Source: Alphaproteobacteria bacterium (GTDB taxonomy: Bacteria; Planctomycetota; Phycisphaerae; UBA1845). Taken from it: a DNA stretch of 64,000 nucleotides. The stretch spans positions 310,001 through 374,000 of the forward strand of contig JANQQE010000024.1 in NCBI GenBank assembly GCA_028285105.1. The letters are read 5' to 3'. Positions 1 to 64,000 of this stretch are shown in pieces. Made by a program: the position numbers and the translations under genes. The notes under the pieces are model-generated. The model was not told the origin of the DNA. It worked only from the letters and a program-made list of their open reading frames with translations, and searched no databases. Positions within the stretch are counted from its first letter, which is position 1, and every line of letters starts with the position of its first letter.

Positions 1-169
1 CGGTGCCCTCATCGCCGAACTCCAAGTCGGCAAACGCTGGGGCGAAGGCACAAAATCAGGCATCTACACTGCCGTCGGCCGCACGCTAGGCAGCATGTTC
101 AAAGTAATGATAGCAGCCACCATAGCCTGCATCGCCACCGCCCAAGCCTTCCGGCCATTCTGGACGTAG
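1..169 (+). CDS. DUF456 family membrane protein, C-terminal fragment
   Basis: The window opens inside a plus-strand gene. The frame starting at base 2 stays open for 55 codons and ends at TAG (167-169). The fragment reads GALIAELQVGKRWGEGTKSG, then a hydrophobic helix (about 20 residues around MFKVMIAATIACIATAQAF). A GAxxGE-like glycine turn followed by a basic loop and a last transmembrane helix is the pattern of the DUF456 family of small membrane proteins of unknown function. The stop codon lies inside the first arm of a hairpin repeat (166-232), so the end of the gene seems to be set by that repeat. The start and the rest of the protein are outside the window. Confidence 0.6.
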   Translation, partial: GALIAELQVGKRWGEGTKSGIYTAVGRTLGSMFKVMIAATIACIATAQAFRPFWT

Positions 170-232
170 GGTCCGCTGTGCGGACTGTATCAAACAGCAA
201 TTCTAACAACCGGTCCGTACAGCGGACCCTAC
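166..232. repeat. REP-like inverted repeat, family A copy 1
   Basis: The arm GTAGGGTCCGCTGTGCGGAC (166-185) pairs with an arm at 210-232 that reads as its reverse complement with one change. The loop carries AATTCTA. A second copy is at 15129-15188. Here the element supplies the TAG stop of the plus-strand DUF456 gene. On the other strand it encodes the last nine residues and the stop of the zinc-ribbon gene ending at 203. It could also act as a bidirectional transcription terminator between these convergent genes. Confidence 0.85.
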
Positions 233-868
233 CTGACTACCGCATTCCGGGCATCTCGGTTCTGTCAATCCCGTCAGGCTGTATCCGCATTGGACGCACT
301 CGTTGCGTTTGCGCCGGCGATGTCTGCGGATCGGTGCGATGATCAGCACGGCGAATGGATATGCCCCACCTATCAACACAATAGACCACAGAGGGAGCGC
401 TACAATCGTGGCGTTACAAAAACACTCCGCCAGAAATTGCTCGCCTGCCGGCGTTGAAGGTCGAACCGGTTGGAGAAATGGTGGCACCACGCAGAGTTTC
501 ACAAACTCGAAACCAAACCACCCTCTTGTGCGCGGCGGAGGTGTATTCTGAGGCATACTCATTGGAACCAGGTGCATCATCTCAAGCGTACCATTGTGTG
601 CGTGAAGGTATGCGCGAGAACCGCTTTCTTTCTTCCAAAGCCGAATCAAAAGCCCATCGACTTTGGAGCCCGGCGGTCCAACTGTCTGAGGTACCCTGGC
701 TGAAATTGTCATTGCAAGCGCCAAGTCATCATATGTGTCAAATGGAAGGTCAAATTGAGGTTGAGTCAGAGTTTCAAGTTTGCTCTGAACCGTATAGCTC
801 AACACAAACGCAACCACGGCCGCGATGGTCAATGTCGACAGGATGACGAGGAAAACTCTGCGAATCAT
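203..868 (-). CDS. Membrane protein with C-terminal zinc ribbon
   Basis: A 221-residue protein of unknown function. A hydrophobic helix spans about residues 4-26, followed by about 120 residues predicted outside the membrane. A second helix lies at about 150-176, then a very basic stretch (RRHRRRKRNE) and a C4 zinc ribbon at about 191-211 (CVQCGYSLTG ... RCPECG). The start ATG at 868 overlaps the stop of the upstream gene as ATGA, which indicates translational coupling and decides the start over the longer frame. The final nine residues (VGSAVRTGC) and the stop are encoded by a hairpin repeat, so the native C-terminus may once have ended just after the ribbon. The ribbon type is common in planctomycete membrane proteins. 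Its ligand and role are not known to me. Confidence 0.75.
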   Translation of the reverse strand: MIRRVFLVILSTLTIAAVVAFVLSYTVQSKLETLTQPQFDLPFDTYDDLALAMTISARVPQTVGPPGSKVDGLLIRLWKKESGSRAYLHAHNGTLEMMHLVPMSMPQNTPPPRTRGWFGFEFVKLCVVPPFLQPVRPSTPAGEQFLAECFCNATIVALPLWSIVLIGGAYPFAVLIIAPIRRHRRRKRNECVQCGYSLTGLTEPRCPECGSQVGSAVRTGC

Positions 869-1191
869 ATCTTCACACCGCATTCCGGGCAGATGGGCAG
901 GACGTTTCCAGCCAGGTCGCATCTGCAGTGTGGACAGTTCCCGACTTCAGAAACGTTGGTCCAGCGGCAGAACACGTAGATGGAAAACGATATGATCGCC
1001 GAACAAACGAACGATGTCAGCACTGCGACAACGATGGTGAACAAGGTAAGCAAGACGCCTTGAAACCCGATGCTCTTGAATCCGTACTCAACGAGCGGCC
1101 CCACCACCGCGATGACAAAATAGAAAACGAAAGGCAATGCCCCCACCGAAATGATCGCCGAACCAAAGATGGACCACTGACGTTTTCGCAT
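865..1191 (-). CDS. Small membrane protein with C-terminal zinc ribbon
   Basis: A 108-residue protein with two or three hydrophobic helices (roughly residues 8-30 and 40-75) and a C-terminal C4 ribbon CPHCRCDLAG...ICPECG. It is the first gene of a coupled pair: its TGA overlaps the ATG of the next gene. Both genes have the same plan of membrane helices followed by a zinc ribbon, so they are probably paralogues or partners. I chose the ATG at 1191 (MRKRQWS). An upstream start at 1215 would add eight residues and cannot be excluded. No function can be assigned. Confidence 0.65.
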   Translation of the reverse strand: MRKRQWSIFGSAIISVGALPFVFYFVIAVVGPLVEYGFKSIGFQGVLLTLFTIVVAVLTSFVCSAIISFSIYVFCRWTNVSEVGNCPHCRCDLAGNVLPICPECGVKI

Positions 1192-1466
1192 GATTGATTC
1201 GAACCACCAGAGCATCGAACCGAGCTGAATGATTCAAGCGTATCGAAGGACTTCGACACGAACGAACCTTTCGCTGGCATCGCATGCGTGGCCTACCCGA
1301 GTCTATTGCGTCACTGGGGCAAGTGCAGCTTGCATGAGCGTCGCTTGGCGATCGGTCGGCGACAACGTGGCATTCGGTTCCGGCGATTCGATCGCGTTTG
1401 CCTTGGTTGAGACTACGCGGATCGAATATGGGTGGGATGGTCCAACCGAGGGTTTATGCGCAAGAA

Positions 1467-1502
1467 GAAAGCACCGCAAGCACTAGGCTTAACGGTGCTT
1501 TC
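1467..1502. repeat. Perfect 10-bp inverted repeat (stem-loop)
   Basis: GAAAGCACCG (1467-1476) and CGGTGCTTTC (1493-1502) are exact reverse complements around a 16-base loop. There is no run of T or A directly after either arm, so it is not a clear intrinsic terminator. It lies far from any gene. Confidence 0.55.
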
Positions 1503-2010
1503 CGGAGGGGAAAGAAGCCGGGTACATCAATGATTGGCGGCATATCGTTTCGACGACTGGAATTCTTGGCGTCATTTGACGTTTGCTCGTCGCACTTCGC
1601 CTTGTCGTGCCGCACATACCCTCCGGTATATATATTTATTCGTACTTCACCGAACCAATCTTTCGCAGGATCGGCTCGCCAAGCCAGGCTTCGACCCGCC
1701 CGGCATTTCCACCCGCGGGCAAAGTCGACTCCTAACTCTTTATCGACAGATACTTAACATCCTGCCACCTTTACTACGCTTAAAAATGGCATAGGGCGCG
1801 AAAAAAACGGTAAATTCGTGTCTATTTTCAAGGAATTCGACCCTGGTTGGGTCAATTTGGGCGGTGCGTAGAACCCAGGCTCCCGATTCCCGGGTCTTTT
1901 CCCCATTCGGTGATCGTGCTTTCGATAATGGCTTTGGGCGAATTAGACATCGGGTCTTAACAAGCCTATCGAACCTCGCCCGTCATCGATCGATCCCGGG
2001 TATCGGTGTC

Positions 2011-2056
2011 AAAAAAAGCTTGCCACCTGCGCCGATGGCTTCGAAGCAGGAGGCAA
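2011..2056 (-). terminator. Intrinsic terminator of nrdJ
   Basis: On the minus strand, 49 bases after the nrdJ stop, an 11-base stem (GCAGGAGGCAA at 2046-2056 against TTGCCACCTGC at 2020-2030, one mismatch) is followed by GC and a run of seven T (2017-2011). Stem, loop and U-tract make a typical Rho-independent terminator. Confidence 0.8.
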
Positions 2057-2104
2057 GATTTGTTGATTTACGTTTTGCGATTCAATTCAAAGGTGCATCG
2101 GTCG

Positions 2105-5065
2105 CTAGCACTGAGCATACCCGCAGCCGTGACACATGCAGCAACCTTCAGTGTAGTTCAGCGGTCCCTGACACTCGGGGCAGAGGACTTTGAATTGCTC
2201 CTGCTGGGTGCGAACTTCGCTGATCGGGTTCGCAGTCTGAACTACCTGCGCCGCAACTTTCATCGGTCCAGTCGCAACGGTCATCGGTGCCGTCGCAACC
2301 ACTGTTGGTGTATCTTGGTTGTGAATGTCGTTGGCCAACGCGGAATCACCGTGTTTACTTTCCGTCGAGCCCCCGCCGTTCAAGCCATTGATTCGATTGG
2401 CCGGGTTTGAACCCTTCGATTGTTTCGGGACTGGCTTGGCGGCTGGCGTGGTTGCCAAACCGCGACGGACGCGATCCAACTCCTCTAGGTCAAACTGACC
2501 GAGCAGCAATCGATGCAAACCGAAGTGTGTCTTGGCGCGTTGGTACTTGGTCAACGCCCTCGCCAACCCATCGCCGAGGCTCATGATTTTGCCTTCCTTG
2601 GTGCTGACCTGAAGGCTTGAACCGATGCCTTTGAGTTGCTGCACCACATGACGAAGGTTACCGCCAGCGCGAAGCCACAAGCTCACCATCCGGCAGATGG
2701 CTTCGAGGTCGCTGTTGGCCAAGTCGCCGCCCTTTCCGAGTTGGGCGAAGACTTCCATTTCATGCTCGGTCTTGGGATCGACGGTGATCTGCACGTGCAT
2801 GTTGCCGAATGGTGTCATCTGACGGATGCGCACACTGCTTAGGATTTCCGGTAAGGTGCGCGGTTCCATGCGTGGGTGTTCAACGGGTTTCTGATACGGA
2901 ACTTTCAATGCCTGCTCGACGGTTTCGTCTACCTTGGCACCGGAGAGGCTGCTATCGACAACCGGCGTCGAACTTCCGTTGGTTCCATTGGTTGATTTTT
3001 CTTGGGTCTTTGCCGCCTCAGCCTTCACGTCCTCTTTCTTCTTGCCGCTGTCTTTGAGGGCCATCGGCTGCGAGTTGCGACAACCGTCGCGATAAACAGT
3101 GACGCCTTTGCAGTCGAGGTCGTAGCTTAAACGGTAGATGGTTTCGACGTCTTCCACACTTGCCGATTCTGGGAAATTGATCGTCTTCGAAATGCTCGCG
3201 TCGCAATGACGCTGGAAAGCCGCTTGCATTTTGACGTGCCATTCCGGCTTGATGTCGTGGGCACAGACGAAAACGTGTTTGAGGTCTTCGGGCATTTCCG
3301 AAATGTGAGCGAGGGTGCCTTCCTTGGCGATCTTGTCCAGCACATCCGAGTTGAATAACCCTCGCTCTTGTATCACGCTTTTGAAAATCTTGCTGACTTC
3401 AATCATCGGCACGCGGCCTTCGGCTTGTCCCTTGAGGACGTTGCGATAGAACACGAGACTGAAAAGCGGTTCGATTCCGCATGAGCAGTCGGCGATGATG
3501 CTGATGGTTCCCGTTGGTGCGACAGTCGTGCTGCACGCATTGCGCATGGGTCGCTGGTGCTTCGTTTCCCAGGTGCTGCCCTTCCAATTCGGGAAGCAGC
3601 CGCGCTGGCGTGCGAGTTTTTCGCTGTATGCGTGAGCTTCATCGTTGAGGAACTTCATGAAGCGCTCGCCCCACTCGACGCCTTCGTCGCTGTCGTAGCG
3701 GACGCCCAATTTAAACAGTGCGTCGGCAAAACCCATGACGCCCAGACCGATCTTGCGGTTGCCTTTGCAAATAGCGTCGATCTCGGGCAGCGGGTAGTTG
3801 TTGGCGTCGATCACGTTGTCGAGGAAGCGCGTCGATTCATGGATCGTTGTGCGAAGAGAGCTCCAGTTGACTTTGGCCTGCGGGGTGCATGGGTTGTCAA
3901 CGAACCGGGCGACGTTCACGCTGCCGAGGTTGCAGGCTTCATAGGGCAGAAGCGGCTGCTCTCCGCACGGGTTGGTCGCTTCCATCCGACCGACATGCGG
4001 TGTGGGGTTATCGTTGTTGATCCGATCGATGTAGATGACGCCGGGCTCGCCCGTCTTCCAGGCGTTTTTGACGATGATGTCCCAGATGTCGCGGCGGGTA
4101 TAGAACTCTTCGCCCGATACTTTTTCGCCGCTGACACTCTCAGTCGAAGGCAAACTCGTCAGATCGTATTCCCAAATCTTCGCACCCTTCGGCAGATAAT
4201 ACGTTTTGTCGGTGCGCGGGTTGCGAACAACGTGCGGCGCGTCCGGAGCGGCTCGATAGGCTTCCATCCACGCATCGGTGACCTTCACCGAGATGTTGTA
4301 ATTCGTGAACTGGTTGAGGTTTTCTTTGGCGTGGAGGAACTTGAGGATATCGGGGTGATCGATGTACATCATCCCCATGTTCGCCCCGCGGCGGAAGGCA
4401 CCTTGCTGAATCGCGTTGGTGGCTTCGCTGAAGGCACGCCAGAAACTGATCGGACCGCTGGTTCGACCGCCGGAACTTTTAATAAAGTCGCCGGTGGGAC
4501 GCAGTTCGTCAAAGGCAAAGCCGGTGCCTCCACCGGCTTTCTGGATCAGAGCGGTGTGTTTGATCGAATCGAAAATCTCATTGATGCTGTCCCGCACCGG
4601 AAGCACGAAGCAGGCACTCAGCATGCCCATCTCGCGCCCAGCATTCATCAAGGTGGGGCTGTTGGGCATGAACTTGCCCGAGGCCATCAATGAGTAGAAA
4701 CGATCCTCCCACTCGCTGCGGTTTCTTGAGTCCCGGTTGTAAAGCATTTCGGGGCCTGACACGGTCTTGGCGACGCGGCGGAACAGATCAGCCGGCGATT
4801 CGGTGCATTGCCCGTCTTCGCCTTTGATCAGGTACCTGGCACGCAACACGTTCAGCGCATTGTCGCTAACAGGGCAACTATCGCTTGCGGTGCAATCGCC
4901 TGCGGTTCCCACCGATGCGTTCGCCTGCCCAAAGCCGAGAGCGTTTTGCTCTGCGGCTAAGTTGGGCTTGGCTGAACCCTGCTCGACAGAACTTCGCTCG
5001 ACTGAAGGACTCAAACCAGCGCCATCCTTGGCACTCGCTACCCGATCCGTGATTGCCTGTGACAT
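2105..5065 (-). CDS. nrdJ: Adenosylcobalamin-dependent (class II) ribonucleoside-diphosphate reductase
   Basis: Converts ribonucleotides to deoxyribonucleotides using adenosylcobalamin as the radical source, without needing oxygen. The 986-residue protein has the expected parts: a low-complexity N-terminus, the first redox cysteine in SACFVLP (about residue 151), the active-site loop NPCGEQPLLPYEACNLGS (about 363), the PTGTISIIADCSCGIEP barrel motif (about 515), a charged linker (about 700-760), and a C-terminal cysteine-rich tail CPECQGP...CCMCHGCGYAQC, which probably binds zinc and passes electrons to the active site. I chose the ATG at 5065 because a GGAG stands seven bases before it. A frame 16 codons longer lacks such a site. 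No cobalamin riboswitch was recognised upstream. No other ribonucleotide reductase is seen in the window. Confidence 0.97.
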   Translation of the reverse strand: MSQAITDRVASAKDGAGLSPSVERSSVEQGSAKPNLAAEQNALGFGQANASVGTAGDCTASDSCPVSDNALNVLRARYLIKGEDGQCTESPADLFRRVAKTVSGPEMLYNRDSRNRSEWEDRFYSLMASGKFMPNSPTLMNAGREMGMLSACFVLPVRDSINEIFDSIKHTALIQKAGGGTGFAFDELRPTGDFIKSSGGRTSGPISFWRAFSEATNAIQQGAFRRGANMGMMYIDHPDILKFLHAKENLNQFTNYNISVKVTDAWMEAYRAAPDAPHVVRNPRTDKTYYLPKGAKIWEYDLTSLPSTESVSGEKVSGEEFYTRRDIWDIIVKNAWKTGEPGVIYIDRINNDNPTPHVGRMEATNPCGEQPLLPYEACNLGSVNVARFVDNPCTPQAKVNWSSLRTTIHESTRFLDNVIDANNYPLPEIDAICKGNRKIGLGVMGFADALFKLGVRYDSDEGVEWGERFMKFLNDEAHAYSEKLARQRGCFPNWKGSTWETKHQRPMRNACSTTVAPTGTISIIADCSCGIEPLFSLVFYRNVLKGQAEGRVPMIEVSKIFKSVIQERGLFNSDVLDKIAKEGTLAHISEMPEDLKHVFVCAHDIKPEWHVKMQAAFQRHCDASISKTINFPESASVEDVETIYRLSYDLDCKGVTVYRDGCRNSQPMALKDSGKKKEDVKAEAAKTQEKSTNGTNGSSTPVVDSSLSGAKVDETVEQALKVPYQKPVEHPRMEPRTLPEILSSVRIRQMTPFGNMHVQITVDPKTEHEMEVFAQLGKGGDLANSDLEAICRMVSLWLRAGGNLRHVVQQLKGIGSSLQVSTKEGKIMSLGDGLARALTKYQRAKTHFGLHRLLLGQFDLEELDRVRRGLATTPAAKPVPKQSKGSNPANRINGLNGGGSTESKHGDSALANDIHNQDTPTVVATAPMTVATGPMKVAAQVVQTANPISEVRTQQEQFKVLCPECQGPLNYTEGCCMCHGCGYAQC

Positions 5066-5708
5066 CAATAACTCCGCGTCTCCACCGGCGTGAGTACACA
5101 AAGGCACCAACACCGGCGGGGCTATCCGCCTGACAATGCTCTCTGAGAAACGCTATGTATTGTTCAAATGACTCAAATGCGGACGACCGGAGCGACCTTC
5201 CGCGTAAAATGAAATCAGTGCCAAACAAAGCGACAGCACCCCCCGCTGCTGGTCATCGAGTCGTTAACATCTAAGCCCGAAAAACCAGAAATTCACAGCC
5301 ACTACACCATATGTAGGGGGCATTTGTGACAGTACAACAAGATAATCGGGTCGTCAATCGGAATTTCCAATAAGATTTCTAACTCATTGCGTATGCTTGA
5401 TTTAGGCTCGATTCTTTTTTGAATCTCACAACTGCCCAATTCAAACTTTGCGATGACTTACGCCACCTGGCGTATGCGTCGTCACCTGACCAACCATTTC
5501 TAGTAGGTTTGACGCCAATTAGAACGTTATTCTTGCGATTCGCCCAACACATCCATGCCTCATATCCTTCCTTAACCGGAAGTGGGACAGACCTTCGATT
5601 CATCCGGCTGGTGCAGCAACTTAATAATGCCAGATCGTGACACACGAATAGTGCCACCATTTGGCATCGACGCAGGGTTCAGTTAAGAATCGACTAACGG
5701 GGATTCAG
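5066..5708. other. Intergenic region upstream of nrdJ and the PP2C gene
   Basis: This divergent region of about 640 bases holds a candidate nrdJ promoter (5329-5357). A small hairpin, GATTC-TTTTTT-GAATC, lies near 5410-5425. A 93-codon minus-strand frame (5379-5660) has no ribosome site and no recognisable domain, so it is not called. Confidence 0.4.
5304..5357 (-). promoter_or_regulatory. Candidate nrdJ promoter with NrdR-box-like site
   Basis: On the minus strand TTGACG (5357-5352) and TACTGT (5334-5329) are 17 bases apart. Just downstream, 5304-5319 reads ACACCATATGTAGGGG and agrees with 12 of 16 positions of the NrdR consensus ACACTATATATAGTGT, from memory of that consensus. NrdR commonly represses ribonucleotide reductase genes, but usually through two boxes. 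A second good box was not found, so the repressor part is tentative. Confidence 0.3.
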
Positions 5709-7001
5709 ATGAGCGCAGTCAGCACAAGTGATATACGTTCCGATTGGCAGGCGCACCTGTCTCATGTTGTTGATACCGTGCGCGATATGAGTACCCACAC
5801 CGACCCGCAGGAAATGGTCAAGAACTACGGCCAACGCATGCGAAGCATGTTGCCGACCGATCGGATGATCGCGTTAAGTCGGCGCGATATGGACAAACCC
5901 AAACTGCGCATCACACGCGACAGCACGTGGAACGACGAGGTCAATCCGTGGCAGCAGAAAGATCGACTGCCCATCATTGAAAACGGCATCCTGAGCGAAT
6001 TGATTTATGGCGATCAGCCTAAGATATTTGGTGACTTTCGTGTCGAGCAGAATGATCCGGCATATCCATATTTGCGCGATGCACGCTCGCTCATCGCCCT
6101 GCCGAATTATGACAACGGTGTGGCACTAAACATGGTCCTGCTCATGCGCAAGGATTCAAATGCGTTCCGCGTCGAAGACTTTCCGGACCTGGTATTGTCA
6201 AGCAATTTGTTTGGGCGAGCGACACACAACTTGGTGCTTTCGCGACAGCTCGACGACGCATATCACGAAGTCGATCAGGAACTCATCGCCATCGCCAACA
6301 TGCAGCGTTCGTTGCTGCCCGATGAACTACCGCAGATTTCCACGATGGAGCTAGCCGCCCACTACGAAACGTCGCGGCGAGCGGGCGGCGATTACTACGA
6401 TTTCTTCAAGCTCCCGAACAACAAATGGGGCATCCTGATTGCAGACGTCAGCGGGCACGGAACGCCGGCAGCGGTCATGATGGCCGTCACCCACAGCATC
6501 GCCCACTCATTCCCCAACCCGCCCTGCTGCCCGGCGAAAATGCTGCGGTATGTCAACGAACGCTTGTGCAAAGCCTATACAGCCAGCGGGTCGACGTTCG
6601 TCACCGCGTTCTACGGCGTCTACGATCCCGACACGCGCGTCCTCGATTACGCTTGCGCCGGTCACAACCCCCCGCGCGTGAAACGCTGCGCCGATGGATC
6701 GGTATTCTCACTCGATGCGACTGGCGGACTGCCGCTGGGCATCGAAGAAAGTGAAGACTACGAGCCAGCCCGCGAGACGTTTCAGCCGGGCGATCAAATC
6801 ATATTTTACACCGACGGGATCACCGAAGCGATGAACGCCGAAGGCCAACTCTTCGGACTCGCCCGACTCGACGCGGCGATTGGCGACTGCAATCTCTTCG
6901 CAAGCGGTCTCATCAAATCCGTATTGGGTGCGGTTGACGATTTTGCAAGAGGCAGACCCGCCGACGACGATCGAACGCTGCTGACCGCGAAGATTTCATG
7001 A
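5709..7001 (+). CDS. GAF-like / PP2C (SpoIIE-type) serine phosphatase
   Basis: A 430-residue cytoplasmic signalling protein. Residues about 15-180 look like a GAF-type sensor. A short helix follows (VDQELIAIANMQRSLLP), the usual linker before RsbU-type phosphatases. The PP2C domain (about 215-428) has the metal-binding GGDYYDF, ADVSGHGTPAAVM, ACAGHNPP, YTDGITEAMNA and ADDDRTLL motifs. Such enzymes remove phosphate from serine of anti-sigma antagonist (STAS) proteins in partner-switching pathways. No STAS or RsbW-type partner is adjacent. A second enzyme of the same class is at 25158. The ATG at 5709 is preceded by ACGGGGAT and is preferred over a frame 16 codons longer. Confidence 0.9.
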   Translation: MSAVSTSDIRSDWQAHLSHVVDTVRDMSTHTDPQEMVKNYGQRMRSMLPTDRMIALSRRDMDKPKLRITRDSTWNDEVNPWQQKDRLPIIENGILSELIYGDQPKIFGDFRVEQNDPAYPYLRDARSLIALPNYDNGVALNMVLLMRKDSNAFRVEDFPDLVLSSNLFGRATHNLVLSRQLDDAYHEVDQELIAIANMQRSLLPDELPQISTMELAAHYETSRRAGGDYYDFFKLPNNKWGILIADVSGHGTPAAVMMAVTHSIAHSFPNPPCCPAKMLRYVNERLCKAYTASGSTFVTAFYGVYDPDTRVLDYACAGHNPPRVKRCADGSVFSLDATGGLPLGIEESEDYEPARETFQPGDQIIFYTDGITEAMNAEGQLFGLARLDAAIGDCNLFASGLIKSVLGAVDDFARGRPADDDRTLLTAKIS

Positions 7002-7052
7002 TCGCGTGCGCCGGTTGTTTTGGCAACGGTGCAGAAATCGATTCGGCGGAAA

Positions 7053-7427
7053 TCAATTGGGTACATCGATGTAGGCGTCGCAATGTTTGCAATTCTCGAC
7101 GCGCCCGCGAACGTTGCCCAAATAGGTTGACGACTTTCCGCATTCTTCGCATTCGGCGACGATGGGTTCAGCCGATCTTGCATTGACTTGCATCTCTCGA
7201 TTTTTCAAGAATTCGGCGAGGGCGTTTTTAGCGTCATCGGTTTGCGATGGATTCATTGTGCAAACCTCGATGCCATACGGCGCGACGATCTGCGGAACTT
7301 CAAAAGTACCCGCGGCGAACCGATCTTTGACAGCGGCATCTATCCCGCGATCTGACAACCAATTTACCACGATGTCGGCTTCTGCGATGTCGAACGCGCG
7401 GTAGATGACTGGCCAATCTCGTGACAT
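7053..7427 (-). CDS. DUF2007-like protein with C-terminal zinc ribbon
   Basis: A 124-residue protein. The first 75 residues (YRAFDIAEADIVVNWLSDRG ... IVAPYGIEVCTMNPSQTDDA) fit the DUF2007 / putative signal-transducing domain, a small ferredoxin-like fold that often begins with a transfer-of-position helix and a strand carrying IxV. The C-terminal part has two CxxC pairs, CEEC and CKHC, spaced like a zinc ribbon. It is convergent with the PP2C gene and divergent from the PEP-CTERM gene. The start at 7427 (MSRDWPV) is chosen because the domain begins there; upstream codons are in a region lacking protein character. Function unknown. Confidence 0.7.
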   Translation of the reverse strand: MSRDWPVIYRAFDIAEADIVVNWLSDRGIDAAVKDRFAAGTFEVPQIVAPYGIEVCTMNPSQTDDAKNALAEFLKNREMQVNARSAEPIVAECEECGKSSTYLGNVRGRVENCKHCDAYIDVPN

Positions 7428-7746
7428 GCCAATCAGTGTAGCCCTAGCCGGACGAAATCGGTACAACAGCGACTCACCGCCCCAGACTAAACGCACCGGA
7501 TGACGTCCGATATCGACCGGAAAGTACGTAGCACAAAGACGTTAGGTCGATCTCGAATACCTTGATTGGGACTGTTTTCAGGGCGAATTCGGCGATCCGG
7601 CAGTTTGAATGACCGTCACCAAATCGCTAATATGGAACGCAGAGAGATGTCGCCGATTCTGATCGACGGCAATGGAGACCGAGAGAGAGCCCCCACACCA
7701 ACTCGCGGTCTTCCTGCAGAAAAATTGGGAGAGAAGAGGAATCATT
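7428..7746. other. Divergent intergenic region
   Basis: About 320 bases between the DUF2007 and PEP-CTERM genes. It contains a plausible promoter for the PEP-CTERM gene (7605-7633) and otherwise nothing I can name. Confidence 0.4.
7605..7633 (+). promoter_or_regulatory. Candidate sigma-70 promoter of the PEP-CTERM gene
   Basis: TTGAAT (7605-7610), a 17-base spacer and TAATAT (7628-7633). This would give a leader of about 105 bases before the ATG at 7747. Both boxes match the consensus only in part. Confidence 0.35.
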
Positions 7747-8538
7747 ATGTCCAAAGTGAAAGTGCGCGTCTGCGCAGCGTTCTTACTTGTCGGAATCGTC
7801 CAGCAAAATGCCCACGCATCGGCGCAGTTGATCGTTGACCTTCGAAGAACGTCTTACAACGTCTCAGTCAGTGACTCGGGTGGAAGTCTTAATCCGGCAG
7901 AAAGTGATACAGCGAAAAATCCTCGGGAAGCGTTCGTTGGTTCGACCATTTCAGGTATGGTCAGTACAAACGTAGCCAACGCCCGAGTCAGCGGACTCGC
8001 CAGCCAAGCGTCGAACTACTCCTTTGCTGGGCGTTCTGGACCTCCTCTTTTGTTTGACGCATTTTACGCAACCGGTCGCGCCATTGCAGAAGCCAGTGGA
8101 CAAATGGATGAGGCTGACGCTTCAGGATATGGAGAGACACATGTCAGTATTTTCTTTTTTATAGACACGCCTCACGCTTATTCAATCACTGGAACGCTGA
8201 CGGAAGAACACGAGTCTGACGGTGCGTCTTCTATTGCAAATTCAGAGGCATTCGCGAGTATTGGCGATTCAAATCATGTCATAAAAGAGGCCACCGGTCC
8301 CGGGCCTGTCGATCTTTCCGGCGTTCTGGAGCCGGGAGATTACCATCTCGAATTCAAAGCAACTTCAGATGTCGATATCATTGGTGAAGGCAGCGCGAAT
8401 TCAACCACGTCATTTCAAAACATGGCTTTTGATTTAACCGAAGTGCCGGAACCGGCGACGGGCGCGATGATGCTTGCAGGTATGCTGATGCTATTGCGAC
8501 GCGGTCAGCGTGGCCGGGGCGTCGTCTCCAGAATTTGA
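7747..8538 (+). CDS. PEP-CTERM sorting domain protein
   Basis: A 263-residue exported protein. It begins with a signal peptide (MSKVKVRVCAAFLLVGIV, cleavage probably after AHA or ASA near residue 24). A Ser/Ala/Thr-rich body with beta-strand character follows. The end is a classical PEP-CTERM tail: VPEPATGAMM, a short hydrophobic helix and a basic RRGQRGRG terminus. Such tails are recognised by exosortase, which in known systems cuts near the PEP motif and attaches or releases the protein at the cell surface, often with exopolysaccharide. No exosortase is seen in this window. The ATG has GAGG seven bases upstream. The 3' end overlaps the 3' end of modC by 34 bases in a convergent arrangement. 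Confidence 0.85.
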   Translation: MSKVKVRVCAAFLLVGIVQQNAHASAQLIVDLRRTSYNVSVSDSGGSLNPAESDTAKNPREAFVGSTISGMVSTNVANARVSGLASQASNYSFAGRSGPPLLFDAFYATGRAIAEASGQMDEADASGYGETHVSIFFFIDTPHAYSITGTLTEEHESDGASSIANSEAFASIGDSNHVIKEATGPGPVDLSGVLEPGDYHLEFKATSDVDIIGEGSANSTTSFQNMAFDLTEVPEPATGAMMLAGMLMLLRRGQRGRGVVSRI

Positions 8539-9575
8539 ATTGCCGATGCCTTGACGATGGCGTAAACCTCATCCGAATCCTTTAATTGCAATTCATCTTG
8601 GGCTGACCGTGTGATCTCGACCATCCATGGCACGCCCACATCGACGGTCAAAACGCATCGGATATCGTCGCTTTCGATGCGTTCGATGCGCCCGCTCAAG
8701 ACGTTGCGCGCCGAAACGCCCATGGGTTTCTGGTTTGCAAGGATCACGTCGCGTGCATAGACCATCGCGGTAACGTCCCCCTCGGGTGCGTTCCCGGCAA
8801 TGACCAGCGTTTGATCACCGAGCTTGCCACTAACCGTCGAGTCGGAACCGGGCAACTTGCGAATCGTCAGCGGAAAAATGTTCTTCAGCGTTGGCAGCGG
8901 GTCGCGGTCAGCCGACACCATTGCCCCCAGCAGTTCAGCCGGCGTTCCTTGTCCGACGACCTCGCCCCGATCCACCATAATGACTTCGTCGCACAGGTAC
9001 ACGATGTCGCTGATCGAGTGCGACACATAAATCGTCTGCATGTCAAATGCATCGAGTACGCTACTGATGTAACTGAGCGTCTTACCCGACATGCGACGAT
9101 CCAAACCAGTCAGCGGTTCATCGAGAAGCAACAGTCGCGGAGCGCTCAGAAGCGCTCGCCCAATCGCCACTCGACGGGTTTCTCCACCTGACAAATTCCG
9201 CGCGCTTCGATCCAGAAGGTGCGAAAGCTCCAAGACATCGACAACCTGTTCAATCTTCGGCCCGCTTCGTTCATGTTTGCTAAAAGTAAGATTCTGACGG
9301 ACGGTCATGTGGTCGAAGAGCAGGCCTTCTTGAAACACATAACCAATCTGCCGATTGCGACACGCGACGTTGATGCGTTTTGTCGAATCAAAAAATTCGA
9401 CGTCGCCAACGCAAACGATGCCGGTATCGGGATTTGTCAAACCGGCGATGCAATTGAGCAGTGTCGTCTTACCGCTTCCAGATGAACCAAACAATCCGGT
9501 CACCCGTGCGCCCAACGCAAGGTCGGTTCGCAGCGCAAATGATTCGAGTTGTTTTTGGAGTTTAACGCGAAGCAT
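8505..9575 (-). CDS. modC: Molybdate ABC transporter ATP-binding protein
   Basis: ATPase of the ModABC molybdate importer on the cytoplasmic face of the membrane. The 356-residue protein has Walker A (GSSGSGKTT, about 30-38), the ABC signature NLSGGETRR (about 126), Walker B (LLLLDEPL, about 148) and the switch histidine in YVSHS. A C-terminal MOP/TOBE domain (about 290-350) probably binds molybdate and gives feedback control. It overlaps modB by 14 bases, so the two are translationally coupled. Its 3' end overlaps the PEP-CTERM gene on the opposite strand. Confidence 0.93.
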   Translation of the reverse strand: MLRVKLQKQLESFALRTDLALGARVTGLFGSSGSGKTTLLNCIAGLTNPDTGIVCVGDVEFFDSTKRINVACRNRQIGYVFQEGLLFDHMTVRQNLTFSKHERSGPKIEQVVDVLELSHLLDRSARNLSGGETRRVAIGRALLSAPRLLLLDEPLTGLDRRMSGKTLSYISSVLDAFDMQTIYVSHSISDIVYLCDEVIMVDRGEVVGQGTPAELLGAMVSADRDPLPTLKNIFPLTIRKLPGSDSTVSGKLGDQTLVIAGNAPEGDVTAMVYARDVILANQKPMGVSARNVLSGRIERIESDDIRCVLTVDVGVPWMVEITRSAQDELQLKDSDEVYAIVKASAIQILETTPRPR

Positions 9576-10227
9576 CGGACCGGTTCTTTCGCCCTTTGCG
9601 TATCAACCATTCGGAAACGAATACTGCCGTCAGCGCGATCAGGACCGACGCGACGGCGAGCGACCGAACTTCACGCTCTCCTACCTGCCACTGCGTATAC
9701 ATTGCCAGCGGTATCGTCTGTGTTTTGCCTTGTATATTGCCTGCAACGACGAGCGTCGCGCCAAATTCACCGATCGCCCGCGCCCATGCCAGCGTGATGC
9801 CACCAACGAGTGCCGGCCAACATTGCGGCAACGTGATCGTCATCCACACGCGAAATGGAGATGCCCCGAGTGTTGTGGCGACCTGGCCCAGTCGCGGATC
9901 GATCGATTCGATGCCCGCGCGCAGCGTGCGGACGAGCAGCGGCACCGAGACGATGCCCGACGCGATAACCGCCGCCCACCAGGTGAACGCTAATGAACTC
10001 GAAACGCTTCCCATCGCAACGAGCAGTCCGATCCCGACGATCACCGGCGGCAGCACGAGCGGAACGACGATCAACGTTTCTACGCAGGCCTTGAGGCGTG
10101 AATTCGAGCGTGCCAGCCAGGTGGCCAGCAGCATCGACGGAACGACAATGATCGCAATCGCACAGAGCGAAACCTTCAGCGAGATCGCAACGGCCATCCA
10201 TTCGGTTGAATTCAGAACTGCAAGCAA
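9562..10227 (-). CDS. modB: Molybdate ABC transporter permease
   Basis: A 221-residue inner-membrane permease with about five or six helices and the EAA-type loop (residues about 120-150: RVWMTITLPQCWPALVGG) that contacts ModC. The start appears to be TTG at 10227, lying directly after the modA stop (TAA TTG). GAGG stands eight bases before it, inside the end of modA. Starting at the internal ATG (10197) would lose the usual N-terminal residues before the first helix. Zero spacing to modA and a 14-base overlap with modC show one operon. Confidence 0.93.
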   Translation of the reverse strand: MLAVLNSTEWMAVAISLKVSLCAIAIIVVPSMLLATWLARSNSRLKACVETLIVVPLVLPPVIVGIGLLVAMGSVSSSLAFTWWAAVIASGIVSVPLLVRTLRAGIESIDPRLGQVATTLGASPFRVWMTITLPQCWPALVGGITLAWARAIGEFGATLVVAGNIQGKTQTIPLAMYTQWQVGEREVRSLAVASVLIALTAVFVSEWLIRKGRKNRSDASR

Positions 10228-11001
10228 TTACTTGTCCTCTGGTGGCGAGAAACCGTGGCGATTCCAAATATCCGCGTGCTTCCGATCGGCCAAGGCGTTC
10301 AAGAATGCGTTGGCATATTTCTTGTTCAATGAACGCGCACACGTGGCTGCGTGGCATTCGATCTTCGTAGTCGTTGCCGAGAAACGATACACCACCTCGC
10401 AGTCCGCCGTCATCGCATCCGTCGAATACACAATCGCCGCATCGGCTTGTCCGAACTCAACGTATTGAAGCGCCACCCTCACATTGTCCGCAAGGATGAG
10501 TCGCCCCTCCAACGAGTCCCAAAGCTCGAGTTGCTTCAACGCTTCCTCGGCGTACCGACCTGCAGGGACATATCGCGGATCGCCAATGGCCACCTTCTGC
10601 TCCGATTCAACCAGGCGCTTCGCCGAGTCCAAAGGCTTCGAACCCGGTTCGGCGACGATGACGAGTTGATTGCTGGCCAGCACCCGTCGCGACGATTCGT
10701 CGATGCCCTGTTTCTTCGCGAGCAAATCCATATCGATCCGGTGAGCCGCGATGAACAAATCGCAGGGAGCGCCGGCTTCGATCTGTCGCCGAAGGATACC
10801 GCTCGCCGCGATGCTGAGGTCCACCGCGACGCCCGTGCTTTCGGTGAACTCCCGCCCAATTTCACGGGTCACATCGGCAAGGCTCGCGGCGACGAAGACC
10901 GTCAGCGTCGAACCGCGCGAACCATCACCCTTTCGACACCCTACGCCGAGCGTCGCAAGAGCTACAACAAACAATGTCCTGAACATCGCGCTTTGAAACA
11001 C
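10228..11001 (-). CDS. modA: Molybdate-binding lipoprotein
   Basis: Periplasmic or membrane-anchored substrate-binding protein of the ModABC importer, 257 residues. The N-terminus is a lipoprotein signal (helix FVVALA then lipobox LGVGC), so the mature protein is probably lipid-anchored at Cys22. The body matches the ModA fold: FVAASLADVTREIGREF near the start, SGILRRQIEAGAPCDLF and a C-terminal lobe with GQADAAIVYSTDAM. The start is GTG at 11001 with AAGG seven bases upstream. The ATG five codons further on is an alternative. It is the first gene of modABC and lies divergent from ubiD with about 147 bases between starts. Confidence 0.92.
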   Translation of the reverse strand: MFQSAMFRTLFVVALATLGVGCRKGDGSRGSTLTVFVAASLADVTREIGREFTESTGVAVDLSIAASGILRRQIEAGAPCDLFIAAHRIDMDLLAKKQGIDESSRRVLASNQLVIVAEPGSKPLDSAKRLVESEQKVAIGDPRYVPAGRYAEEALKQLELWDSLEGRLILADNVRVALQYVEFGQADAAIVYSTDAMTADCEVVYRFSATTTKIECHAATCARSLNKKYANAFLNALADRKHADIWNRHGFSPPEDK

Positions 11002-11148
11002 GAAGCCGCCTTACACGTTACATTTCTGGCGTGAACCATCACGGTGGACTATCATCGAATTCGCGTGGATGATACGGTCATCCGCGCTCGCGAACCATTA
11101 GATTCCCAACACTTTGAAACCAGCCGCATATTCCGGAGCATCGGCAAC

Positions 11149-12693
11149 ATGGCCTTTACCGACCTTCGATCGTTTATCGAACACCTCGACAAACTCGGCC
11201 AACTCAAACGCATCACCGCACCGGTCGATCCGATACTCGAAATCTCGGCGATCGCCGACCGCGTTTCCAAATCGCCAGCCGCCGGCGGACATGCGTCGCC
11301 AGCGACCGATCCGTATCACGGCAGTGCCGGCGGACACGCGTTGCTCTTCGAGAACGTCAACGGTTCGGACATTCCCTGCGCGATCAACGTCTTCGGCAGC
11401 TATGAGCGGATGCGACAGTGTCTTGGCGTGTCGGATTTCGAAACGCTAGCCGAGCGCGTGCAAGCGCTCGTCAAACCGGAAATGCCGACCACGTTGATGG
11501 CCAAGATGAAGAAGCTTCCCGAATTGGCGAAGCTGGCTGGCATCGGACCGAAGGTCGGCAAGTCGGGCATCTGCCAACAGGTGGTCAAAACCGACGACGC
11601 CAATCTGTTCGACCTGCCGATCATTCAATGTTGGCCGCGCGACGGCGAGTGCGGTTATGCGGGTCGGCCTGCCGACGCCGAGAAGGGTACGGGCCGCTAC
11701 ATTACGCTGGCTGGCATCTATACAAAAAACCCGGACAACGGCGAACGCAACGTCGGCATGTATCGCGTGCAGGTCATGGGTGAAAAACGTGCGGCGATGC
11801 ATTGGCACATGCACCATGACGGTGCCGCACACTTCCGTCGCTACAAAGCCCGCGGCGAATCGAAGATGCCATTGGCGATCGTACTCGGCGGCGAACCCGT
11901 ATTGCCCTATGCAGCTACCTGTCCACTTCCGCCCGACGTCAGCGAGCTATTGTTTGCCGGATTCCTCAACGGCAAGGGTATCGAACTGGCCCCATGCAAA
12001 ACGATTCCGATGGAAGTGCCGGCCAACGCCGAGATCGTCATCGAAGGTTGGGTCGATACCAACGAAACGATTTGGGAAGGACCGTTCGGCGATCACACCG
12101 GGTTTTATTCGCTGGCTGACAAGTATCCGCTCTTTGAAGTTACCGCGATCACCCATCGACGCGACCCGATTTACCTGACCACAATCGTCGGCTTGCCACC
12201 GCAAGAAGATTACTACCTCGGCAAAGCCACCGAGCGCGTGTTCCTTCCGCTTTTGAAAACACTGATCCCCGACATCATCGATTACCACTTGCCGATGTTC
12301 GGCGCGTTTCACAATTTCGTATTCGTCAAAATCGCCAAGCATTACCCCATGCAAGCCCGCAAAGTAATGAGCAGCATCTGGGGGGCGGGTCAGATGATGT
12401 TCAGCAAATTCATCGTAGTCGTGGATGAGGACGTAGACGTTCACGACGAGCAGCAGGTCATGTTCCACATCGGTGCCAACGTAGACCCCCGCCGCGACAT
12501 GATGATCGTAGACGGCCCGCTCGACATCCTCGACCATGCGTCGCCCTACTATGGCAGCGGTTCCAAAGTCGGCATCGATGCCACAAAGAAGATCGAAGGC
12601 GAAGGCACCGTCCGCGGATTCCCCGACCTGCTGAACATGTCGCCGGAAGTTGAAGCGCTCGTCAGTAAGCGGTGGGATGAATACGGACTATAA
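11149..12693 (+). CDS. ubiD: UbiD family decarboxylase
   Basis: A prenylated-FMN-dependent (de)carboxylase of 514 residues. Typical members act on 4-hydroxy-3-polyprenylbenzoate in ubiquinone or menaquinone synthesis, but the family also acts on other aromatic acids. The start AFTDLRSFIEHLDKLGQL is typical. The cofactor region around NVGMYRVQVMGEKRAAMHWH (about 202-221) and the acid residues in EGPFGDHTGFYS (about 311) carry the conserved Arg-Glu-Glu set. No ubiX-type prenyltransferase, which makes the cofactor, is next to it. I start at the ATG at 11149, where homology begins; the frame is open upstream to 11044. Substrate unknown. Confidence 0.92.
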   Translation: MAFTDLRSFIEHLDKLGQLKRITAPVDPILEISAIADRVSKSPAAGGHASPATDPYHGSAGGHALLFENVNGSDIPCAINVFGSYERMRQCLGVSDFETLAERVQALVKPEMPTTLMAKMKKLPELAKLAGIGPKVGKSGICQQVVKTDDANLFDLPIIQCWPRDGECGYAGRPADAEKGTGRYITLAGIYTKNPDNGERNVGMYRVQVMGEKRAAMHWHMHHDGAAHFRRYKARGESKMPLAIVLGGEPVLPYAATCPLPPDVSELLFAGFLNGKGIELAPCKTIPMEVPANAEIVIEGWVDTNETIWEGPFGDHTGFYSLADKYPLFEVTAITHRRDPIYLTTIVGLPPQEDYYLGKATERVFLPLLKTLIPDIIDYHLPMFGAFHNFVFVKIAKHYPMQARKVMSSIWGAGQMMFSKFIVVVDEDVDVHDEQQVMFHIGANVDPRRDMMIVDGPLDILDHASPYYGSGSKVGIDATKKIEGEGTVRGFPDLLNMSPEVEALVSKRWDEYGL

Positions 12694-12789
12694 ACTCTGT
12701 CAGAATCTTTCAGAACTGCTCCGCACATTCAGAGAAGAAAACTGACCCATAACATTGAGTGAAATAGACTCACTTTCGGATCGCAAGCA

Positions 12790-13623
12790 GTGAAACTCGG
12801 ATTTGAATCATTCAAGGAAGCCGAGAACGCATTCAGACGATTTCTCTCTACGCGCGGAGTCAATGCCAACGTTCAGTGGGTCTTTCGCGAAGACGTAGCA
12901 CTTTGCCGTGGATGCTACTTGATTCGATTGCCCAAACCGTGGGAACCTTCGAATCGCCAATTCGCGATGAAGCAGTTCTATTTGCACCGAGCCAATAGTC
13001 AGAATTCTGGTTTCAAGTGTTTCGCGCAAGACGCCAGATTTTCGGCTTGCTATATAAGTGAATCCACTTCACAGAATGCAAGTCAGCACGTCTTTCAAAA
13101 CTCGAATGTCCAGTTTGGGTGTCCCGATTTTCTGGCCAACCTTACCGTCGTGTCGAATTTGCTCAAATGGAAAATTCACAAACGGCGAAGCGACCCAAGG
13201 GTTACATCTCTACCATTTCGCAAATCTATAAGAGACGCTGAGCTTCCTCCCAATGTGATACCAATTTCGAGGCCGAAAATGCTTTGCACCGTTGCCGACT
13301 GCTTTGAATTACGTGGTCGCGGCATCGTCGTCGTCGCCAATGAAACGTCTGCAAGGATCCACGCTCAATTCAACGAAGATTTTCCATACCGAGTCGGCGA
13401 TAGAATCGAATTGCGCAGACCTGACGGATCAAACATATCTACTCTATTGCAATCAATTCATTCGGTATCGAAGGCTTCGCAAAATCCCAGCCGCTTCATC
13501 CGGTATCCCGAGTTTTCGTTTGCGAGAGACGTCGAATTGTCCGATGTGCCGATGGGCACCGAAGTCTGGATCGTCGCTCAGAACACCGGACAGACGCCGA
13601 TCGACGGTTTTAATAAAGCGTGA
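12790..13623 (+). CDS. Unknown protein with C-terminal EF-Tu-domain-2-like barrel
   Basis: A 277-residue soluble protein that I do not recognise as a whole. Residues about 162-268 read like a small beta-barrel related to domain 2 of translation factors: MLCTVADCFELRGRGIVVV, then VGDRIELRRPDGSN and DVPMGTEVWIVA. Free-standing copies of this barrel occur in bacteria without known role. The first 150 residues have no motif I can name and contain five cysteines. The start is GTG at 12790 without a strong ribosome site, so the N-terminus is uncertain. The gene stands alone between ubiD and a convergent kinase-like gene. Confidence 0.65.
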   Translation: MKLGFESFKEAENAFRRFLSTRGVNANVQWVFREDVALCRGCYLIRLPKPWEPSNRQFAMKQFYLHRANSQNSGFKCFAQDARFSACYISESTSQNASQHVFQNSNVQFGCPDFLANLTVVSNLLKWKIHKRRSDPRVTSLPFRKSIRDAELPPNVIPISRPKMLCTVADCFELRGRGIVVVANETSARIHAQFNEDFPYRVGDRIELRRPDGSNISTLLQSIHSVSKASQNPSRFIRYPEFSFARDVELSDVPMGTEVWIVAQNTGQTPIDGFNKA

Positions 13624-13646
13624 ATAAGCACGTGAGATTCTTGAAG

Positions 13647-15095
13647 CTAGGAACCGATCACATAGACCCAACCAACCACGACATCGTCGGCTGTAGTTTG
13701 TATGTTTTTGATGAGTTGATCGGCGTATGGGGCGAAGGATCTCCAGCGGCTATCGTTTGTTGATGTGATGACTTCGGATTCGATTTGCTGCGTATCGTAG
13801 CCGATCAGATTCTTGCCCCGCCAGATGATCGGTACAAACGTCCTGGGCGGCTTACCGACCGACATCAATTCGAGGTCTACCAGTCCGTCCATTTCATCGA
13901 GGTCGTCGGCGGATACGATCACGAACACGCCCACGCCACCGGGTGAGGGTATCGGCCAACCGCTCTTTGATGCACTAACCGGCAGGCTGAATTTCTGCTG
14001 GTTGGGGCGCTTGGGTTTGGCGACTTTCCAAGCGAGCATTTTGCCCGAAGAGTCGCGGTAATAGACGGCAACGTTTGACGGTTTCGACAGGATGACATCG
14101 AGAAACAAACTGTCACCGGTCCGCGCGGAGATCGCTGCTGTCGAAAGATCTTCTACCTTTTCGCCAGTGTCCGCCCGACGCACATTCATGGTCACATCCA
14201 GAATTCGGGCAGGTCCGCCGCCGATGACGCCCCAAATACCGAACAAACCGACTAACAACACGCCAACCAACACGAACCCCAATTTGACGGCTGGCTTGGA
14301 TCGCTTGCCATGAAGGTAACTTTCCAAATCGCGGACCAGCGTTTCGGCATCAAGGTAGCGATGGATCGGATCGGTGGCGAGCAGTTGGGCACATATCGCC
14401 CGAAGTTCGGTCGGTGCTTCAGGGGCTGCCCGATCTATCGGGGGGATATCGTCGAATTCCGAGAACGGGTTGCTTAGCTCGGCGAGCGGTCTGTCCGTGG
14501 CTTGCTCACCCGAGAGCAACCGATACATCACCGTACCCAACGCAAACAGATCGCCGCGGACGTTCAACTTGAACTCGCGCTCCCGACCCTCGCTGCCCTT
14601 GCCTTTCGGTTCGCTTGACGGCATCGCATCCAGGCGAATACCCATGCCGAATTCGGCGAAGATGGGCAAGTCCGACTCGTCGATCCAGACGGTGCGTTCG
14701 CTGATATCGCCGTGGGTCATCCCGGCATTGTGGTATACCGCCAGCGTCAGGGCGCATTCACGAATCAAATGCGCAATCTGTCGATAGGCACCGTCGTATG
14801 CAATGTACGCATCGGCAAGGCAGCGACCCTGTGGCGGTTCGGTCACCACCACTGGCGCACCGTCTTCGGCCAGAAAGCTATCGCGAATCGCAACGATGCC
14901 TGACTGATGCAGTTCGTCAGCAACTGCCTTTGAACCACGCAGTTCGGACACGCGCGGTTCGCCCACTTTGACTTGAACGGGACCGCCCCCACCGCGATCG
15001 TAACCACGCCAGACCGTCCCTACGTCTGATACAACAATCTGTTCGGATAAGATGTATGAACCGACTTGACGTGTCACGGGCGTATCGGTGTCCAT
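13647..15095 (-). CDS. Membrane-anchored protein kinase-like protein, probable pseudokinase
   Basis: A 482-residue protein with a Hanks-type kinase fold (about residues 12-275), one transmembrane helix (about 285-308) and about 170 residues outside the membrane. The VAxK lysine is probably K43 (VQVKV). The catalytic loop reads HGDISERTV (128-136): the catalytic Asp is present, but the usual Lys and Asn are Ser and Thr. The DFG motif reads EFG (148-150), losing the magnesium Asp. The structural Asp in RGDLFALG is kept. It may therefore bind ATP poorly or signal without phosphorylation. I start at the ATG at 15095; the frame continues upstream into a hairpin repeat. It follows aceE on the same strand. 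Confidence 0.85.
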   Translation of the reverse strand: MDTDTPVTRQVGSYILSEQIVVSDVGTVWRGYDRGGGGPVQVKVGEPRVSELRGSKAVADELHQSGIVAIRDSFLAEDGAPVVVTEPPQGRCLADAYIAYDGAYRQIAHLIRECALTLAVYHNAGMTHGDISERTVWIDESDLPIFAEFGMGIRLDAMPSSEPKGKGSEGREREFKLNVRGDLFALGTVMYRLLSGEQATDRPLAELSNPFSEFDDIPPIDRAAPEAPTELRAICAQLLATDPIHRYLDAETLVRDLESYLHGKRSKPAVKLGFVLVGVLLVGLFGIWGVIGGGPARILDVTMNVRRADTGEKVEDLSTAAISARTGDSLFLDVILSKPSNVAVYYRDSSGKMLAWKVAKPKRPNQQKFSLPVSASKSGWPIPSPGGVGVFVIVSADDLDEMDGLVDLELMSVGKPPRTFVPIIWRGKNLIGYDTQQIESEVITSTNDSRWRSFAPYADQLIKNIQTTADDVVVGWVYVIGS

Positions 15096-15128
15096 CGGTT
15101 TGCGGTGATAAACGCGCGATGCTGTTGC

Positions 15129-15188
15129 GTAGGGTCCGCTGTGCGGACCAAGAGGAATTCTATGACCGGTCCGCACAGCGGACCTTAC
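15129..15188. repeat. REP-like inverted repeat, family A copy 2
   Basis: Arms 15129-15148 and about 15166-15188 pair over about 20 bases, and the loop contains GAATTCTA as in the first copy (166-232). The right end, read on the minus strand as GTAAGGTCCGC, gives aceE its TAA stop (15187-15185). The element lies between aceE and the kinase-like gene, both on the minus strand, and could end or weaken transcription between them. Confidence 0.85.
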
Positions 15189-17971
15189 ATGAGGTACGGG
15201 TCTTCTTTATCCTGATCGAGCCCCAGTTCCTTCACAAGTTTCTTCACGTCAGCCGGTTTGGCTTCGCCCTTCTGCACCAATTGATAAATCGCAGCCAAAC
15301 AAATGTGTTCCGCATCGACTTCAAAGTGGCGTCGAAGTGCGGGTCGCGATTCGCTGCGGCCGTATCCATCCGTACCCAAACTGGTCATGCCGTTGGGAAC
15401 CCAGCGCTGAATCATATCGGGCAGCAGTTTCAGATAATCCGACGCTGCGACGATGGGCCAGGGTTCTTTCTCAAGCTGCTTTTGCACGTAGCATTTCGCC
15501 GGTTTGCGGTGGGCGTTGAGCATGTTTTCGCGCTCGACAGCCAACGCATCGCGACGAAGCTCTTTGTAACTGGTGACGCTCCAGACGTCGGCTGCTACGT
15601 TGAATCGCTCGTTCAAGATTTCCTGTGCCCGCAATGCTTCGCGCAAAATCGTGCCACTGCCGAACAGGTGGATGCGCGGTTTCTTACCGGGTTTTTCTGC
15701 TGCTCGGTACTTGTACATGCCGCGCAGGATGCCGTCTTCAACGCCCTTGGGCATTGGCGGCTGCACGTAGTTTTCGTTGTAGATGGTGACATAATAGAAA
15801 ACGTCTTCATTCTCGCCATACATTCGGCGAACACCATCCTGCAAGATGACCGCCAACTCGAACGCAAATGCCGGGTCGTACGCCTGCACGTTCGGAACGG
15901 TTGACGCAAGAATGTGCGAGTGTCCGTCCTGATGCTGCAAACCTTCGCCATTGAGCGTGGTGCGACCAGCCGTTCCACCCATTAAGAAACCGCGGCCACG
16001 CATGTCGCCGCACAACCAAATCTGATCACCGATGCGCTGAAACCCGAACATCGAGTAATAGATAAAAAACGGGATCATCGGCCGGCCATGCGTGGCGTAT
16101 GAGGTAGATGCAGCAATGAACGACGCCATCGAACCGGCTTCGGTGATGCCCTCTTCAAGTATTTGACCGTCGCGTGCTTCGCGATAGTACAGCAGCAAAT
16201 GCGAATCGACCGGGTCGTACAACTGGCCGGTGTGCGAATAAATTCCGGCTTTTCTAAAGAGTCCTTCCATGCCGAAGGTTCGGGCTTCGTCGGGCACAAT
16301 CGGGACGATGTATTTACCGGTTTCTTTGTGGTTGAGCAGTTGGGCGAGCATTCGCACGAACACCATCGTTGTGGATGCCTCGCGACCATCGCTACCCGCG
16401 TAAAATTCCTTGAGATAGTCGCGATCGGGAACCACGACCTGCTTGGGACGAACCACTCGACTTGGCACCGACCCACCCAATTCGCGACGACGATCCAGCA
16501 TGTACTGAATTTCTTCGCTGTCTTCCGGCGGGCGATAGAACGGTGCGTCGGCGAGTTCCTTGTCGGCGATGGGAATGTCGAAGCGATCGCGGAACTCGCG
16601 CAGTTCTTCGTCGTTGAGTTTCTTTTGGTTGTGGGTGACGTTACGACCTTCGCCAGCTTCGCCGAGTCCGTACCCTTTAACCGTCTTGGCCAAAACGACC
16701 GTCGGACCTTCGGAGTATTCGACGGCTTTCTTGTATGCGGCGTAGACCTTCGCCGGATCGTGCCCGCCACGACGAAGATTCATGATTTCATCGTCGGACA
16801 TGTGTTCGACCAATTCGAGCAGACCGGGGATCGAATTGAAGAAATGTTCTCGGGTAAACGAACCGGGCTCGACGACGTATTTCTGACTCCAACCGTCAAT
16901 CAGATTGTCCGCGGCTTGGACGAGCAGATGTTCCTTGTCTTGCTCGAAAAGCGGATCCCAATCTTCGCCCCAGATGATTTTGATGCAGTTCCAGCCCGCA
17001 CCGCGGAAGGCGGCTTCCAACTCCTGAATGATTTGTCCGTTACCGCGTACTGGTCCGTCAAGGCGCTGAAGGTTGCAGTTGATGACGAAAGTCAGGTTGT
17101 CGAGATTTTCGCGGGTGGCCAGCGTGATGGCTCCGAGACTTTCCGGCTCGTCCATTTCACCGTCGCCCAGAAACGCCCAGACGCGCGACCCTTGCGTATC
17201 GCACAATCCACGGTCTTGCAAATAGCGATTGAAGCGTGCTTGGTAAATCGCGTCGATCGACGCCAAGCCCATCGAAACGGTTGGAAATTCCCAGAAACTC
17301 GGAGCCAACCACGGGTGCGGATAGCTAGGCAAACCGCCACCAGCTTGCAACTCGCGGCGGAAGTTTTCGCATTGCTTTTGCGAGATGCGCCCTTCCAAAA
17401 ATGCACGGGCGTAAATACCGGGCGAAGCATGCCCCTGAAAGAAAACCTGGTCTCCCGAACTTTCGCCACTCTTACCGCGGAAGAAATGATTGAACCCGAC
17501 CTCGTACAAAGTTGCCGATGAAGCAAATGTCGAAATATGACCGCCAATGCCTTCACACTGACGATTCGCCCGAACGACCATGGCCATGGCGTTCCAGCGG
17601 ACAAAGCTTTTGATGCGTCGTTCAATCTTTCGATCACCGGGATAAGGTGGCTGCTTCGATCGCGGAATCGTGTTGGTGTAGGGCGTGTTTGCACTGAACG
17701 GCATCGGCACGCCGCGAAGGAACAGATGCTCGATCAAACGCGAAACGATAAATCGAGCGCGATCGCTGGTCTGATGTTCCAGGACGGCTTCGAGTGACTC
17801 GATCCAATCGTTCGTTTCCGCCCGGTCGCGATCGATAAAACAATAGCTCCCGTTGCCCACCGGCGATGCTGGATCGATCGTCGGCGAGTCATCGGGTTCG
17901 CTTCGCATTCGATCCAAAGGTGGGGTTGGCATGGTTTTTCGCTTCGGTTCGATGAGGGGTTCTACACTCAT
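15185..17971 (-). CDS. aceE: Pyruvate dehydrogenase E1 component, homodimeric type
   Basis: Thiamine-diphosphate enzyme that decarboxylates pyruvate and passes the acetyl group to lipoyl-E2, feeding acetyl-CoA production. The 928-residue length fits the homodimeric family (about 890 residues in E. coli) with a short unusual N-terminal extension. The ThDP site is visible as GDGEMDEP (about 268) and the following NCN (about 295). Other landmarks are GGHDPAKVYAAYKKAVE and the C-terminal LGTDGYGRSESR. The E2 and E3 genes are not beside it. The ATG at 17971 is preceded by GAGAAG. A promoter with a perfect -10 lies at 18074-18102. The last codon and stop (ATG TAA) run into a hairpin repeat, so the native end may have been altered. 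Confidence 0.96.
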   Translation of the reverse strand: MSVEPLIEPKRKTMPTPPLDRMRSEPDDSPTIDPASPVGNGSYCFIDRDRAETNDWIESLEAVLEHQTSDRARFIVSRLIEHLFLRGVPMPFSANTPYTNTIPRSKQPPYPGDRKIERRIKSFVRWNAMAMVVRANRQCEGIGGHISTFASSATLYEVGFNHFFRGKSGESSGDQVFFQGHASPGIYARAFLEGRISQKQCENFRRELQAGGGLPSYPHPWLAPSFWEFPTVSMGLASIDAIYQARFNRYLQDRGLCDTQGSRVWAFLGDGEMDEPESLGAITLATRENLDNLTFVINCNLQRLDGPVRGNGQIIQELEAAFRGAGWNCIKIIWGEDWDPLFEQDKEHLLVQAADNLIDGWSQKYVVEPGSFTREHFFNSIPGLLELVEHMSDDEIMNLRRGGHDPAKVYAAYKKAVEYSEGPTVVLAKTVKGYGLGEAGEGRNVTHNQKKLNDEELREFRDRFDIPIADKELADAPFYRPPEDSEEIQYMLDRRRELGGSVPSRVVRPKQVVVPDRDYLKEFYAGSDGREASTTMVFVRMLAQLLNHKETGKYIVPIVPDEARTFGMEGLFRKAGIYSHTGQLYDPVDSHLLLYYREARDGQILEEGITEAGSMASFIAASTSYATHGRPMIPFFIYYSMFGFQRIGDQIWLCGDMRGRGFLMGGTAGRTTLNGEGLQHQDGHSHILASTVPNVQAYDPAFAFELAVILQDGVRRMYGENEDVFYYVTIYNENYVQPPMPKGVEDGILRGMYKYRAAEKPGKKPRIHLFGSGTILREALRAQEILNERFNVAADVWSVTSYKELRRDALAVERENMLNAHRKPAKCYVQKQLEKEPWPIVAASDYLKLLPDMIQRWVPNGMTSLGTDGYGRSESRPALRRHFEVDAEHICLAAIYQLVQKGEAKPADVKKLVKELGLDQDKEDPYLM

Positions 17972-18073
17972 GCTGTTGCTTCTCGCTTGGGATGAACTGG
18001 CGTCAGTGAGTAAATCATTGAATACACGATTCGACCGGTGGGTTGTAAGTTTCCGGTAGACTCAAGCAGATGA

Positions 18074-18102
18074 ATTATAGGTTAAAACCACGCATTCGTC
18101 AC
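18074..18102 (-). promoter_or_regulatory. Sigma-70 promoter of aceE
   Basis: On the minus strand GTGACG (18102-18097), a 17-base spacer and a perfect TATAAT (18079-18074). Transcription would start near 18067, about 96 bases before the aceE ATG. This suggests aceE is expressed independently of the PLP-enzyme gene upstream. Confidence 0.6.
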
Positions 18103-18162
18103 GCAATCCCTGACGGCCCCCATTCGATAATGCGATTTCGCGGACCTACAGGACGCATTGCT

Positions 18163-19632
18163 TTAGAAATCGGCAAGGACGCCGCTGCGTTCGTTGAATT
18201 CCTCGATCATTTGATCCCATTGCTCGGCTTGGCTGAACGTCTCCGTCCAGAAGTCGGGATCCCATAGTTTGCGGAGATCTTCGACGTCGCGCTGTTGCTG
18301 TTCGACCCAGGTGTAATACTTGAAATTGTGCAGCGCTTTGCGATCGGCATATCCGAGTTCACGACAATAATCCGTGGTGACGCCTTCGAGGTACATGGCG
18401 AAATGACGGGCGGCGGCTTCTTTGGTGTAGGGCCCGTGTGTCGTGTTCTCTTCTTCAATTCGCGATGCATAGAGACTCATGGCATCGGTCAACGGCATGA
18501 AGACCACGTCGCGACTTTCAAAGTCGTAATACTTCGCCGTCTTGATCGCCGACGCCAGATTTGAAATGGCGCTGAGTCCAAGCAGCGGCAACATCTCAAT
18601 CAATTCATCCTTGATGCCCCGCGTGTTCAAATACTTCTGTCCAGTCGGTTCGTTAAAAAGTCGCATCAATCCGTAACACGATTCGTCGTCGATCGCCGTC
18701 ACGAAATCGGTGTTTCGAACATTGTGAACCCAGGGCACATGCTTGTCGCCGATGCCCTCGATGCGGTGACCGCCGAAACCAAAATTCAACAGCGTCGGAC
18801 ATTGCAGCGCTTCCGATGCCGTCACGATGATGTGCGGATGATGGGTACGCAGAAAGTCGCCTGCTGCGATCGTACCGGCCGACCCGGTTGATGAAATGTA
18901 TGCCGACAACCGATCGCCTTCGCCCCGGACACGATTGTAAATGTCTTCGATAATCCCGCCCGTCAAATGGTAGTGCCACATCGCGTTACCGAACTCTTCA
19001 AATTGATTGAAGATCACGCAGTCCTTGCGGGTGTCACGAATCTCCCAGCACTTGTCGTAGATTTCCTTCACGTTCGACTCGCAGCCAGGGGTTGCAATCA
19101 CCTCCGCGCCAATGTCTTTAAGCCAGGCGAAACGTTCTGCACTCATCTCTTCCGGCAGGATCGCAACGGCTGTGCAACCCAGTAGCGCGCAATCGAACGC
19201 CCCACCACGACAGTAGTTACCGGTTGAGGGCCAGACGGCTTTCTGCGATAGCGGATCGAATTGTCCGGTGACCAGGCGCGGAACCAGGCATCCAAATGCG
19301 GCACCGACTTTGTGCGCTCCGGTTGGAAAATAGTTTCCGACGATACCGATGATGCGGGCGTCTACACCGGTCAGCGCCGACGGAAACTCGATCCAGTTGC
19401 CATCGTTGAACAAACCGCCCTGTTCAACCGGTTCGTTTTTCCAGGTAATGCGAAAAAGGTTGATCGGATCGACGTCCCAGAGTCCAACTTGCTTGAGGCG
19501 ATTCTTGACTGCGTCGGGAATGAGCGACGGGTCTTTCTGCTGCGAAAGGGTCGGAATGAGTATGCCGCGCTCGCGGCAATGCTTGGCTGTACTGTTGAGA
19601 ACACTTTCGTTGACTGCGCTGACCATTGACAT
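18163..19632 (-). CDS. PLP-dependent fold-type II enzyme (cysteine synthase / tryptophan synthase beta-like)
   Basis: A 489-residue pyridoxal-phosphate enzyme. The lysine that binds PLP is probably in PTGAHKVGAAFG (about residue 106). The phosphate-binding glycine turn is likely SSTGSAGTIAAG (about 255). The chain is longer than cysteine synthase (about 310 residues), with an extra C-terminal region rich in aromatic and acidic residues. This fits the uncharacterised group often annotated as pyridoxal-5-phosphate-dependent protein subunit beta. Reaction unknown. The start at 19632 has GGAAAGG close upstream; a second ATG six bases later is equally possible. Confidence 0.85.
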   Translation of the reverse strand: MSMVSAVNESVLNSTAKHCRERGILIPTLSQQKDPSLIPDAVKNRLKQVGLWDVDPINLFRITWKNEPVEQGGLFNDGNWIEFPSALTGVDARIIGIVGNYFPTGAHKVGAAFGCLVPRLVTGQFDPLSQKAVWPSTGNYCRGGAFDCALLGCTAVAILPEEMSAERFAWLKDIGAEVIATPGCESNVKEIYDKCWEIRDTRKDCVIFNQFEEFGNAMWHYHLTGGIIEDIYNRVRGEGDRLSAYISSTGSAGTIAAGDFLRTHHPHIIVTASEALQCPTLLNFGFGGHRIEGIGDKHVPWVHNVRNTDFVTAIDDESCYGLMRLFNEPTGQKYLNTRGIKDELIEMLPLLGLSAISNLASAIKTAKYYDFESRDVVFMPLTDAMSLYASRIEEENTTHGPYTKEAAARHFAMYLEGVTTDYCRELGYADRKALHNFKYYTWVEQQQRDVEDLRKLWDPDFWTETFSQAEQWDQMIEEFNERSGVLADF

Positions 19633-19743
19633 TGGCCTTTCCGTTTGGGTCTTCGTATTCACCCCATTTTGTAGAATTGGCGCGAGTCCGCAAGCGACGC
19701 AATCGAGGTGTCAATCGGATGACACTGAGGGCATGTCTTTGGA

Positions 19744-20193
19744 TCAGAAGGTCTTGTGGGAATCGAGCAAGATGCAAATCGGCCCATCATTGGTGCTGCA
19801 CACGTCCATATGCTCTCGAAAACGGCCGCGATGAATCGTCAATCCGAGGCCTTCGAGTCTTGTGCAGAATGCCTGGTACAACTCGCGGGCCAACTCGGGG
19901 CTGGCGGCTTCTATGAATGAGGGACGCCGTCCTTTTCTCCCATCGCCCTGGGTGGTAAACGCACTGACGACCATCACATCTCCGTTGGCTTCTGCGACGT
20001 CGCGATTGAGGGCATCGTTTTCATCCGGAAAGATGCGAATGTGCCTGATTTTGTTTGCAAGAAATTCAACGTCGGCTGATGTGTCGGACTTGGAAACGCC
20101 AAGGTAAACCAACAACCCAGGCCCCATCGACGAAACCGTCTGATCGTCAACCACAACACTGGCATCGTGTACCCGCTGAACGACCGCTCGCAT
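19744..20193 (-). CDS. dtd: D-aminoacyl-tRNA deacylase
   Basis: Removes D-amino acids (and glycine from tRNA-Ala in known members) wrongly attached to tRNA. The 149-residue length and start MRAVVQRVHDASVVVDDQ are typical. The Gly-cisPro loop is present in NDGPICILL, and RRPSF is conserved. The SQFT motif near the active site reads SAFT here, with Ala in place of Gln. The gene lies 24 bases after the WYL regulator and is probably co-transcribed with it. Confidence 0.92.
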   Translation of the reverse strand: MRAVVQRVHDASVVVDDQTVSSMGPGLLVYLGVSKSDTSADVEFLANKIRHIRIFPDENDALNRDVAEANGDVMVVSAFTTQGDGRKGRRPSFIEAASPELARELYQAFCTRLEGLGLTIHRGRFREHMDVCSTNDGPICILLDSHKTF

Positions 20194-20217
20194 CCAACTC
20201 GCTCCGTCGTATAATGC

Positions 20218-21207
20218 CTATGACTGATCGCTGTTCGAAGTTTCGGCTTCTTTGTATTGAGCCAGCAACGATCGACTGCGTTCGATAATCAGATCGCGCA
20301 ATTCCGGTGGTTCCAACACAAGCGCCTGATCGCCATACCCCATCACCCACCACGATATTTCGCCGATACCGTCAACATCGACTTCGAAAATCATCGACCC
20401 GTCGCCTTGCCGCTGCGTACGTTGCGACCGATGCCACAAAACCTCGTCGACATTTCCCGCCACTTTGGGGGCGAACCGGATTTTGACGTGATAGCGCCGA
20501 TCTTCGCGAATCATCTGCCACGCATAACCGAAGTAGTTCTCCAGCGAGAATCCCGGATCGGGTTCAAACACCTGCTCGCAAATCGTCAGCTTCTCGATCC
20601 GTTCCAACTTATACGTCCGCGTCGTTTTTTCTTTTTCGCTGTAACCCACCAGGTACCATCCGCGGTTGACGAAGATTCGTTTGTATGGATGAATCACATC
20701 TTCAATCACCCTGCCCTCAAAATACGAATCGTACCGCATGGCGACTCTGCGCGACTCGACCATCGCTTTGATCAATGTCGTGTTGATATCGCTGATGCCC
20801 TCGACGTCGGACATCGGCCAAAACTTAACCTCGATGTTTTCAAGGATCGACCCGCAGTGAGCGCGAATGCGGCCGGGGATTGCGGCTTCGATTTTCTGCG
20901 CAGCTTCGACGGCCTGGGCGTACTCCGGGTGCATCTTACGCGTATTCATCCGCCGGGTCAGCAGCATCACCGCCAGCGCCTCGCCCACGGTCAGGTTGAT
21001 CGGCGGAAGAAAGTAGTCTTTGTTGATGCGGTATTGTTTGCTTTTTTTATCGTAGTGGTAAGGAACACCCGCCGCTTCCAGCATGTTGAGATCGCGAAAA
21101 AGTGTTCGCCGCGAAACCGTCAGCCCCAGCGCCAAACCGTCGGCATCGAAACTTCGCCCCGATTGCAGCATTTGCAGCAACTTGATCAATCGGTGCGTGC
21201 GGGTCAC
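20218..21207 (-). CDS. WYL-domain transcriptional regulator
   Basis: A 329-residue DNA-binding regulator. An N-terminal winged helix-turn-helix of the HTH_11 type (about 1-65, LALGLTVSRRTLFRDLNML) is followed by a WYL domain (about 140-225, IFVNRGWYLVGYSE) and its WCX C-terminal extension (about 240-320). WYL domains sense small ligands or nucleic acids in various bacterial regulators, including controllers of DNA-damage and defence genes. The start is GTG at 21207. It sits between a membrane protein gene (48 bases upstream) and dtd (24 bases downstream), so it may regulate this series. No defence genes are adjacent. Confidence 0.9.
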   Translation of the reverse strand: MTRTHRLIKLLQMLQSGRSFDADGLALGLTVSRRTLFRDLNMLEAAGVPYHYDKKSKQYRINKDYFLPPINLTVGEALAVMLLTRRMNTRKMHPEYAQAVEAAQKIEAAIPGRIRAHCGSILENIEVKFWPMSDVEGISDINTTLIKAMVESRRVAMRYDSYFEGRVIEDVIHPYKRIFVNRGWYLVGYSEKEKTTRTYKLERIEKLTICEQVFEPDPGFSLENYFGYAWQMIREDRRYHVKIRFAPKVAGNVDEVLWHRSQRTQRQGDGSMIFEVDVDGIGEISWWVMGYGDQALVLEPPELRDLIIERSRSLLAQYKEAETSNSDQS

Positions 21208-21255
21208 GCTGTCCGATTTTTCCGATTGCGAAGCGATTCTTCGATCCTCCTGCCA

Positions 21256-22269
21256 TCACGTTTCAATCTCGCTGAAGACCGAAAGGCGAATAACCAAAAA
21301 CGCACAAAGACTGATCGCGGTCAAGCCAGCAAGCACGCCAAGTTGCGGATGCTTCCAGCGCCGTGCCAGCCGAATCAACGTCAAGGTCAAAAACAGATGC
21401 CCGATGACACCGAAGGCAATGCGCATGAACGTCGCATCGTGTCCGCCGATCAAACGCAACCTTGGCCAAACCGACATCATTCCTGCGCAGATCATTGCGA
21501 CCAAGGCAAGCGCCACATTCATGCGCGGAAGGCGACTTCGCATACGACCCGTCGTTGTCCAAGGCACCCCACCATCAAGCTGCTGCTCCCAGACGCCGTA
21601 GAGCCACTCCCAAACCCAGATCATCACCGTCAGACCAATAAGTATCGTATTGTACCTTGGCAACATGCGCACTTCCAACAACTCATCGCTGGTGGGCAAC
21701 ACGATTAGAAACAACGTTGCAATACCGATCGAAAGCAACGCAAGACCAATGTCGGCCAGCGCAATGCTCCAGCGCCGCGTTACCAATCGCAATAATGCCA
21801 CACCGGTGGTCATTGACGACGCGCCCAACAATATTGCGGTAATGCGTTCACCAGCCCAACAGCACTTCATCACCATCGACAGCTGCGTGAATACCGCAAG
21901 CAACATTACCAGTCCCAATGCGCTGCAACTGTCGTCCAATCCGGGCCAACTTAGGGAATGTTCCCCAATGCTGTGTGGCGTACTGCGCAGCTTTTTCCAC
22001 GCACGTTTGTGTTCGATAATTCCTTCAGCCGCTATGAAGAATGTAAGGATTAAACCGATTGCAACGATCCAGATCGTCAGCTGGCCAACGGTACCGCCGA
22101 GCAATTCCACAGCAGTATCAGCCTGTCCCCAGATCAAACCCGACGTACTGAAAATGATTGCCCACAAAAGAGCAGATGCACCGATAGCATTCGATTTACT
22201 CAAAGCGAATATGAAATAAATAAGTGCAATTGCTGCGGCACCGAAAAGTGAATATCCGACAAGCGTCAT
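21256..22269 (-). CDS. Polytopic membrane protein of unknown function
   Basis: A 337-residue protein with about ten hydrophobic helices spread along its length and short connecting loops. It has no signal peptide and no motif I recognise. Conserved-looking features are paired cysteines in a helix (MVMKCCWAGE) and a tryptophan-rich helix (VMIWVWEWLYGVW). It lies between the TIM-barrel isomerase gene (65 bases upstream) and the WYL regulator (48 bases downstream) on the same strand. A transporter or an envelope sensor is possible, but nothing in the sequence decides. Confidence 0.75.
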   Translation of the reverse strand: MTLVGYSLFGAAAIALIYFIFALSKSNAIGASALLWAIIFSTSGLIWGQADTAVELLGGTVGQLTIWIVAIGLILTFFIAAEGIIEHKRAWKKLRSTPHSIGEHSLSWPGLDDSCSALGLVMLLAVFTQLSMVMKCCWAGERITAILLGASSMTTGVALLRLVTRRWSIALADIGLALLSIGIATLFLIVLPTSDELLEVRMLPRYNTILIGLTVMIWVWEWLYGVWEQQLDGGVPWTTTGRMRSRLPRMNVALALVAMICAGMMSVWPRLRLIGGHDATFMRIAFGVIGHLFLTLTLIRLARRWKHPQLGVLAGLTAISLCAFLVIRLSVFSEIET

Positions 22270-22334
22270 GTCCAGAGATTCCGGTACCGGTCAGATTCGG
22301 ACCAAATGCATCGCAGAATAAATGAAGGGAAAAA

Positions 22335-23423
22335 TCAACCGCCTTTTGCTGCCTTGGCAGCCCGAACCTTCCTGACGGCTTCTGCGACGAGTGCGGCGAT
22401 TTTCGGATCGGCTCCCTTGGCAACGCGCGGTTTGTCGTCGGCAGGAGCGGCGTCGCCCGAAGATTCTGATTCGCCGGCATCGTCCGTGTCAGCGGCTGGC
22501 GCGTCGGCAACTTTGCGTTCGACGTAGGCAACCGCCGCAGAAAACTTCGGAGCGTACTTGTCTTTCTTATACGCAGTCAGTTCAGGTTCGACCAATTTGA
22601 TCCGATCGATCAAGCTTTGCAGGGCGGCAGGCAAAGCTTCGTCCGGATCGGGCAAGCCTTCGAAATGCGCCTTCGGCCAATCGAGCATGTAATAACCGTC
22701 GAACAAAACGCCCTTGAGCAGATCGGTTGTGTGCGCGAAATCGACACTTCCCTCTCCAACCGGACGGAAACCTTCAAACGCCCCCGTCTCCGAATCGAAC
22801 GCTGCGTCGTTGGCCATCACCATCTTGATGCGCGCTCCAAGACGCGGGACAGCCAGCGAGTTGTAGTCCTTCACTGCCAAACTGAACACCGGATCCCACG
22901 CTGCCCGCAAACCCGGATGCGACACGCCATCGACCACGAACCAAACGTCGCGACTGCTCGCGAAGTCAGCCGTATTGCAAGCCAACAGCGTCACCCCATG
23001 TCGCGCGGCGATTCGCGCCAACTCGCTCAATGGTGGAATCTGCCGGGCCAACGTGGCGTCGGCCAACTCACGCCCAACGCGCTTGCCAATCGGAACGCGA
23101 ACAAACGGGCAACCAAGTTTTTCGGCCAGTGCAATGTTTTCAAGGGTCCGGTCGAAGCTGCGCTTTTGAACGTTTTTCTGTTTGGCTTCGAGCGAATACT
23201 TGCTGGCGATGCTGACGATCTCGACGCTGGCATCTTCAAACAACTTGCGAACCGCGTCGGTGTCCTTGTCTTCCTGCAAATCTTCGGCATCGGGCAAATG
23301 AATTTCGTCGCGAACAGTCCCCAATTCGACGCCATAGAATCCGTACTCATTGGCTTTGGTGGCAATGTCGTGGATGTCCCAATCGGGGCAAACCGAAGTG
23401 CTGAAACCGACTTTGATCGCCAT
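22335..23423 (-). CDS. Sugar phosphate isomerase/epimerase-like TIM barrel protein
   Basis: A 362-residue protein. Residues 1-285 fit the xylose-isomerase-like / AP-endonuclease-2 TIM barrel (start MAIKVGFSTSVCPDWDI, later VTLLACNTADF, LRAAWDPVFSL and FDGYYMLDWPKAHFEGLPD). Such proteins isomerise sugars or inositols with bound metal; the substrate cannot be read here. The last 60 residues are a separate low-complexity tail rich in Ala, Asp and then Lys (AVRKVRAAKAAKGG), resembling lysine/alanine-rich nucleic-acid-binding tails. It is the first gene of a long minus-strand series and is divergent from the acyl-CoA dehydrogenase gene. Confidence 0.85.
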   Translation of the reverse strand: MAIKVGFSTSVCPDWDIHDIATKANEYGFYGVELGTVRDEIHLPDAEDLQEDKDTDAVRKLFEDASVEIVSIASKYSLEAKQKNVQKRSFDRTLENIALAEKLGCPFVRVPIGKRVGRELADATLARQIPPLSELARIAARHGVTLLACNTADFASSRDVWFVVDGVSHPGLRAAWDPVFSLAVKDYNSLAVPRLGARIKMVMANDAAFDSETGAFEGFRPVGEGSVDFAHTTDLLKGVLFDGYYMLDWPKAHFEGLPDPDEALPAALQSLIDRIKLVEPELTAYKKDKYAPKFSAAVAYVERKVADAPAADTDDAGESESSGDAAPADDKPRVAKGADPKIAALVAEAVRKVRAAKAAKGG

Positions 23424-23616
23424 GTCTGATGACGCTCCTGAAATCTCTGCGCGGCGTCCAATTGGACCCTTCGCAAACAGTTGGAAACAGTTAATGGAAT
23501 CGACTGCAATCTGACAGTTCAGTTAGCCTAACACAGCCCCCGGACGAGTCAATCGCTTTCAACTGCATCGGATCGGCGGGCGTGGTCATCGATCCAAATT
23601 GCCCTACAATCAGGCG

Positions 23617-24714
23617 ATGGCCAGCGTAAACGAACAAGACCTTGCCCAATTGACCGAATCGATCGCCGATTGGGGCATGGGATACGACCGGACCGGGCAT
23701 TGGCCCCAAAAGTCCATCGACCTGATGGCCAAGATGGGCGGATGGCGGTGGAATGTGCCAGCCGAATTCGGCGGCGATCCGGTGAGCCATACCGAATTGC
23801 TCAAACGGTACGCGGCATTGGCCGGTGGATGCATGAGTACGGCGCTGATCAGCACCCAGCGCGACGGTGCTGTCGAACTCATCGCCGGTAGCGCCAACGA
23901 CACCCTCAAGAATCGTTGGCTCGGCAAGTGTGCGGCCGGTGAAATCTACACGACCGTCGGCATCGCCCAATTAACCACATCCAAACGTGGCGGCGGCAAC
24001 CTAATGAAGGCTTTGCGTGATGGCGAAGGCTTTCGCCTCAACGGAATGATGCCCTGGGCCACCGGTGCGTCGAAAGCCGCCATCATCGTCACCGGTGCAG
24101 TCCTCGAAGACGGCCAGCAAATCCTGGCGTGCGTTCCGACCGATCGCGCTGGCTTCACCGTCGCGCCGTGCGATCCACTCATCACGCTGAATGCTTCGCA
24201 CACCAGTTGTGTACACTGCGACAATTTCCGCGTTGAACCGGATGAAATCCTGCGCGGGCCGGCCGAACGCGTGTTGGCGATCCGTACACCGGTCAAACCA
24301 TTGGTGACGAGTGCCTGCGGGATCGGACTGACGGGCCAGTTGGTGAAGCTGATCTTCAACATTCCACCGGCGTCTCGCAATGCTTTCGGAGACGTCGTCA
24401 ATCCGTTAATCGAACAATACGAAACGATCCGCGCGATGTTGTTTGAAGCCGCCGACCGCGTCAACGATCCCGAATTCGAAACGCCATCGACGCAAATCCG
24501 CGTGCGCGTCAATGACATTCTTGTGCGGGCTGCGATGGTGGCGATGACGCTTTCCAAGGGAAGCGGTTTCCTCCTGGATCGACCGGTTCAAAGGCACGTT
24601 CGCGAGGCTATGTTCTTTCTTGTCTGGTCCGCACCGGAAGCTGTGCAGACCGGTACCCTCGCGCGGCTGATGGCCCCCCTCGGCGCCGACACGCCCTTGT
24701 CGCTGGAAATCTGA
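23617..24714 (+). CDS. Acyl-CoA dehydrogenase family protein
   Basis: A 365-residue FAD enzyme of the acyl-CoA dehydrogenase fold: helical N-terminal domain (1-105), beta domain (about 110-215, with GIAQLTTSKRGGG and a MMPWATGAS segment at the FAD site) and C-terminal helical bundle. It is slightly shorter than usual members (about 380), and I could not place the catalytic glutamate confidently. Substrate may therefore not be a plain acyl-CoA. The ATG at 23617 is chosen; the frame upstream opens only with a TTG. A TACAAT box ends just six bases before this ATG, so the message could be leaderless. Neighbours suggest no pathway. Confidence 0.85.
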   Translation: MASVNEQDLAQLTESIADWGMGYDRTGHWPQKSIDLMAKMGGWRWNVPAEFGGDPVSHTELLKRYAALAGGCMSTALISTQRDGAVELIAGSANDTLKNRWLGKCAAGEIYTTVGIAQLTTSKRGGGNLMKALRDGEGFRLNGMMPWATGASKAAIIVTGAVLEDGQQILACVPTDRAGFTVAPCDPLITLNASHTSCVHCDNFRVEPDEILRGPAERVLAIRTPVKPLVTSACGIGLTGQLVKLIFNIPPASRNAFGDVVNPLIEQYETIRAMLFEAADRVNDPEFETPSTQIRVRVNDILVRAAMVAMTLSKGSGFLLDRPVQRHVREAMFFLVWSAPEAVQTGTLARLMAPLGADTPLSLEI

Positions 24715-24815
24715 TATGATAACGGCGTTGTATTCGGCGCTATATTTCGTCGACGTAATCGACAGTGTCTGATTCCTTTTACCCAACGGTCGGGAAAATA
24801 GGACGGATTGCTCTA

Positions 24816-25115
24816 ATGTCAATCAGCTTGCAGGATTTTCAACGCCGTATCGATCGAATGTACAGCGACAAGGATCGCGAGCGCGGGAGTGCGGCGACGT
24901 TTCTTTGGTTGTCCGAAGAAGTCGGGGAACTCGCAGGCGCACTTCGCGAAGGAACCCATGACGAAAAAGCCGGCGAGTTTGCAGACGTACTCGCATGGCT
25001 GGTCACCCTTGCCAACATTGAAGGGGTCGACCTGACCCGCGCCGTTGAAGCCAAGTACGGACGCGGCTGCCCGGGTTGCGGATTGGAGATCTGCGTCTGC
25101 AACGAAAAACCATAA
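24816..25115 (+). CDS. MazG-like nucleotide pyrophosphohydrolase
   Basis: A 99-residue member of the all-alpha NTP pyrophosphatase superfamily. The metal-binding motif is visible as LSEEVGELAGAL (about 31-42) followed by GEFADVLAWL (about 53-62), giving the EExxE...ExxD pattern. These enzymes hydrolyse NTPs or dNTPs to monophosphates. After the catalytic part comes a cysteine motif GCPGCGLEICVC, which could bind zinc. Start taken at ATG 24816; the frame is open from a GTG at 24765. It sits between the acyl-CoA dehydrogenase and FHA-PP2C genes on the same strand. Confidence 0.85.
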   Translation: MSISLQDFQRRIDRMYSDKDRERGSAATFLWLSEEVGELAGALREGTHDEKAGEFADVLAWLVTLANIEGVDLTRAVEAKYGRGCPGCGLEICVCNEKP

Positions 25116-25157
25116 TCGCGTTTCGCACACTTACTGTTGGCATATGGCTAATTGCAT

Positions 25158-26771
25158 ATGGCAGAACTGGTCATCCTCAATCCGTCGGGTCGCTCGCGAA
25201 CCCATCAGCTTGGCACCGAACCGGTGACCATGGGGCGCGATCCTGGATGCGATATTCCGCTCGATGACCTCAGCACGTCGCGCCGCCATGCTCGCATTCG
25301 TCTTGAAGATGGCATCTATCATCTCGAAGATTTGGGCAGCAAAAATGGCCTTGTCGTCAACAACATCGATACGCGCAGCGCAATCTTAAAGAGCGGCGAC
25401 GAAATTCTGATCGGAACCGTCCGCGCCCTCTTTCGTGAAGACGCCGACAAGGACATCTCAGCCAGCGTCATCATCGCAGAAGACGCCCCAAACCGCGATG
25501 CCACAACCTTTATCGGGGACGAAAAACAACTCGTCCTCTCCCGCCGCCGGTTGGAGACCCTGTACGAATTGACCGACCGCCTGACGCGATTGCGCGATCG
25601 CGATGAATTGCTCGATGACGCCATGAACGTCTGCTGCGAAATGCTGCGCTTCGAACGCGGGGCCATCGCAGTCAAGCAAACCAAAGGCAACCTCGTCGAT
25701 TGGCCGGTGGTTCGGAATTTGCGAGGACGGGAGGGTGAACTCACCGTCAGTCGCACGATCCTGAGTCGCGCGCTCGTGCAGGACGAGCGAGTCATCGTCA
25801 ACGAAACCGACCAGGCCATGATCGACCCAACTGTCAGCATGGTTCGCAACAACATCCGCTCGGCGATGTGCGTACCGTTGCTGTCAGGCGACCGCAACCT
25901 CGGCGTGATTTATGGCGACCGCGTCACCACCGGAACGACGTACGATCAGGAAGACATCGACTTCCTTGCAGGTATCGCCCGACTGGTCACCACCGGCTTG
26001 ATCAACGCTCAACTCATGGAGGAGCAGAAGCTCAAACTCCAACTCGAAAACGAAATGGGAATGGCCCGGCAAATTCAAACGGGACTCTTCCCCGCCAAGC
26101 TGCCCGACCGCGACGACGTGAAGGTCGGCGCACTGAATCACCCCGGGTTTCATGTCAGTGGTGATTACTATGACGTCGTCGAATTCGATGACGGCCGCAT
26201 TTTCTTCTTGATGGCCGACGTAACGGGCGAAGGCGTCGCGGCATCGCTGCTGATGGCCAACCTACAAGCGGCGGTTCGTGTGACCCTGCCCGACTGCACG
26301 ACGGCGGGAAATCTGCTGACGCAATGGAATGACCTGATCTGCGTCAACACCGACGCCTCGCGATTCATCACCGCACTCGTCGGTATCGTGGACCCTGCCA
26401 CCCGCAAGCTCGACCTTGGTGTGGCGGGCCATCACATGCCGCATGTGGTTCGCCGAGGGCAAAAATGCATCAGCCTCGAAGCCGAACCGGAATATCCATT
26501 GGGTGTCATTGAAGACGTGAACTTCGCGAGTACCGAAATCGTACTCGAACCAGGACCGTGCACCCTCGTAACCTACACCGACGGCATCATCGAAGCGATG
26601 AACGCCGCCACCGACCAATACGGTACGGAACGGACCATGGAATTCTTGGATACCGTCGCCGATCTGCCACCGCAAAAAATGATCGACAAATTACGTGCCG
26701 ACGTGAAGCGGTTCTGCGGCGATCAACCACAAGGCGACGACATCACCGTCCTCGCGATCCACCTGCCATAA
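25158..26771 (+). CDS. FHA-GAF-PP2C (SpoIIE-type) phosphatase
   Basis: A 537-residue cytoplasmic signal protein. The N-terminal FHA domain (1-95) has the phosphothreonine-binding pattern: GRDPGCDIPL, STSRRHARIR and LGSKNGLVVNN. A GAF sensor follows (about 130-290), then the linker NEMGMARQIQTGLFP and a PP2C domain (about 330-536) with SGDYYDVVEF, ADVTGEGVAASLL, VAGHHMPHV, YTDGIIEAMNAA and QGDDITVLAI. It can thus read phosphorylated protein partners and remove phosphate from another. It resembles the phosphatase at 5709 but with an added FHA domain. A Hanks-type kinase as writer is a fair expectation; the kinase-like gene at 13647 looks inactive. Confidence 0.93.
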   Translation: MAELVILNPSGRSRTHQLGTEPVTMGRDPGCDIPLDDLSTSRRHARIRLEDGIYHLEDLGSKNGLVVNNIDTRSAILKSGDEILIGTVRALFREDADKDISASVIIAEDAPNRDATTFIGDEKQLVLSRRRLETLYELTDRLTRLRDRDELLDDAMNVCCEMLRFERGAIAVKQTKGNLVDWPVVRNLRGREGELTVSRTILSRALVQDERVIVNETDQAMIDPTVSMVRNNIRSAMCVPLLSGDRNLGVIYGDRVTTGTTYDQEDIDFLAGIARLVTTGLINAQLMEEQKLKLQLENEMGMARQIQTGLFPAKLPDRDDVKVGALNHPGFHVSGDYYDVVEFDDGRIFFLMADVTGEGVAASLLMANLQAAVRVTLPDCTTAGNLLTQWNDLICVNTDASRFITALVGIVDPATRKLDLGVAGHHMPHVVRRGQKCISLEAEPEYPLGVIEDVNFASTEIVLEPGPCTLVTYTDGIIEAMNAATDQYGTERTMEFLDTVADLPPQKMIDKLRADVKRFCGDQPQGDDITVLAIHLP

Positions 26772-26806
26772 AGCACCGACTCCCCTTCTTGCACTTCCTA
26801 CCCCTT

Positions 26807-27823
26807 TTACACTTCGCGATCGACGGCTTCTGCGACTCGCTTCAAATCGTCCATCATCTTTGCGAACGCTTCCAACGTGATCGACTGAGCACCATCGGTC
26901 ATGGCGTGTTCCGGATCGGGGTGGACCTCGATCAGCAATCCATCGGCGCCTGAGGCCAAAGCGGCTTTGCACATCGACGGAACCATGTATGCATGACCGG
27001 TCCCCTGCGACGGATCAATGACGATGGGCAGATGCGATTCGTGTTTGACGGCTGGCACAATTCCAAGCGCCAGCGTGTTGCGACAATACTGTTCGTGCGT
27101 GCGAATACCGCGTTCGCAGAGAATCACGTTCTGGTTGCCTTCGTTGATGACGTACTCTGCCGCCAGGAGAAACTCCTTCAACGACGCACTCCAGCCGCGC
27201 TTGAGCATCACCGGTTTGCCGGTCTTGCCCGCGGCTTGGAGCAGGTTGAAATTGTGCATGTTACGTGTGCCGATCTGAAGCACGTCGGCATACTCAGCCA
27301 CCAAGCCCATTTGGTCGATGCTCATCACCTCGGTACAAATCGACAAGCCGGTTTCTTCACGGGCCTTTGCAAGCAGCTTCAAACCCTCTTCGCCCAAGCC
27401 CTGAAATTCATATGGACTGGTGCGCGGTTTGAACGCCCCACCGCGCAGACCTACCGCACCGGCTTCCTTGACTCTCATCGCCGTGTTGACAATCTGCTTT
27501 TCATTTTCAACGCTGCATGGACCTGCGATCACGCCAAACTTCTTTCCGCCAATGCTTTGCCCGCCACCGATTGGGATGACCGACGACTCATCCTTGATCT
27601 CACGACTCGCAACTTTGTAAGGTTTTAGAATCGGAACGATCTCATCGACCATCGGCGCGTTCTCTACCGCCGACGTATCCATACCGCGATCGTCGCCGAT
27701 GGCGGCAACAACTGTTCGGTCAGTACCGACAATGACGTGGTCCTTGAGACCGTACTGGCGAATCAACTCGACGACGTGATCCACATGCGCCTGCTCCACG
27801 CCGGGTTTCATGACAACGATCAT
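26807..27823 (-). CDS. aroF: 3-deoxy-7-phosphoheptulonate synthase (DAHP synthase, type I-beta)
   Basis: First enzyme of the shikimate pathway: condenses phosphoenolpyruvate and erythrose-4-phosphate. The 338-residue protein has an N-terminal ferredoxin-like regulatory domain (about 1-70, start MIVVMKPGVEQAHVDHVVEL) that in relatives gives feedback control. The barrel follows with GPCSVENEKQ (metal Cys), KPRTSPYEFQG, IGTRNMHNF, ILCERGIRT, VIDPSQGTGH and IEVHPDPEHA. The ATG at 27823 is preceded by GGAG and fits the family; the frame is open further upstream into the serS end. It lies 59 bases after serS on the same strand. Confidence 0.95.
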   Translation of the reverse strand: MIVVMKPGVEQAHVDHVVELIRQYGLKDHVIVGTDRTVVAAIGDDRGMDTSAVENAPMVDEIVPILKPYKVASREIKDESSVIPIGGGQSIGGKKFGVIAGPCSVENEKQIVNTAMRVKEAGAVGLRGGAFKPRTSPYEFQGLGEEGLKLLAKAREETGLSICTEVMSIDQMGLVAEYADVLQIGTRNMHNFNLLQAAGKTGKPVMLKRGWSASLKEFLLAAEYVINEGNQNVILCERGIRTHEQYCRNTLALGIVPAVKHESHLPIVIDPSQGTGHAYMVPSMCKAALASGADGLLIEVHPDPEHAMTDGAQSITLEAFAKMMDDLKRVAEAVDREV

Positions 27824-27882
27824 GACGACTACTCCAAGAAACGAACGACTGACAACTTTCAGACCAAGTTCGCCCAAGCAAT

Positions 27883-29220
27883 CTACTTCGCTTCGGCAGT
27901 GATGACTTCCATGCCCCTCATGTACGGCTGCAATACTTTCGGCACGCGCATGTCGCCCTCGGGCGTTTGATTCAATTCCAATATCGGAATGAGAATTCGC
28001 GGTGCGGCGATGACCGTGTTGTTCAGCGTATGACAAAATCGCGTTTTGCGATCGGCGTCTTTGTAGCGCAGTTTCAGACGGCGCGCTTGAAACTCATAAA
28101 ACCGCGACGCCGAATGCGTTTCGCCATAGCTCTTGCGCGAAGGCATCCACGTTTCGATGTCGAACTTCTGCACCTGCCCCTGGCCGAGGTCGCCGGTGCA
28201 AACATTTACGACGCGATACGGAAGTTCCAATTCTTGCAGCAATCCTTCAGCATTGGCGACGATCTCATCGTGGAATTTCAGGCTTTCGGCTTCATCGTTT
28301 TTGCAGATGATGACCTGCTCGACCTTATCGAACAGGTGAATGCGATAGAGACCGCGCGTATCTTTACCCGCCGCCCCCGCCTCTCGTCGAAAGCACGGGC
28401 TCACCGCGACCATCTTGATCGGCAGGTCGTCTTCGCTAAGGATTTCGCCCGAATGAAACGCCGTCAGCGGTACCTCTGCCGTTCCCACCAGCGACATCTC
28501 ATCCCGCTCGCAAAGATATGCCTGATCGCGCCCGGTCGGAAAATACCCCGTGCCATACATGACTTCTTCACGAACGAGTACAGGCACATGCATCGGCGTG
28601 AATCCGCGATCGATCATCCGATCCATCGCCAAACGAAGCACGGCTTGGTACAGCAGCGCCCCCGCACCCTTCAGCGTGTAGTTTCGCGTACCGGACAGCT
28701 TCACCCCGCGTTCAATATCGATGATGCCCAACCGCTCGCCGAGTTCAACGTGATCCTTCAATTCAAAATCAAACGTAGGAACCTCGCCAACTTTGCGAAG
28801 CTCGACGTTTTCGGTGTCGTCTTTACCGACCGGAACTTCCGGCGCGGGTGGCTGGGGGACGGTCCACATCAACGATTCGAACTGCTCGACGACGCGGCGG
28901 TCGTTATCTTCGAGCGGTTTGATTTTGTTTTTGATCTCGTTGAGTTCGGATTGAAGCTGTGCGGCGTCAGCTTTGATGTCGTCGGGACTCTTGCCTGCCG
29001 CCACTGCGTCCTTATGTATCTTCGATTTGGGGTTTCGCAGTTGGCCGATCTTCTCGCCGCCCTCGCGACTCTTGGTGCGAAATGCGTCGAGTTCCTGCTG
29101 AACCTTGCGACGCTCTGCATCGACGGCGATCAACTGATCGACGTCGCAAGTCACGCGTTTGTCCGTCGCGGCTTGCTTGATCAACTCAGCGTTTTCACGA
29201 ATAAATTTGATATCGAGCAT
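27883..29220 (-). CDS. serS: Serine--tRNA ligase
   Basis: Charges tRNA-Ser with serine. The 445-residue class II synthetase has the N-terminal coiled-coil arm (about 30-115) that grips the long variable arm of tRNA-Ser, motif 2 (SPCFRREAGAAGKDTRGLYR) and a motif 3 that reads HTLNNTVIAAPRILIPILE. The family usually shows a glycine-rich motif 3 (LNGSGLAVGR); here the glycines are lost but the arginine remains. Start at ATG 29220 (MLDIKFIRENAE), as typical. A candidate promoter is at 29315-29342. Confidence 0.95.
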   Translation of the reverse strand: MLDIKFIRENAELIKQAATDKRVTCDVDQLIAVDAERRKVQQELDAFRTKSREGGEKIGQLRNPKSKIHKDAVAAGKSPDDIKADAAQLQSELNEIKNKIKPLEDNDRRVVEQFESLMWTVPQPPAPEVPVGKDDTENVELRKVGEVPTFDFELKDHVELGERLGIIDIERGVKLSGTRNYTLKGAGALLYQAVLRLAMDRMIDRGFTPMHVPVLVREEVMYGTGYFPTGRDQAYLCERDEMSLVGTAEVPLTAFHSGEILSEDDLPIKMVAVSPCFRREAGAAGKDTRGLYRIHLFDKVEQVIICKNDEAESLKFHDEIVANAEGLLQELELPYRVVNVCTGDLGQGQVQKFDIETWMPSRKSYGETHSASRFYEFQARRLKLRYKDADRKTRFCHTLNNTVIAAPRILIPILELNQTPEGDMRVPKVLQPYMRGMEVITAEAK

Positions 29221-29314
29221 GAATCGATGCCCCAAATATGACGCCTTTATTTATGCAGCCGCCGTCAACATTTTGCCAAACCACCGGACCGCAGCAATTT
29301 CTGTCGAGTCGCCT

Positions 29315-29342
29315 ACTATACCATCTCGCAATCTCGCGTCAT
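29315..29342 (-). promoter_or_regulatory. Candidate promoter of serS
   Basis: On the minus strand ATGACG (29342-29337), a 16-base spacer and TATAGT (29320-29315), which would start RNA near 29308, about 88 bases before serS. No T-box-like structure was recognised in this leader. Confidence 0.4.
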
Positions 29343-29369
29343 CTGAAGAACGTGTTAGACTGGTTGCCC

Positions 29370-30038
29370 ATGTCCACGCGCATCGACGTCATCCTGATCG
29401 GCCAGCTTAGCCAGAACGCCGCATGGTCCGAGAAGAATGCCGTTCGCCCGCCCGTCGCTACGACTTCGCTTGTTCGCGGCGAGCAATCGACCATCCTTGT
29501 CGATCCGACGCTCGACGGAGAACCGATGGCCCGTTGCCTTTTCGACCGAACCGGATTGCGACCCGACCAGATCGACATTGTCTTTCTGACCAGCTTTCAC
29601 CCGACGCACCGACGCGGTCTAGGCATCTTCGAACGCGCCTCTTGGCTGATGAGCGAAGTCGAACGGACTGCCGTTGTGACCCATCTGGAGCGACTTCGCG
29701 AAGCGGCTGACGCAGCGACTGCCCCCATCATCGATCAGGAACTCGCCATTCTTGAGCGAATCGGATCTGCCGACGACTCGCTCGATCGGAACGTTGACCT
29801 TTTTCCAAGTCCCGGTGCCACCCCCGGATGCACGGGATTGCTCATTGCCGACTTGCAGACCACAGTCATCGCAGGCGATGCGGTGCTGACGCGCGACCAT
29901 TTCGAGCAGGGTATGGTCTGGGAACAAGCCGCCGATACCGATCTGGCCAAGTCGTCTCTGGCAGAGGTCAACGAAATCGCCGACCTGATCGTCCCCGGCC
30001 ATGACAACATATTTGCATCTTCCGTCCGCTTTATGTAA
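29370..30038 (+). CDS. Metallo-beta-lactamase fold protein with eroded metal site
   Basis: A 222-residue protein of the MBL fold: strand VILIGQLSQNAAW, SILVDPTLDG-type turn, then the metal loop and the late strands (LLIADLQTTVIAGDAV, LIVPGHDNIF). In active relatives the loop reads THFHPDHRGGLG; here it is TSFHPTHRRGLG, so the first His and the Asp of HxHxDH are Ser and Thr. The third-ligand TPGHT region reads SPGATPG, lacking His. The later GDAV and PGHD are kept. Binding of two metals is therefore doubtful. The ATG at 29370 fits the start of the fold. It is divergent from serS and 133 bases upstream of the protease gene. Confidence 0.8.
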   Translation: MSTRIDVILIGQLSQNAAWSEKNAVRPPVATTSLVRGEQSTILVDPTLDGEPMARCLFDRTGLRPDQIDIVFLTSFHPTHRRGLGIFERASWLMSEVERTAVVTHLERLREAADAATAPIIDQELAILERIGSADDSLDRNVDLFPSPGATPGCTGLLIADLQTTVIAGDAVLTRDHFEQGMVWEQAADTDLAKSSLAEVNEIADLIVPGHDNIFASSVRFM

Positions 30039-30171
30039 CCGAAAACAAGTTTGCGTGACCGAAAATGGGCGTTTCGCGGTGAGTCTCGGTCTGGGATGGC
30101 ATCCGCCAATCTCCGATCCTAAGATAGATTATGTGAGTTCGCCGATTCAAAAATCCGATGCGGAACCGAAG

Positions 30172-31425
30172 ATGCGCTCGAACGTGAAATCACTTTTCAG
30201 GCAGATTGGCGTCTTTGCGCTTTCAACGGTGGTGGCATTCTTTGTCCTCCTGAAGTTGGGTGTGATTTCTCAGCTTTCGTATCACGTCGAGAAGGGTCGC
30301 CTTAAAGCTCTGCGCGAATCGATGCCCACCTCGGCTGATATGGACCCCTGGAATGATCGCACCCGACGAATTGCCAAACTGGTCGCGCCGGCTGTCGTGC
30401 AGATCGTGACGGAACGAAAATTCAGACACGTTGACCTCACCCACCTTGAATCGTTCCTGAACGAAAACGGCGATCCGATCTCTTCCAACGGGCCGGAGCA
30501 GCCCGAAGTACAAGATCGCGACGAATCGCCAGGTTCTAAACCGAATGGCGATTTGTACGTGCAAGACGGTTATGGTAGCGGGTTCGTCGTCGATGCCGAA
30601 ATCGGACTCGTGGTGACGAACAACCATGTAATCGCAGGGGCTGAGACCATTCACGTCTACCTATCCGACGGCCGACGGATCGATGCCATCGTTCGCGGTT
30701 CCGACCGAAAGAGCGACATCGCCGTCTTGGAGATTTCGGCGGACAAATTGCACGCCCTGCCCATCGCCAACAGCGATTCGGTCGAAGTGGGCGACGATGT
30801 GTTGGCCGTCGGCAATCCGTTTGGACTCGACGGCAGCTTCAGTCGTGGAATCATCAGCGCGAAGAGTCGATCCCGTATTCCGATCGAAGGAATCGAATAT
30901 CGGGGATTTCTGCAAACCGATGCGGTCATCAATCCGGGTAACAGCGGCGGGCCCTTGATCAACATGCAGGGCGAAGTCATCGGCATCAACACTGCGATTG
31001 CCACCGAATCGGGACATTATGGCGGTGTGGGATTTGCGATTCCGTCGTCGCGGGTCAAACGATTGCTGCCCATCCTTCGGAAAGGAGCAGAAGTCAAACG
31101 CGGCTTCCTGGGGGTAAGCATGGTCAGCGTAGAAGATGAACCGAAGCTGGCCAAACAACTCGGATGGGATCGCTACCTCGGCGTGATCGTGCGCAGTGTT
31201 GTGCCCGATTCGCCTGCCGAAAATGCCGACATCCGGCGAGGCGACATCATCATGGAGATCGAAGGAAGCGAAATTCGTGACACCGACGCCTTGATCAACG
31301 CCATCGGCGAATTGTACCCGGATACGGAAATACAAATTCGACTTTGGCGCGACGGCAGCGAGCAAACGCTTTCGGCGACACTCGACCGTCAACCGGTTGG
31401 ATTCACGCCACGATCTCGACCGTAA
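30172..31425 (+). CDS. HtrA/DegP-type serine protease with PDZ domain
   Basis: A 417-residue envelope protease. An N-terminal hydrophobic helix (about 12-34) anchors or exports it. The trypsin-like domain shows the full triad: His in VVTNNHVIAG, Asp in RKSDIAVLEI and Ser in NPGNSGGPL. A single PDZ domain (about 315-405, GVIVRSVVPDSPAENADIRR) follows; classical DegP has two. A Pro/Glu/Asp-rich insert (about 100-125) precedes the catalytic His. Such proteases clear damaged proteins or trigger stress pathways in the periplasm. I use the ATG at 30172 just before the helix; upstream GTG codons in frame are possible. Convergent with the cytochrome gene. Confidence 0.92.
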   Translation: MRSNVKSLFRQIGVFALSTVVAFFVLLKLGVISQLSYHVEKGRLKALRESMPTSADMDPWNDRTRRIAKLVAPAVVQIVTERKFRHVDLTHLESFLNENGDPISSNGPEQPEVQDRDESPGSKPNGDLYVQDGYGSGFVVDAEIGLVVTNNHVIAGAETIHVYLSDGRRIDAIVRGSDRKSDIAVLEISADKLHALPIANSDSVEVGDDVLAVGNPFGLDGSFSRGIISAKSRSRIPIEGIEYRGFLQTDAVINPGNSGGPLINMQGEVIGINTAIATESGHYGGVGFAIPSSRVKRLLPILRKGAEVKRGFLGVSMVSVEDEPKLAKQLGWDRYLGVIVRSVVPDSPAENADIRRGDIIMEIEGSEIRDTDALINAIGELYPDTEIQIRLWRDGSEQTLSATLDRQPVGFTPRSRP

Positions 31426-31448
31426 CGAAGCAAGGCAACGCGAACTGG

Positions 31449-34400
31449 CTATTCGTCGTCTTCGTCAAACTCTTCTTCTTCCATGAACTCTTCTTCCTCA
31501 ACCTGCGGGGCATTAGCCCGCTCCGCTTCCGTGATTTCCTGGAGCGTTATGGCTTCGGCGAGGTCGATCGTATTCATGTACCGAACGAACAAGTCAATGT
31601 GATCGCCATGGTAGTTGGCCAAATCGTCGGTGATCTGCGCCGCGACGACATGTCGATCGCCATCTTTGCGGAACAGTCCCTTGGGCATCTTGGTGTCGAT
31701 CATCAGCGCACCCGGATCCCACAACCATCGATTGGTCCAGGTCGGTTTGAGACGTTCCTTCGTGTGAACGAAACTCGGCGCAATGACTGAAGGATCGAAC
31801 TCCGTTGAGTTGGCAGACGCATGGCAGTTGAGGCAATCCATCCCGAGGAAATTCTCGCGGGCCATTTTCCGCTCTTCTTCCGATAGCTCGGGCATTTCCG
31901 GCGGGAAGTATGGCGACGTCTGATCGGCCATCGCCTCGAAGAATCTCACGAGGATACCAATTTCTTCATCCCATAGTTGGAATGTCGGCATGCGAACCGC
32001 GAGGTAGCTGCGGACACCGTTTTGATTCAAGTGATTCGAACTCATAGCCGGATTGCGAAGGAACTTCGCCAGCCATTCAGGATTCAAGCGAGCGCCCGCC
32101 CCCACGAGACTCGGCGGAAGCTTGCCCGCATTTTCGCGCTGGTACTGTGGCAACTTCGCAATCGCAGGAACCTCCCCCGGAATCACCTGGTGGCAGCCCT
32201 GGCAGTTATACTTCTTGATGACCCACCAGCCGTCGACGATGGCTTTACCCTTTCCGACTGGATTGTATTGCATCGACTCGGGGATATCCGAATCCACAGA
32301 ACCCAGCAGATAAGTGACAAGTTGCGTCACTTCTTCATCGTTCAATCCGAAATTTGGCATCCGCGACTTTTCGAGCGGGCTCTCGAATATCTTGCCTTCG
32401 TCGAAGTATTCCGGCTTGAGGAGTTTGTGCTCAAAGAAACTTTTGTGGTTGTATTCGATGCCCTCGCCAGAATGATTGCGCTTGGCTTCGTGCGTGTGCA
32501 ACGCGAAGTCGAGCCGTTCAATCGGTTTGTTGCCTTCGGTGGTCAGATCCGTACCAATCTTGCCGACGTTTTCAAATCCGTTGATGTCGTGGCAACCGGC
32601 ACAACCATAATGACGGATGAGCATGTCGCCCGTCTCGCGAAGCGCGGGGTCGTCCAGATGAGAGAAATCGCCGGGTGTATTCGTCGGACTCGACAGAGAC
32701 ATCAGGTAAGTCGCAATGTCATTGGCTTCCTGCTTCTCCAGACGCAGGTTTGGCATCACCGACCAGTCAGGCGTGTCGTAAATCCAGTCCACGATGTAAT
32801 CGAAGTTGGCTTTCTCGCCGACGCGTGAAAGTTCCGGCCCCCAATCGCCGCCAGCCAGTTCCGGCGCATCGGGATTCAACTCTGCCATATGGCACGCCTG
32901 ACAACCGCGTGATTCAAACAATTCCTTGCCGCGCGACGCATCGCCTTGATCGTAACCGGGCGAAACCGGCGGGTCTGCCGCCTGCCAAACCGATGCTGCA
33001 ATCGCCTTCAAGTGGTCGTCAGGCAGACGGAACACGGGCATGCGGGTCGATGGACGAAACTCTCGCGGGTTGTCAATCCAGGGCGTGATCCATTCCGGAC
33101 GCAGCTTGCTCTTGATCGGACGGAGGCTCGGTCCAACGCGCTTGAGCTGCTTGCCCAATGCATTTTCGCGACGCTCCAATTCAATCAATTCGGATTCAAG
33201 TCCGCTGACTTCCAACGTCAGCGCGTCGAGCATCTCAAGCGCGTCTTCGACTTGCTCGTCGGTGGCTTCCTCACCTTCATATTCGCCATCGGCGATTTTT
33301 TCCTGAGCCTTGTATTCCCATCGCGTCTGTTCGATCGCCTCTCTGACGGTTGCGATGGCCTGCGACGTCCGCCGTTTCTCGCCCATTTCAACGTCAAACC
33401 CATCGCGCGGGTGACAACCCCAGCAACCCCGATGGCGGAATAATTCCTTACCGGCATTGAGCGTGTCAGCATGGGGAAGATACAGTGAGTTTTCGTGGCA
33501 CTGAAGACATCCGGCTTCGGTGTTTTCCGATTCGTACATCGGCCACAACCAATGCTTAATGCGCCCGTGCCCTTCTTTCGGGCTGATGGTCGCACGGCCG
33601 TTTCCTCCGTGACATGTCGAACAACCGAAGCGCTCCGGATCATGAATCTCCAGCAGTTCGCGATTGGGATGGCTGACAAACGTGCTGGCATACTCGCCGG
33701 TAAAATCGTCTTCGTTCAATTCCAACGGTTCGCGGTTACCCAGGTGGCACGACTCGCAACGTTCGACCAACTCAAGCGTACCTGGGACGTGAATCTGCTT
33801 GATCTCGACCTTGAACCGATCCATTTTGTTAATCAGACCAGCCACCTGCGTGGAGGATAAACCCGGTCGTTCTTTCTTTTCCAACTCTGCCAGTTGCGAT
33901 TGCAGCGCACGCAACGGAGCATCAAGACTGGCACGTTGCTGGATCAATTCTGCCTTGGCGGATTTTGCTTCATCCAGCGCTTCCGAAAGCGAATAGAAAT
34001 CAAACGTCTTCGATTCGACCTTTTCGGCACCGTCCATCGACACAAGGTCTTCGACAAGGACTTCCCTCTCCTTTACGGATTTCAACTCTTCTTCGAGTTT
34101 CTCGCGCGCGCGGCCTTCGGCGTGTTCCAACCGATACGTCAACGCCATCACCTCGCTGCGAACCACCTGCATTGACTTGGTGAGTTTGGTGATCCGAGGA
34201 TTCAGGACGTTGGCCATTCGCTCGTCGATTTCGGCGAACGGACCCTTCAGCGATTCGCGCTTGGCGGCAATCTCTTCGCGCAGCGCCTCGATCTCGGGAT
34301 TATTCTTGAGACCAGCTTCAAATTCGAGCACATCTTCTTTGACACCTTCGAGGTGTTCTGTGTATTGGTTGACGAAGGTGCGCTGGTACGACTTCCAAGG

Positions 34401-34532
34401 TCGCTTGGCCACGAATTCGTCGTACATCGCCCAAACACATGAAAGCGCCAGGAGGATGGAGGCTACGGTCAGCGGCAAGCTCAGTGAGCCGTATACAATC
34501 GGATCCTTACCGGGATGGGGCGTATCGGACAA
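31449..34532 (-). CDS. Octaheme membrane-anchored cytochrome c with coiled coil
   Basis: A 1027-residue protein with an N-terminal membrane helix (about 16-36), a long charged coiled coil (about 60-245), then eight CxxCH heme sites: CESCH (about 257), CSTCH (302), CLQCH (340), CWGCH (368), CQACH (541), CAGCH (642), CQGCH (774) and CLNCH (897). Sites four to eight are each followed by a MPxF-like segment that could give the distal Met, so the C-terminal two thirds look like a string of class I cytochrome domains. A second coiled coil lies at about 420-470. The tail is almost pure acid (EEEEFMEEEEFDEDDE). It probably transfers electrons outside the membrane. The start is TTG with AAGGA eight bases upstream. 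No oxidase or quinol genes adjoin it. Confidence 0.92.
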   Translation of the reverse strand: MSDTPHPGKDPIVYGSLSLPLTVASILLALSCVWAMYDEFVAKRPWKSYQRTFVNQYTEHLEGVKEDVLEFEAGLKNNPEIEALREEIAAKRESLKGPFAEIDERMANVLNPRITKLTKSMQVVRSEVMALTYRLEHAEGRAREKLEEELKSVKEREVLVEDLVSMDGAEKVESKTFDFYSLSEALDEAKSAKAELIQQRASLDAPLRALQSQLAELEKKERPGLSSTQVAGLINKMDRFKVEIKQIHVPGTLELVERCESCHLGNREPLELNEDDFTGEYASTFVSHPNRELLEIHDPERFGCSTCHGGNGRATISPKEGHGRIKHWLWPMYESENTEAGCLQCHENSLYLPHADTLNAGKELFRHRGCWGCHPRDGFDVEMGEKRRTSQAIATVREAIEQTRWEYKAQEKIADGEYEGEEATDEQVEDALEMLDALTLEVSGLESELIELERRENALGKQLKRVGPSLRPIKSKLRPEWITPWIDNPREFRPSTRMPVFRLPDDHLKAIAASVWQAADPPVSPGYDQGDASRGKELFESRGCQACHMAELNPDAPELAGGDWGPELSRVGEKANFDYIVDWIYDTPDWSVMPNLRLEKQEANDIATYLMSLSSPTNTPGDFSHLDDPALRETGDMLIRHYGCAGCHDINGFENVGKIGTDLTTEGNKPIERLDFALHTHEAKRNHSGEGIEYNHKSFFEHKLLKPEYFDEGKIFESPLEKSRMPNFGLNDEEVTQLVTYLLGSVDSDIPESMQYNPVGKGKAIVDGWWVIKKYNCQGCHQVIPGEVPAIAKLPQYQRENAGKLPPSLVGAGARLNPEWLAKFLRNPAMSSNHLNQNGVRSYLAVRMPTFQLWDEEIGILVRFFEAMADQTSPYFPPEMPELSEEERKMARENFLGMDCLNCHASANSTEFDPSVIAPSFVHTKERLKPTWTNRWLWDPGALMIDTKMPKGLFRKDGDRHVVAAQITDDLANYHGDHIDLFVRYMNTIDLAEAITLQEITEAERANAPQVEEEEFMEEEEFDEDDE

Positions 34533-34929
34533 AGTCGCAATCCTTGTTCAATAAACTGTTTAAGATTCTGTTTAAGATACTGCGGCACCCTGCGCGAACC
34601 CGATTCCGATCGCCGATCGCCCCTCGCGCCGAAGGACGGGCAAATGAAGTCCGCCTGCCTCATTGGATCAACCGGCATCCTAGAACCGCACGCGGAATTG
34701 TCAACGATTCCGGACGGTTTACGGGGGTTTACCGTGCCATGGTTGGGGCGTCTTTCCGCTGATCGCAGCCGATTCGGATCGTCGGCTTACACACTTGAAT
34801 TCGCCGCTGCCATGATCTTCGGATTCAATACGTCCAATTCAGCGTTGACAAGGCTGGCAAAGCGTTCCACCATTTCTTTTCACAACTTTTATCACGCTCA
34901 AAAGATGAACATCGTAAGGGACCCAGCGC
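34533..34929. other. Divergent intergenic region between cytochrome and YbjQ genes
   Basis: About 400 bases with no supported gene. It contains a tandem 12-base repeat close to the cytochrome start (34556-34578) and presumably promoters for both directions. AAGGG before 34930 is the ribosome site of the first YbjQ gene. Confidence 0.4.
34556..34578. repeat. Tandem direct repeat CTGTTTAAGAT, 12-base period
   Basis: CTGTTTAAGAT occurs at 34556-34566 and again at 34568-34578. The pair lies 24-46 bases upstream of the TTG start of the cytochrome gene, where an operator or the promoter itself would be expected. A 12-base period is not a whole number of helical turns. Confidence 0.5.
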
Positions 34930-35262
34930 ATGATTGTTGTCAACACCGAAACGATTCCAGGGCACACAATTCGCGAGGTCAAAGGACTCGTGCAGGGGAA
35001 CACCATTCGGGCCAAGCATTTTGGCCGAGACATCGCTGCCGGTCTAAAAAATCTCGTGGGTGGAGAATTAAAGGGGTACACCGAACTCCTGACCGAAGCC
35101 CGGCGGGAAGCCATCGAGCGCATGCTTACCCAAGCCGACCAACTCGGTGCCAACGCCATCGTCAACGTGCGATTCACGACAAGTGCGGTCGCACAAGGGG
35201 CGGCAGAACTCTACGCATACGGGACAGCCGTCCTGATCGATCCGGAGTCCGCTCATGTTTAG
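34930..35262 (+). CDS. YbjQ family (heavy-metal-binding fold) protein
   Basis: A 110-residue cytoplasmic protein of the YbjQ/DUF74 family: start MIVVNTETIPGHTIREVKGL, then the repeated basic region (GELKGYTELLTEARREAIER) and the end LGANAIVNVRFTTS...YAYGTAV. Known structures of the family form a pentameric barrel; metal binding has been suggested but the role is unsettled. It is the first gene of a tight three-gene operon: its stop overlaps the next start by eight bases. AAGGG stands before the ATG. Confidence 0.88.
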   Translation: MIVVNTETIPGHTIREVKGLVQGNTIRAKHFGRDIAAGLKNLVGGELKGYTELLTEARREAIERMLTQADQLGANAIVNVRFTTSAVAQGAAELYAYGTAVLIDPESAHV

Positions 35263-35716
35263 CGAACCGTTGATCACCCTGCTGTTCATCATTGCGCCAC
35301 TGGGACTTGGATATGGGATCGGTCGATGGCGTGAGCACAGCCACCTCGCATCGCTCGAACAACGTGAACGTCAGAACCGCGACATCGTCGTGACGAATCT
35401 CAAGATCGGCCCTCATCCGGAAGCTGTTAAGGTAGCCAGTTATGTTTCAGGCGATGCAGTCATTGCAACGGACTACTTCAAGACCTTCGCCGCAGCGATT
35501 CGCCGAATCATCGGGGGAGAAATGCGCAGCTACGAAACGCTGATGAACCGTGCCCGACGCGAAGCAACGCTGCGCATGCTCGATCAAGCCAGGCAATTGG
35601 GCGCGACCGAAGTCTGGAACGTTCGTCTCGAAACGTCCAACGTTCTCAGCGCCACCAGCAACAACAAAGCCGCCAGCGTCGAAGTCTTCGCATTCGGTAC
35701 TGCGATCGTTCGATGA
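35255..35716 (+). CDS. Membrane-tethered YbjQ-like protein
   Basis: A 153-residue protein. A hydrophobic N-terminal helix (about 5-24, LITLLFIIAPLGLGYGIG) and a basic/acidic linker precede a YbjQ-like domain (about 43-153) with GGEMRSYETLMNRARREATL, QLGATEVWNVRLETS and VEVFAFGTAI. So it is a paralogue of the preceding gene attached to the membrane. It overlaps the gene before it by eight bases and the gene after it by four (ATGA). Co-production in fixed ratio is likely, perhaps as a mixed YbjQ ring at the membrane; that is inference. Confidence 0.85.
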   Translation: MFSEPLITLLFIIAPLGLGYGIGRWREHSHLASLEQRERQNRDIVVTNLKIGPHPEAVKVASYVSGDAVIATDYFKTFAAAIRRIIGGEMRSYETLMNRARREATLRMLDQARQLGATEVWNVRLETSNVLSATSNNKAASVEVFAFGTAIVR

Positions 35717-36525
35717 GCGACGAAGGCGTCCGACCCCATTCGCCCAGGCAGCACCCATCGAAGACCTATTCATCCGGCCAAAACATCTTCGACGAACCGG
35801 ACATTTTTCCCGGTCGCGCCGGACAAATCGTCGATAGCGACTGGTCGTGCGAACACTGCGGTGCGAACCTGCGCGGATTGCCGCTGGAAACGCCTTGTCG
35901 CGAGTGCGGCAAGCGGAACTGGTATCGCCCCCCACCTGCCGACTCAAACAGTTACCAATCCTGGCTGACGGAAAGAATTGCGGAAACGCAGATCGGTACG
36001 GGCGTCGCCACGGCGATCGGATGCGCCATCGCGGGCGGTTTGTTTGCGGTCGCCAGTTCGTTGTTGGGGACGAGTCCCGGCGGTTTCATGGGGACGAACC
36101 TACCGCTGCTCGCAATCGTGTTCGGGCCGATTGTCGAGGAGACACTGAAAGTTGCCGCCGCATCCTATGTGGTCGAGGTGAAACCGTATCTTTTTAAGAG
36201 GCGATCGCAGATCTACTTTGCCGCGATCGGGGCAGCCGTCGTCTTCGCCGCATTGGAAAACATACTGTACATCTTTGTATATCTGAATAACCCAAGCGAG
36301 AAAATCATCTTGTTACGCTGGACCGTTTGCGTCGCGCTGCATGTCGGTTGCACGTCGATTGTCGCAATCGGACTCGCGAATATCTGGATGCGGGCGATGG
36401 GCGAATTCCGCCAACCGCGCATCAACGACCTGTTCCCCGCGCTGGTCACCGCGATTGTCATTCACGGAACGTACAATGCAGGAATGATCGGCTTGGAGCG
36501 ATTGTATCCCTGGATTTTCAAATGA
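35713..36525 (+). CDS. PrsW-type intramembrane protease with N-terminal zinc ribbon
   Basis: A 270-residue membrane protein. A C4 zinc ribbon (about 45-66, CEHCGANLRG...CRECG) is followed by about six helices with the PrsW / CPBP-like signature: the Glu pair in VEETLK (about 142), AALENILYI (about 181), a His in LHVGCTS (about 210) and HGTYN (about 251). In B. subtilis PrsW makes the first cut in the anti-sigma factor RsiW. The likely active-site residues are intact. It is coupled by ATGA overlap to a membrane-bound YbjQ protein, which makes that protein a possible substrate or regulator. An ECF sigma and anti-sigma pair exists at 51779-53041 in the same window. Confidence 0.88.
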   Translation: MSDEGVRPHSPRQHPSKTYSSGQNIFDEPDIFPGRAGQIVDSDWSCEHCGANLRGLPLETPCRECGKRNWYRPPPADSNSYQSWLTERIAETQIGTGVATAIGCAIAGGLFAVASSLLGTSPGGFMGTNLPLLAIVFGPIVEETLKVAAASYVVEVKPYLFKRRSQIYFAAIGAAVVFAALENILYIFVYLNNPSEKIILLRWTVCVALHVGCTSIVAIGLANIWMRAMGEFRQPRINDLFPALVTAIVIHGTYNAGMIGLERLYPWIFK

Positions 36526-36576
36526 ATGGGCAACGAGCAGAGTAGAGATCAATTGCGCCTGATGCCCGCTGGCGAT

Positions 36577-37131
36577 CTACCCGACTTCGACACCGTCATG
36601 CCCATCCAAAACGCGCATGACCAGCCGCTTGTGGGCACCGACCAGATCCTTGCAGATCAACTCGACGCGTTGATTCAAGTCACGACGTTCGCGAATTACC
36701 CGACGCACGAGTCCGCGCATTTTCTGATAACGGGTCTGCAAATCGCGATACGCCTGATAGTCGGCTAGGGCATCTTCCATCGAATCGAGCAGCACATTGA
36801 TGTCCACAGGTTTGGCGAAGTAATCCACCACGCCAGCCCGCATGGACTCCACCACGTTCGCCACGTTGGGGTTGCTATCGAGTAAGATGATCGGGCGCGG
36901 ATTCAACTCGGTCAGCCGCGTGGCCATCGTCAACGCATCCATCCCGTCAAGATCGGTGTCGGCAACGACGATGCTGTGCGGTTCGAGCATGTCCACATCC
37001 AGCGCATCTTCAGCCGTCGATACGCATGTAATGTTGCAGTCAAACCGCTCGACAAACGCATCGATCAACGTCTCGATGGCGCGCGGGTTGCTTTCGACCA
37101 GTAGAATTTTTTGCGGAATTGCAGAGTCCAC
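36577..37131 (-). CDS. Response regulator receiver protein with coiled-coil tail
   Basis: A 184-residue protein: a receiver domain (about 7-125) with the phospho-acceptor Asp in VVADTDLDGMD and the Lys in FAKPV, then a basic coiled coil (about 130-180) with no DNA-binding domain. It probably acts by protein contact. GTG at 37131 fits the start of the receiver (KILLVESNP); a longer frame would overlap the kinase gene and adds 50 residues without domain character. Third in a minus-strand series after the HTH-receiver and histidine kinase genes. Confidence 0.85.
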   Translation of the reverse strand: MDSAIPQKILLVESNPRAIETLIDAFVERFDCNITCVSTAEDALDVDMLEPHSIVVADTDLDGMDALTMATRLTELNPRPIILLDSNPNVANVVESMRAGVVDYFAKPVDINVLLDSMEDALADYQAYRDLQTRYQKMRGLVRRVIRERRDLNQRVELICKDLVGAHKRLVMRVLDGHDGVEVG

Positions 37132-37225
37132 GCTTTCGCCCCACTCAACCCCTCGACGCACTCGGCGCGGGAATTGCAAGAAATCTGTGATTAGTGATGG
37201 CGGTGATGACCTGCGGATGAAATCT

Positions 37226-39298
37226 CTAACCGAGCGGTTTTCCGGATCGGGCGGGAACACTGAAACGGACGGTCGTCCCAACGCCTTCTTTCGATTCGAT
37301 CCAGAGTCGCCCTCCGTTGACCTCGATGTACCGAGCCGCCCGCGACAATCCTAAGCCTTGTCGGCGTCCTGCTTCCCGGTGCGAGAAAAACGGGTCCAGC
37401 GCGTGCTCGAGCACGTCTGGCGGCATGCCTCCTCCGTTGTCACTAATCGCCACGACGATCGTGTCATCGGTTGAGGCCGAAGGTGAGTTAATTTGTATGT
37501 TGGCGAAATCGACTGATTTGATACCGCCAGGTCCGATTTTTGCGCGGATGGATTCAACCGAATTCTCGATGATGGCGTTTGCAGCACCGCAAAGTTGTTC
37601 TTCGTCGGCAAACATCGTCAGTCCATCGGACACAAGATCGACCTGAATCTGGTCCGGGGCAAATCCACTTTCGCGATGCCAGTGCTGGCGAAGGCGATTT
37701 GCCCAGATGTCGAGTCGAATCTCGACCGGGTTCGGATTTTGTGGACGGGCATAATCCATCAATCGTTCGACCATTTCGCCTGCCCGTCGAGCTTGTGCTG
37801 CGATCAGTTGCAGGTCCAATTGTATCGATTGATTCCTCGGATCGCCTTGAAGAAACTGGGCTTTTCCTGCAATGATTGCGAGTGGGTTGTTGAATTCGTG
37901 GGCTGCCCCAGCCGCCAACTGTGCGACCCGATTGATTGTTTCCGATCGAATCGTCGACTGCAATTCGCAACTGGGTAAGCCAACGCTCGCAGTCTGCGAA
38001 TCGAGTCTGCGCTCAAGAAGCGTTGATTCAAATACGGCCCCGAGCGATTGAGAAATCATTTGCAACGATGCGTCGTCGATCTGGTTCAAACGCTCGCCGT
38101 CGCCATCTTGGGAAAACAGCATACCGCCCGGCTGACTTGTACGGTGACGGAACGAAAGCAGTCCAATCGCCCCCGGTCCGAACAATCGCACGAAGCGGTC
38201 GGCTAACGTGCGATGGGTAGTCTCGTTTGCGTCGTGTGCGAGAACCACATCAGCGGTCGCCGCATGAGCCGATTCGCGAACGATAACGCGTTGCAATTCA
38301 AAGGGTGATTCCAATGTGTTCGCGATACCGTCGAACACGCATACGCGGTATTGATTGGGTTCAGTCTGCGCAAATACCACGAATCGACGAATGCCGAGAA
38401 CGTCAAGAACCATTCGTGCGGTTTCGCTGCAAAGCTGATCCAAATTGTACGCACGATTCGGCAATTCGGCGATTTGCTGCATCAATCGAAGAAGCGTTGG
38501 GGATGCGTTCGCACTGTTGTCACCGACCGAACTGGCATCACCGACCGAAACAACGGGTTGCGACAATTCTCGATGATCGGCAACGAGCCCCTTCGATTCT
38601 TTGTGCTGTAGCTGCGACTCGATGTCACGGACCATTTGCTCAACAGCAATTACATGATCGTGTGAATCGCCGTCGGCTAAACTGCAAAGTAATTCGTTGG
38701 ATTGTTTCAAACTTGCTGGCACCGAAAGATGCGACAGCAGTTGCCCGCCCACAACGACGTGATCCGTACCCAACGATCGCGTTTCAACATCGCGAAGATC
38801 ATCAGCGCCAGTCCGAACCGCCCGAAGCACTCGCCCATAAGCCTTTGGATACGCTGCAATCAACGCAACTCGACCCAAGTCACGTACCAGCCCACAAGCA
38901 AACGCCTCAATGGGCTCAACACCTTTACCAACCGACAACGCGGCTGAGCATGCCCTTTGAATGCAGCCATGCCAAACCGATTCAATCGCCTCAGGTGCGC
39001 CAGTGTCATCCGCAACCGCATCAAACAACGATCGAATCCGACAAGCAACTCGCGAACAGCCGCCAACCATCTTCTGACGGTCGGACTGCACCCGATTGTG
39101 AAAGGGAATCAAACGAGAATTGTCGTCGCGTACGAACGCATCACGCAGCACTTCGCACGCATCGTTCAACTCGACGGTAAAACGCTGAACAAATGAATCG
39201 ATAAGTTCATCAACGGATTCGGCGAAGCGTGATGTGGCGGGCAGTGGTGTCGATCGATGCCGAAGCGAGGGTGTTTCCGGTTGAGTTACCGCGCCCAT
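37226..39298 (-). CDS. HDOD-GAF-histidine kinase
   Basis: A 690-residue soluble sensor kinase. Residues about 30-220 are an HDOD domain (ACGLVRDLGRVALIAAYPKA region), which in other proteins binds nucleotides or partner proteins. A GAF domain follows (about 285-430). The kinase core has the H-box AAGAAHEFNNPLAII (His near residue 468), the N-box NAIIENSVESI, and G-boxes DNGGGMPPDV and GRRQGLGLSRAARYIE. The absence of a membrane helix means it senses something inside the cell. The two nearby receiver proteins (36577 and 39414) are likely partners. Start set at ATG 39298, four codons after the first frame start. Confidence 0.93.
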   Translation of the reverse strand: MGAVTQPETPSLRHRSTPLPATSRFAESVDELIDSFVQRFTVELNDACEVLRDAFVRDDNSRLIPFHNRVQSDRQKMVGGCSRVACRIRSLFDAVADDTGAPEAIESVWHGCIQRACSAALSVGKGVEPIEAFACGLVRDLGRVALIAAYPKAYGRVLRAVRTGADDLRDVETRSLGTDHVVVGGQLLSHLSVPASLKQSNELLCSLADGDSHDHVIAVEQMVRDIESQLQHKESKGLVADHRELSQPVVSVGDASSVGDNSANASPTLLRLMQQIAELPNRAYNLDQLCSETARMVLDVLGIRRFVVFAQTEPNQYRVCVFDGIANTLESPFELQRVIVRESAHAATADVVLAHDANETTHRTLADRFVRLFGPGAIGLLSFRHRTSQPGGMLFSQDGDGERLNQIDDASLQMISQSLGAVFESTLLERRLDSQTASVGLPSCELQSTIRSETINRVAQLAAGAAHEFNNPLAIIAGKAQFLQGDPRNQSIQLDLQLIAAQARRAGEMVERLMDYARPQNPNPVEIRLDIWANRLRQHWHRESGFAPDQIQVDLVSDGLTMFADEEQLCGAANAIIENSVESIRAKIGPGGIKSVDFANIQINSPSASTDDTIVVAISDNGGGMPPDVLEHALDPFFSHREAGRRQGLGLSRAARYIEVNGGRLWIESKEGVGTTVRFSVPARSGKPLG

Positions 39299-39328
39299 GC
39301 CCGCAACCAATCAAATCAATCAAACCCC

Positions 39329-39350
39329 ACCGGGCGCGCCTTCGCCCGGT
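39329..39350 (-). terminator. Hairpin after the HTH-receiver gene
   Basis: ACCGGGCG and CGCCCGGT form an 8-base perfect stem around a six-base loop, 64 bases after the stop of the HTH-receiver gene. On the minus strand it is followed by GGGGTTTGATTGATTTG, a weak T-rich tail. It could partly terminate transcription before the histidine kinase gene. Confidence 0.45.
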
Positions 39351-39413
39351 TGCCTCTTTCGCCATCTCAATACTGCGTCACGGCCGCTAAACTATCACCG
39401 CCTTCGCTGCGGT

Positions 39414-39980
39414 TTACAGATGCAGCATCTCGACCATGCGATTGATCACATGTTCGATTTCAAACGGCTTCTTGATGAAGTCGTCCGCACCTGCTGCCCG
39501 CAATTCGTCGATCTCGTCAGGGTCAGCCACCCCGCTGATGATAATCACCCGCATGTTTTCAAACTCGGGCTTGGAGCGAACCGTCTTGCAAACGATGTTG
39601 CCGTTGATGTCCGGCAACTTGTAGTCGAGCAGCATCACGTCCGGGTGGAACGAATGGGTCATCATGCCGGCATCGTAACCGGTGGTCGCGGTTTTCACTT
39701 CGAAGCGACCGTCGCGGGAAAGAATCTCGCTGAGCATATCGACGATGTCCTGATCGTCGTCCACCACCAACACGCGCTTACGCCCGGTGGCAAGCTGATC
39801 CAACGGGATCTTGTTTTCCTTCATGAAGTCGATGAGGTTGTCGCGCGGAATCCGACGGAACCGCGAACCGGGCACACGAAAGCCCTTCAACCGACCACTG
39901 TCAAAACAGCGAATCACGGTCTGCTGGCTAACTTTGCAAATCTGGGCAACTTCACCCGTCGTGTATACGCTTTTCAGCAT
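39414..39980 (-). CDS. Excisionase-type HTH fused to receiver domain
   Basis: A 188-residue regulator in the reverse of the usual order: an N-terminal MerR/excisionase-like helix-turn-helix (about 1-58, VYTTGEVAQICKVSQQTVIR, GRLKGFRVPGSRFRRIPRD) is followed by a receiver domain (about 66-186) with VDDDQD, MLLDYKLP and IKKPF. Phosphorylation would thus control DNA binding directly. ATG at 39980 is fixed by a GAGGAGG eight bases before it. A possible promoter (TTGACC, 17 bases, TACGTT) lies at 40056-40084. The histidine kinase downstream is the natural partner. Confidence 0.92.
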   Translation of the reverse strand: MLKSVYTTGEVAQICKVSQQTVIRCFDSGRLKGFRVPGSRFRRIPRDNLIDFMKENKIPLDQLATGRKRVLVVDDDQDIVDMLSEILSRDGRFEVKTATTGYDAGMMTHSFHPDVMLLDYKLPDINGNIVCKTVRSKPEFENMRVIIISGVADPDEIDELRAAGADDFIKKPFEIEHVINRMVEMLHL

Positions 39981-40174
39981 CCGGGAGCCTCCTCGCGACG
40001 CCTTTTTTGGACGTGCAGGGGAATCGACCCTACCTAGAGCACCTATACTCGCCATAACGTACATCCCCTGTAGTGTGTGGTCAATGTATTTGCCATTAAG
40101 CTCGATATGAACCGGCAGCACGTCCGTTCGCGACCCTGTGAAATGAACATCCCGGATTCGCGTAACTGATTGGC

Positions 40175-42025
40175 TCAGATCGACTTTTGACGACGAAGAC
40201 ACACGGTCAATACCATGATGTCTGCCGGCGTGATGCCTGAGATCCGACCAGCCTGTCCCAACGTTGTCGGTTCGACCGCTGCGAGATTTTGCCGCGCCTC
40301 GGCTCGCAACTCGGTCATTTTGGCATAATCGGCATGTGGGGGTATTTTCATCGACTCCATTTTCCGAAATCTTGCGACTTGCCTATCTTGACGCGCAACG
40401 TAACCGGCATATCGCGCATCGACCAACACCTGTTCCAAAACGGTGCGATCGAAATCGGAAACACAATTCAAAGATTGAGACATCAATGCGTCGCGAAAGT
40501 TAGCGAGTGTGGTGTTTGGTCGTTTTAGAAAATCGCCCAGCTTACCACCCGCGTGTGGAAGCGATTGCGTCATCCGCTTCAACTCGTCGATGTCATTTGT
40601 CTTCTTCTCAAAACGATTCCACCGCGCGTCATCGACGAGTCCGAGCTTGCGGCCGATTGGCGTCAGACGCTGGTCGGCATTATCGCTTCGCAGCGACAAC
40701 CGATACTCAGCCCGCGACGTAAACATGCGGTACGGTTCGATGGGTGGCTTGGTGATGAGATCGTCAATCATGACGCCGATGTACGCCTGATCTCGCCGCA
40801 GAACGAGCGGTTCTTCATCGCGGAGCATCTGCACCGCATTCACACCAGCCACCAACCCCTGGCCAGCCGCCTCTTCGTATCCGCTCGTTCCGTTGATCTG
40901 CCCGGCGAAGAACAAGCCTTTGACCGGCTTACTTTCCAACGACTCCCGTGTCTGCCAGGTCGGGATGAAGTCGTACTCCACCGCATAACCAAGTTGCAGA
41001 ATCTCGGCGTTTTCCATTCCCGGAATCGTCGCGAGCATCAATCGTTGAACGTCTTCCGGCAGCGAAGTGCTGATCCCGTTGCAGTAAACGCGCTCGTTAT
41101 CGTACCCCTCGGGTTCGAGGAACAGCTGATGACGCGGCTTCTCGGAGAAACGGACGACCTTGTCTTCGATGCTCGGACAATACCTCGGGCCGGTGGATTC
41201 GATCTGACCCATGTACATTGGTGCCCGGTGCAAATTGGCGTGGATATGCTTGTGGGTTTCGTCGTTGGTGTACGTGATCCAGCACGGCACCGACGGCTGA
41301 CCGATGGTGTCGTTCATAAACGAAAATGGGATCGGTTCCGCGTCTCCGTCCTGTCTTTCGAGCTTATCGTAATTAAGGCTGTCGCGATGGACGCGCGGTG
41401 GTGTACCGGTCTTCAGTCGCATCAATTCAAAACCAAGCGCCTTGAGATTTTCGCTGATCCCACCGGCGGCTGCTTCACCTACTCGCCCGCCGGCTTCCTT
41501 GCGTTCACCGCAGTGCATGAGACCGCGCATGAAGGTTCCGGTCGTGACGATCACCGCGTCGGCGACCAAGCGGCGTCCATCTTCCAATAGCACACCGGAT
41601 ACGCGCGACTTATCATCGCCATTCGATGAAGCAGCGCCCGCCGTCTCAATTGAATCGACCGTACCTTCGACGATCTCGAGATGCGCGGTTTCGGTGAGGA
41701 TGCTTTGAACGGCTTCGGCGTAAAGCTTGCGGTCGGCTTGTGCGCGCGGCGCCCAGACGGCTGGTCCTTTGCTCTGATTCAGCATGCGAAAGTGAATGCC
41801 GGCACGATCGATCGCCCGACCCATGATGCCGCCCAGCGCATCAACTTCGCGAACCATCTGCCCTTTGCCGATACCGCCGATCGCCGGGTTGCACGACATA
41901 CGACCGATCGCCTCGCGCTGCATGGTCACGAGCGCAACGGAAGCGCCCATGCGCGCTGCCGCCCAAGCGGCTTCTGTGCCGGCATGCCCTCCGCCAATCA
42001 CAATGATGTCGTACTTGCGTTTCAA
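40175..42025 (-). CDS. mnmG: tRNA uridine-5-carboxymethylaminomethyl synthesis enzyme MnmG
   Basis: FAD enzyme that, with MnmE, modifies uridine 34 of several tRNAs. The 616-residue protein has the FAD-binding start YDIIVIGGGHAGTEAAWAAA, the family motif CNPAIGGIGKGQMVREVDALG and the usual C-terminal helical region. The start is not an ATG: TTG at 42025 (MKRKYDII) has GGA nine bases upstream and gives the normal length, whereas further TTG codons lie 3 and 16 codons upstream. No mnmE is present in the window. The gene precedes the signalling cluster on the same strand. Confidence 0.94.
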   Translation of the reverse strand: MKRKYDIIVIGGGHAGTEAAWAAARMGASVALVTMQREAIGRMSCNPAIGGIGKGQMVREVDALGGIMGRAIDRAGIHFRMLNQSKGPAVWAPRAQADRKLYAEAVQSILTETAHLEIVEGTVDSIETAGAASSNGDDKSRVSGVLLEDGRRLVADAVIVTTGTFMRGLMHCGERKEAGGRVGEAAAGGISENLKALGFELMRLKTGTPPRVHRDSLNYDKLERQDGDAEPIPFSFMNDTIGQPSVPCWITYTNDETHKHIHANLHRAPMYMGQIESTGPRYCPSIEDKVVRFSEKPRHQLFLEPEGYDNERVYCNGISTSLPEDVQRLMLATIPGMENAEILQLGYAVEYDFIPTWQTRESLESKPVKGLFFAGQINGTSGYEEAAGQGLVAGVNAVQMLRDEEPLVLRRDQAYIGVMIDDLITKPPIEPYRMFTSRAEYRLSLRSDNADQRLTPIGRKLGLVDDARWNRFEKKTNDIDELKRMTQSLPHAGGKLGDFLKRPNTTLANFRDALMSQSLNCVSDFDRTVLEQVLVDARYAGYVARQDRQVARFRKMESMKIPPHADYAKMTELRAEARQNLAAVEPTTLGQAGRISGITPADIMVLTVCLRRQKSI

Positions 42026-42101
42026 GTCGTCCAATCCGAATCTGTGAAATCTGCAATGGTTTGATTGTAGCAATCGAGAAATGAATGAACAGGAGCCCGG
42101 A

Positions 42102-42971
42102 CTACGCGGAAACGCTTCTATTTTCCCGCGAAAGCGACAGATACCCGACGCTGCAAAGGATCACCGCCCCACCAACCATCGTGCTCCAATGCGGCACTTC
42201 GCGATGAAACAGATACGTCCACACCGGATTCAGCACCGGTTCCAGCATGATGATCAAAATCGCCCGTTGCGCCGAAACCGACCGCACGCCTGCCGCATAG
42301 ATGACATACGGAAACCCGAACTGCACCGCCCCCGTCAAGAGCAACCAACCGGCAATCGGATACGTCAACCGAATCGGTTCGAGCAGAAGTGCAACAGGAA
42401 ACAAGAGCAAGCCCGACCCCGCACAACAGAGAAACGCCAGCACAATTGGATCGATCGCCCGCACGCGGCGAAACAAAACCACTTGCGTCCCAAACACGAT
42501 CCCGCTCAGCACGCCGATGGCCATGCCGAACAAATCCGTCTCGTACTGCGCAAAAAAGATCAGCGCCACAGCTACCATCGAAATCGCCAGCGCGACGAAC
42601 TGCTTGCCGCTCGCCCGCTCCTTGACGATCCACGGCGACAGCGCGAATACCCATGCAGGAGCGGTGTATTGCAGGATGATGGCATTGGCGGCTGACGTTG
42701 CGGTGGTCGCAAGCACAAACGTTCCGCACATCCCGGTAAACATCAGCACCGTTGCAAAAGTCCAGAACGGTTCAGCCAATGGTTTGAATCGTGACCATGC
42801 AAAGGGGAATAGTACGATGGCTGCGACGATGGACCGAAACGACGCAATGCTTGCCGTGCCAAGTCCCGTCGCCTCCAGCAGTTTGATGAGTCCGCCGTTG
42901 AGGCTCCAAAGCGTCGCCGCAATGAGCAGCAAAAGCGTGCCGCTGCCCGCGCCGCGATCGTCAGCCGTCAC
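42102..42971 (-). CDS. EamA family (DMT superfamily) transporter
   Basis: A 289-residue inner-membrane protein with ten predicted helices in two EamA repeats (about 12-140 and 155-280). Typical marks are LWSLNGGLIKLL, SANAIILQYTAPAWVF with the conserved proline, and the later EPVLNPVWTYLF. Members export metabolites or drugs; the substrate is unknown. The start GTG at 42971 overlaps the dacB stop as GTGA, which decides it over a longer frame and shows coupling to dacB. The reason for pairing with a cell-wall enzyme is not clear. Confidence 0.88.
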   Translation of the reverse strand: MTADDRGAGSGTLLLLIAATLWSLNGGLIKLLEATGLGTASIASFRSIVAAIVLFPFAWSRFKPLAEPFWTFATVLMFTGMCGTFVLATTATSAANAIILQYTAPAWVFALSPWIVKERASGKQFVALAISMVAVALIFFAQYETDLFGMAIGVLSGIVFGTQVVLFRRVRAIDPIVLAFLCCAGSGLLLFPVALLLEPIRLTYPIAGWLLLTGAVQFGFPYVIYAAGVRSVSAQRAILIIMLEPVLNPVWTYLFHREVPHWSTMVGGAVILCSVGYLSLSRENRSVSA

Positions 42972-44518
42972 GGTTTGCGCGGTGCATGTTGGCACCCATC
43001 CGCAAGGATGTCGCAAACTTTGTCGTGGAGCTTGTTGTAGGGGCTGCTGCCACCCCTGAAATTGTTGAAGATCACGCTGAAGGCAAACCAGCAGTTGTCC
43101 GGTGTCCGCACATAACCGCTTAGCGAGCGCACGCCGCTCAAGTAACCCGTCTTTGCAAACACGTCAGCATCGACATCGGACATCCGGCGCTTGAGTTTAC
43201 CGCCGGTTCGATTGCCCGCGAGACTTTCGCGAAATGTCTTCGCCTCCGGATGTCTGTGCATGTATTGCAGCAATTGCGCGAAGTCGAGGGCGGTGATTCG
43301 GTTGCTGCGACTCAGCCCGCTTCCGTCTGCAACAACCATGTTCAGCACATCGCATCCCGCCCGTTGCAAGGTGGGCAACACAGCTTGGCGACCGTTTTGC
43401 CAACTACCGGCTACCGGTATGCCGTTTTGACGCTTCGACCAGTCACGCCCCAAACGCTTGAACAATGCTTCGGCGCACATGTTCTGACTGTCGATCCCGA
43501 TGCGTCGCAACACATCCGAAAGTGGCGTCACGTGTTCGGCGATGATCCGCAGGTCGGCAGGCAAACTGCCATTGCGCGTGCGGATGCGCTCGAAACGGGT
43601 CTCACCGCGAAGATGAACGTTTTCGCCAGCCAGCGCCTCGCGAATCGCGGTAGCCGCAAACTGACTCGGCTGAAACACCGACACGGATTTGAGCGTAAGT
43701 TTCTTACCGACTCTACCGCTGAGTACCAGATCGGATGTTCCGCGTCGCCGACCGATGACCGGTACGGGCTTTCTGGATTTGGACGTCTTGCATTCATTGA
43801 TGACAGTCAGCGCCGACGATGACGGAAAGATCGACCACGCGCACGCATCGCCCGGTTGTCCGCTGGGCATCGCCGTCAGTTCGACGCAATTGTTGTTGAG
43901 GTTCAACCCGCTGATCGGTGCGCCGTACCACTTCACGCGGTCGTCTGCCACCCAGTCGGGATGGAAATATTCGGTGTCGAGAATCGTGTCATCGACGATG
44001 AAGTCACCGGGAATAATCCACGAGTGTGCAGCCTCCCCACCCATGCTCGGATTGGTTCGTTCGCCCTCTGCGGCCAACGCGTCCGCCCACGATTCGATAA
44101 ACTTCAGCGGTGTCAATCCACGCGCTTCCGCGAGGTTGGGATCGCCGAGCGTCGGGTCGCCATCACCAATGACGATCAGGTCCTGCCCGCGAGCAGCCAA
44201 GGTCGTACGAAAGACGCCCTGCCCACCGAACAGATCGAGACCCGCCGCCATCACGATCAACTTCTGATTGCTGGCTGGGATCATTGGGCGAGCTTCGTTC
44301 AACCCAAACACCAACTCACCGGTCGAAAGATCGATCACCGCTGCTCCGCACACTGCCTGCTCTTGGGGCAGCTTGCCCAGAACCTTCTTGAGCTTCGACT
44401 CGATCCCCCCTGCCCGTACAGATACCGCCGCGATGAGAACGAATGCAACGGTCAGCGTAACCTGGTGTTTCGGTGAACCTGCCAAACGATGGAATGGTGA
44501 CGTATGGAATGGCGTCAT
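42968..44518 (-). CDS. dacB: D-alanyl-D-alanine carboxypeptidase/endopeptidase (PBP4 type)
   Basis: Periplasmic enzyme that trims or opens peptidoglycan cross-links, 516 residues. After an export helix (about 20-40) the three penicillin-binding motifs are present: SxxK in PASNQKLIV, SxN in DSQNMCAEALFK and KTG in FAKTGYLSG. The extra domains between the first two motifs are as in the DacB family. Its presence supports a peptidoglycan wall in this organism. The ATG at 44518 is preferred; an upstream start at 44560 is possible. It is coupled to the downstream EamA gene and divergent from the tRNA gene. Confidence 0.93.
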   Translation of the reverse strand: MTPFHTSPFHRLAGSPKHQVTLTVAFVLIAAVSVRAGGIESKLKKVLGKLPQEQAVCGAAVIDLSTGELVFGLNEARPMIPASNQKLIVMAAGLDLFGGQGVFRTTLAARGQDLIVIGDGDPTLGDPNLAEARGLTPLKFIESWADALAAEGERTNPSMGGEAAHSWIIPGDFIVDDTILDTEYFHPDWVADDRVKWYGAPISGLNLNNNCVELTAMPSGQPGDACAWSIFPSSSALTVINECKTSKSRKPVPVIGRRRGTSDLVLSGRVGKKLTLKSVSVFQPSQFAATAIREALAGENVHLRGETRFERIRTRNGSLPADLRIIAEHVTPLSDVLRRIGIDSQNMCAEALFKRLGRDWSKRQNGIPVAGSWQNGRQAVLPTLQRAGCDVLNMVVADGSGLSRSNRITALDFAQLLQYMHRHPEAKTFRESLAGNRTGGKLKRRMSDVDADVFAKTGYLSGVRSLSGYVRTPDNCWFAFSVIFNNFRGGSSPYNKLHDKVCDILADGCQHAPRKP

Positions 44519-44623
44519 GGTGGTGCAACCTTTGTCGATATGGTCAAAGCAACGAGTCAATGGGCGATAATAGGTGGATCTGGTCGTGATTCAAGAGGAA
44601 GGTTTTCGGTGTTTCGGGTGGGG

Positions 44624-44651
44624 TTGACGCAGCGAAAACGAAAGATATATT
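44624..44651 (+). promoter_or_regulatory. Promoter of tRNA-Asp
   Basis: TTGACG (44624-44629), a 16-base spacer and TATATT (44646-44651), each five of six consensus bases. Transcription would start near 44658, about 38 bases before the mature tRNA. Confidence 0.6.
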
Positions 44652-44695
44652 CCTCATTGCGCTTTGGCGACGGCTGGACTGCCCAAAGTGCGTTT

Positions 44696-44769
44696 GGGGA
44701 TGTAGCTCAATTGGTTAGAGCATCGGACTGTCGATCCGAAGGTTGCGAGTTCGAGTCTCGTCATCCTCG
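44696..44769 (+). tRNA. tRNA-Asp (anticodon GTC)
   Basis: A 74-base cloverleaf. The acceptor arm GGGGATG pairs with CATCCTC and is followed by the discriminator G. The D stem is GCTC/GAGC, the anticodon stem TCGGA/TCCGA encloses CTGTCGA with GTC in the centre, and the T loop is TTCGAGT. The CCA end is not encoded. Confidence 0.97.
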
Positions 44770-44874
44770 TTAATTACCCGGCCTGTCATTCTCTCGGCCC
44801 TGTTCTTCTCCCGACACATCCGATCCAAACCCATAACCGTTGGTGGTTCCGGTGAGCGATCGCTTCCGGCGGCA

Positions 44875-47550
44875 TCACGGGCAGGGTTGGCCAAACCGCT
44901 GCTGCAAGATCCAGAAATCCTGAAGATCGATGTCATCGTCAAAATCCAGGTCTCGCCCGATGCAGTTACCGGCTGGCTCGATCAATGCACCGGTTAGGCA
45001 TTCGATGTAGTCTTGCGGATTTACACCACAGCCAACAAATGCTGCCAGGCACGCCTCGTCAGCCGCATCGACCAAACCGCTCCCATCCAGATCGATGGGG
45101 CTTAGCACATACGCATCGAGATCGTCTGCGTCCACGACACCATTTTCGTCAATGTCGAACAGCCGATAGTACGACGCCAGAGACTGCATCTCACCGGGCG
45201 ACAATGCCCGATCGAAAATCATGACGTCGTCGATCAAACCATCGAACGGTCGATTGCGTGCTGGCTGATTGCCAATCGCTGCGGGAACCACCGGGTCTGT
45301 CGCAACGCTACCCGTCTTGCCCACCGATCCGACAGACACTCCATCCTGCCAAACCTGCATGACCGACCCGTCATACGTGCCCGCGACGTGCGTCCAAACG
45401 CCCGGTATCAGCACCCCGCTACTTGCAATCAACGTTGTCGTGGAACCGCCAACCGTCTGCAATCGAAACCGCAGCACATGATCGCTGCCTGACGCGATGG
45501 AACTGAGCATCCAAACGTGTTCGTTGTCCGACACGCCGCTCGCTTTGCTGATAATGCGGCCGTCCATCTGATCGAAGTCGTCGAATCGGACCCATGCGCT
45601 GATCGTCAGTTCGTCGCTGTCGATGTCGAAGAAACCGAGATCGACGACATCGTCGATGCCATCGAAGGAGGCGGAAAACTTCGCATCGCCGGTGCGACCG
45701 GCATCCCATCCGGCACCATCAAACACACCGTGATGACTGCCACTTGCGGTATCCAACCCCAACGCGCCGGCTCCGGAATTGAACCGCCATGCCGCAATCA
45801 GACCATCGGTTAACTCATCCATACACGGGACCACGAACACATCGACCGTATCGCTGTCCACGCTGACTTCGTCTTCAATCGTATGTTCAAACGTATACCA
45901 ACCGGTCTCCGTTGGCGTGAAGTATGCGACCGTTTCATCGCTATTCAGAAGGGAAATTGGCGTTCCGCCGATTTGCTGCCAGCCATCGACCAGAAGCAAC
46001 TCATCGGTATCGGGATCGTTCGATGCCGACCCGCTGATGTATGCTTGCTCCCCGACGACAACCGTTCGATCGATACCCGCATTGGCGACGGGCGGCATGT
46101 TGCAACTCGCGTCCGGGCAAATGAAATAAAATGCCTCAGTGATGATGCTCGGGGCAAGACCGTCGGCGAATGCCCGGGCTCTTACCGTGGCTGTTTCAGT
46201 CAACATTAGCGGCGTGCCGTAAAGTGCGCTGGATTCCGTTGGCACCGAACCATCGAGCGTGTAATGAATGTCGGCATTGGGCGTTTTCGTTGACATCGAA
46301 ACCGTCACCGACCCCACATAGCTACCTGCCGGCGGAGTGAGTGTCGGCGCGACAACCGATTGCGCGCCGGTGTACATGATGCGATGAATCCGCCCGTTGA
46401 ACGTTTGGTACGTCGTGTACATGTAATAGATGTGACCGTCGGGACCGAATCGGAGATTGACGGGCTTGATGATGTCGTCCGCGAATCGCTCGGTGGTCAG
46501 AACCGTTTCGGATTCCACCGTATTAATTACACCTGTGGGACTTGCGTTGCTGCCCCAATGGCAAACGAACAATCGCCCGTTGTATTCAAACGGCAACGTC
46601 CCCGCGCTGCCGTCGTACCAATCGCCGCCGGTGATTAGCGTATCGGCACTGCTGCCGGTGATCGTTGTGTTGGTCCAGGCGTTTCGCTCCACGCCAATTC
46701 CGCCGAAACCCTGATGCCCGAAGTTCGCTGCGGCTTCGACTTCCAGGATGTTCGTTTTGTTCGGACCGTTCGCCTCGTTGACGTAAAGCGTTCCCGATTG
46801 CGCGTTGAAGGTCATGGAATACGGATTGCGCAGACCCAGACAATAGATGCTGCGAAGCGAACCGGATGCCTGCGCATAAAACGGATTGTCCGTCGGGATG
46901 GTTCCATCGCTATTGATACGATAGAGCTTGCCCGTATAAGTCGTAAGCGACTGCACATTGTTACCGCCGTTCCAACCGTCGCCCGTCGCGATGTACAACT
47001 TACCGTCCGCGCCAAACTCAACCGCCCCACCGTTGTGACTCCCGCTGGAAGACGTCGAGTTGAACGGCAATTCAATCAGAAGCGTTTCACCGGGCAGGGC
47101 TTGGTTGGGTTGAGCGGGGTCCTGTTCGATGCGCACGACACGATTGTGCCGTGGGTTGTGTTTCATATAGAAAACGTAGACGAAACCGTTGCTGTTGAAG
47201 TCTGGATCGAACGCGAAGTCGCGCAGTCCCGAAGATCGATGGGCAAGTGGATCACTGTTGCCATCGACAGGGATGTCGAAAGTAGCGTACGGCTGGGGTT
47301 CGACGACCCACTGATCGCTTCCAGAATCATAGTTGGCTGTGCGGAGTGCGCCCTCGACACGTTCCGAAAAAAACAATCTGCCGTCGGGTGAAAACTTAAA
47401 CCCGCTCGGCGAATCGATGTTTCCGATCATCTGGTCATCGACGAATCCATCGGGCAGTGCAGCTTCAACCATCGATGCGCTTAAGGTGATTGTAAGAAGC
47501 GCGACTGCGACAGGTTTATCCGAGAACCAAATGCGAAAGTCGATCAACAT
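44875..47550 (-). CDS. Secreted PQQ-type sugar dehydrogenase-like protein with CHB_HEX, PKD, LamG and dockerin-like parts
   Basis: An 891-residue exported protein with signal peptide (helix VAVALLTITLSA, cut probably near VEA). Residues about 35-390 fit the glucose/sorbosone dehydrogenase beta-propeller (GFKFSPDGRLFFSERV, SGSHNGGAVEFGADGKLYI, LRNPYSMTFN). A chitobiase-like C-terminal module (about 400-470, NADIHYTLDGSVP), a PKD-like domain (about 490-580) and a LamG domain (about 590-755) follow. The end has dockerin-like calcium repeats (DIDENGVVDADDLD, DLDGSGLVDAADE, DLDFDDDIDLQDF). It probably oxidises or binds extracellular sugar-containing material. Whether the end docks to a partner is unknown. 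Confidence 0.88.
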   Translation of the reverse strand: MLIDFRIWFSDKPVAVALLTITLSASMVEAALPDGFVDDQMIGNIDSPSGFKFSPDGRLFFSERVEGALRTANYDSGSDQWVVEPQPYATFDIPVDGNSDPLAHRSSGLRDFAFDPDFNSNGFVYVFYMKHNPRHNRVVRIEQDPAQPNQALPGETLLIELPFNSTSSSGSHNGGAVEFGADGKLYIATGDGWNGGNNVQSLTTYTGKLYRINSDGTIPTDNPFYAQASGSLRSIYCLGLRNPYSMTFNAQSGTLYVNEANGPNKTNILEVEAAANFGHQGFGGIGVERNAWTNTTITGSSADTLITGGDWYDGSAGTLPFEYNGRLFVCHWGSNASPTGVINTVESETVLTTERFADDIIKPVNLRFGPDGHIYYMYTTYQTFNGRIHRIMYTGAQSVVAPTLTPPAGSYVGSVTVSMSTKTPNADIHYTLDGSVPTESSALYGTPLMLTETATVRARAFADGLAPSIITEAFYFICPDASCNMPPVANAGIDRTVVVGEQAYISGSASNDPDTDELLLVDGWQQIGGTPISLLNSDETVAYFTPTETGWYTFEHTIEDEVSVDSDTVDVFVVPCMDELTDGLIAAWRFNSGAGALGLDTASGSHHGVFDGAGWDAGRTGDAKFSASFDGIDDVVDLGFFDIDSDELTISAWVRFDDFDQMDGRIISKASGVSDNEHVWMLSSIASGSDHVLRFRLQTVGGSTTTLIASSGVLIPGVWTHVAGTYDGSVMQVWQDGVSVGSVGKTGSVATDPVVPAAIGNQPARNRPFDGLIDDVMIFDRALSPGEMQSLASYYRLFDIDENGVVDADDLDAYVLSPIDLDGSGLVDAADEACLAAFVGCGVNPQDYIECLTGALIEPAGNCIGRDLDFDDDIDLQDFWILQQRFGQPCP

Positions 47551-47730
47551 GATATACCCCTCCCCATGAAAATCAGCGCGTCATTTCCGATTCGATGCTA
47601 CGGGTTCGCGGGCTGGGTTCAATCAATCTTTGCGCTAAATTGAAACTAGTTCACATCGCTTTGAATCGTTGCTTGAAAATCTGGCTCGACGTACTTTGGG
47701 TGAAAAACCTTAATAAATCACCCAACTGAT

Positions 47731-49419
47731 TCAGTCGCCCAGGCGATCTTTGGGTTCGCCGCCCATCGCTCGGATGGTGGCTTCAAGGATGCGGCGGGCA
47801 GGCGGCATGTCGCATTTGAATTCGGCATCGATGAGGGTTGGCAGGTCGGTCTTGATCGCAACCTTCGACACGGCGCTGGCGGCTCGGACCTGCACTTGTT
47901 CGTTGGTGTCGTTTTCGATTAATTCCAGCAATTTGCTCAGCAACCGTTTGTGTTTGGAATCGTCCGGGTTCGCATTGGATTCAGCCGCCATGCAGGCTCG
48001 GATGCGTACGTTGCGATCTTCGTCGTCGAGCAGTTGCACCAGCAGCGCGGCATCTGCATTCGGTTCGCGGCGCTCAGCCAACCCATACGTCGCCCATGCG
48101 CGGACCGTGGCATCCTTGTCGCGGGTCAATTCGATCACCCGATCGCCATGCTGCGGTTTCTTGCCAAACGCCACCGCAAAAACTGCCATCGCCCGGATGT
48201 TCGCCTCTTGGGACCGAGTCAATCGCATCAGCGCCTCGTGATTGGACTCCATCAATTCGCGATAGGTCGAACGCACGGGCTCAAGCTTTTCCACTTCGTT
48301 GCGATGTGCAACTCCCTGCCAACGTCTTACCAAGGCGACGAGCATTTCCAGAACCTGATTGTCGTCGAGTTCATTGATCGTGCGCTCTTCCAACTCCGCT
48401 CGTTCGAGAATGTCTTCGGCAACGGGCAACCAGAGGCTCTTGGGGTTGTCGAGAATGAAGCTGCGGATTTTGTCCTTGGCGTCTTCGGTGCCGAATTGCA
48501 ATGCTTCGCGAGCCATGTTGCTGAGCGGTTGGATCTGGCCAGCGGCCTTATCCAGCGCTTCGCCGCGCAGTCGACTACGCTCTGCAATCTCAATTTTCAC
48601 ATCGAAAGACAACTCACGCCGTTCGTGCGGTGGTCCGTATTCCAACACGACTTGCGATTCGACCGACTGCAAACTTCGCTTCGACACCAACCAGCGCCAA
48701 TCGCCTCGCGCGACTTTGATGTTGGCCACACCGTCGTACTCGCCGGCCAGCTTGCCTTCAAACTGAAACGACCCGACGGCTTGACGCTGGGCCCGCGCAC
48801 CATCCGTGCGGACATATCGGTGCGTCCATGCCCCCGCAAGTTCAGGGCGCTTGGACTCCGTCTGCCATTCGCTGTCGGGCGTAACGATGTCATCTGGCCA
48901 GTGTGCGAAGTCGAGCGCCAAAAGCATCGCAGCCCGCTGCACTCGCGAACCGCCGACAGCAGACGCATCGGCATTTTGATGGTCGATTTCGCCAACGTGA
49001 AGTTGAATTGACCTCGGTGGTAAACCCACCATTTTCGGATGCGGAATGTCGGCAACGGGCTCGCCACCGCGCGTGTACGAAGTGATGACCGGATCATCGA
49101 GTTGCATCATCCACGCTCGCGGCGCGTTTCTGGGTCGCGGTACGGAGGTCGGCAGTACCAGCAACCGCAATCGCCCGCTTTGCTCGAACGCGATCTCTTC
49201 ATCGTGTCGGCGTTGAGGCGTTCGTCGCACACCCTTGACGACCACGTCGTACTGCGCGTACGCACCGGGCGAAAGGTCATTTCGCAATCGCACGTGCCCG
49301 CTGTGGGCGTTCGCTTCATTCACTCCAGTGAACAGCTGAGAACGAGGAATGAGAATGGTCACCGCGACGGCAAGCATCGCAGGCGCAGTCAGATTCGGTT
49401 TACGTCGCTTCCGCATCAT
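47731..49419 (-). CDS. Exported HEAT-repeat protein of unknown function
   Basis: A 562-residue protein. A hydrophobic export helix (about 8-28) is followed by a beta-rich region (about 40-290) that I do not recognise. A helical C-terminal part (about 300-550) contains HEAT-like repeats, for example NIRAMAVFAVAF, ATVRAWATYGLAE, NVRIRACMAAES and VQVRAASAVSKVA at intervals of about 35 residues. HEAT arrays usually bind proteins. The start is the first of two adjacent ATG codons (49419) and overlaps the end of lgt by 20 bases, so the two are probably one operon. Confidence 0.8.
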   Translation of the reverse strand: MMRKRRKPNLTAPAMLAVAVTILIPRSQLFTGVNEANAHSGHVRLRNDLSPGAYAQYDVVVKGVRRTPQRRHDEEIAFEQSGRLRLLVLPTSVPRPRNAPRAWMMQLDDPVITSYTRGGEPVADIPHPKMVGLPPRSIQLHVGEIDHQNADASAVGGSRVQRAAMLLALDFAHWPDDIVTPDSEWQTESKRPELAGAWTHRYVRTDGARAQRQAVGSFQFEGKLAGEYDGVANIKVARGDWRWLVSKRSLQSVESQVVLEYGPPHERRELSFDVKIEIAERSRLRGEALDKAAGQIQPLSNMAREALQFGTEDAKDKIRSFILDNPKSLWLPVAEDILERAELEERTINELDDNQVLEMLVALVRRWQGVAHRNEVEKLEPVRSTYRELMESNHEALMRLTRSQEANIRAMAVFAVAFGKKPQHGDRVIELTRDKDATVRAWATYGLAERREPNADAALLVQLLDDEDRNVRIRACMAAESNANPDDSKHKRLLSKLLELIENDTNEQVQVRAASAVSKVAIKTDLPTLIDAEFKCDMPPARRILEATIRAMGGEPKDRLGD

Positions 49420-50614
49420 CGGATTCAAGCGGTGGAGGGACAAAGGGAACAGCTTTTGGCGAGCGAACCGGCGATTTGTAGATGTAAATCATGTACGCCA
49501 CGCCAAAGAGAAACATCGCCACGCTGACGGCCTGCGAAATCGTCAAACCGGCGGAGTCGTGCGGGTTGTCCACACGAACGTATTCGAGAAGGATGCGCGT
49601 GATTGGATAGATCATGATCATCGTACCAAACACAACGCCATGTCGCTTGCGATGGTTGGCGATTTCCAGGAGCAACCAGCTTAACAGGAACGCATTGATA
49701 ACAGCATAAACCTGCGCCGGATGCACTGGGACAGACCGATGCTGGTGGGCCAAGTCTCCCAATTCGGAAACCGTGATGGGTCGCTCCGTATCGTTGCGTG
49801 ATGGGAAGCGCGTTTGCTTGACGAGTGCGCCCAGGCGACCGGCTTCGCGCTTGTACTTTCGCGCGGTTTCCTCAAGCTCCTTTTCCATCGCGACGATTTT
49901 CTTTTCTTCGACGCCGAGGGCTTTGGCTTCTTTGATGTCGCGTTCCAACTGGCGAGCTTCCGCCAACGTGCCAGCCCGTTCTTCCGGTGGCATGTCGATC
50001 AAGGTGCGCGGTAGCAAGTATGGCTGGGGCGTGCCCCCCGGAACGCTGACGATCAACTCAGCCGGTAAAGTCGTTTGGCGATTTTCCCACTGACGAACCT
50101 CGGCTGGACTGCCGTACGGAAAGGTAATTCCCCAAGGGACGGTCGCTTGTCCATTGGGCGCGACACAAATCCCGCCCCAGCAACAACCGTTCAATAGGCA
50201 TCCAATGCGCCCAAACGCCAAACCCCATGCCGCACCGGGGAAAAGAATATCCAAATACATTCGCACCGACACGCGCTTCAACGCCAGATACGTCACCGTA
50301 CCGATCGCCGCGCAAATCAACCCGCCATAGTACTCAAGCCCGCCACTGGTCATATTGAGTGCGGCAAGTAACGGGTTCTCCTGGGTCGCGAAACTCGTTT
50401 CCCAGTAGTGGATCACGAAAAACAACCGCCCCCCGCCAACCCCGCAGAGCAGCGAAACGAATCCGACGTTCAAGACAATGTCCGGGTCGGCTTTGACGTG
50501 TTCTGCGCGTCGCATGCACAACCACACGCCAGTCAAAAAACCCAGCGTGAGCATCGCCCCGTAACTTTTGACGGGCATATCGAGAAACGGAATGGTGAAT
50601 AATTCTGGGTACAT
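49400..50614 (-). CDS. lgt: Prolipoprotein diacylglyceryl transferase with large insert
   Basis: Membrane enzyme that adds diacylglycerol to the lipobox cysteine of prelipoproteins (ModA at 10228 and the lipoprotein at 60610 are likely clients). The 404-residue protein keeps the family signature GRIGCLLNGCCWGG and HPAQVYAVINAF with several helices. It is over 100 residues longer than usual members because of a charged insert (about 185-310, LAEARQLERDIKEAKALG and onward) with coiled-coil character, between the signature and the last helices. The ATG at 50614 (MYPELFTIPFLD) is the family start; the frame upstream runs into a hairpin repeat. Confidence 0.93.
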   Translation of the reverse strand: MYPELFTIPFLDMPVKSYGAMLTLGFLTGVWLCMRRAEHVKADPDIVLNVGFVSLLCGVGGGRLFFVIHYWETSFATQENPLLAALNMTSGGLEYYGGLICAAIGTVTYLALKRVSVRMYLDILFPGAAWGLAFGRIGCLLNGCCWGGICVAPNGQATVPWGITFPYGSPAEVRQWENRQTTLPAELIVSVPGGTPQPYLLPRTLIDMPPEERAGTLAEARQLERDIKEAKALGVEEKKIVAMEKELEETARKYKREAGRLGALVKQTRFPSRNDTERPITVSELGDLAHQHRSVPVHPAQVYAVINAFLLSWLLLEIANHRKRHGVVFGTMIMIYPITRILLEYVRVDNPHDSAGLTISQAVSVAMFLFGVAYMIYIYKSPVRSPKAVPFVPPPLESDDAEAT

Positions 50615-50627
50615 GCAATCGGTTTGC

Positions 50628-50692
50628 GTAGGGTGGGCCATGCCCACCGTCGTTTGAATGTTTTACGAAATGGTGGGCACGGCCCACCCTAC
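50628..50692. repeat. REP-like inverted repeat, family B
   Basis: GTAGGGTGGGCCATGCCCACC (first 21 bases) pairs with a matching arm ending ACCCTAC at 50692, around a loop of about 23 bases. It shares the GTAGGGT...ACCCTAC ends with the two family A elements (166-232 and 15129-15188), but the inner stem differs. It lies between panC and lgt, just before the lgt start. Confidence 0.8.
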
Positions 50693-50737
50693 GAACTTTC
50701 GTTGTCGATCATTATTCGCCGCATCCTAGCGGGCGGT

Positions 50738-51592
50738 TTACATTGCGTCTACTGCTACGTTGTCAATCAATCGGGTTTCGCCGATGTGGACGGCAACGCA
50801 GATTCGCGCGGGTCTGTCGATTTCGGTCAAAGATTCCAGATTCGCTGCGTCGACAATTTCGACATAATCGATGCGGGCCTGTCCGCTTGTTTCGAGATGG
50901 TGACGAATTCGCGCGGACAACTCGCTGATATTTCGCTGGCCGGCATGCACAAACTCGACGGCTGACGTCAGACTTTCGTAAATTCCTGCCGCCGCTTTTC
51001 GCTGATCGGGCGAGAGAAACCGATTGCGGCTGGAAATCGCCAACCCATCGCGTTCTCGAAGCGTTGCACACGCCACGATCTCCACCGGGATCGACAGGTC
51101 AGCCACCATCCGCCGCACGATCAAAAGCTGTTGATAGTCCTTCTCGCCGAAATACGCACGGTCCGGTCCGACGATGCCGAAGAGCTTTGCCACCACCGTA
51201 CACACGCCGTCGAAATGATTCGCCCGCGATCGCCCGCAGAGATGTTCCGACAAATCGGAGACACGTACGCCGGTCTTAAACGATTGGCCGTCACCGTACA
51301 TTTCCGACACGGTTGGGCAGAATGCAAGGTCAACCCCGCGCTCATCGCAACCAGCCAGGTCGGCATCGAGCGTTGCGGGGTAGAGATCGAGGTCTTCGCC
51401 TTTTCCGAACTGAAGCGGGTTGACGAAAATGCTGACAACGACGACATCGCACTCTGCCCGCGCACGTTCGATCAGCGACCAGTGGCCGGCATGCAGCGCC
51501 CCCATCGTCGGCACAAATCCGATCGACCGCCCAGCCCGTCTCATTGGGTCCAGGAACCCGCGAACACCTTCAATCGTTTCGATCGTCGTCAT
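50738..51592 (-). CDS. panC: Pantothenate synthetase
   Basis: Joins pantoate and beta-alanine with ATP to form pantothenate, the precursor of coenzyme A. The 284-residue protein has the nucleotidyl-transferase start FVPTMGALHAGHWSLI with the HxGH site, SIFVNPLQFGKGEDLDLYP, and the KMSKS-like region around AISSRNRFLSPDQR. Nothing is unusual. It is divergent from the ECF sigma gene and followed by the hairpin repeat before lgt. Confidence 0.96.
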   Translation of the reverse strand: MTTIETIEGVRGFLDPMRRAGRSIGFVPTMGALHAGHWSLIERARAECDVVVVSIFVNPLQFGKGEDLDLYPATLDADLAGCDERGVDLAFCPTVSEMYGDGQSFKTGVRVSDLSEHLCGRSRANHFDGVCTVVAKLFGIVGPDRAYFGEKDYQQLLIVRRMVADLSIPVEIVACATLRERDGLAISSRNRFLSPDQRKAAAGIYESLTSAVEFVHAGQRNISELSARIRHHLETSGQARIDYVEIVDAANLESLTEIDRPARICVAVHIGETRLIDNVAVDAM

Positions 51593-51727
51593 TAACTCGC
51601 CGTCATCTCATTGCCTAGCACTTGCCAATGCGTTGAGAGCATCGTATTCACTGCGACCGTCGAGACAACCGAGTCGCATGAATCGAATGCTCCAAACTCG
51701 CCCACCTTCGACCAGCCCAAACCCGCG

Positions 51728-51756
51728 TTGACACCCGCGATTTCGGGTCATATCGT
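51728..51756 (+). promoter_or_regulatory. Promoter of the ECF sigma operon
   Basis: TTGACA (51728-51733, perfect), a 17-base spacer and TATCGT (51751-51756). The spacer holds a small palindrome, ACCCG-CGATTT-CGGGT, which could be an operator. RNA would start near 51763, giving a leader of about 16 bases before the TTG start. The promoter looks like a housekeeping one, not an autoregulated ECF type. Confidence 0.5.
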
Positions 51757-51778
51757 CGCGGCCTGAGATTTCATCCCC

Positions 51779-52456
51779 TTGAAACTAACCCATCCGCGTT
51801 GGCAGGTGTCTGCACTGTTGGAAGAATCAAAAAGCGACAACTTGCCCGATTCCAAGGATCACTCGGCATCGACTGACTCCGCCGTACAGGATGCCCAATG
51901 GGTTATCGCGACTCGATCCGGCGATCCTGGGGCATACGACAAGTTGGTGGAGCGGCACAGACGCCAAGCCGTCTCGATCGCTTATCGACTTTTGAACCGA
52001 ATCGAGGACGCCTCGGATGTTGCTCAAGATGCCTTCGTTCGGGCGTTTCAGAATCTGGAGAAGCTCGACGATCCCGGCAAGTTCGCCGGGTGGCTGATGC
52101 GGATCGTGACGAACCTGTCGCTAAACTTCCGCCGCTCGCGGGCAAGGCATCAGATGGCCACTGTCGATGAGACGATCAAGTTTGACGCCAATCCGCGGAA
52201 TCCGACTGGGGCGAAATTGGTTGCAGCAGCCGTCGACGATGCGTTCGCGAAGAAGGAAATGAAACGAGTCGTGCGTGAAGCGATCGACAGCCTGCCTGAA
52301 AAGCAGCGCACCGCTCTGAAGCTTTTTGCACTGGAAGGCATGTCGCAGAAGGACGTGGCAAAGATCATGGAGTGTTCGCTTGAACTGGTGAAGTGGAACG
52401 TATTCCAGGCGCGAAAGAATCTGCGGACGATGCTGGCTGGCTATGTTGAAGAATGA
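51779..52456 (+). CDS. ECF-type RNA polymerase sigma factor
   Basis: A 225-residue sigma factor. Region 2 is at about 45-115 (YDKLVERHRRQAVSIAYRLL, DVAQDAFVRAFQNL, FAGWLMRIVTNLSLNFRR) and region 4 at about 155-220 (AIDSLPEKQRTALKLFALEG with helix-turn-helix). It would direct polymerase to its own set of promoters when released from its inhibitor. The start is TTG at 51779; the next in-frame Met lies inside region 2-4, so there is no better choice. It is directly followed by a membrane anti-sigma-like gene and a double-STN gene. Confidence 0.92.
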   Translation: MKLTHPRWQVSALLEESKSDNLPDSKDHSASTDSAVQDAQWVIATRSGDPGAYDKLVERHRRQAVSIAYRLLNRIEDASDVAQDAFVRAFQNLEKLDDPGKFAGWLMRIVTNLSLNFRRSRARHQMATVDETIKFDANPRNPTGAKLVAAAVDDAFAKKEMKRVVREAIDSLPEKQRTALKLFALEGMSQKDVAKIMECSLELVKWNVFQARKNLRTMLAGYVEE

Positions 52457-52483
52457 TTGAAGAAGTTATTGATTAAAGAACTT

Positions 52484-53041
52484 ATGTACTCGCCAGACAA
52501 CCAACCCAACGAAGAGACGATCCGCCGGTTGAGCGAATACGTAGACGGTACGCTCGAACCCAAGGCAGCCGTCGAGTTAATACAGCGCGTGGCGACGAAC
52601 CGGGCACTGCAAAAGGAACTCGAAGCGCTGCGGTCAGCCGATGCCTTGATCAAAGCGCATCGAGACGAGGTGCCCGAGATCGATTGGGATGCGTTTTCCA
52701 ATTCCGTCCGAATTCGAATCGAGAAGACTTCGAAAAGCACGCCGCGCACTCTAGTATTCCCACTGTGGCGACCATTGGCGGCAGCGGCTGCCTTGGCGCT
52801 GTCAGTCACTGCATTTCTGATCGTCGAGCGGAACCCGACGACACCTCAACCGCTGGTCTCCGCCGCCCACATAGACGTATCAGTCGAAGGACCGACAAAC
52901 GGCCCGTCCGATGCCGCACGGGGAAAAGTCATCGCTTCGGTATCGCGCCAGCGCCCAGACGGCATGATCGGTTTCGACGCCGATTTCGTAGGCCCACCGT
53001 ATTTTGAACGATCGATATTGGTCGCCACTGGAGTGAACTGA
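52484..53041 (+). CDS. Putative transmembrane anti-sigma factor
   Basis: A 185-residue protein with a cytoplasmic N-terminal helical part (about 1-85), one membrane helix (about 93-113) and an outer tail of about 70 residues. The start of the domain (NEETIRRLSEYVDGTLEPKA) resembles the anti-sigma domain that wraps region 2 and 4, but the zinc-binding HxxxCxxC residues are missing. Position right after the sigma gene supports the role. TTG at 52457 is an alternative start that would directly follow the sigma stop. Its own TGA overlaps the next ATG (TGATG). Function is inferred. Confidence 0.75.
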   Translation: MYSPDNQPNEETIRRLSEYVDGTLEPKAAVELIQRVATNRALQKELEALRSADALIKAHRDEVPEIDWDAFSNSVRIRIEKTSKSTPRTLVFPLWRPLAAAAALALSVTAFLIVERNPTTPQPLVSAAHIDVSVEGPTNGPSDAARGKVIASVSRQRPDGMIGFDADFVGPPYFERSILVATGVN

Positions 53042-54180
53042 TGAATCTCTTTGCAAGCACGAAGCAATGCATCGCCGCCGGATTATTCTTGGTGCTGATT
53101 TCTACAAACACAGATGCTCTAGCTGCGGATACCACCGTCGCTGAACGACTCGACGCGGAACTGACCATTCGCCTTGAGGGCTTGCCGGTAAAGGACGCTC
53201 TAGGACAACTCGCAGCCAGCACTGACGTGAAGTTCTTCACGGTCGAAAAACCATTCGACGCCCTGCCCTATGGAGAGAACACAAAAGTCTCGATCGTCCT
53301 CGAAGTCGCCACTGTCCGGATGGGGTTGGAAGCGATCTGCAACCAACTCGCCATGAACTTCGTTACCGACAACGATGGTGTGACGGTCATGCCGTCGCAG
53401 GCACTTCTTAGGATCGAACGTACCGCAACCTGGGATGAATTGGACACGCTCGCGCAACTGCGCACATCGCATTGGCCAGACGCCGACGCAATCAAGCGCA
53501 TCGTCGCCAACCGATTGCGATTTGCAGGAATCAAAGGCGACTTCGAATCCAACTGGAACAAACTGCAATCCGCGATCAACCCGAATCGCGAGAGCCCAAT
53601 CGATGACGCCCTCACCGAAGGTTGCGAAGCACTCGATTGGACATGGTTTCCGATGAAAAAACAGATTGTTGTGCTGCCCAAGAAAGACCAGATCGCTCGA
53701 CAGCTCGAACGAATTGTCTCGGTCAAACATTACGGCGTACCGTTTCGCAATGTTCTGGAAGATCTTGCTCGATTGGCTGGTGTCGGAATAGAGATTCAAA
53801 GAGACGCCAATGTTTCCATTCCGGATGCACGCAATAATGAAAACTTCACTCTGGTCGCGGAGGGCATCAGCGTTCGCGAAGCACTCATGCAACTCATGAT
53901 GACCGCCGAACTCGATCACGTAATTGAGATTCGTGACGACAAGGTGGTTCTCGTCCACAGCGATCGCGCGGGCCCACCAGCTCGATGGCGACGTCGCAAC
54001 GATCCCATCGTCGGCGCCGTTCACGTTCCGGGTCAGGACGGCACGTTTACCTACGATTGGTTCATTCGCGAGTCCGACTTGACGCTCGAAGAAAACATCA
54101 AGCGCGAGATGCAGGTCAAAGAGGCGATCGAAGCAATGAAGAAGGATTTGGCCAAGATCAGCTTGCCAGAGGATGAGTAG
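53041..54180 (+). CDS. Exported protein with two STN-like domains
   Basis: A 379-residue protein with signal peptide (QCIAAGLFLVLISTNTDALA, cleavage near residue 29). Two regions, about 35-125 (LTIRLEGLPVKDALGQLA) and about 228-305 (YGVPFRNVLEDLARLAGVGI), have the beta-alpha-beta pattern of the short N-terminal domain of secretins and TonB-dependent receptors (STN). In FecA-type signalling the STN domain contacts a membrane anti-sigma regulator. No secretin or barrel domain follows. The C-terminus is charged and helical. It is coupled to the anti-sigma gene by TGATG, so it may set that inhibitor's activity from outside. Confidence 0.75.
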   Translation: MNLFASTKQCIAAGLFLVLISTNTDALAADTTVAERLDAELTIRLEGLPVKDALGQLAASTDVKFFTVEKPFDALPYGENTKVSIVLEVATVRMGLEAICNQLAMNFVTDNDGVTVMPSQALLRIERTATWDELDTLAQLRTSHWPDADAIKRIVANRLRFAGIKGDFESNWNKLQSAINPNRESPIDDALTEGCEALDWTWFPMKKQIVVLPKKDQIARQLERIVSVKHYGVPFRNVLEDLARLAGVGIEIQRDANVSIPDARNNENFTLVAEGISVREALMQLMMTAELDHVIEIRDDKVVLVHSDRAGPPARWRRRNDPIVGAVHVPGQDGTFTYDWFIRESDLTLEENIKREMQVKEAIEAMKKDLAKISLPEDE

Positions 54181-54194
54181 GCGCGGCAGTGCTT

Positions 54195-54220
54195 CTGGCA
54201 GATTGCCTGCCAGTGTTTTC
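54195..54220 (+). terminator. Terminator of the sigma / STN operon
   Basis: CTGGCAG (54195-54201) pairs with CTGCCAG (54207-54213) around a five-base loop, followed by TGTTTTC. It lies 15 bases after the STN gene stop and before the convergent accA end. Confidence 0.6.
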
Positions 54221-54247
54221 CTAAATTTCGATGCCGTAAGGAATTAC

Positions 54248-55378
54248 CTACGAGGTCGTCTGCGACGAGCGCTTCATACCGGATGCCGGGCGCGAGCCAG
54301 ACTTGACCGAAATCTTACTGCTCGATGACGTCCGGGTGCGCGGTTTGCTGGTGACCGCTTCCTTCTCTTTGACGGCTGCCTGATCGAAGAAACTGCCCAA
54401 ACCGCGAATACGTTCGTATCGTTTACGCAGCAACGTATCCACCTTGAAGCGCTTCAACTCGCGGAGCGAATCGGTGAAGTATTTTTCGAGGCTTGCGATC
54501 GTTGCGGTCGGATCGCGGTGCGCACCGCCCATCGGTTCCTTGATGACCGAGTCGATGATGTTCAGTCGCATCAAGTCTTTTGCGGTCAGCTTGAGTGACT
54601 CGGCGGCTAACTTGCGCTGTTCGCCCGTGCGCCACAATATCGCCGCGCAACCTTCAGGTGAGATCACCGAATAGAACGAGTGTTCGAACATCGCCACGCG
54701 ATCGCCAACACCAATACCCAATGCCCCACCACTTCCGCCTTCGCCGATGACGCAGCAGACAATCGGTGTTTTCAAACGCGACATCTCGCGCAGGTTCACC
54801 GCAATCGCCGAACTGATACCGCGCTCCTCAGCGCCTATGCCCGGGTACGCACCTTGCGTATCGATGAGGCAAACGACAGGCAAACCGAACTTTTCGGCCA
54901 TCTCCATTGCGCGGAGGGCTTTGCGATAGCCTTCTGGGTGCGCGCAACCGAAGTTGCATGAAATGCGCTCCGACGTATCGCGACCTTTGTTGTGACCGAT
55001 GACCATCACCTTGTGCGGACCGATGCGGCCAAACCCGGTGATGATGGCTTTGTCGTCGCCATACAGCCGATCGCCATGAATCTCGCAGAAGTCGCGAACC
55101 ATCGTGCCAAGGTAATGCGGCGCGAGCGGGCGCTGCGGATGACGCGCGACAAGCACCGTCTCCCAAGCTGTCAGGTGCGAGTACAACCGCTTGGTCATCT
55201 GTTTGAGGCGCTGCCGGAGTTCTTTAAGGTCAGCCGAAAAGTCGCGACCGCCTTCAGCCTGGTCCAGCTCCAGTTGTTCGATTTCCAACTGGATGCGATA
55301 AAGGGGCTTCTCAAATTCCAGATAGCTCGCCGCATTGGCAGACGCCATCGCCGTTGGGGTCGAAGTCGAATTATTCAT
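54248..55378 (-). CDS. accA: Acetyl-CoA carboxylase carboxyltransferase subunit alpha
   Basis: Half of the enzyme that moves the carboxyl group from biotin to acetyl-CoA, the first step of fatty acid synthesis. The 376-residue protein has the family pattern LEFEKPLYRIQLEIEQLEL, the crotonase-like core (HGDRLYGDDKAIITGFGRIG) and the oxyanion glycines in GEGGSGGALGIGVGDRVAM. It is longer than E. coli AccA (about 320) owing to a Ser/Thr/Lys/Arg-rich tail (last 50 residues, TRTSSSSKISVKSGSR) of unknown use. Start at ATG 55378, preceded by GAG. accD is not seen in the window. A promoter candidate is at 55454-55481. Confidence 0.95.
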   Translation of the reverse strand: MNNSTSTPTAMASANAASYLEFEKPLYRIQLEIEQLELDQAEGGRDFSADLKELRQRLKQMTKRLYSHLTAWETVLVARHPQRPLAPHYLGTMVRDFCEIHGDRLYGDDKAIITGFGRIGPHKVMVIGHNKGRDTSERISCNFGCAHPEGYRKALRAMEMAEKFGLPVVCLIDTQGAYPGIGAEERGISSAIAVNLREMSRLKTPIVCCVIGEGGSGGALGIGVGDRVAMFEHSFYSVISPEGCAAILWRTGEQRKLAAESLKLTAKDLMRLNIIDSVIKEPMGGAHRDPTATIASLEKYFTDSLRELKRFKVDTLLRKRYERIRGLGSFFDQAAVKEKEAVTSKPRTRTSSSSKISVKSGSRPASGMKRSSQTTS

Positions 55379-55691
55379 ACTATTTTTCTCAGCCGAGGAG
55401 CGGTTCCGCGCAAAGACACGCAACCCTCGGGAAGCTTGCTCACCAAGAGGTGAAGCATATCACGCTCTTGTCATACCTCAAGAAAATACCGTAACACGCC
55501 CGTTTCGTTGCACAAAAAGGGTGTGAAATGCTCCGATAACCTTAAAGTACGCCCGGAAATAACCTTACCGCTACCCTTCATCGGCCAGCCTGCCGCGATT
55601 CGATCAGTCAAACTGAACAAGCTATCCATCGGCCCGACACAAGTTCTTACCTGCGTTTTCACCCGACCACCGCTGGATTACGCTCGAAGGG
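55379..55691. other. Intergenic region upstream of accA
   Basis: About 310 bases between the RND gene end and accA. It holds an accA promoter candidate and a small hairpin CACC-AAGA-GGTG at 55441-55452 in its leader. No gene is supported. Confidence 0.4.
55454..55481 (-). promoter_or_regulatory. Candidate promoter of accA
   Basis: On the minus strand TTGAGG (55481-55476), a 16-base spacer and TATGCT (55459-55454). RNA would start near 55447, about 70 bases before the accA ATG. Confidence 0.45.
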
Positions 55692-58600
55692 TTATTCTGG
55701 CTGGCGCACGCCGAATGCATCCCATGCGAATTGTTTTGTCGCACGAAATGCCCCTTTGATATCCTGTTCAATCACGCAGAAGCATGGCACAAGAATAAGC
55801 ATCAGCAGCGTCGCGAACGCCAAGCCAGCCGCAATCGAGATGCCCATCGGGATCAGGAATCTTGCCTGGAATGAAGTCTCGGTGAGCAGCGGCGCCAGGC
55901 CCAAGACGGTTGTGATCGATGTCAGAAGAATAGCTCGCAAGCGGGCCAATCCACCGTCGACGACTGCCTCCTTCACGCTACGACCTTCGGCGATTCGGTG
56001 GTTAATGAAACTCACGAGAATCAGCGAGTCGTTGACGACAATACCCGTCAACGCGACCAGTCCGATGATCGAAAACATCGTCAGCGGATAACCCATCGCA
56101 TAGTGACCTGCGAGCGCACCGATGAATCCGAATGGAATGGTCAGCATTACGATGATCGGTTGCGAGTAACTCTTGAACAAGCCCACCAGCAAAATGTAGA
56201 TGCCAGCGATCGCCAGCGCGCCATCGCGATTCAGCGAACTGAAGGATTTTTGAAACTCTTCGCTTTGCCCACCGAACCCGAATTTAACGCCGGGGATTTC
56301 GCGAGCCCAACGTTCGAGGTCCGGCCCCATCGCGGCAAGCACTTCGCGCGAGTTTGCGCGGTCGTCGTCCACGTCGGCTTTGACGGTTATGGTGCGTAGT
56401 TGATCCTTACGACGGATGGTCGCATACCCGACGCCATCGCCGATCGATGCCACTTCGCTGATGGGAACGAGGTTGCCCAGCGGCGTTGCGATGCGCATCT
56501 GTTCGAGGTCAGCGAGTCTGGCCCGTTCGGATTCGGGGTAGCGCACCATGATTTTGACGTCTTCGCGATCGCGCTGAAGTTTGCGGGCCTCCAAACCATA
56601 AAACGCCGCTCGAACCTGGGTGGCTAGGCTCTCGGTCGTCAGGCCCAGCGCCCGCCCGGAATCGAGCAATTCGACGAGAACTTCGCGCTGCCCAGAATCG
56701 AAATTGTCTTCAATGTCGTAGACGCCGTCGAATTCGTACAGTCGCGTTTTCACCCGGTTGGAAGCGGCTAGGAGTTGAGCGGGATCGTCCCCGGCAATCT
56801 CGATCTGAATCGCCGCCCCACCCGGGCCACCATTGACCGAGCGAAACGTGAGCGAATTGATACCGGTCAGGTTGGCGGTGCGTTCGCGCATGATCCGCAG
56901 CAACTCATCGCTTGAGCGTTCGCGGGTCTCCCCCGGTTCCAATTCGATGATGATTTGTCCGAGATGAGAGGCACCGGCATCTCCCCCCTCCATATTCATG
57001 TCGATCTGCCCGCCGATGAGTGCGAATCGCGTTTTGACTTCCGGGAATCCACCGGTGGCTTTTTCGATGAAGCGCATCTTCTCGTCGGTTTGATCGATGG
57101 TCGAACCGACCGGAAGTTCGAGGGCAACCACCAGCGAGTCGGCATCCATCTTCTGAATGAACACCGTTTGAACCCGTCCGCCCATGACCATCCCAATGGA
57201 AACCGTCAGCAGAGCGACTGCAATGGACACGGAGACGTAACGATACTCGATCGCATGTTCGAGCAGGCGGCGGTAGCGCTTCTTTAGGACTTCATCGACA
57301 AACCAGATTTGCTTTGTCCGCAATCCATCGAGCCAAGCGCCAATGCGTCCCTGAGTGCGCTCGCGTTTTTGTTTGCGGGCAGCCCGTTCGAACGTTTCGG
57401 CCAGGTGCGACGGCAGAATCGTCAGCGCTTCAAAGAGCGAAATTGCAAGCGACGTCATCACGATGATCGGCAAGACGCGCATGAAATCGCCCATCATCCC
57501 CTTGATCGAAAGCAGCGGCGCGAAAGCGATCATCGTCGTGGCGATGGCGATGGTCACCGGCATGGTGACTTCTTCCGATCCCTTGATCGCGGCTAACTTT
57601 GGTTCGAGACCTTCCTCGATTTTCGAGTAAATGTGTTCGCCGACGATGATCGCGTCATCAACGAGCATGCCCAGCACAACGATCAGCCCAAACATCGAAA
57701 TCAGATTCAGCGTGATGCCCCCGACACTCATCAGCGAAAACGTGCCCAGGATCGCCAGCACCAATCCCATCATCACCCAGAATGCCACCCGCCAGTTCAA
57801 AAAGAACAGCAACGACATGAAGACGAAAACCAGTCCCCAGAAACCGTTTCGCTGCAAAAGGTCGAGGCGGCCTTCTATGTAGACCGACAAGTCCGAATGC
57901 GTCTTGACCGAACCGATCTTGGGATAGGGCGTTGCGAAGGCGTCGTCGTAAACTCTTTGCAATTCGGCGCCTTGGCCTGTGAGGTTGCTCGACCAGGGAA
58001 TTTCGAATGGTTCGTGCATCTTGCCAGCCACCATCGCCTTGACCTTGCGGGCGATTTCGATGGCGTCCTGATCGTCGGTCTTGGAGACCATCACGCTCAC
58101 GCCGGGTTTTTCGTCCATCCGCGAAAGCAGGTCTGTGTCCTCAAAGCCATCGACAACGGTGGCGACATCGCTGAGGCGCACCACTCTGCCGCTGGCATCG
58201 GCATGGACGATCAAGTCTTCGATCTCGGCACCGATTTCCTTTTCGCCGAGGGTACGAACAGCCAGGTTCGCGCCGCTGGTCTTGATCTGTCCTCCGGGCA
58301 GGTCCATGTTGCCGCGCCGAATCGCTTCGGACACATCGATAAACGAGAGGCCATACTGAAGCAGTTGCTCGGGGCGCACCTCCACGCTGATTTCGTCGCG
58401 CTTCGTCCCCGATAGAATCACTTCGGTCACACCGGGCAGGGCCAGCAAATCATCGCGAAGTTGTTTTCCGAACGCCTTAAGTTGCTCATCGCTCATATCG
58501 CCAAAGAGCGAAACGTTGATGACGGGCAGGGTCGGTTCGAATCGGGCGACGACGGTTTCTTCGGCTTCCTGTGGAAAATCATCGCGCGGAATGGAGTCCA

Positions 58601-58940
58601 CGGCATTTTTGATATCGGTGACCACGCGATCGACGTCATCGAAGTCGTTGTATAGTTTGGCCATGATGACGCTGACGCCCTCGCGGATCGTCGACTCGAT
58701 CGTCTCGATGCCCTGGATGTTTTTGATCTGCTCTTCGATCTTGATGGTGATGCCTTTTTCGACCTCTGCCGGCGATGCACCAGGGTACGGCGTCGAAATC
58801 ATCACCTGCTTCGGGCGGATTTCGGGGAACATCTCGCGCACGAGCGTGAACGCGCTATAGGCCCCACCGACGATGATCGCGTACATCAGCAGGTTGACGA
58901 GGATCGGATTCTGAACACTGAGTTTGGGAAGCGATCTCAT
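55692..58940 (-). CDS. RND superfamily efflux pump inner-membrane subunit
   Basis: A 1082-residue proton-driven transporter of the AcrB/HAE1 type. It shows the duplicated plan: N-terminal helix (PILVNLLMYAIIVGGAYSAF), large periplasmic loop, six helices including GMLVDDAIIVGEHIY with the Asp pair for proton relay (about residue 430), second periplasmic loop, and the last helices with VNDSLILVSFINHR. A soluble part replaces none of the usual domains. Start overlaps the adaptor stop by four bases (ATGA). The outer-membrane channel gene is not adjacent. Substrate unknown. Confidence 0.94.
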   Translation of the reverse strand: MRSLPKLSVQNPILVNLLMYAIIVGGAYSAFTLVREMFPEIRPKQVMISTPYPGASPAEVEKGITIKIEEQIKNIQGIETIESTIREGVSVIMAKLYNDFDDVDRVVTDIKNAVDSIPRDDFPQEAEETVVARFEPTLPVINVSLFGDMSDEQLKAFGKQLRDDLLALPGVTEVILSGTKRDEISVEVRPEQLLQYGLSFIDVSEAIRRGNMDLPGGQIKTSGANLAVRTLGEKEIGAEIEDLIVHADASGRVVRLSDVATVVDGFEDTDLLSRMDEKPGVSVMVSKTDDQDAIEIARKVKAMVAGKMHEPFEIPWSSNLTGQGAELQRVYDDAFATPYPKIGSVKTHSDLSVYIEGRLDLLQRNGFWGLVFVFMSLLFFLNWRVAFWVMMGLVLAILGTFSLMSVGGITLNLISMFGLIVVLGMLVDDAIIVGEHIYSKIEEGLEPKLAAIKGSEEVTMPVTIAIATTMIAFAPLLSIKGMMGDFMRVLPIIVMTSLAISLFEALTILPSHLAETFERAARKQKRERTQGRIGAWLDGLRTKQIWFVDEVLKKRYRRLLEHAIEYRYVSVSIAVALLTVSIGMVMGGRVQTVFIQKMDADSLVVALELPVGSTIDQTDEKMRFIEKATGGFPEVKTRFALIGGQIDMNMEGGDAGASHLGQIIIELEPGETRERSSDELLRIMRERTANLTGINSLTFRSVNGGPGGAAIQIEIAGDDPAQLLAASNRVKTRLYEFDGVYDIEDNFDSGQREVLVELLDSGRALGLTTESLATQVRAAFYGLEARKLQRDREDVKIMVRYPESERARLADLEQMRIATPLGNLVPISEVASIGDGVGYATIRRKDQLRTITVKADVDDDRANSREVLAAMGPDLERWAREIPGVKFGFGGQSEEFQKSFSSLNRDGALAIAGIYILLVGLFKSYSQPIIVMLTIPFGFIGALAGHYAMGYPLTMFSIIGLVALTGIVVNDSLILVSFINHRIAEGRSVKEAVVDGGLARLRAILLTSITTVLGLAPLLTETSFQARFLIPMGISIAAGLAFATLLMLILVPCFCVIEQDIKGAFRATKQFAWDAFGVRQPE

Positions 58941-60247
58941 GAGTCGCCCTTCCCTTTGGAACTGCTTGCGGTTTGCATGGATCCGTTGGACGTCATCAAT
59001 CCGTTTGAGGAAGCGTTAGCCTCCGACTCAAGGCGAACGGGTGCGTCGTCGTAAAGGATGTCGAGGTTGCTTGTGATCACCAGATCGCCGGGACGCACGT
59101 CGCCTTCGAGGATCGCGTTGTCCTCGATCATGCGCACGACTCTGACTTGTCTGGAGTGCGCTTTGTGGCCATTCGCGACATAGACCCTGCCTTCAAAGAC
59201 GGCGTGACGCGGGACAGCCAACGCATTTTCAAGCAGTTCCCCATCGACGGCGGCTTTGACGAAGTACCCGGGAAGCAGCGGTGTTTCCTGGACAGTGTTA
59301 TCGACTTCGAGATAAGCGCGATAGGTGCGGGTCTGCATGTCGGCGCTGGGTGCGATGCGGCTGATGGCACCCTCCCACCGAATGTGCGGCATGCTTTCAA
59401 CGTAGAGATTGGCCTGGGCACCGACCCGCGCTTGCGGTCGTGTCGAGACCGGCAACTCAACCGGTATCTCGATGCGGTCGAGGTTCAGCATTTCGAGAAT
59501 CGGGGAACCCATTACCACGCTGTCGCCCACATCGACGCTGATCGATTCGATCTGCCCATCAAACGGCGCTTTGATTTCGCAGCGTTCGATGTTCAGTTCC
59601 GCTCGATCAGCCGCAGCCTTGGCACCGTCTTGCTGAGCTTGAAGCTGCAATCGCTGCGGTTCGATCAAAGCGATTTGATTATCGACCTGCTGCTTGGCCC
59701 GCAACGCCACCTGGTAACGAAGGCGTGCGTTGTCACGTTCGGTCTTGGGAGCCGCCCCCTTCTTGAACAAACCCTCAACGCGTTCGTATTCGTCGCGGGT
59801 AAGCGTCAAGTCCGACTCGGCGATTTCCAGCAGCGACCGCTGATTTTGAAGTTGCACGCCCAACTGCTGAATCTGAGCAGCTAGCGAGGCGCGGCGACTT
59901 TCGGCATCATTGAGTTCCATTTGATACTGTCGCTCATCGAGGCGGATCAGCACATTGCCCTTCGAGACGCGATCGCCAACATCGATGCTCTTGACGCGCT
60001 CGATCACCGGTGCGTTCACTTCAGCCGTCAACGCTGCACGCTTGTCGGCAAGCGCGCTACCATATCCGTGAAGAACGTCGCGCACCTGAGTGAGCTTCAA
60101 TTCAACGATAGAAACCATCGGCGCCCGCGAAGCCACCTCGCGTGTGGGCGGTTCCGGCTTCAGCGCGATTAGTAACGTAAGAACGCCATAACCGGCGCCC
60201 AAAAAAGCGAAAACCAGGATACCGGTCAAAACAAGCTTGCGTGTCAT
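58937..60247 (-). CDS. RND efflux adaptor (membrane fusion protein)
   Basis: A 436-residue periplasmic adaptor. An N-terminal helix (about 5-27) anchors it. The order is then half of the lipoyl domain (VNAPVIERVKSIDVGDRVSK), a long helical hairpin (about 95-215), the second lipoyl half (IKAPFDGQIESISVDVGDSV), a beta-barrel and the membrane-proximal domain. It links the pump at 55692 to an outer-membrane channel. ATG at 60247 is the start of the helix; the frame is open for 57 more codons upstream without protein character. A Ser/Asn-rich tail ends the chain. Confidence 0.92.
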   Translation of the reverse strand: MTRKLVLTGILVFAFLGAGYGVLTLLIALKPEPPTREVASRAPMVSIVELKLTQVRDVLHGYGSALADKRAALTAEVNAPVIERVKSIDVGDRVSKGNVLIRLDERQYQMELNDAESRRASLAAQIQQLGVQLQNQRSLLEIAESDLTLTRDEYERVEGLFKKGAAPKTERDNARLRYQVALRAKQQVDNQIALIEPQRLQLQAQQDGAKAAADRAELNIERCEIKAPFDGQIESISVDVGDSVVMGSPILEMLNLDRIEIPVELPVSTRPQARVGAQANLYVESMPHIRWEGAISRIAPSADMQTRTYRAYLEVDNTVQETPLLPGYFVKAAVDGELLENALAVPRHAVFEGRVYVANGHKAHSRQVRVVRMIEDNAILEGDVRPGDLVITSNLDILYDDAPVRLESEANASSNGLMTSNGSMQTASSSKGKGDS

Positions 60248-60609
60248 TTGCGCAGAATACCCCACCAACGTGCATATATTTCCAGAACCCGGATTATAGA
60301 CTTCACGAATGGGATGAACATGGCCGTTCTTGCGAATTCTCACAACTTGTGACCACCCTTGCGGAAACCTGACAATTGCGACTCGGCGCATACCGCTCGT
60401 GATCGGCTGTGTCTCCAAAGTAAACTCGGCAGAATCCTTTCAGTTCTGTGAACGTGATTCGGTGCCGTTTTCGGGATTCAATGCAGTGTCCAGCATTGCT
60501 TGGCACGCGGCATTCACGAACCTTGCGTTTAACATCGATTCAGTGGACACTTCCAGCATCGATGGGCCGTCACTAACTCTTCGTCGTCAAGAATACCAAG
60601 GAAAAATCC
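60248..60609. other. Divergent intergenic region
   Basis: About 360 bases between the adaptor and lipoprotein genes. No repeat, RNA or clear promoter was recognised. A good ribosome site (AAGGA, seven bases before the ATG) belongs to the lipoprotein gene. Confidence 0.35.
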
Positions 60610-62706
60610 ATGCAATTCTTATCATTCGTCTGGCGATTGAAGACTCATCTCGCCCTCTGCGCTCTAATTGCATGTACCGGATGCAAACCAAACTCCAACA
60701 CAAAGAACAGAGCATCCAAATTCAGCAAGGAAAACTTAGTCGCGACCGAAGTGCCGGACGACGCAATCGTCGACAAGGACTACTGCTTTCGTATCGAACC
60801 GATGGGACAAAAGTGGCGATTGATGCCAGAATCTGAAATTGTCCGAATTACGCCCGATGCCGTCGCCGGAGCAACTTCGGTTGAAGGCATATTCGGCGTC
60901 GTCATCGTCGAGCATTTTCCCGACACAGACCTCGAGTCATACGTCGATCTTTTGAAAAGCAACGTTTCAGTCGTTCCAACAGAGACGACTCCTTTGGAGA
61001 GCCTGGAGTATCAATCGAAACCGGCGATGAAATATGGCTACTCGGCAGTCATCAACGGCTTGGATCTCAAGTTTGAAAACCTCGTGTTTTTCCATCAAGG
61101 TTTTGGCTACCAAATCCTGACATGGGGCATGAAGCAACGTTACACCGCAAGTCGCTCAAATCAGTTCAGGGAGGCCTTTCGACTAACTGAAGGAACGGTC
61201 AAAGTCCGTTCAAAGACCATTCCAATCAAGGATTATGTCGGTGTCGGCAGACGTGTGACCGATGGGCGATTTGAAAGCGCGATTTACAAATTCGGTTGCA
61301 AACCACCCCAGGGTTGGCAACTTCTGGTTGGCGCTTCCCTTCGGGAACTTGATCCCACAGCCGAGATCGGACTGATGAATGCCGAAGCCGGCACATATGC
61401 CATTGTGATCCCGGAGTACATCGTGGGGTTGAATCCAGAGTCACATCGGTCGGTGATGACTTCTGCAATCGAAGCCAACCTCGGAATCGGAGCCGGAGGC
61501 GGTCAACGCACCGACCCTATTGAGTTGAAGGTGGGTCCCCACCCAACCAAGTTTCAGTCATATCAATCCGAGCAATTTCGCTACTACTTCGGCGTTCATA
61601 TGTCAGAGGATTGTTCGTACCGAATTCTGGCATGGCACCTGGACAGTTCGAAAAACGCTCCTCGAAAAGAGCTAGCGAAAGTTTTGGAGTCTATTGACTT
61701 CATGAACGACGAGCAGGCATCCCAAATCGAAATGGAACTGGCTTCTCTACCTGACCCTGAAAACAAGATCGGGCCTACTTTCAGCTTGCGCAGTGGCGTC
61801 TATCGAGATTTTGAGCATGGTATTGTCTGGAAAAAGCCGCAAGGGCTCTGGAGGGTTTCAACAGGCGACGAAGCGAAGGCGATGAATCAAGACACCCTAT
61901 TCATGGCCGAGTCGGCGAAGTCTGGCTTGTTCGTCCAATTGATTGTCGAAGATGCGGAGGGATGGGACCCAAAGACCTATCACGATGCGGCGATGTCGAT
62001 CATCTTTGGCGATGGCAATGCGGTATATGGCGCGTCAGGTAAGACCCTTGAACTGAACGGTACGACCGCGATCGTGAGTGAGGCTACGCAACTTCCGGTC
62101 GAATCAGGTTTTCGATACAGATTGGCAACAACCATTGTTGATAACCGTGCATTTCAAATGATCGTGTTTGGCGTACCAGCCAATTTTGAGAAGGCATCGA
62201 AGCAAGCGTATCAAGCGATCGAGGCTTTCAGTTTTCCAGGAGCTACGATGGTTCCGACGGAGGCTGCCTTGCCTACATTTCGCGACAACAGGACGGGGTT
62301 CGCCATTACCGTTCCCGGTTCGGGTTGGTCGCTTAAGCAGAACATCCAACCCGCCCTCGAGCCGATCGGGACCACCATTCAGTTTACGCGAAACAATCAA
62401 GAGATTCTCGTCATGGCACTTACGATGCTTGAACCGGGCCAGGACATTTCGTGGGCGTCCGACACAATGACCAATGTAATTTCTGCCAATTTGTCGCGCA
62501 TGATCGATTCAAAACCCAAGACAACTCAAAAGTCGTTTGCCGGCATTCAGTGGCAAATGCAATCGTGGCAGAAGCGCCGCGACACGGTGCATTTACTGGT
62601 CGGCGTTCGCCATCGCACCGTGTATACACTGGTGGTCACTGGTCCGGATGGCGGTGGAGATATTCTTCTGACCCAAATCACGAAGAACTTTCGTTTGCTC
62701 GATTAG
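60610..62706 (+). CDS. Lipoprotein with four repeated modules, function unknown
   Basis: A 698-residue exported lipoprotein: basic start, helix (HLALCALIA) and lipobox ACTGC, giving an N-terminal cysteine near residue 25. The rest contains four modules, each opening with a short strand and a Pro-Gly-Trp turn: YCFRIEPMGQKWRLM (about 58), YKFGCKPPQGWQLL (226), GIVWKKPQGLWRVS (404) and GFAITVPGSGWSLK (561), spaced 158-178 residues apart. This opening resembles PsbP/Mog1-like proteins. Each module seems to be an alpha/beta domain. AAGGA precedes the ATG. The 3' end overlaps the convergent zinc-ribbon gene by 29 bases. Confidence 0.8.
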   Translation: MQFLSFVWRLKTHLALCALIACTGCKPNSNTKNRASKFSKENLVATEVPDDAIVDKDYCFRIEPMGQKWRLMPESEIVRITPDAVAGATSVEGIFGVVIVEHFPDTDLESYVDLLKSNVSVVPTETTPLESLEYQSKPAMKYGYSAVINGLDLKFENLVFFHQGFGYQILTWGMKQRYTASRSNQFREAFRLTEGTVKVRSKTIPIKDYVGVGRRVTDGRFESAIYKFGCKPPQGWQLLVGASLRELDPTAEIGLMNAEAGTYAIVIPEYIVGLNPESHRSVMTSAIEANLGIGAGGGQRTDPIELKVGPHPTKFQSYQSEQFRYYFGVHMSEDCSYRILAWHLDSSKNAPRKELAKVLESIDFMNDEQASQIEMELASLPDPENKIGPTFSLRSGVYRDFEHGIVWKKPQGLWRVSTGDEAKAMNQDTLFMAESAKSGLFVQLIVEDAEGWDPKTYHDAAMSIIFGDGNAVYGASGKTLELNGTTAIVSEATQLPVESGFRYRLATTIVDNRAFQMIVFGVPANFEKASKQAYQAIEAFSFPGATMVPTEAALPTFRDNRTGFAITVPGSGWSLKQNIQPALEPIGTTIQFTRNNQEILVMALTMLEPGQDISWASDTMTNVISANLSRMIDSKPKTTQKSFAGIQWQMQSWQKRRDTVHLLVGVRHRTVYTLVVTGPDGGGDILLTQITKNFRLLD

Positions 62707-63130
62707 CATCGTCGCAACCCAACGATGCGGCACCCTTCGCGCGGCGGGCATTGGACCGACTTTCGGTCCAATCGCGCCACTCTCGACGAACTTCGTCAAT
62801 CCGGTACTCGATACCGCATTCGGGGCAATGGTATTCATCCGGCAGTCCTTCGAAGCTGTATGCGCATTCAAGACAGAGCGCACCGTTCTTCGATTCGACG
62901 AGTGCTCTTCTTTTCCTTTGCCGCGACAGAATGATTCCCAAAGCGACAAACGAGCCCGCGCAGATGGCAAAACTAAAAAATTCCAAACCAGATCGAGTTG
63001 AATTGTGGTGATGGATTTGATGTACGATATCGGTGAACGAGAGAAACAACGGCAATTCCAGAGCAAATATACGTCGGTGTATACGCGACCAAAATCGGCT
63101 ACATCGGCGCAGAAGTAAGATTTGCAGCAC
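62678..63130 (-). CDS. Membrane protein with C-terminal zinc ribbon
   Basis: A protein of up to 150 residues with one sure helix (about 51-70, FFSFAICAGSFVALGIIL) and perhaps another before it. A basic stretch (RQRKRR) and a C4 zinc ribbon follow (about 86-105, CLECAYSFEGL...CPECG), then RIDEVRREWRDW and a polar tail. It has the same plan as the pair at 203-1191. The frame starts with GTG at 63130 without a clear ribosome site, so the N-terminus is unsure. Function unknown. Confidence 0.6.
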   Translation of the reverse strand: MLQILLLRRCSRFWSRIHRRIFALELPLFLSFTDIVHQIHHHNSTRSGLEFFSFAICAGSFVALGIILSRQRKRRALVESKNGALCLECAYSFEGLPDEYHCPECGIEYRIDEVRREWRDWTESRSNARRAKGAASLGCDDANRANESSS

Positions 63131-63183
63131 CTCGCGGTGGGCGCTTGGGCCATGATTTCATGTCATGCCGTTTGCATAGATGT

Positions 63184-63870
63184 TTACGACATCAGTTGCT
63201 TGAACTGCGATTCGAGCGATTCCACCCTTGCTTGCAAGCTCGCGATTTCGCTCTTGAGTTGATTTACTGATTCCTCGGTTACGGAACTCTTGGCAACGAC
63301 AGGTTTGGGCGTCGAAACGGTTGTTGCACTTTGAGACTCAACCGCCTTAAGCGACGGCGCTTCGTCGTCATCGTCGGCATATAGCAGATGGGCGTGTCGA
63401 ATTGCTGACCGGCCCGGCTCGCGCGGTAGGGCTTTTATCATTGGCGTTTCTGCGCTTGCCAGGCAGTCGAGAACGATGGTGACGGCTGCGATGTCATCGA
63501 AGGGTACGAAGCGTGAGCATCGCGTCCGAAGTTCGCCGACCGTTTGTGGGCCGCGGAGGAGCAGTTCCGTCATCACCGCCCGTTCGCGTTTCTGCCAGCC
63601 GTAATGTTGCTCGACTTCGTGTTTGAATTTCTTCGACCGCGAGCCGGCACCGGGCAGCAACATGGTCACCAGCCCCTTTTCGCGCAGTGACTCGAGTGTT
63701 TCCCAGACGGCATCCTCGTCGAGTTCCATGACCGGGTCGCGGTTCTGCTTTTGATTGCACGCCGCAACGATGGCCTTCTCGGTCATCGGATAGTAGTCCG
63801 GCTGAGCCATTGACTTTTCGAGCAACGAACCCAACACCCGCCGCTCCAACGAATCCAAAGACATATGCAT
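63184..63870 (-). CDS. YceH (DUF480 / UPF0502) family protein
   Basis: A 228-residue protein of the YceH family, which has two winged-helix domains (about 1-80 and 90-165). Family features are MSLDSLERRVLGSLLEKS, YPMTEKAIVAACNQKQNRDP and LLRGPQTVGELRTR. A coiled coil (about 195-226) ends the protein, preceded by a Thr/Val-rich linker. DNA binding is plausible but unproven in the family. ATG at 63870 has GAGG eight bases upstream. Confidence 0.9.
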   Translation of the reverse strand: MHMSLDSLERRVLGSLLEKSMAQPDYYPMTEKAIVAACNQKQNRDPVMELDEDAVWETLESLREKGLVTMLLPGAGSRSKKFKHEVEQHYGWQKRERAVMTELLLRGPQTVGELRTRCSRFVPFDDIAAVTIVLDCLASAETPMIKALPREPGRSAIRHAHLLYADDDDEAPSLKAVESQSATTVSTPKPVVAKSSVTEESVNQLKSEIASLQARVESLESQFKQLMS

Positions 63871-64000
63871 GACCGCACCTCAAGGTGTCATCCGACCAGA
63901 TCGCCAGCGCGCAACCACCGGCTGCAATGCAACGAGGCATCAGGTTATCCTTGGGGTTTGCAGCGCGTCAAATCCCAACGGTACACGGGACGTGCTGCGT

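Follow-up and report, generated by a model that had tools for sequence, protein, structure and literature searches.

A conserved three-gene operon of Phycisphaerae as a candidate tripartite envelope-stress switch with an STN-fold protein in the place of RseB

Three tightly packed genes on the plus strand, encoding an ECF sigma factor, a one-helix anti-sigma factor and an exported STN-repeat protein (STN3), were found in the analysed stretch of 64,000 nt, which we call the window (for coordinates see Table 1). We propose that this trio is probably a tripartite envelope-stress switch of the little-studied Phycisphaerae which is built like RpoE-RseA-RseB and in which a guard of STN fold replaces RseB. 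The proposal starts from what can be read in the sequence, namely the operon and its domains, a promoter shared with relatives, and exported-protein genes located behind further copies of this promoter.

The initial annotation had placed an ECF sigma factor, a membrane inhibitor and an exported STN protein in one operon, and all three genes were confirmed on the same strand. The stop codon TGA of the ECF gene ends at position 52456, and the anti-sigma gene, with its TGA at 53039-53041, shares one nucleotide with the start codon ATG of the third (53041-53043). The ECF protein matches the Pfam families sigma70 r2 (E 2e-19) and r4_2 (E 3e-13). Its start had been set at 51779; since the conserved promoter at 51785-51811 would then fall inside the gene, translation probably starts at TTG 51818, a codon shared by all 4 of the genus members that were compared, or later. 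For the anti-sigma factor, ATG 52484 is a more likely start than the TTG 52457 that opens the ORF. The divergent neighbourhood on the minus strand (47731-51592) encodes a HEAT-repeat protein, Lgt and PanC and is a conserved neighbour of the trio in many relatives, with PanC present in 24 of 40 family loci.

Table 1. Features of the operon and its divergent neighbour (positions in the window)
Feature	Position	Strand	Basis
panC, divergent neighbour, outside the switch	50738..51592	-	PF02569, E 1.8e-105
Predicted self-regulated ECF-type promoter	51783..51812	+	-35 CTAAC 51785-51789, -10 GTGTCT 51806-51811
ECF sigma factor	51818..52456	+	TTG 51818 start or later; Pfam sigma70 r2/r4_2; TIGR02937 above cut-off
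Anti-sigma factor, one-helix, zinc-motif-free	52484..53041	+	ATG 52484; ORF opens TTG 52457; family alignment A2, AF2
Four-helix anti-sigma domain	52511..52732	+	AF2 helices 19-92; best structural rows RsiW, RslA, SigK anti-sigma, ChrR
Transmembrane helix of anti-sigma factor	52766..52825	+	AF2 helix 104-123; conserved PLAAAA core
Predicted periplasmic beta hairpin, anti-sigma tail	52865..52948	+	AF2 strands 137-144, 157-164; pLDDT about 60-68
Exported STN-repeat protein STN3, 379 aa	53041..54180	+	Homologues, AF2, structure match, Pfam STN in 36/40 family members
STN domain 1	53134..53400	+	VIA-align Z 10.5 to 4m0n (residues 41-118)
Middle module, possibly degenerate STN	53401..53688	+	AF2 helix-rich with beta pair; hhalign 34 % to domain 1, 30 columns
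STN domain 2 (third module)	53689..53970	+	hhalign to domain 1 99.1 %, 85 columns; Pfam STN within 257-304, several homologues
C-terminal strand pair and helix, conserved SELPPDLR-like motif	53971..54177	+	Alignment A1, AF2

The promoter pattern shared by the regions upstream of the ECF genes is CTAAC-N15/16-GTGTCTR. An unbiased two-box count returned CTAAC-N16-TGTC in 37 of 69 such regions, whereas the best of three shuffles reached 7. The strict pattern is present in 50 of the 69, and when a wider range was searched, 14 of the 19 remaining regions scored 10 or more. In the window, 51785-51811 is the only exact match (0.03 expected). Since this shared promoter precedes the ECF gene, the operon is probably self-regulated. 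A sigma70-like TTGACA-N17-TATCGT was also seen by eye just upstream of the ECF gene. Further, the one-contig genome G002 harbours a second ECF/PanC/Lgt locus (L181, G002:C1:3603167), which contains a run of N, lies 2.7 Mb from the trio and has a promoter almost identical to that in G003; it is a possible misassembly or duplication.

The anti-sigma factor had been described as zinc-less and one-helix, and this description held: the Hx3Cx2C zinc motif is present in 0 of 73 homologues and the AF2 model contains one transmembrane helix. We rejected the missing zinc motif as a special trait, because, among the anti-sigma domains of class I, about 44 % likewise do without it according to PMC7406223. 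The four N-terminal helices are modelled with good confidence. Their structural matches (RsiW Z 6.2, RslA 5.6, SigK anti-sigma 5.1, ChrR 4.0) are too low to be relied on by themselves, the best profile matches in the PDB, RsiW, MucA and RseA, all have E values of at least 0.059, and the anti-sigma model NF052375 gives 29 bits for the window copy, which is under its cut-off. From these weak structural and profile scores together with the gene position, the protein is taken as class I-like. Pfam revealed no FecR match, and the tail of about 70 aa contains one predicted hairpin, which is of low confidence in the AF2 model. A hydrophobic C-terminal residue was found in 54 of 73 homologues (L 23, F 17, Y 9, others) compared to 46 of 150 neighbouring ECF and STN frames (P 1e-9, uncorrected for kinship); the anti-sigma factor of the window, which ends with GVN, is an exception. 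Many family anti-sigma factors (L030, L043, L046, L053 and similar ones; alignment A2 comprises the window and 36 loci) carry a second VDxLLxRWG-type helical segment before the transmembrane helix, suggesting that the cytoplasmic half was duplicated.

For the third protein, two STN-like domains and no receptor barrel had been proposed, and both the AF2 model and structure comparison give the STN fold. The model (mean pLDDT 85.8) comprises two beta-alpha-beta-beta-alpha-beta-beta units (residues 40-118 and 225-306), a helix-rich middle module and a C-terminal strand pair with a helix. In the structure comparison, residues 41-118 matched best 4m0n, a putative anti-sigma factor, in its STN part (Z 10.5, rmsd 1.6, 72 residues). 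Other matches of domain 1 are PupR (6ovk, Z 8.9), FpvA (2iah, Z 9.5), PilQ N0, DotD and XcpQ; this domain fills the match list, and other folds elsewhere in STN3 may be hidden. Pfam STN (PF07660) does not match the window copy and matches 36 of 40 aligned family members (best 2.1e-14), with the best stretch in the first repeat in some members and in the last in others. By profile comparison repeats 1 and 3 are homologous (hhalign probability 99.1 %), and the middle module (residues 121-216) is perhaps a degenerate third STN. The 379 aa contain STN modules only, with no barrel match in Pfam or in the AF2 model, and there is no RseB family among the Pfam or NCBIfam matches. The underlying alignment A1 excludes L070, for which an internal stop was reported in the match. 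Since STN3 is separate, exported and conserved next to the ECF/anti-sigma pair, a free periplasmic messenger or sensor, as proposed in the initial annotation, is the natural reading.

Based on the RpoE-RseA-RseB-like layout and on the precedents of FoxA, VreA and PupB, our preferred reading is that STN3 has the STN fold and acts as a guard in the manner of RseB. RseB is bound to RseA, and its departure has to precede the cut by DegS (PMC8103513). For FoxA, release of the STN domain by cleavage is proposed, and this domain shields FoxR against proteolysis (PMC11637429); the PupB domain binds the periplasmic part of PupR, which itself ends in an STN subdomain (PMC7186176). VreA of Pseudomonas aeruginosa is an exported STN protein that has no barrel, is mostly soluble and is paired with an ECF/anti-sigma system (PMC2729926); a periplasmic STN partner lacking a barrel had thus been described already, and the term undescribed, applied in the initial annotation to the signalling branch, is dropped here.

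In the mechanism that we infer, the class I-like anti-sigma factor would at rest tether the ECF factor to the inner membrane, and the exported STN3 would bind the short periplasmic hairpin or tail of the anti-sigma factor and keep proteases off. Upon a cue, such as misassembled envelope material or a ligand, STN3 would let go. The tail, once unguarded, would be cut, and the hydrophobic end found in most relatives would suit PDZ-type proteases. The freed ECF factor would then read the shared promoter and transcribe its own operon and exported-protein genes, such as those of an LPP20-family protein, of small lipoproteins and, in this genus, of a CarboxypepD_reg-like protein. It is tempting to speculate, although we regard this as doubtful, that the soluble STN-repeat protein, through strand addition, clamps a class I anti-sigma factor at its minimal hairpin tail and there covers a C-terminal residue recognized by PDZ proteases. 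The trio would then be a third, independently built periplasmic ECF control and, in large parts of Phycisphaerae, the principal sensor of envelope stress.

Alternatively, STN3 could act as an activator: once loaded with ligand, it would attach to the anti-sigma tail and set off its cleavage, in keeping with the older model of cell-surface signalling. The same anatomy and co-conservation would fit, and for a long time the inducing role was assigned to the STN domains of FecA-type receptors (PMC11637429). However, the recent FoxA/FoxR work reported there favours protection, and a self-regulated STN gene fits a guard with negative feedback. We therefore consider an activator unlikely. As for the protease, a PrsW-family intramembrane protease encoded at 35713-36525 on the plus strand (PF13367, E 2.8e-14) had been put forward as the releasing enzyme; the gene is real, but it is located about 15 kb from the trio, and we rejected the link as unsupported. 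By eye, the PrsW-family protein has a zinc-ribbon-like cysteine pair near its N-terminus.

The trio is widely conserved in parts of Phycisphaerae. The three genes, whose order in relatives had been suggested as a check, are neighbours in this order at 70 of 80 loci (37 of 40 in the family and 33 of 40 others, the latter being a selection picked from the order and class match lists). Four of the ten loci without the full trio are cut by contig ends, and the six real exceptions are all outside the family. In a protein search STN3 was found in 42 of 51 same-family genomes; the counts for order (92 of 114 genomes) and class (124 of 198) include weak single-domain matches in other proteins. In the phylum sample, the 3 matches among 294 at E<=1e-12 were the own genome, one classmate and a partial match in a 1103-aa frame. 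When a strong anti-sigma match (E<=1e-20) was considered together with STN3, 41 of the 51 family genomes had both and 7 neither; two had STN3 without such an anti-sigma factor (contig edges) and one the anti-sigma factor without STN3 (contig end).

The six exception loci carry STN3 without the ECF/anti-sigma pair, and in five of these genomes the pair is located elsewhere. The sixth, G125, yielded no anti-sigma factor at E<=1e-5, and in G134 the pair is present and STN3 is absent among the matches listed. At the best anti-sigma locus of five exception genomes and five others, the ECF gene adjoins the anti-sigma gene in 10 of 10 cases and STN3 is in the stretch in 0 of 10; therefore the operon is split in these genomes. 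The promoter is kept by 9 of the 10 split ECF genes (score >=11.6) and is absent upstream of the six lone STN3 genes (best score 9.3, others <=3.9). At the exception locus L169, STN3 is preceded on its own strand by a gene for a LuxR-type regulator (PF00196). The score of the anti-sigma tail against the family profile is lower where STN3 is not adjacent (medians 4.2 for non-family trio loci vs -0.4, P 0.004, uncorrected for phylogeny and with most of the ten split loci from few families), and that of the cytoplasmic domain is not (50.6 with the trio vs 62.9).

These data bear on the possibility that STN3 is an output and not a sensor, i.e. an envelope component such as a partner of a secretin, a pilus or another outer-membrane complex, with the anti-sigma factor sensing alone. 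In line with this, STN3 lies behind the sigma promoter as other exported targets do, it is encoded apart from the pair in some lineages, and STN domains are found in secretins and DotD. Nevertheless, STN3 adjoins the pair at most loci, the strong anti-sigma match is missing in 7 of 8 family genomes without STN3, and it is the tail whose score drops when STN3 is not adjacent, with the above restriction as to phylogeny. On balance an output role appears quite improbable to us. Returning to the guard model, the split or missing partners in some lineages, the lone STN3 genes without promoter, the non-hydrophobic tail end in the window and the low-confidence hairpin count against it.

To what extent the promoter marks further genes can be judged from the family genomes. 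We found 66 exact matches in 40 of 51 genomes compared to about 123 for a reversed control, so the pattern is rarer genome-wide, and only the position of the matches is enriched, not their number. ECF promoters of this type account for 34 of the 66. Among the 32 others, 13 precede the start of an exported protein by an automatic rule, against 866 of 21506 control positions (4 %; P 1e-10) and 74 of 2352 positions within the same loci. The families behind these matches are LPP20 in three genomes (PF02169 in both that were scanned), two lipoprotein families with two occurrences each (by eye), Gly/His-rich exported proteins, a DUF4097 protein and a DUF3352 protein. At L212 (G019:C381), a match lies 155 nt upstream of a gene for a LolD/MacB-like ABC ATPase (by eye).

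Of the 51 family genomes, 31 have LPP20, and the own genus is without it. The motif upstream of LPP20, which was scored in 30 of the 31, reached at least 12 in 16 of 30 (controls: 0 among 294 downstream windows, 0.6 % among 471 antisense windows) and at least 6 in 25 of 30 (controls 5-8 %). In G001, which has neither STN3 nor a strong anti-sigma match, the LPP20 gene still scores 13.6, and therefore another sigma factor may read such sites. The own genome (G000) contains three exact sites, two of which, besides the ECF promoter, lie inside long frames of other genes. A one-mismatch search led to the genus target, a CarboxypepD_reg-like exported protein (Pfam CarboxypepD_reg below cut-off; cupredoxin-like impression by eye). 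Its gene has the motif in 4 of 4 trio genomes (G000, G047, G049 and G050; scores 15.6-23.3) and a score of 0.8, i.e. none, in G048, a genus member without the trio. The joint absence of trio and motif, observed in this one genome, is suggestive of a target link. Overall, the motif precedes this gene in 4 of 30 family genomes and is absent from the others.

True cell-surface signalling, in which STN3 would pass on the signal of a distinct outer-membrane receptor, the role suggested for VreA (PMC2729926), has besides this precedent the STN fold common to FpvA and PupR and the FecR_C matches of 4 of 40 STN3 family members (Pfam) in its favour, but it is highly improbable given that the operon contains neither a FecR-type regulator nor a receptor gene and that no receptor gene was seen among the predicted targets, which are lipoproteins and LPP20-like proteins. 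The earlier assignment of the trio to a branch of FecIRA signalling did not survive the analysis: there is no FecR-type domain and no barrel, and the rpoE-rseA-rseB architecture is closer.

Planctomycetota harbour many ECF factors with few known inputs. The trio is an ECF system whose conserved partner has a known fold and for which a strong promoter and a small number of targets are predicted; no description of it was found in the open-access literature. New is the combination of a soluble STN-repeat partner, a class I-like anti-sigma factor, a defined promoter and exported-protein targets. Since the FoxA/FoxR work reopened the question of guard versus trigger for a free STN domain, the trio provides a system with a naturally free STN protein in which this question can be tested. 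If the more speculative reading of a clamp by strand addition is true, STN signalling can work without a receptor and without FecR.

In E. coli, the gene order rpoE-rseA-rseB also corresponds to sigma factor, anti-sigma factor and periplasmic protein, and AlgU-MucA-MucB is the counterpart of this system. RseB is not known to be an STN protein. The trio resembles RpoE-RseA-RseB in the order of sigma factor, one-helix anti-sigma factor and periplasmic protein, in the anti-sigma domains that match best by profile (RsiW, MucA and RseA, E>=0.059), in exported-protein targets and in self-regulation, which is here inferred from the promoter. It differs in its third component with two to three STN-like modules, in the CTAAC/GTGTCT promoter and in its other targets. 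With FecA/FecR, PupB/PupR and FoxA/FoxR the trio shares the STN fold and probably the principle of a periplasmic STN contact with the anti-sigma factor; unlike them it has no TonB-dependent receptor, and its anti-sigma tail is short and free of FecR-type domains. An exported, barrel-less STN protein with an ECF partner, a partnership suggested here by gene position, is common to the trio and VreA-VreI-VreR (PUMA3). However, VreR is of the cell-surface-signalling regulator type, and vreI pairs with vreA, vreR being apart. Further, STN3, whose C-terminal part is modelled by AF2 as two strands and a helix, has STN repeats, and VreA has one STN and a TolA/TonB-like domain.
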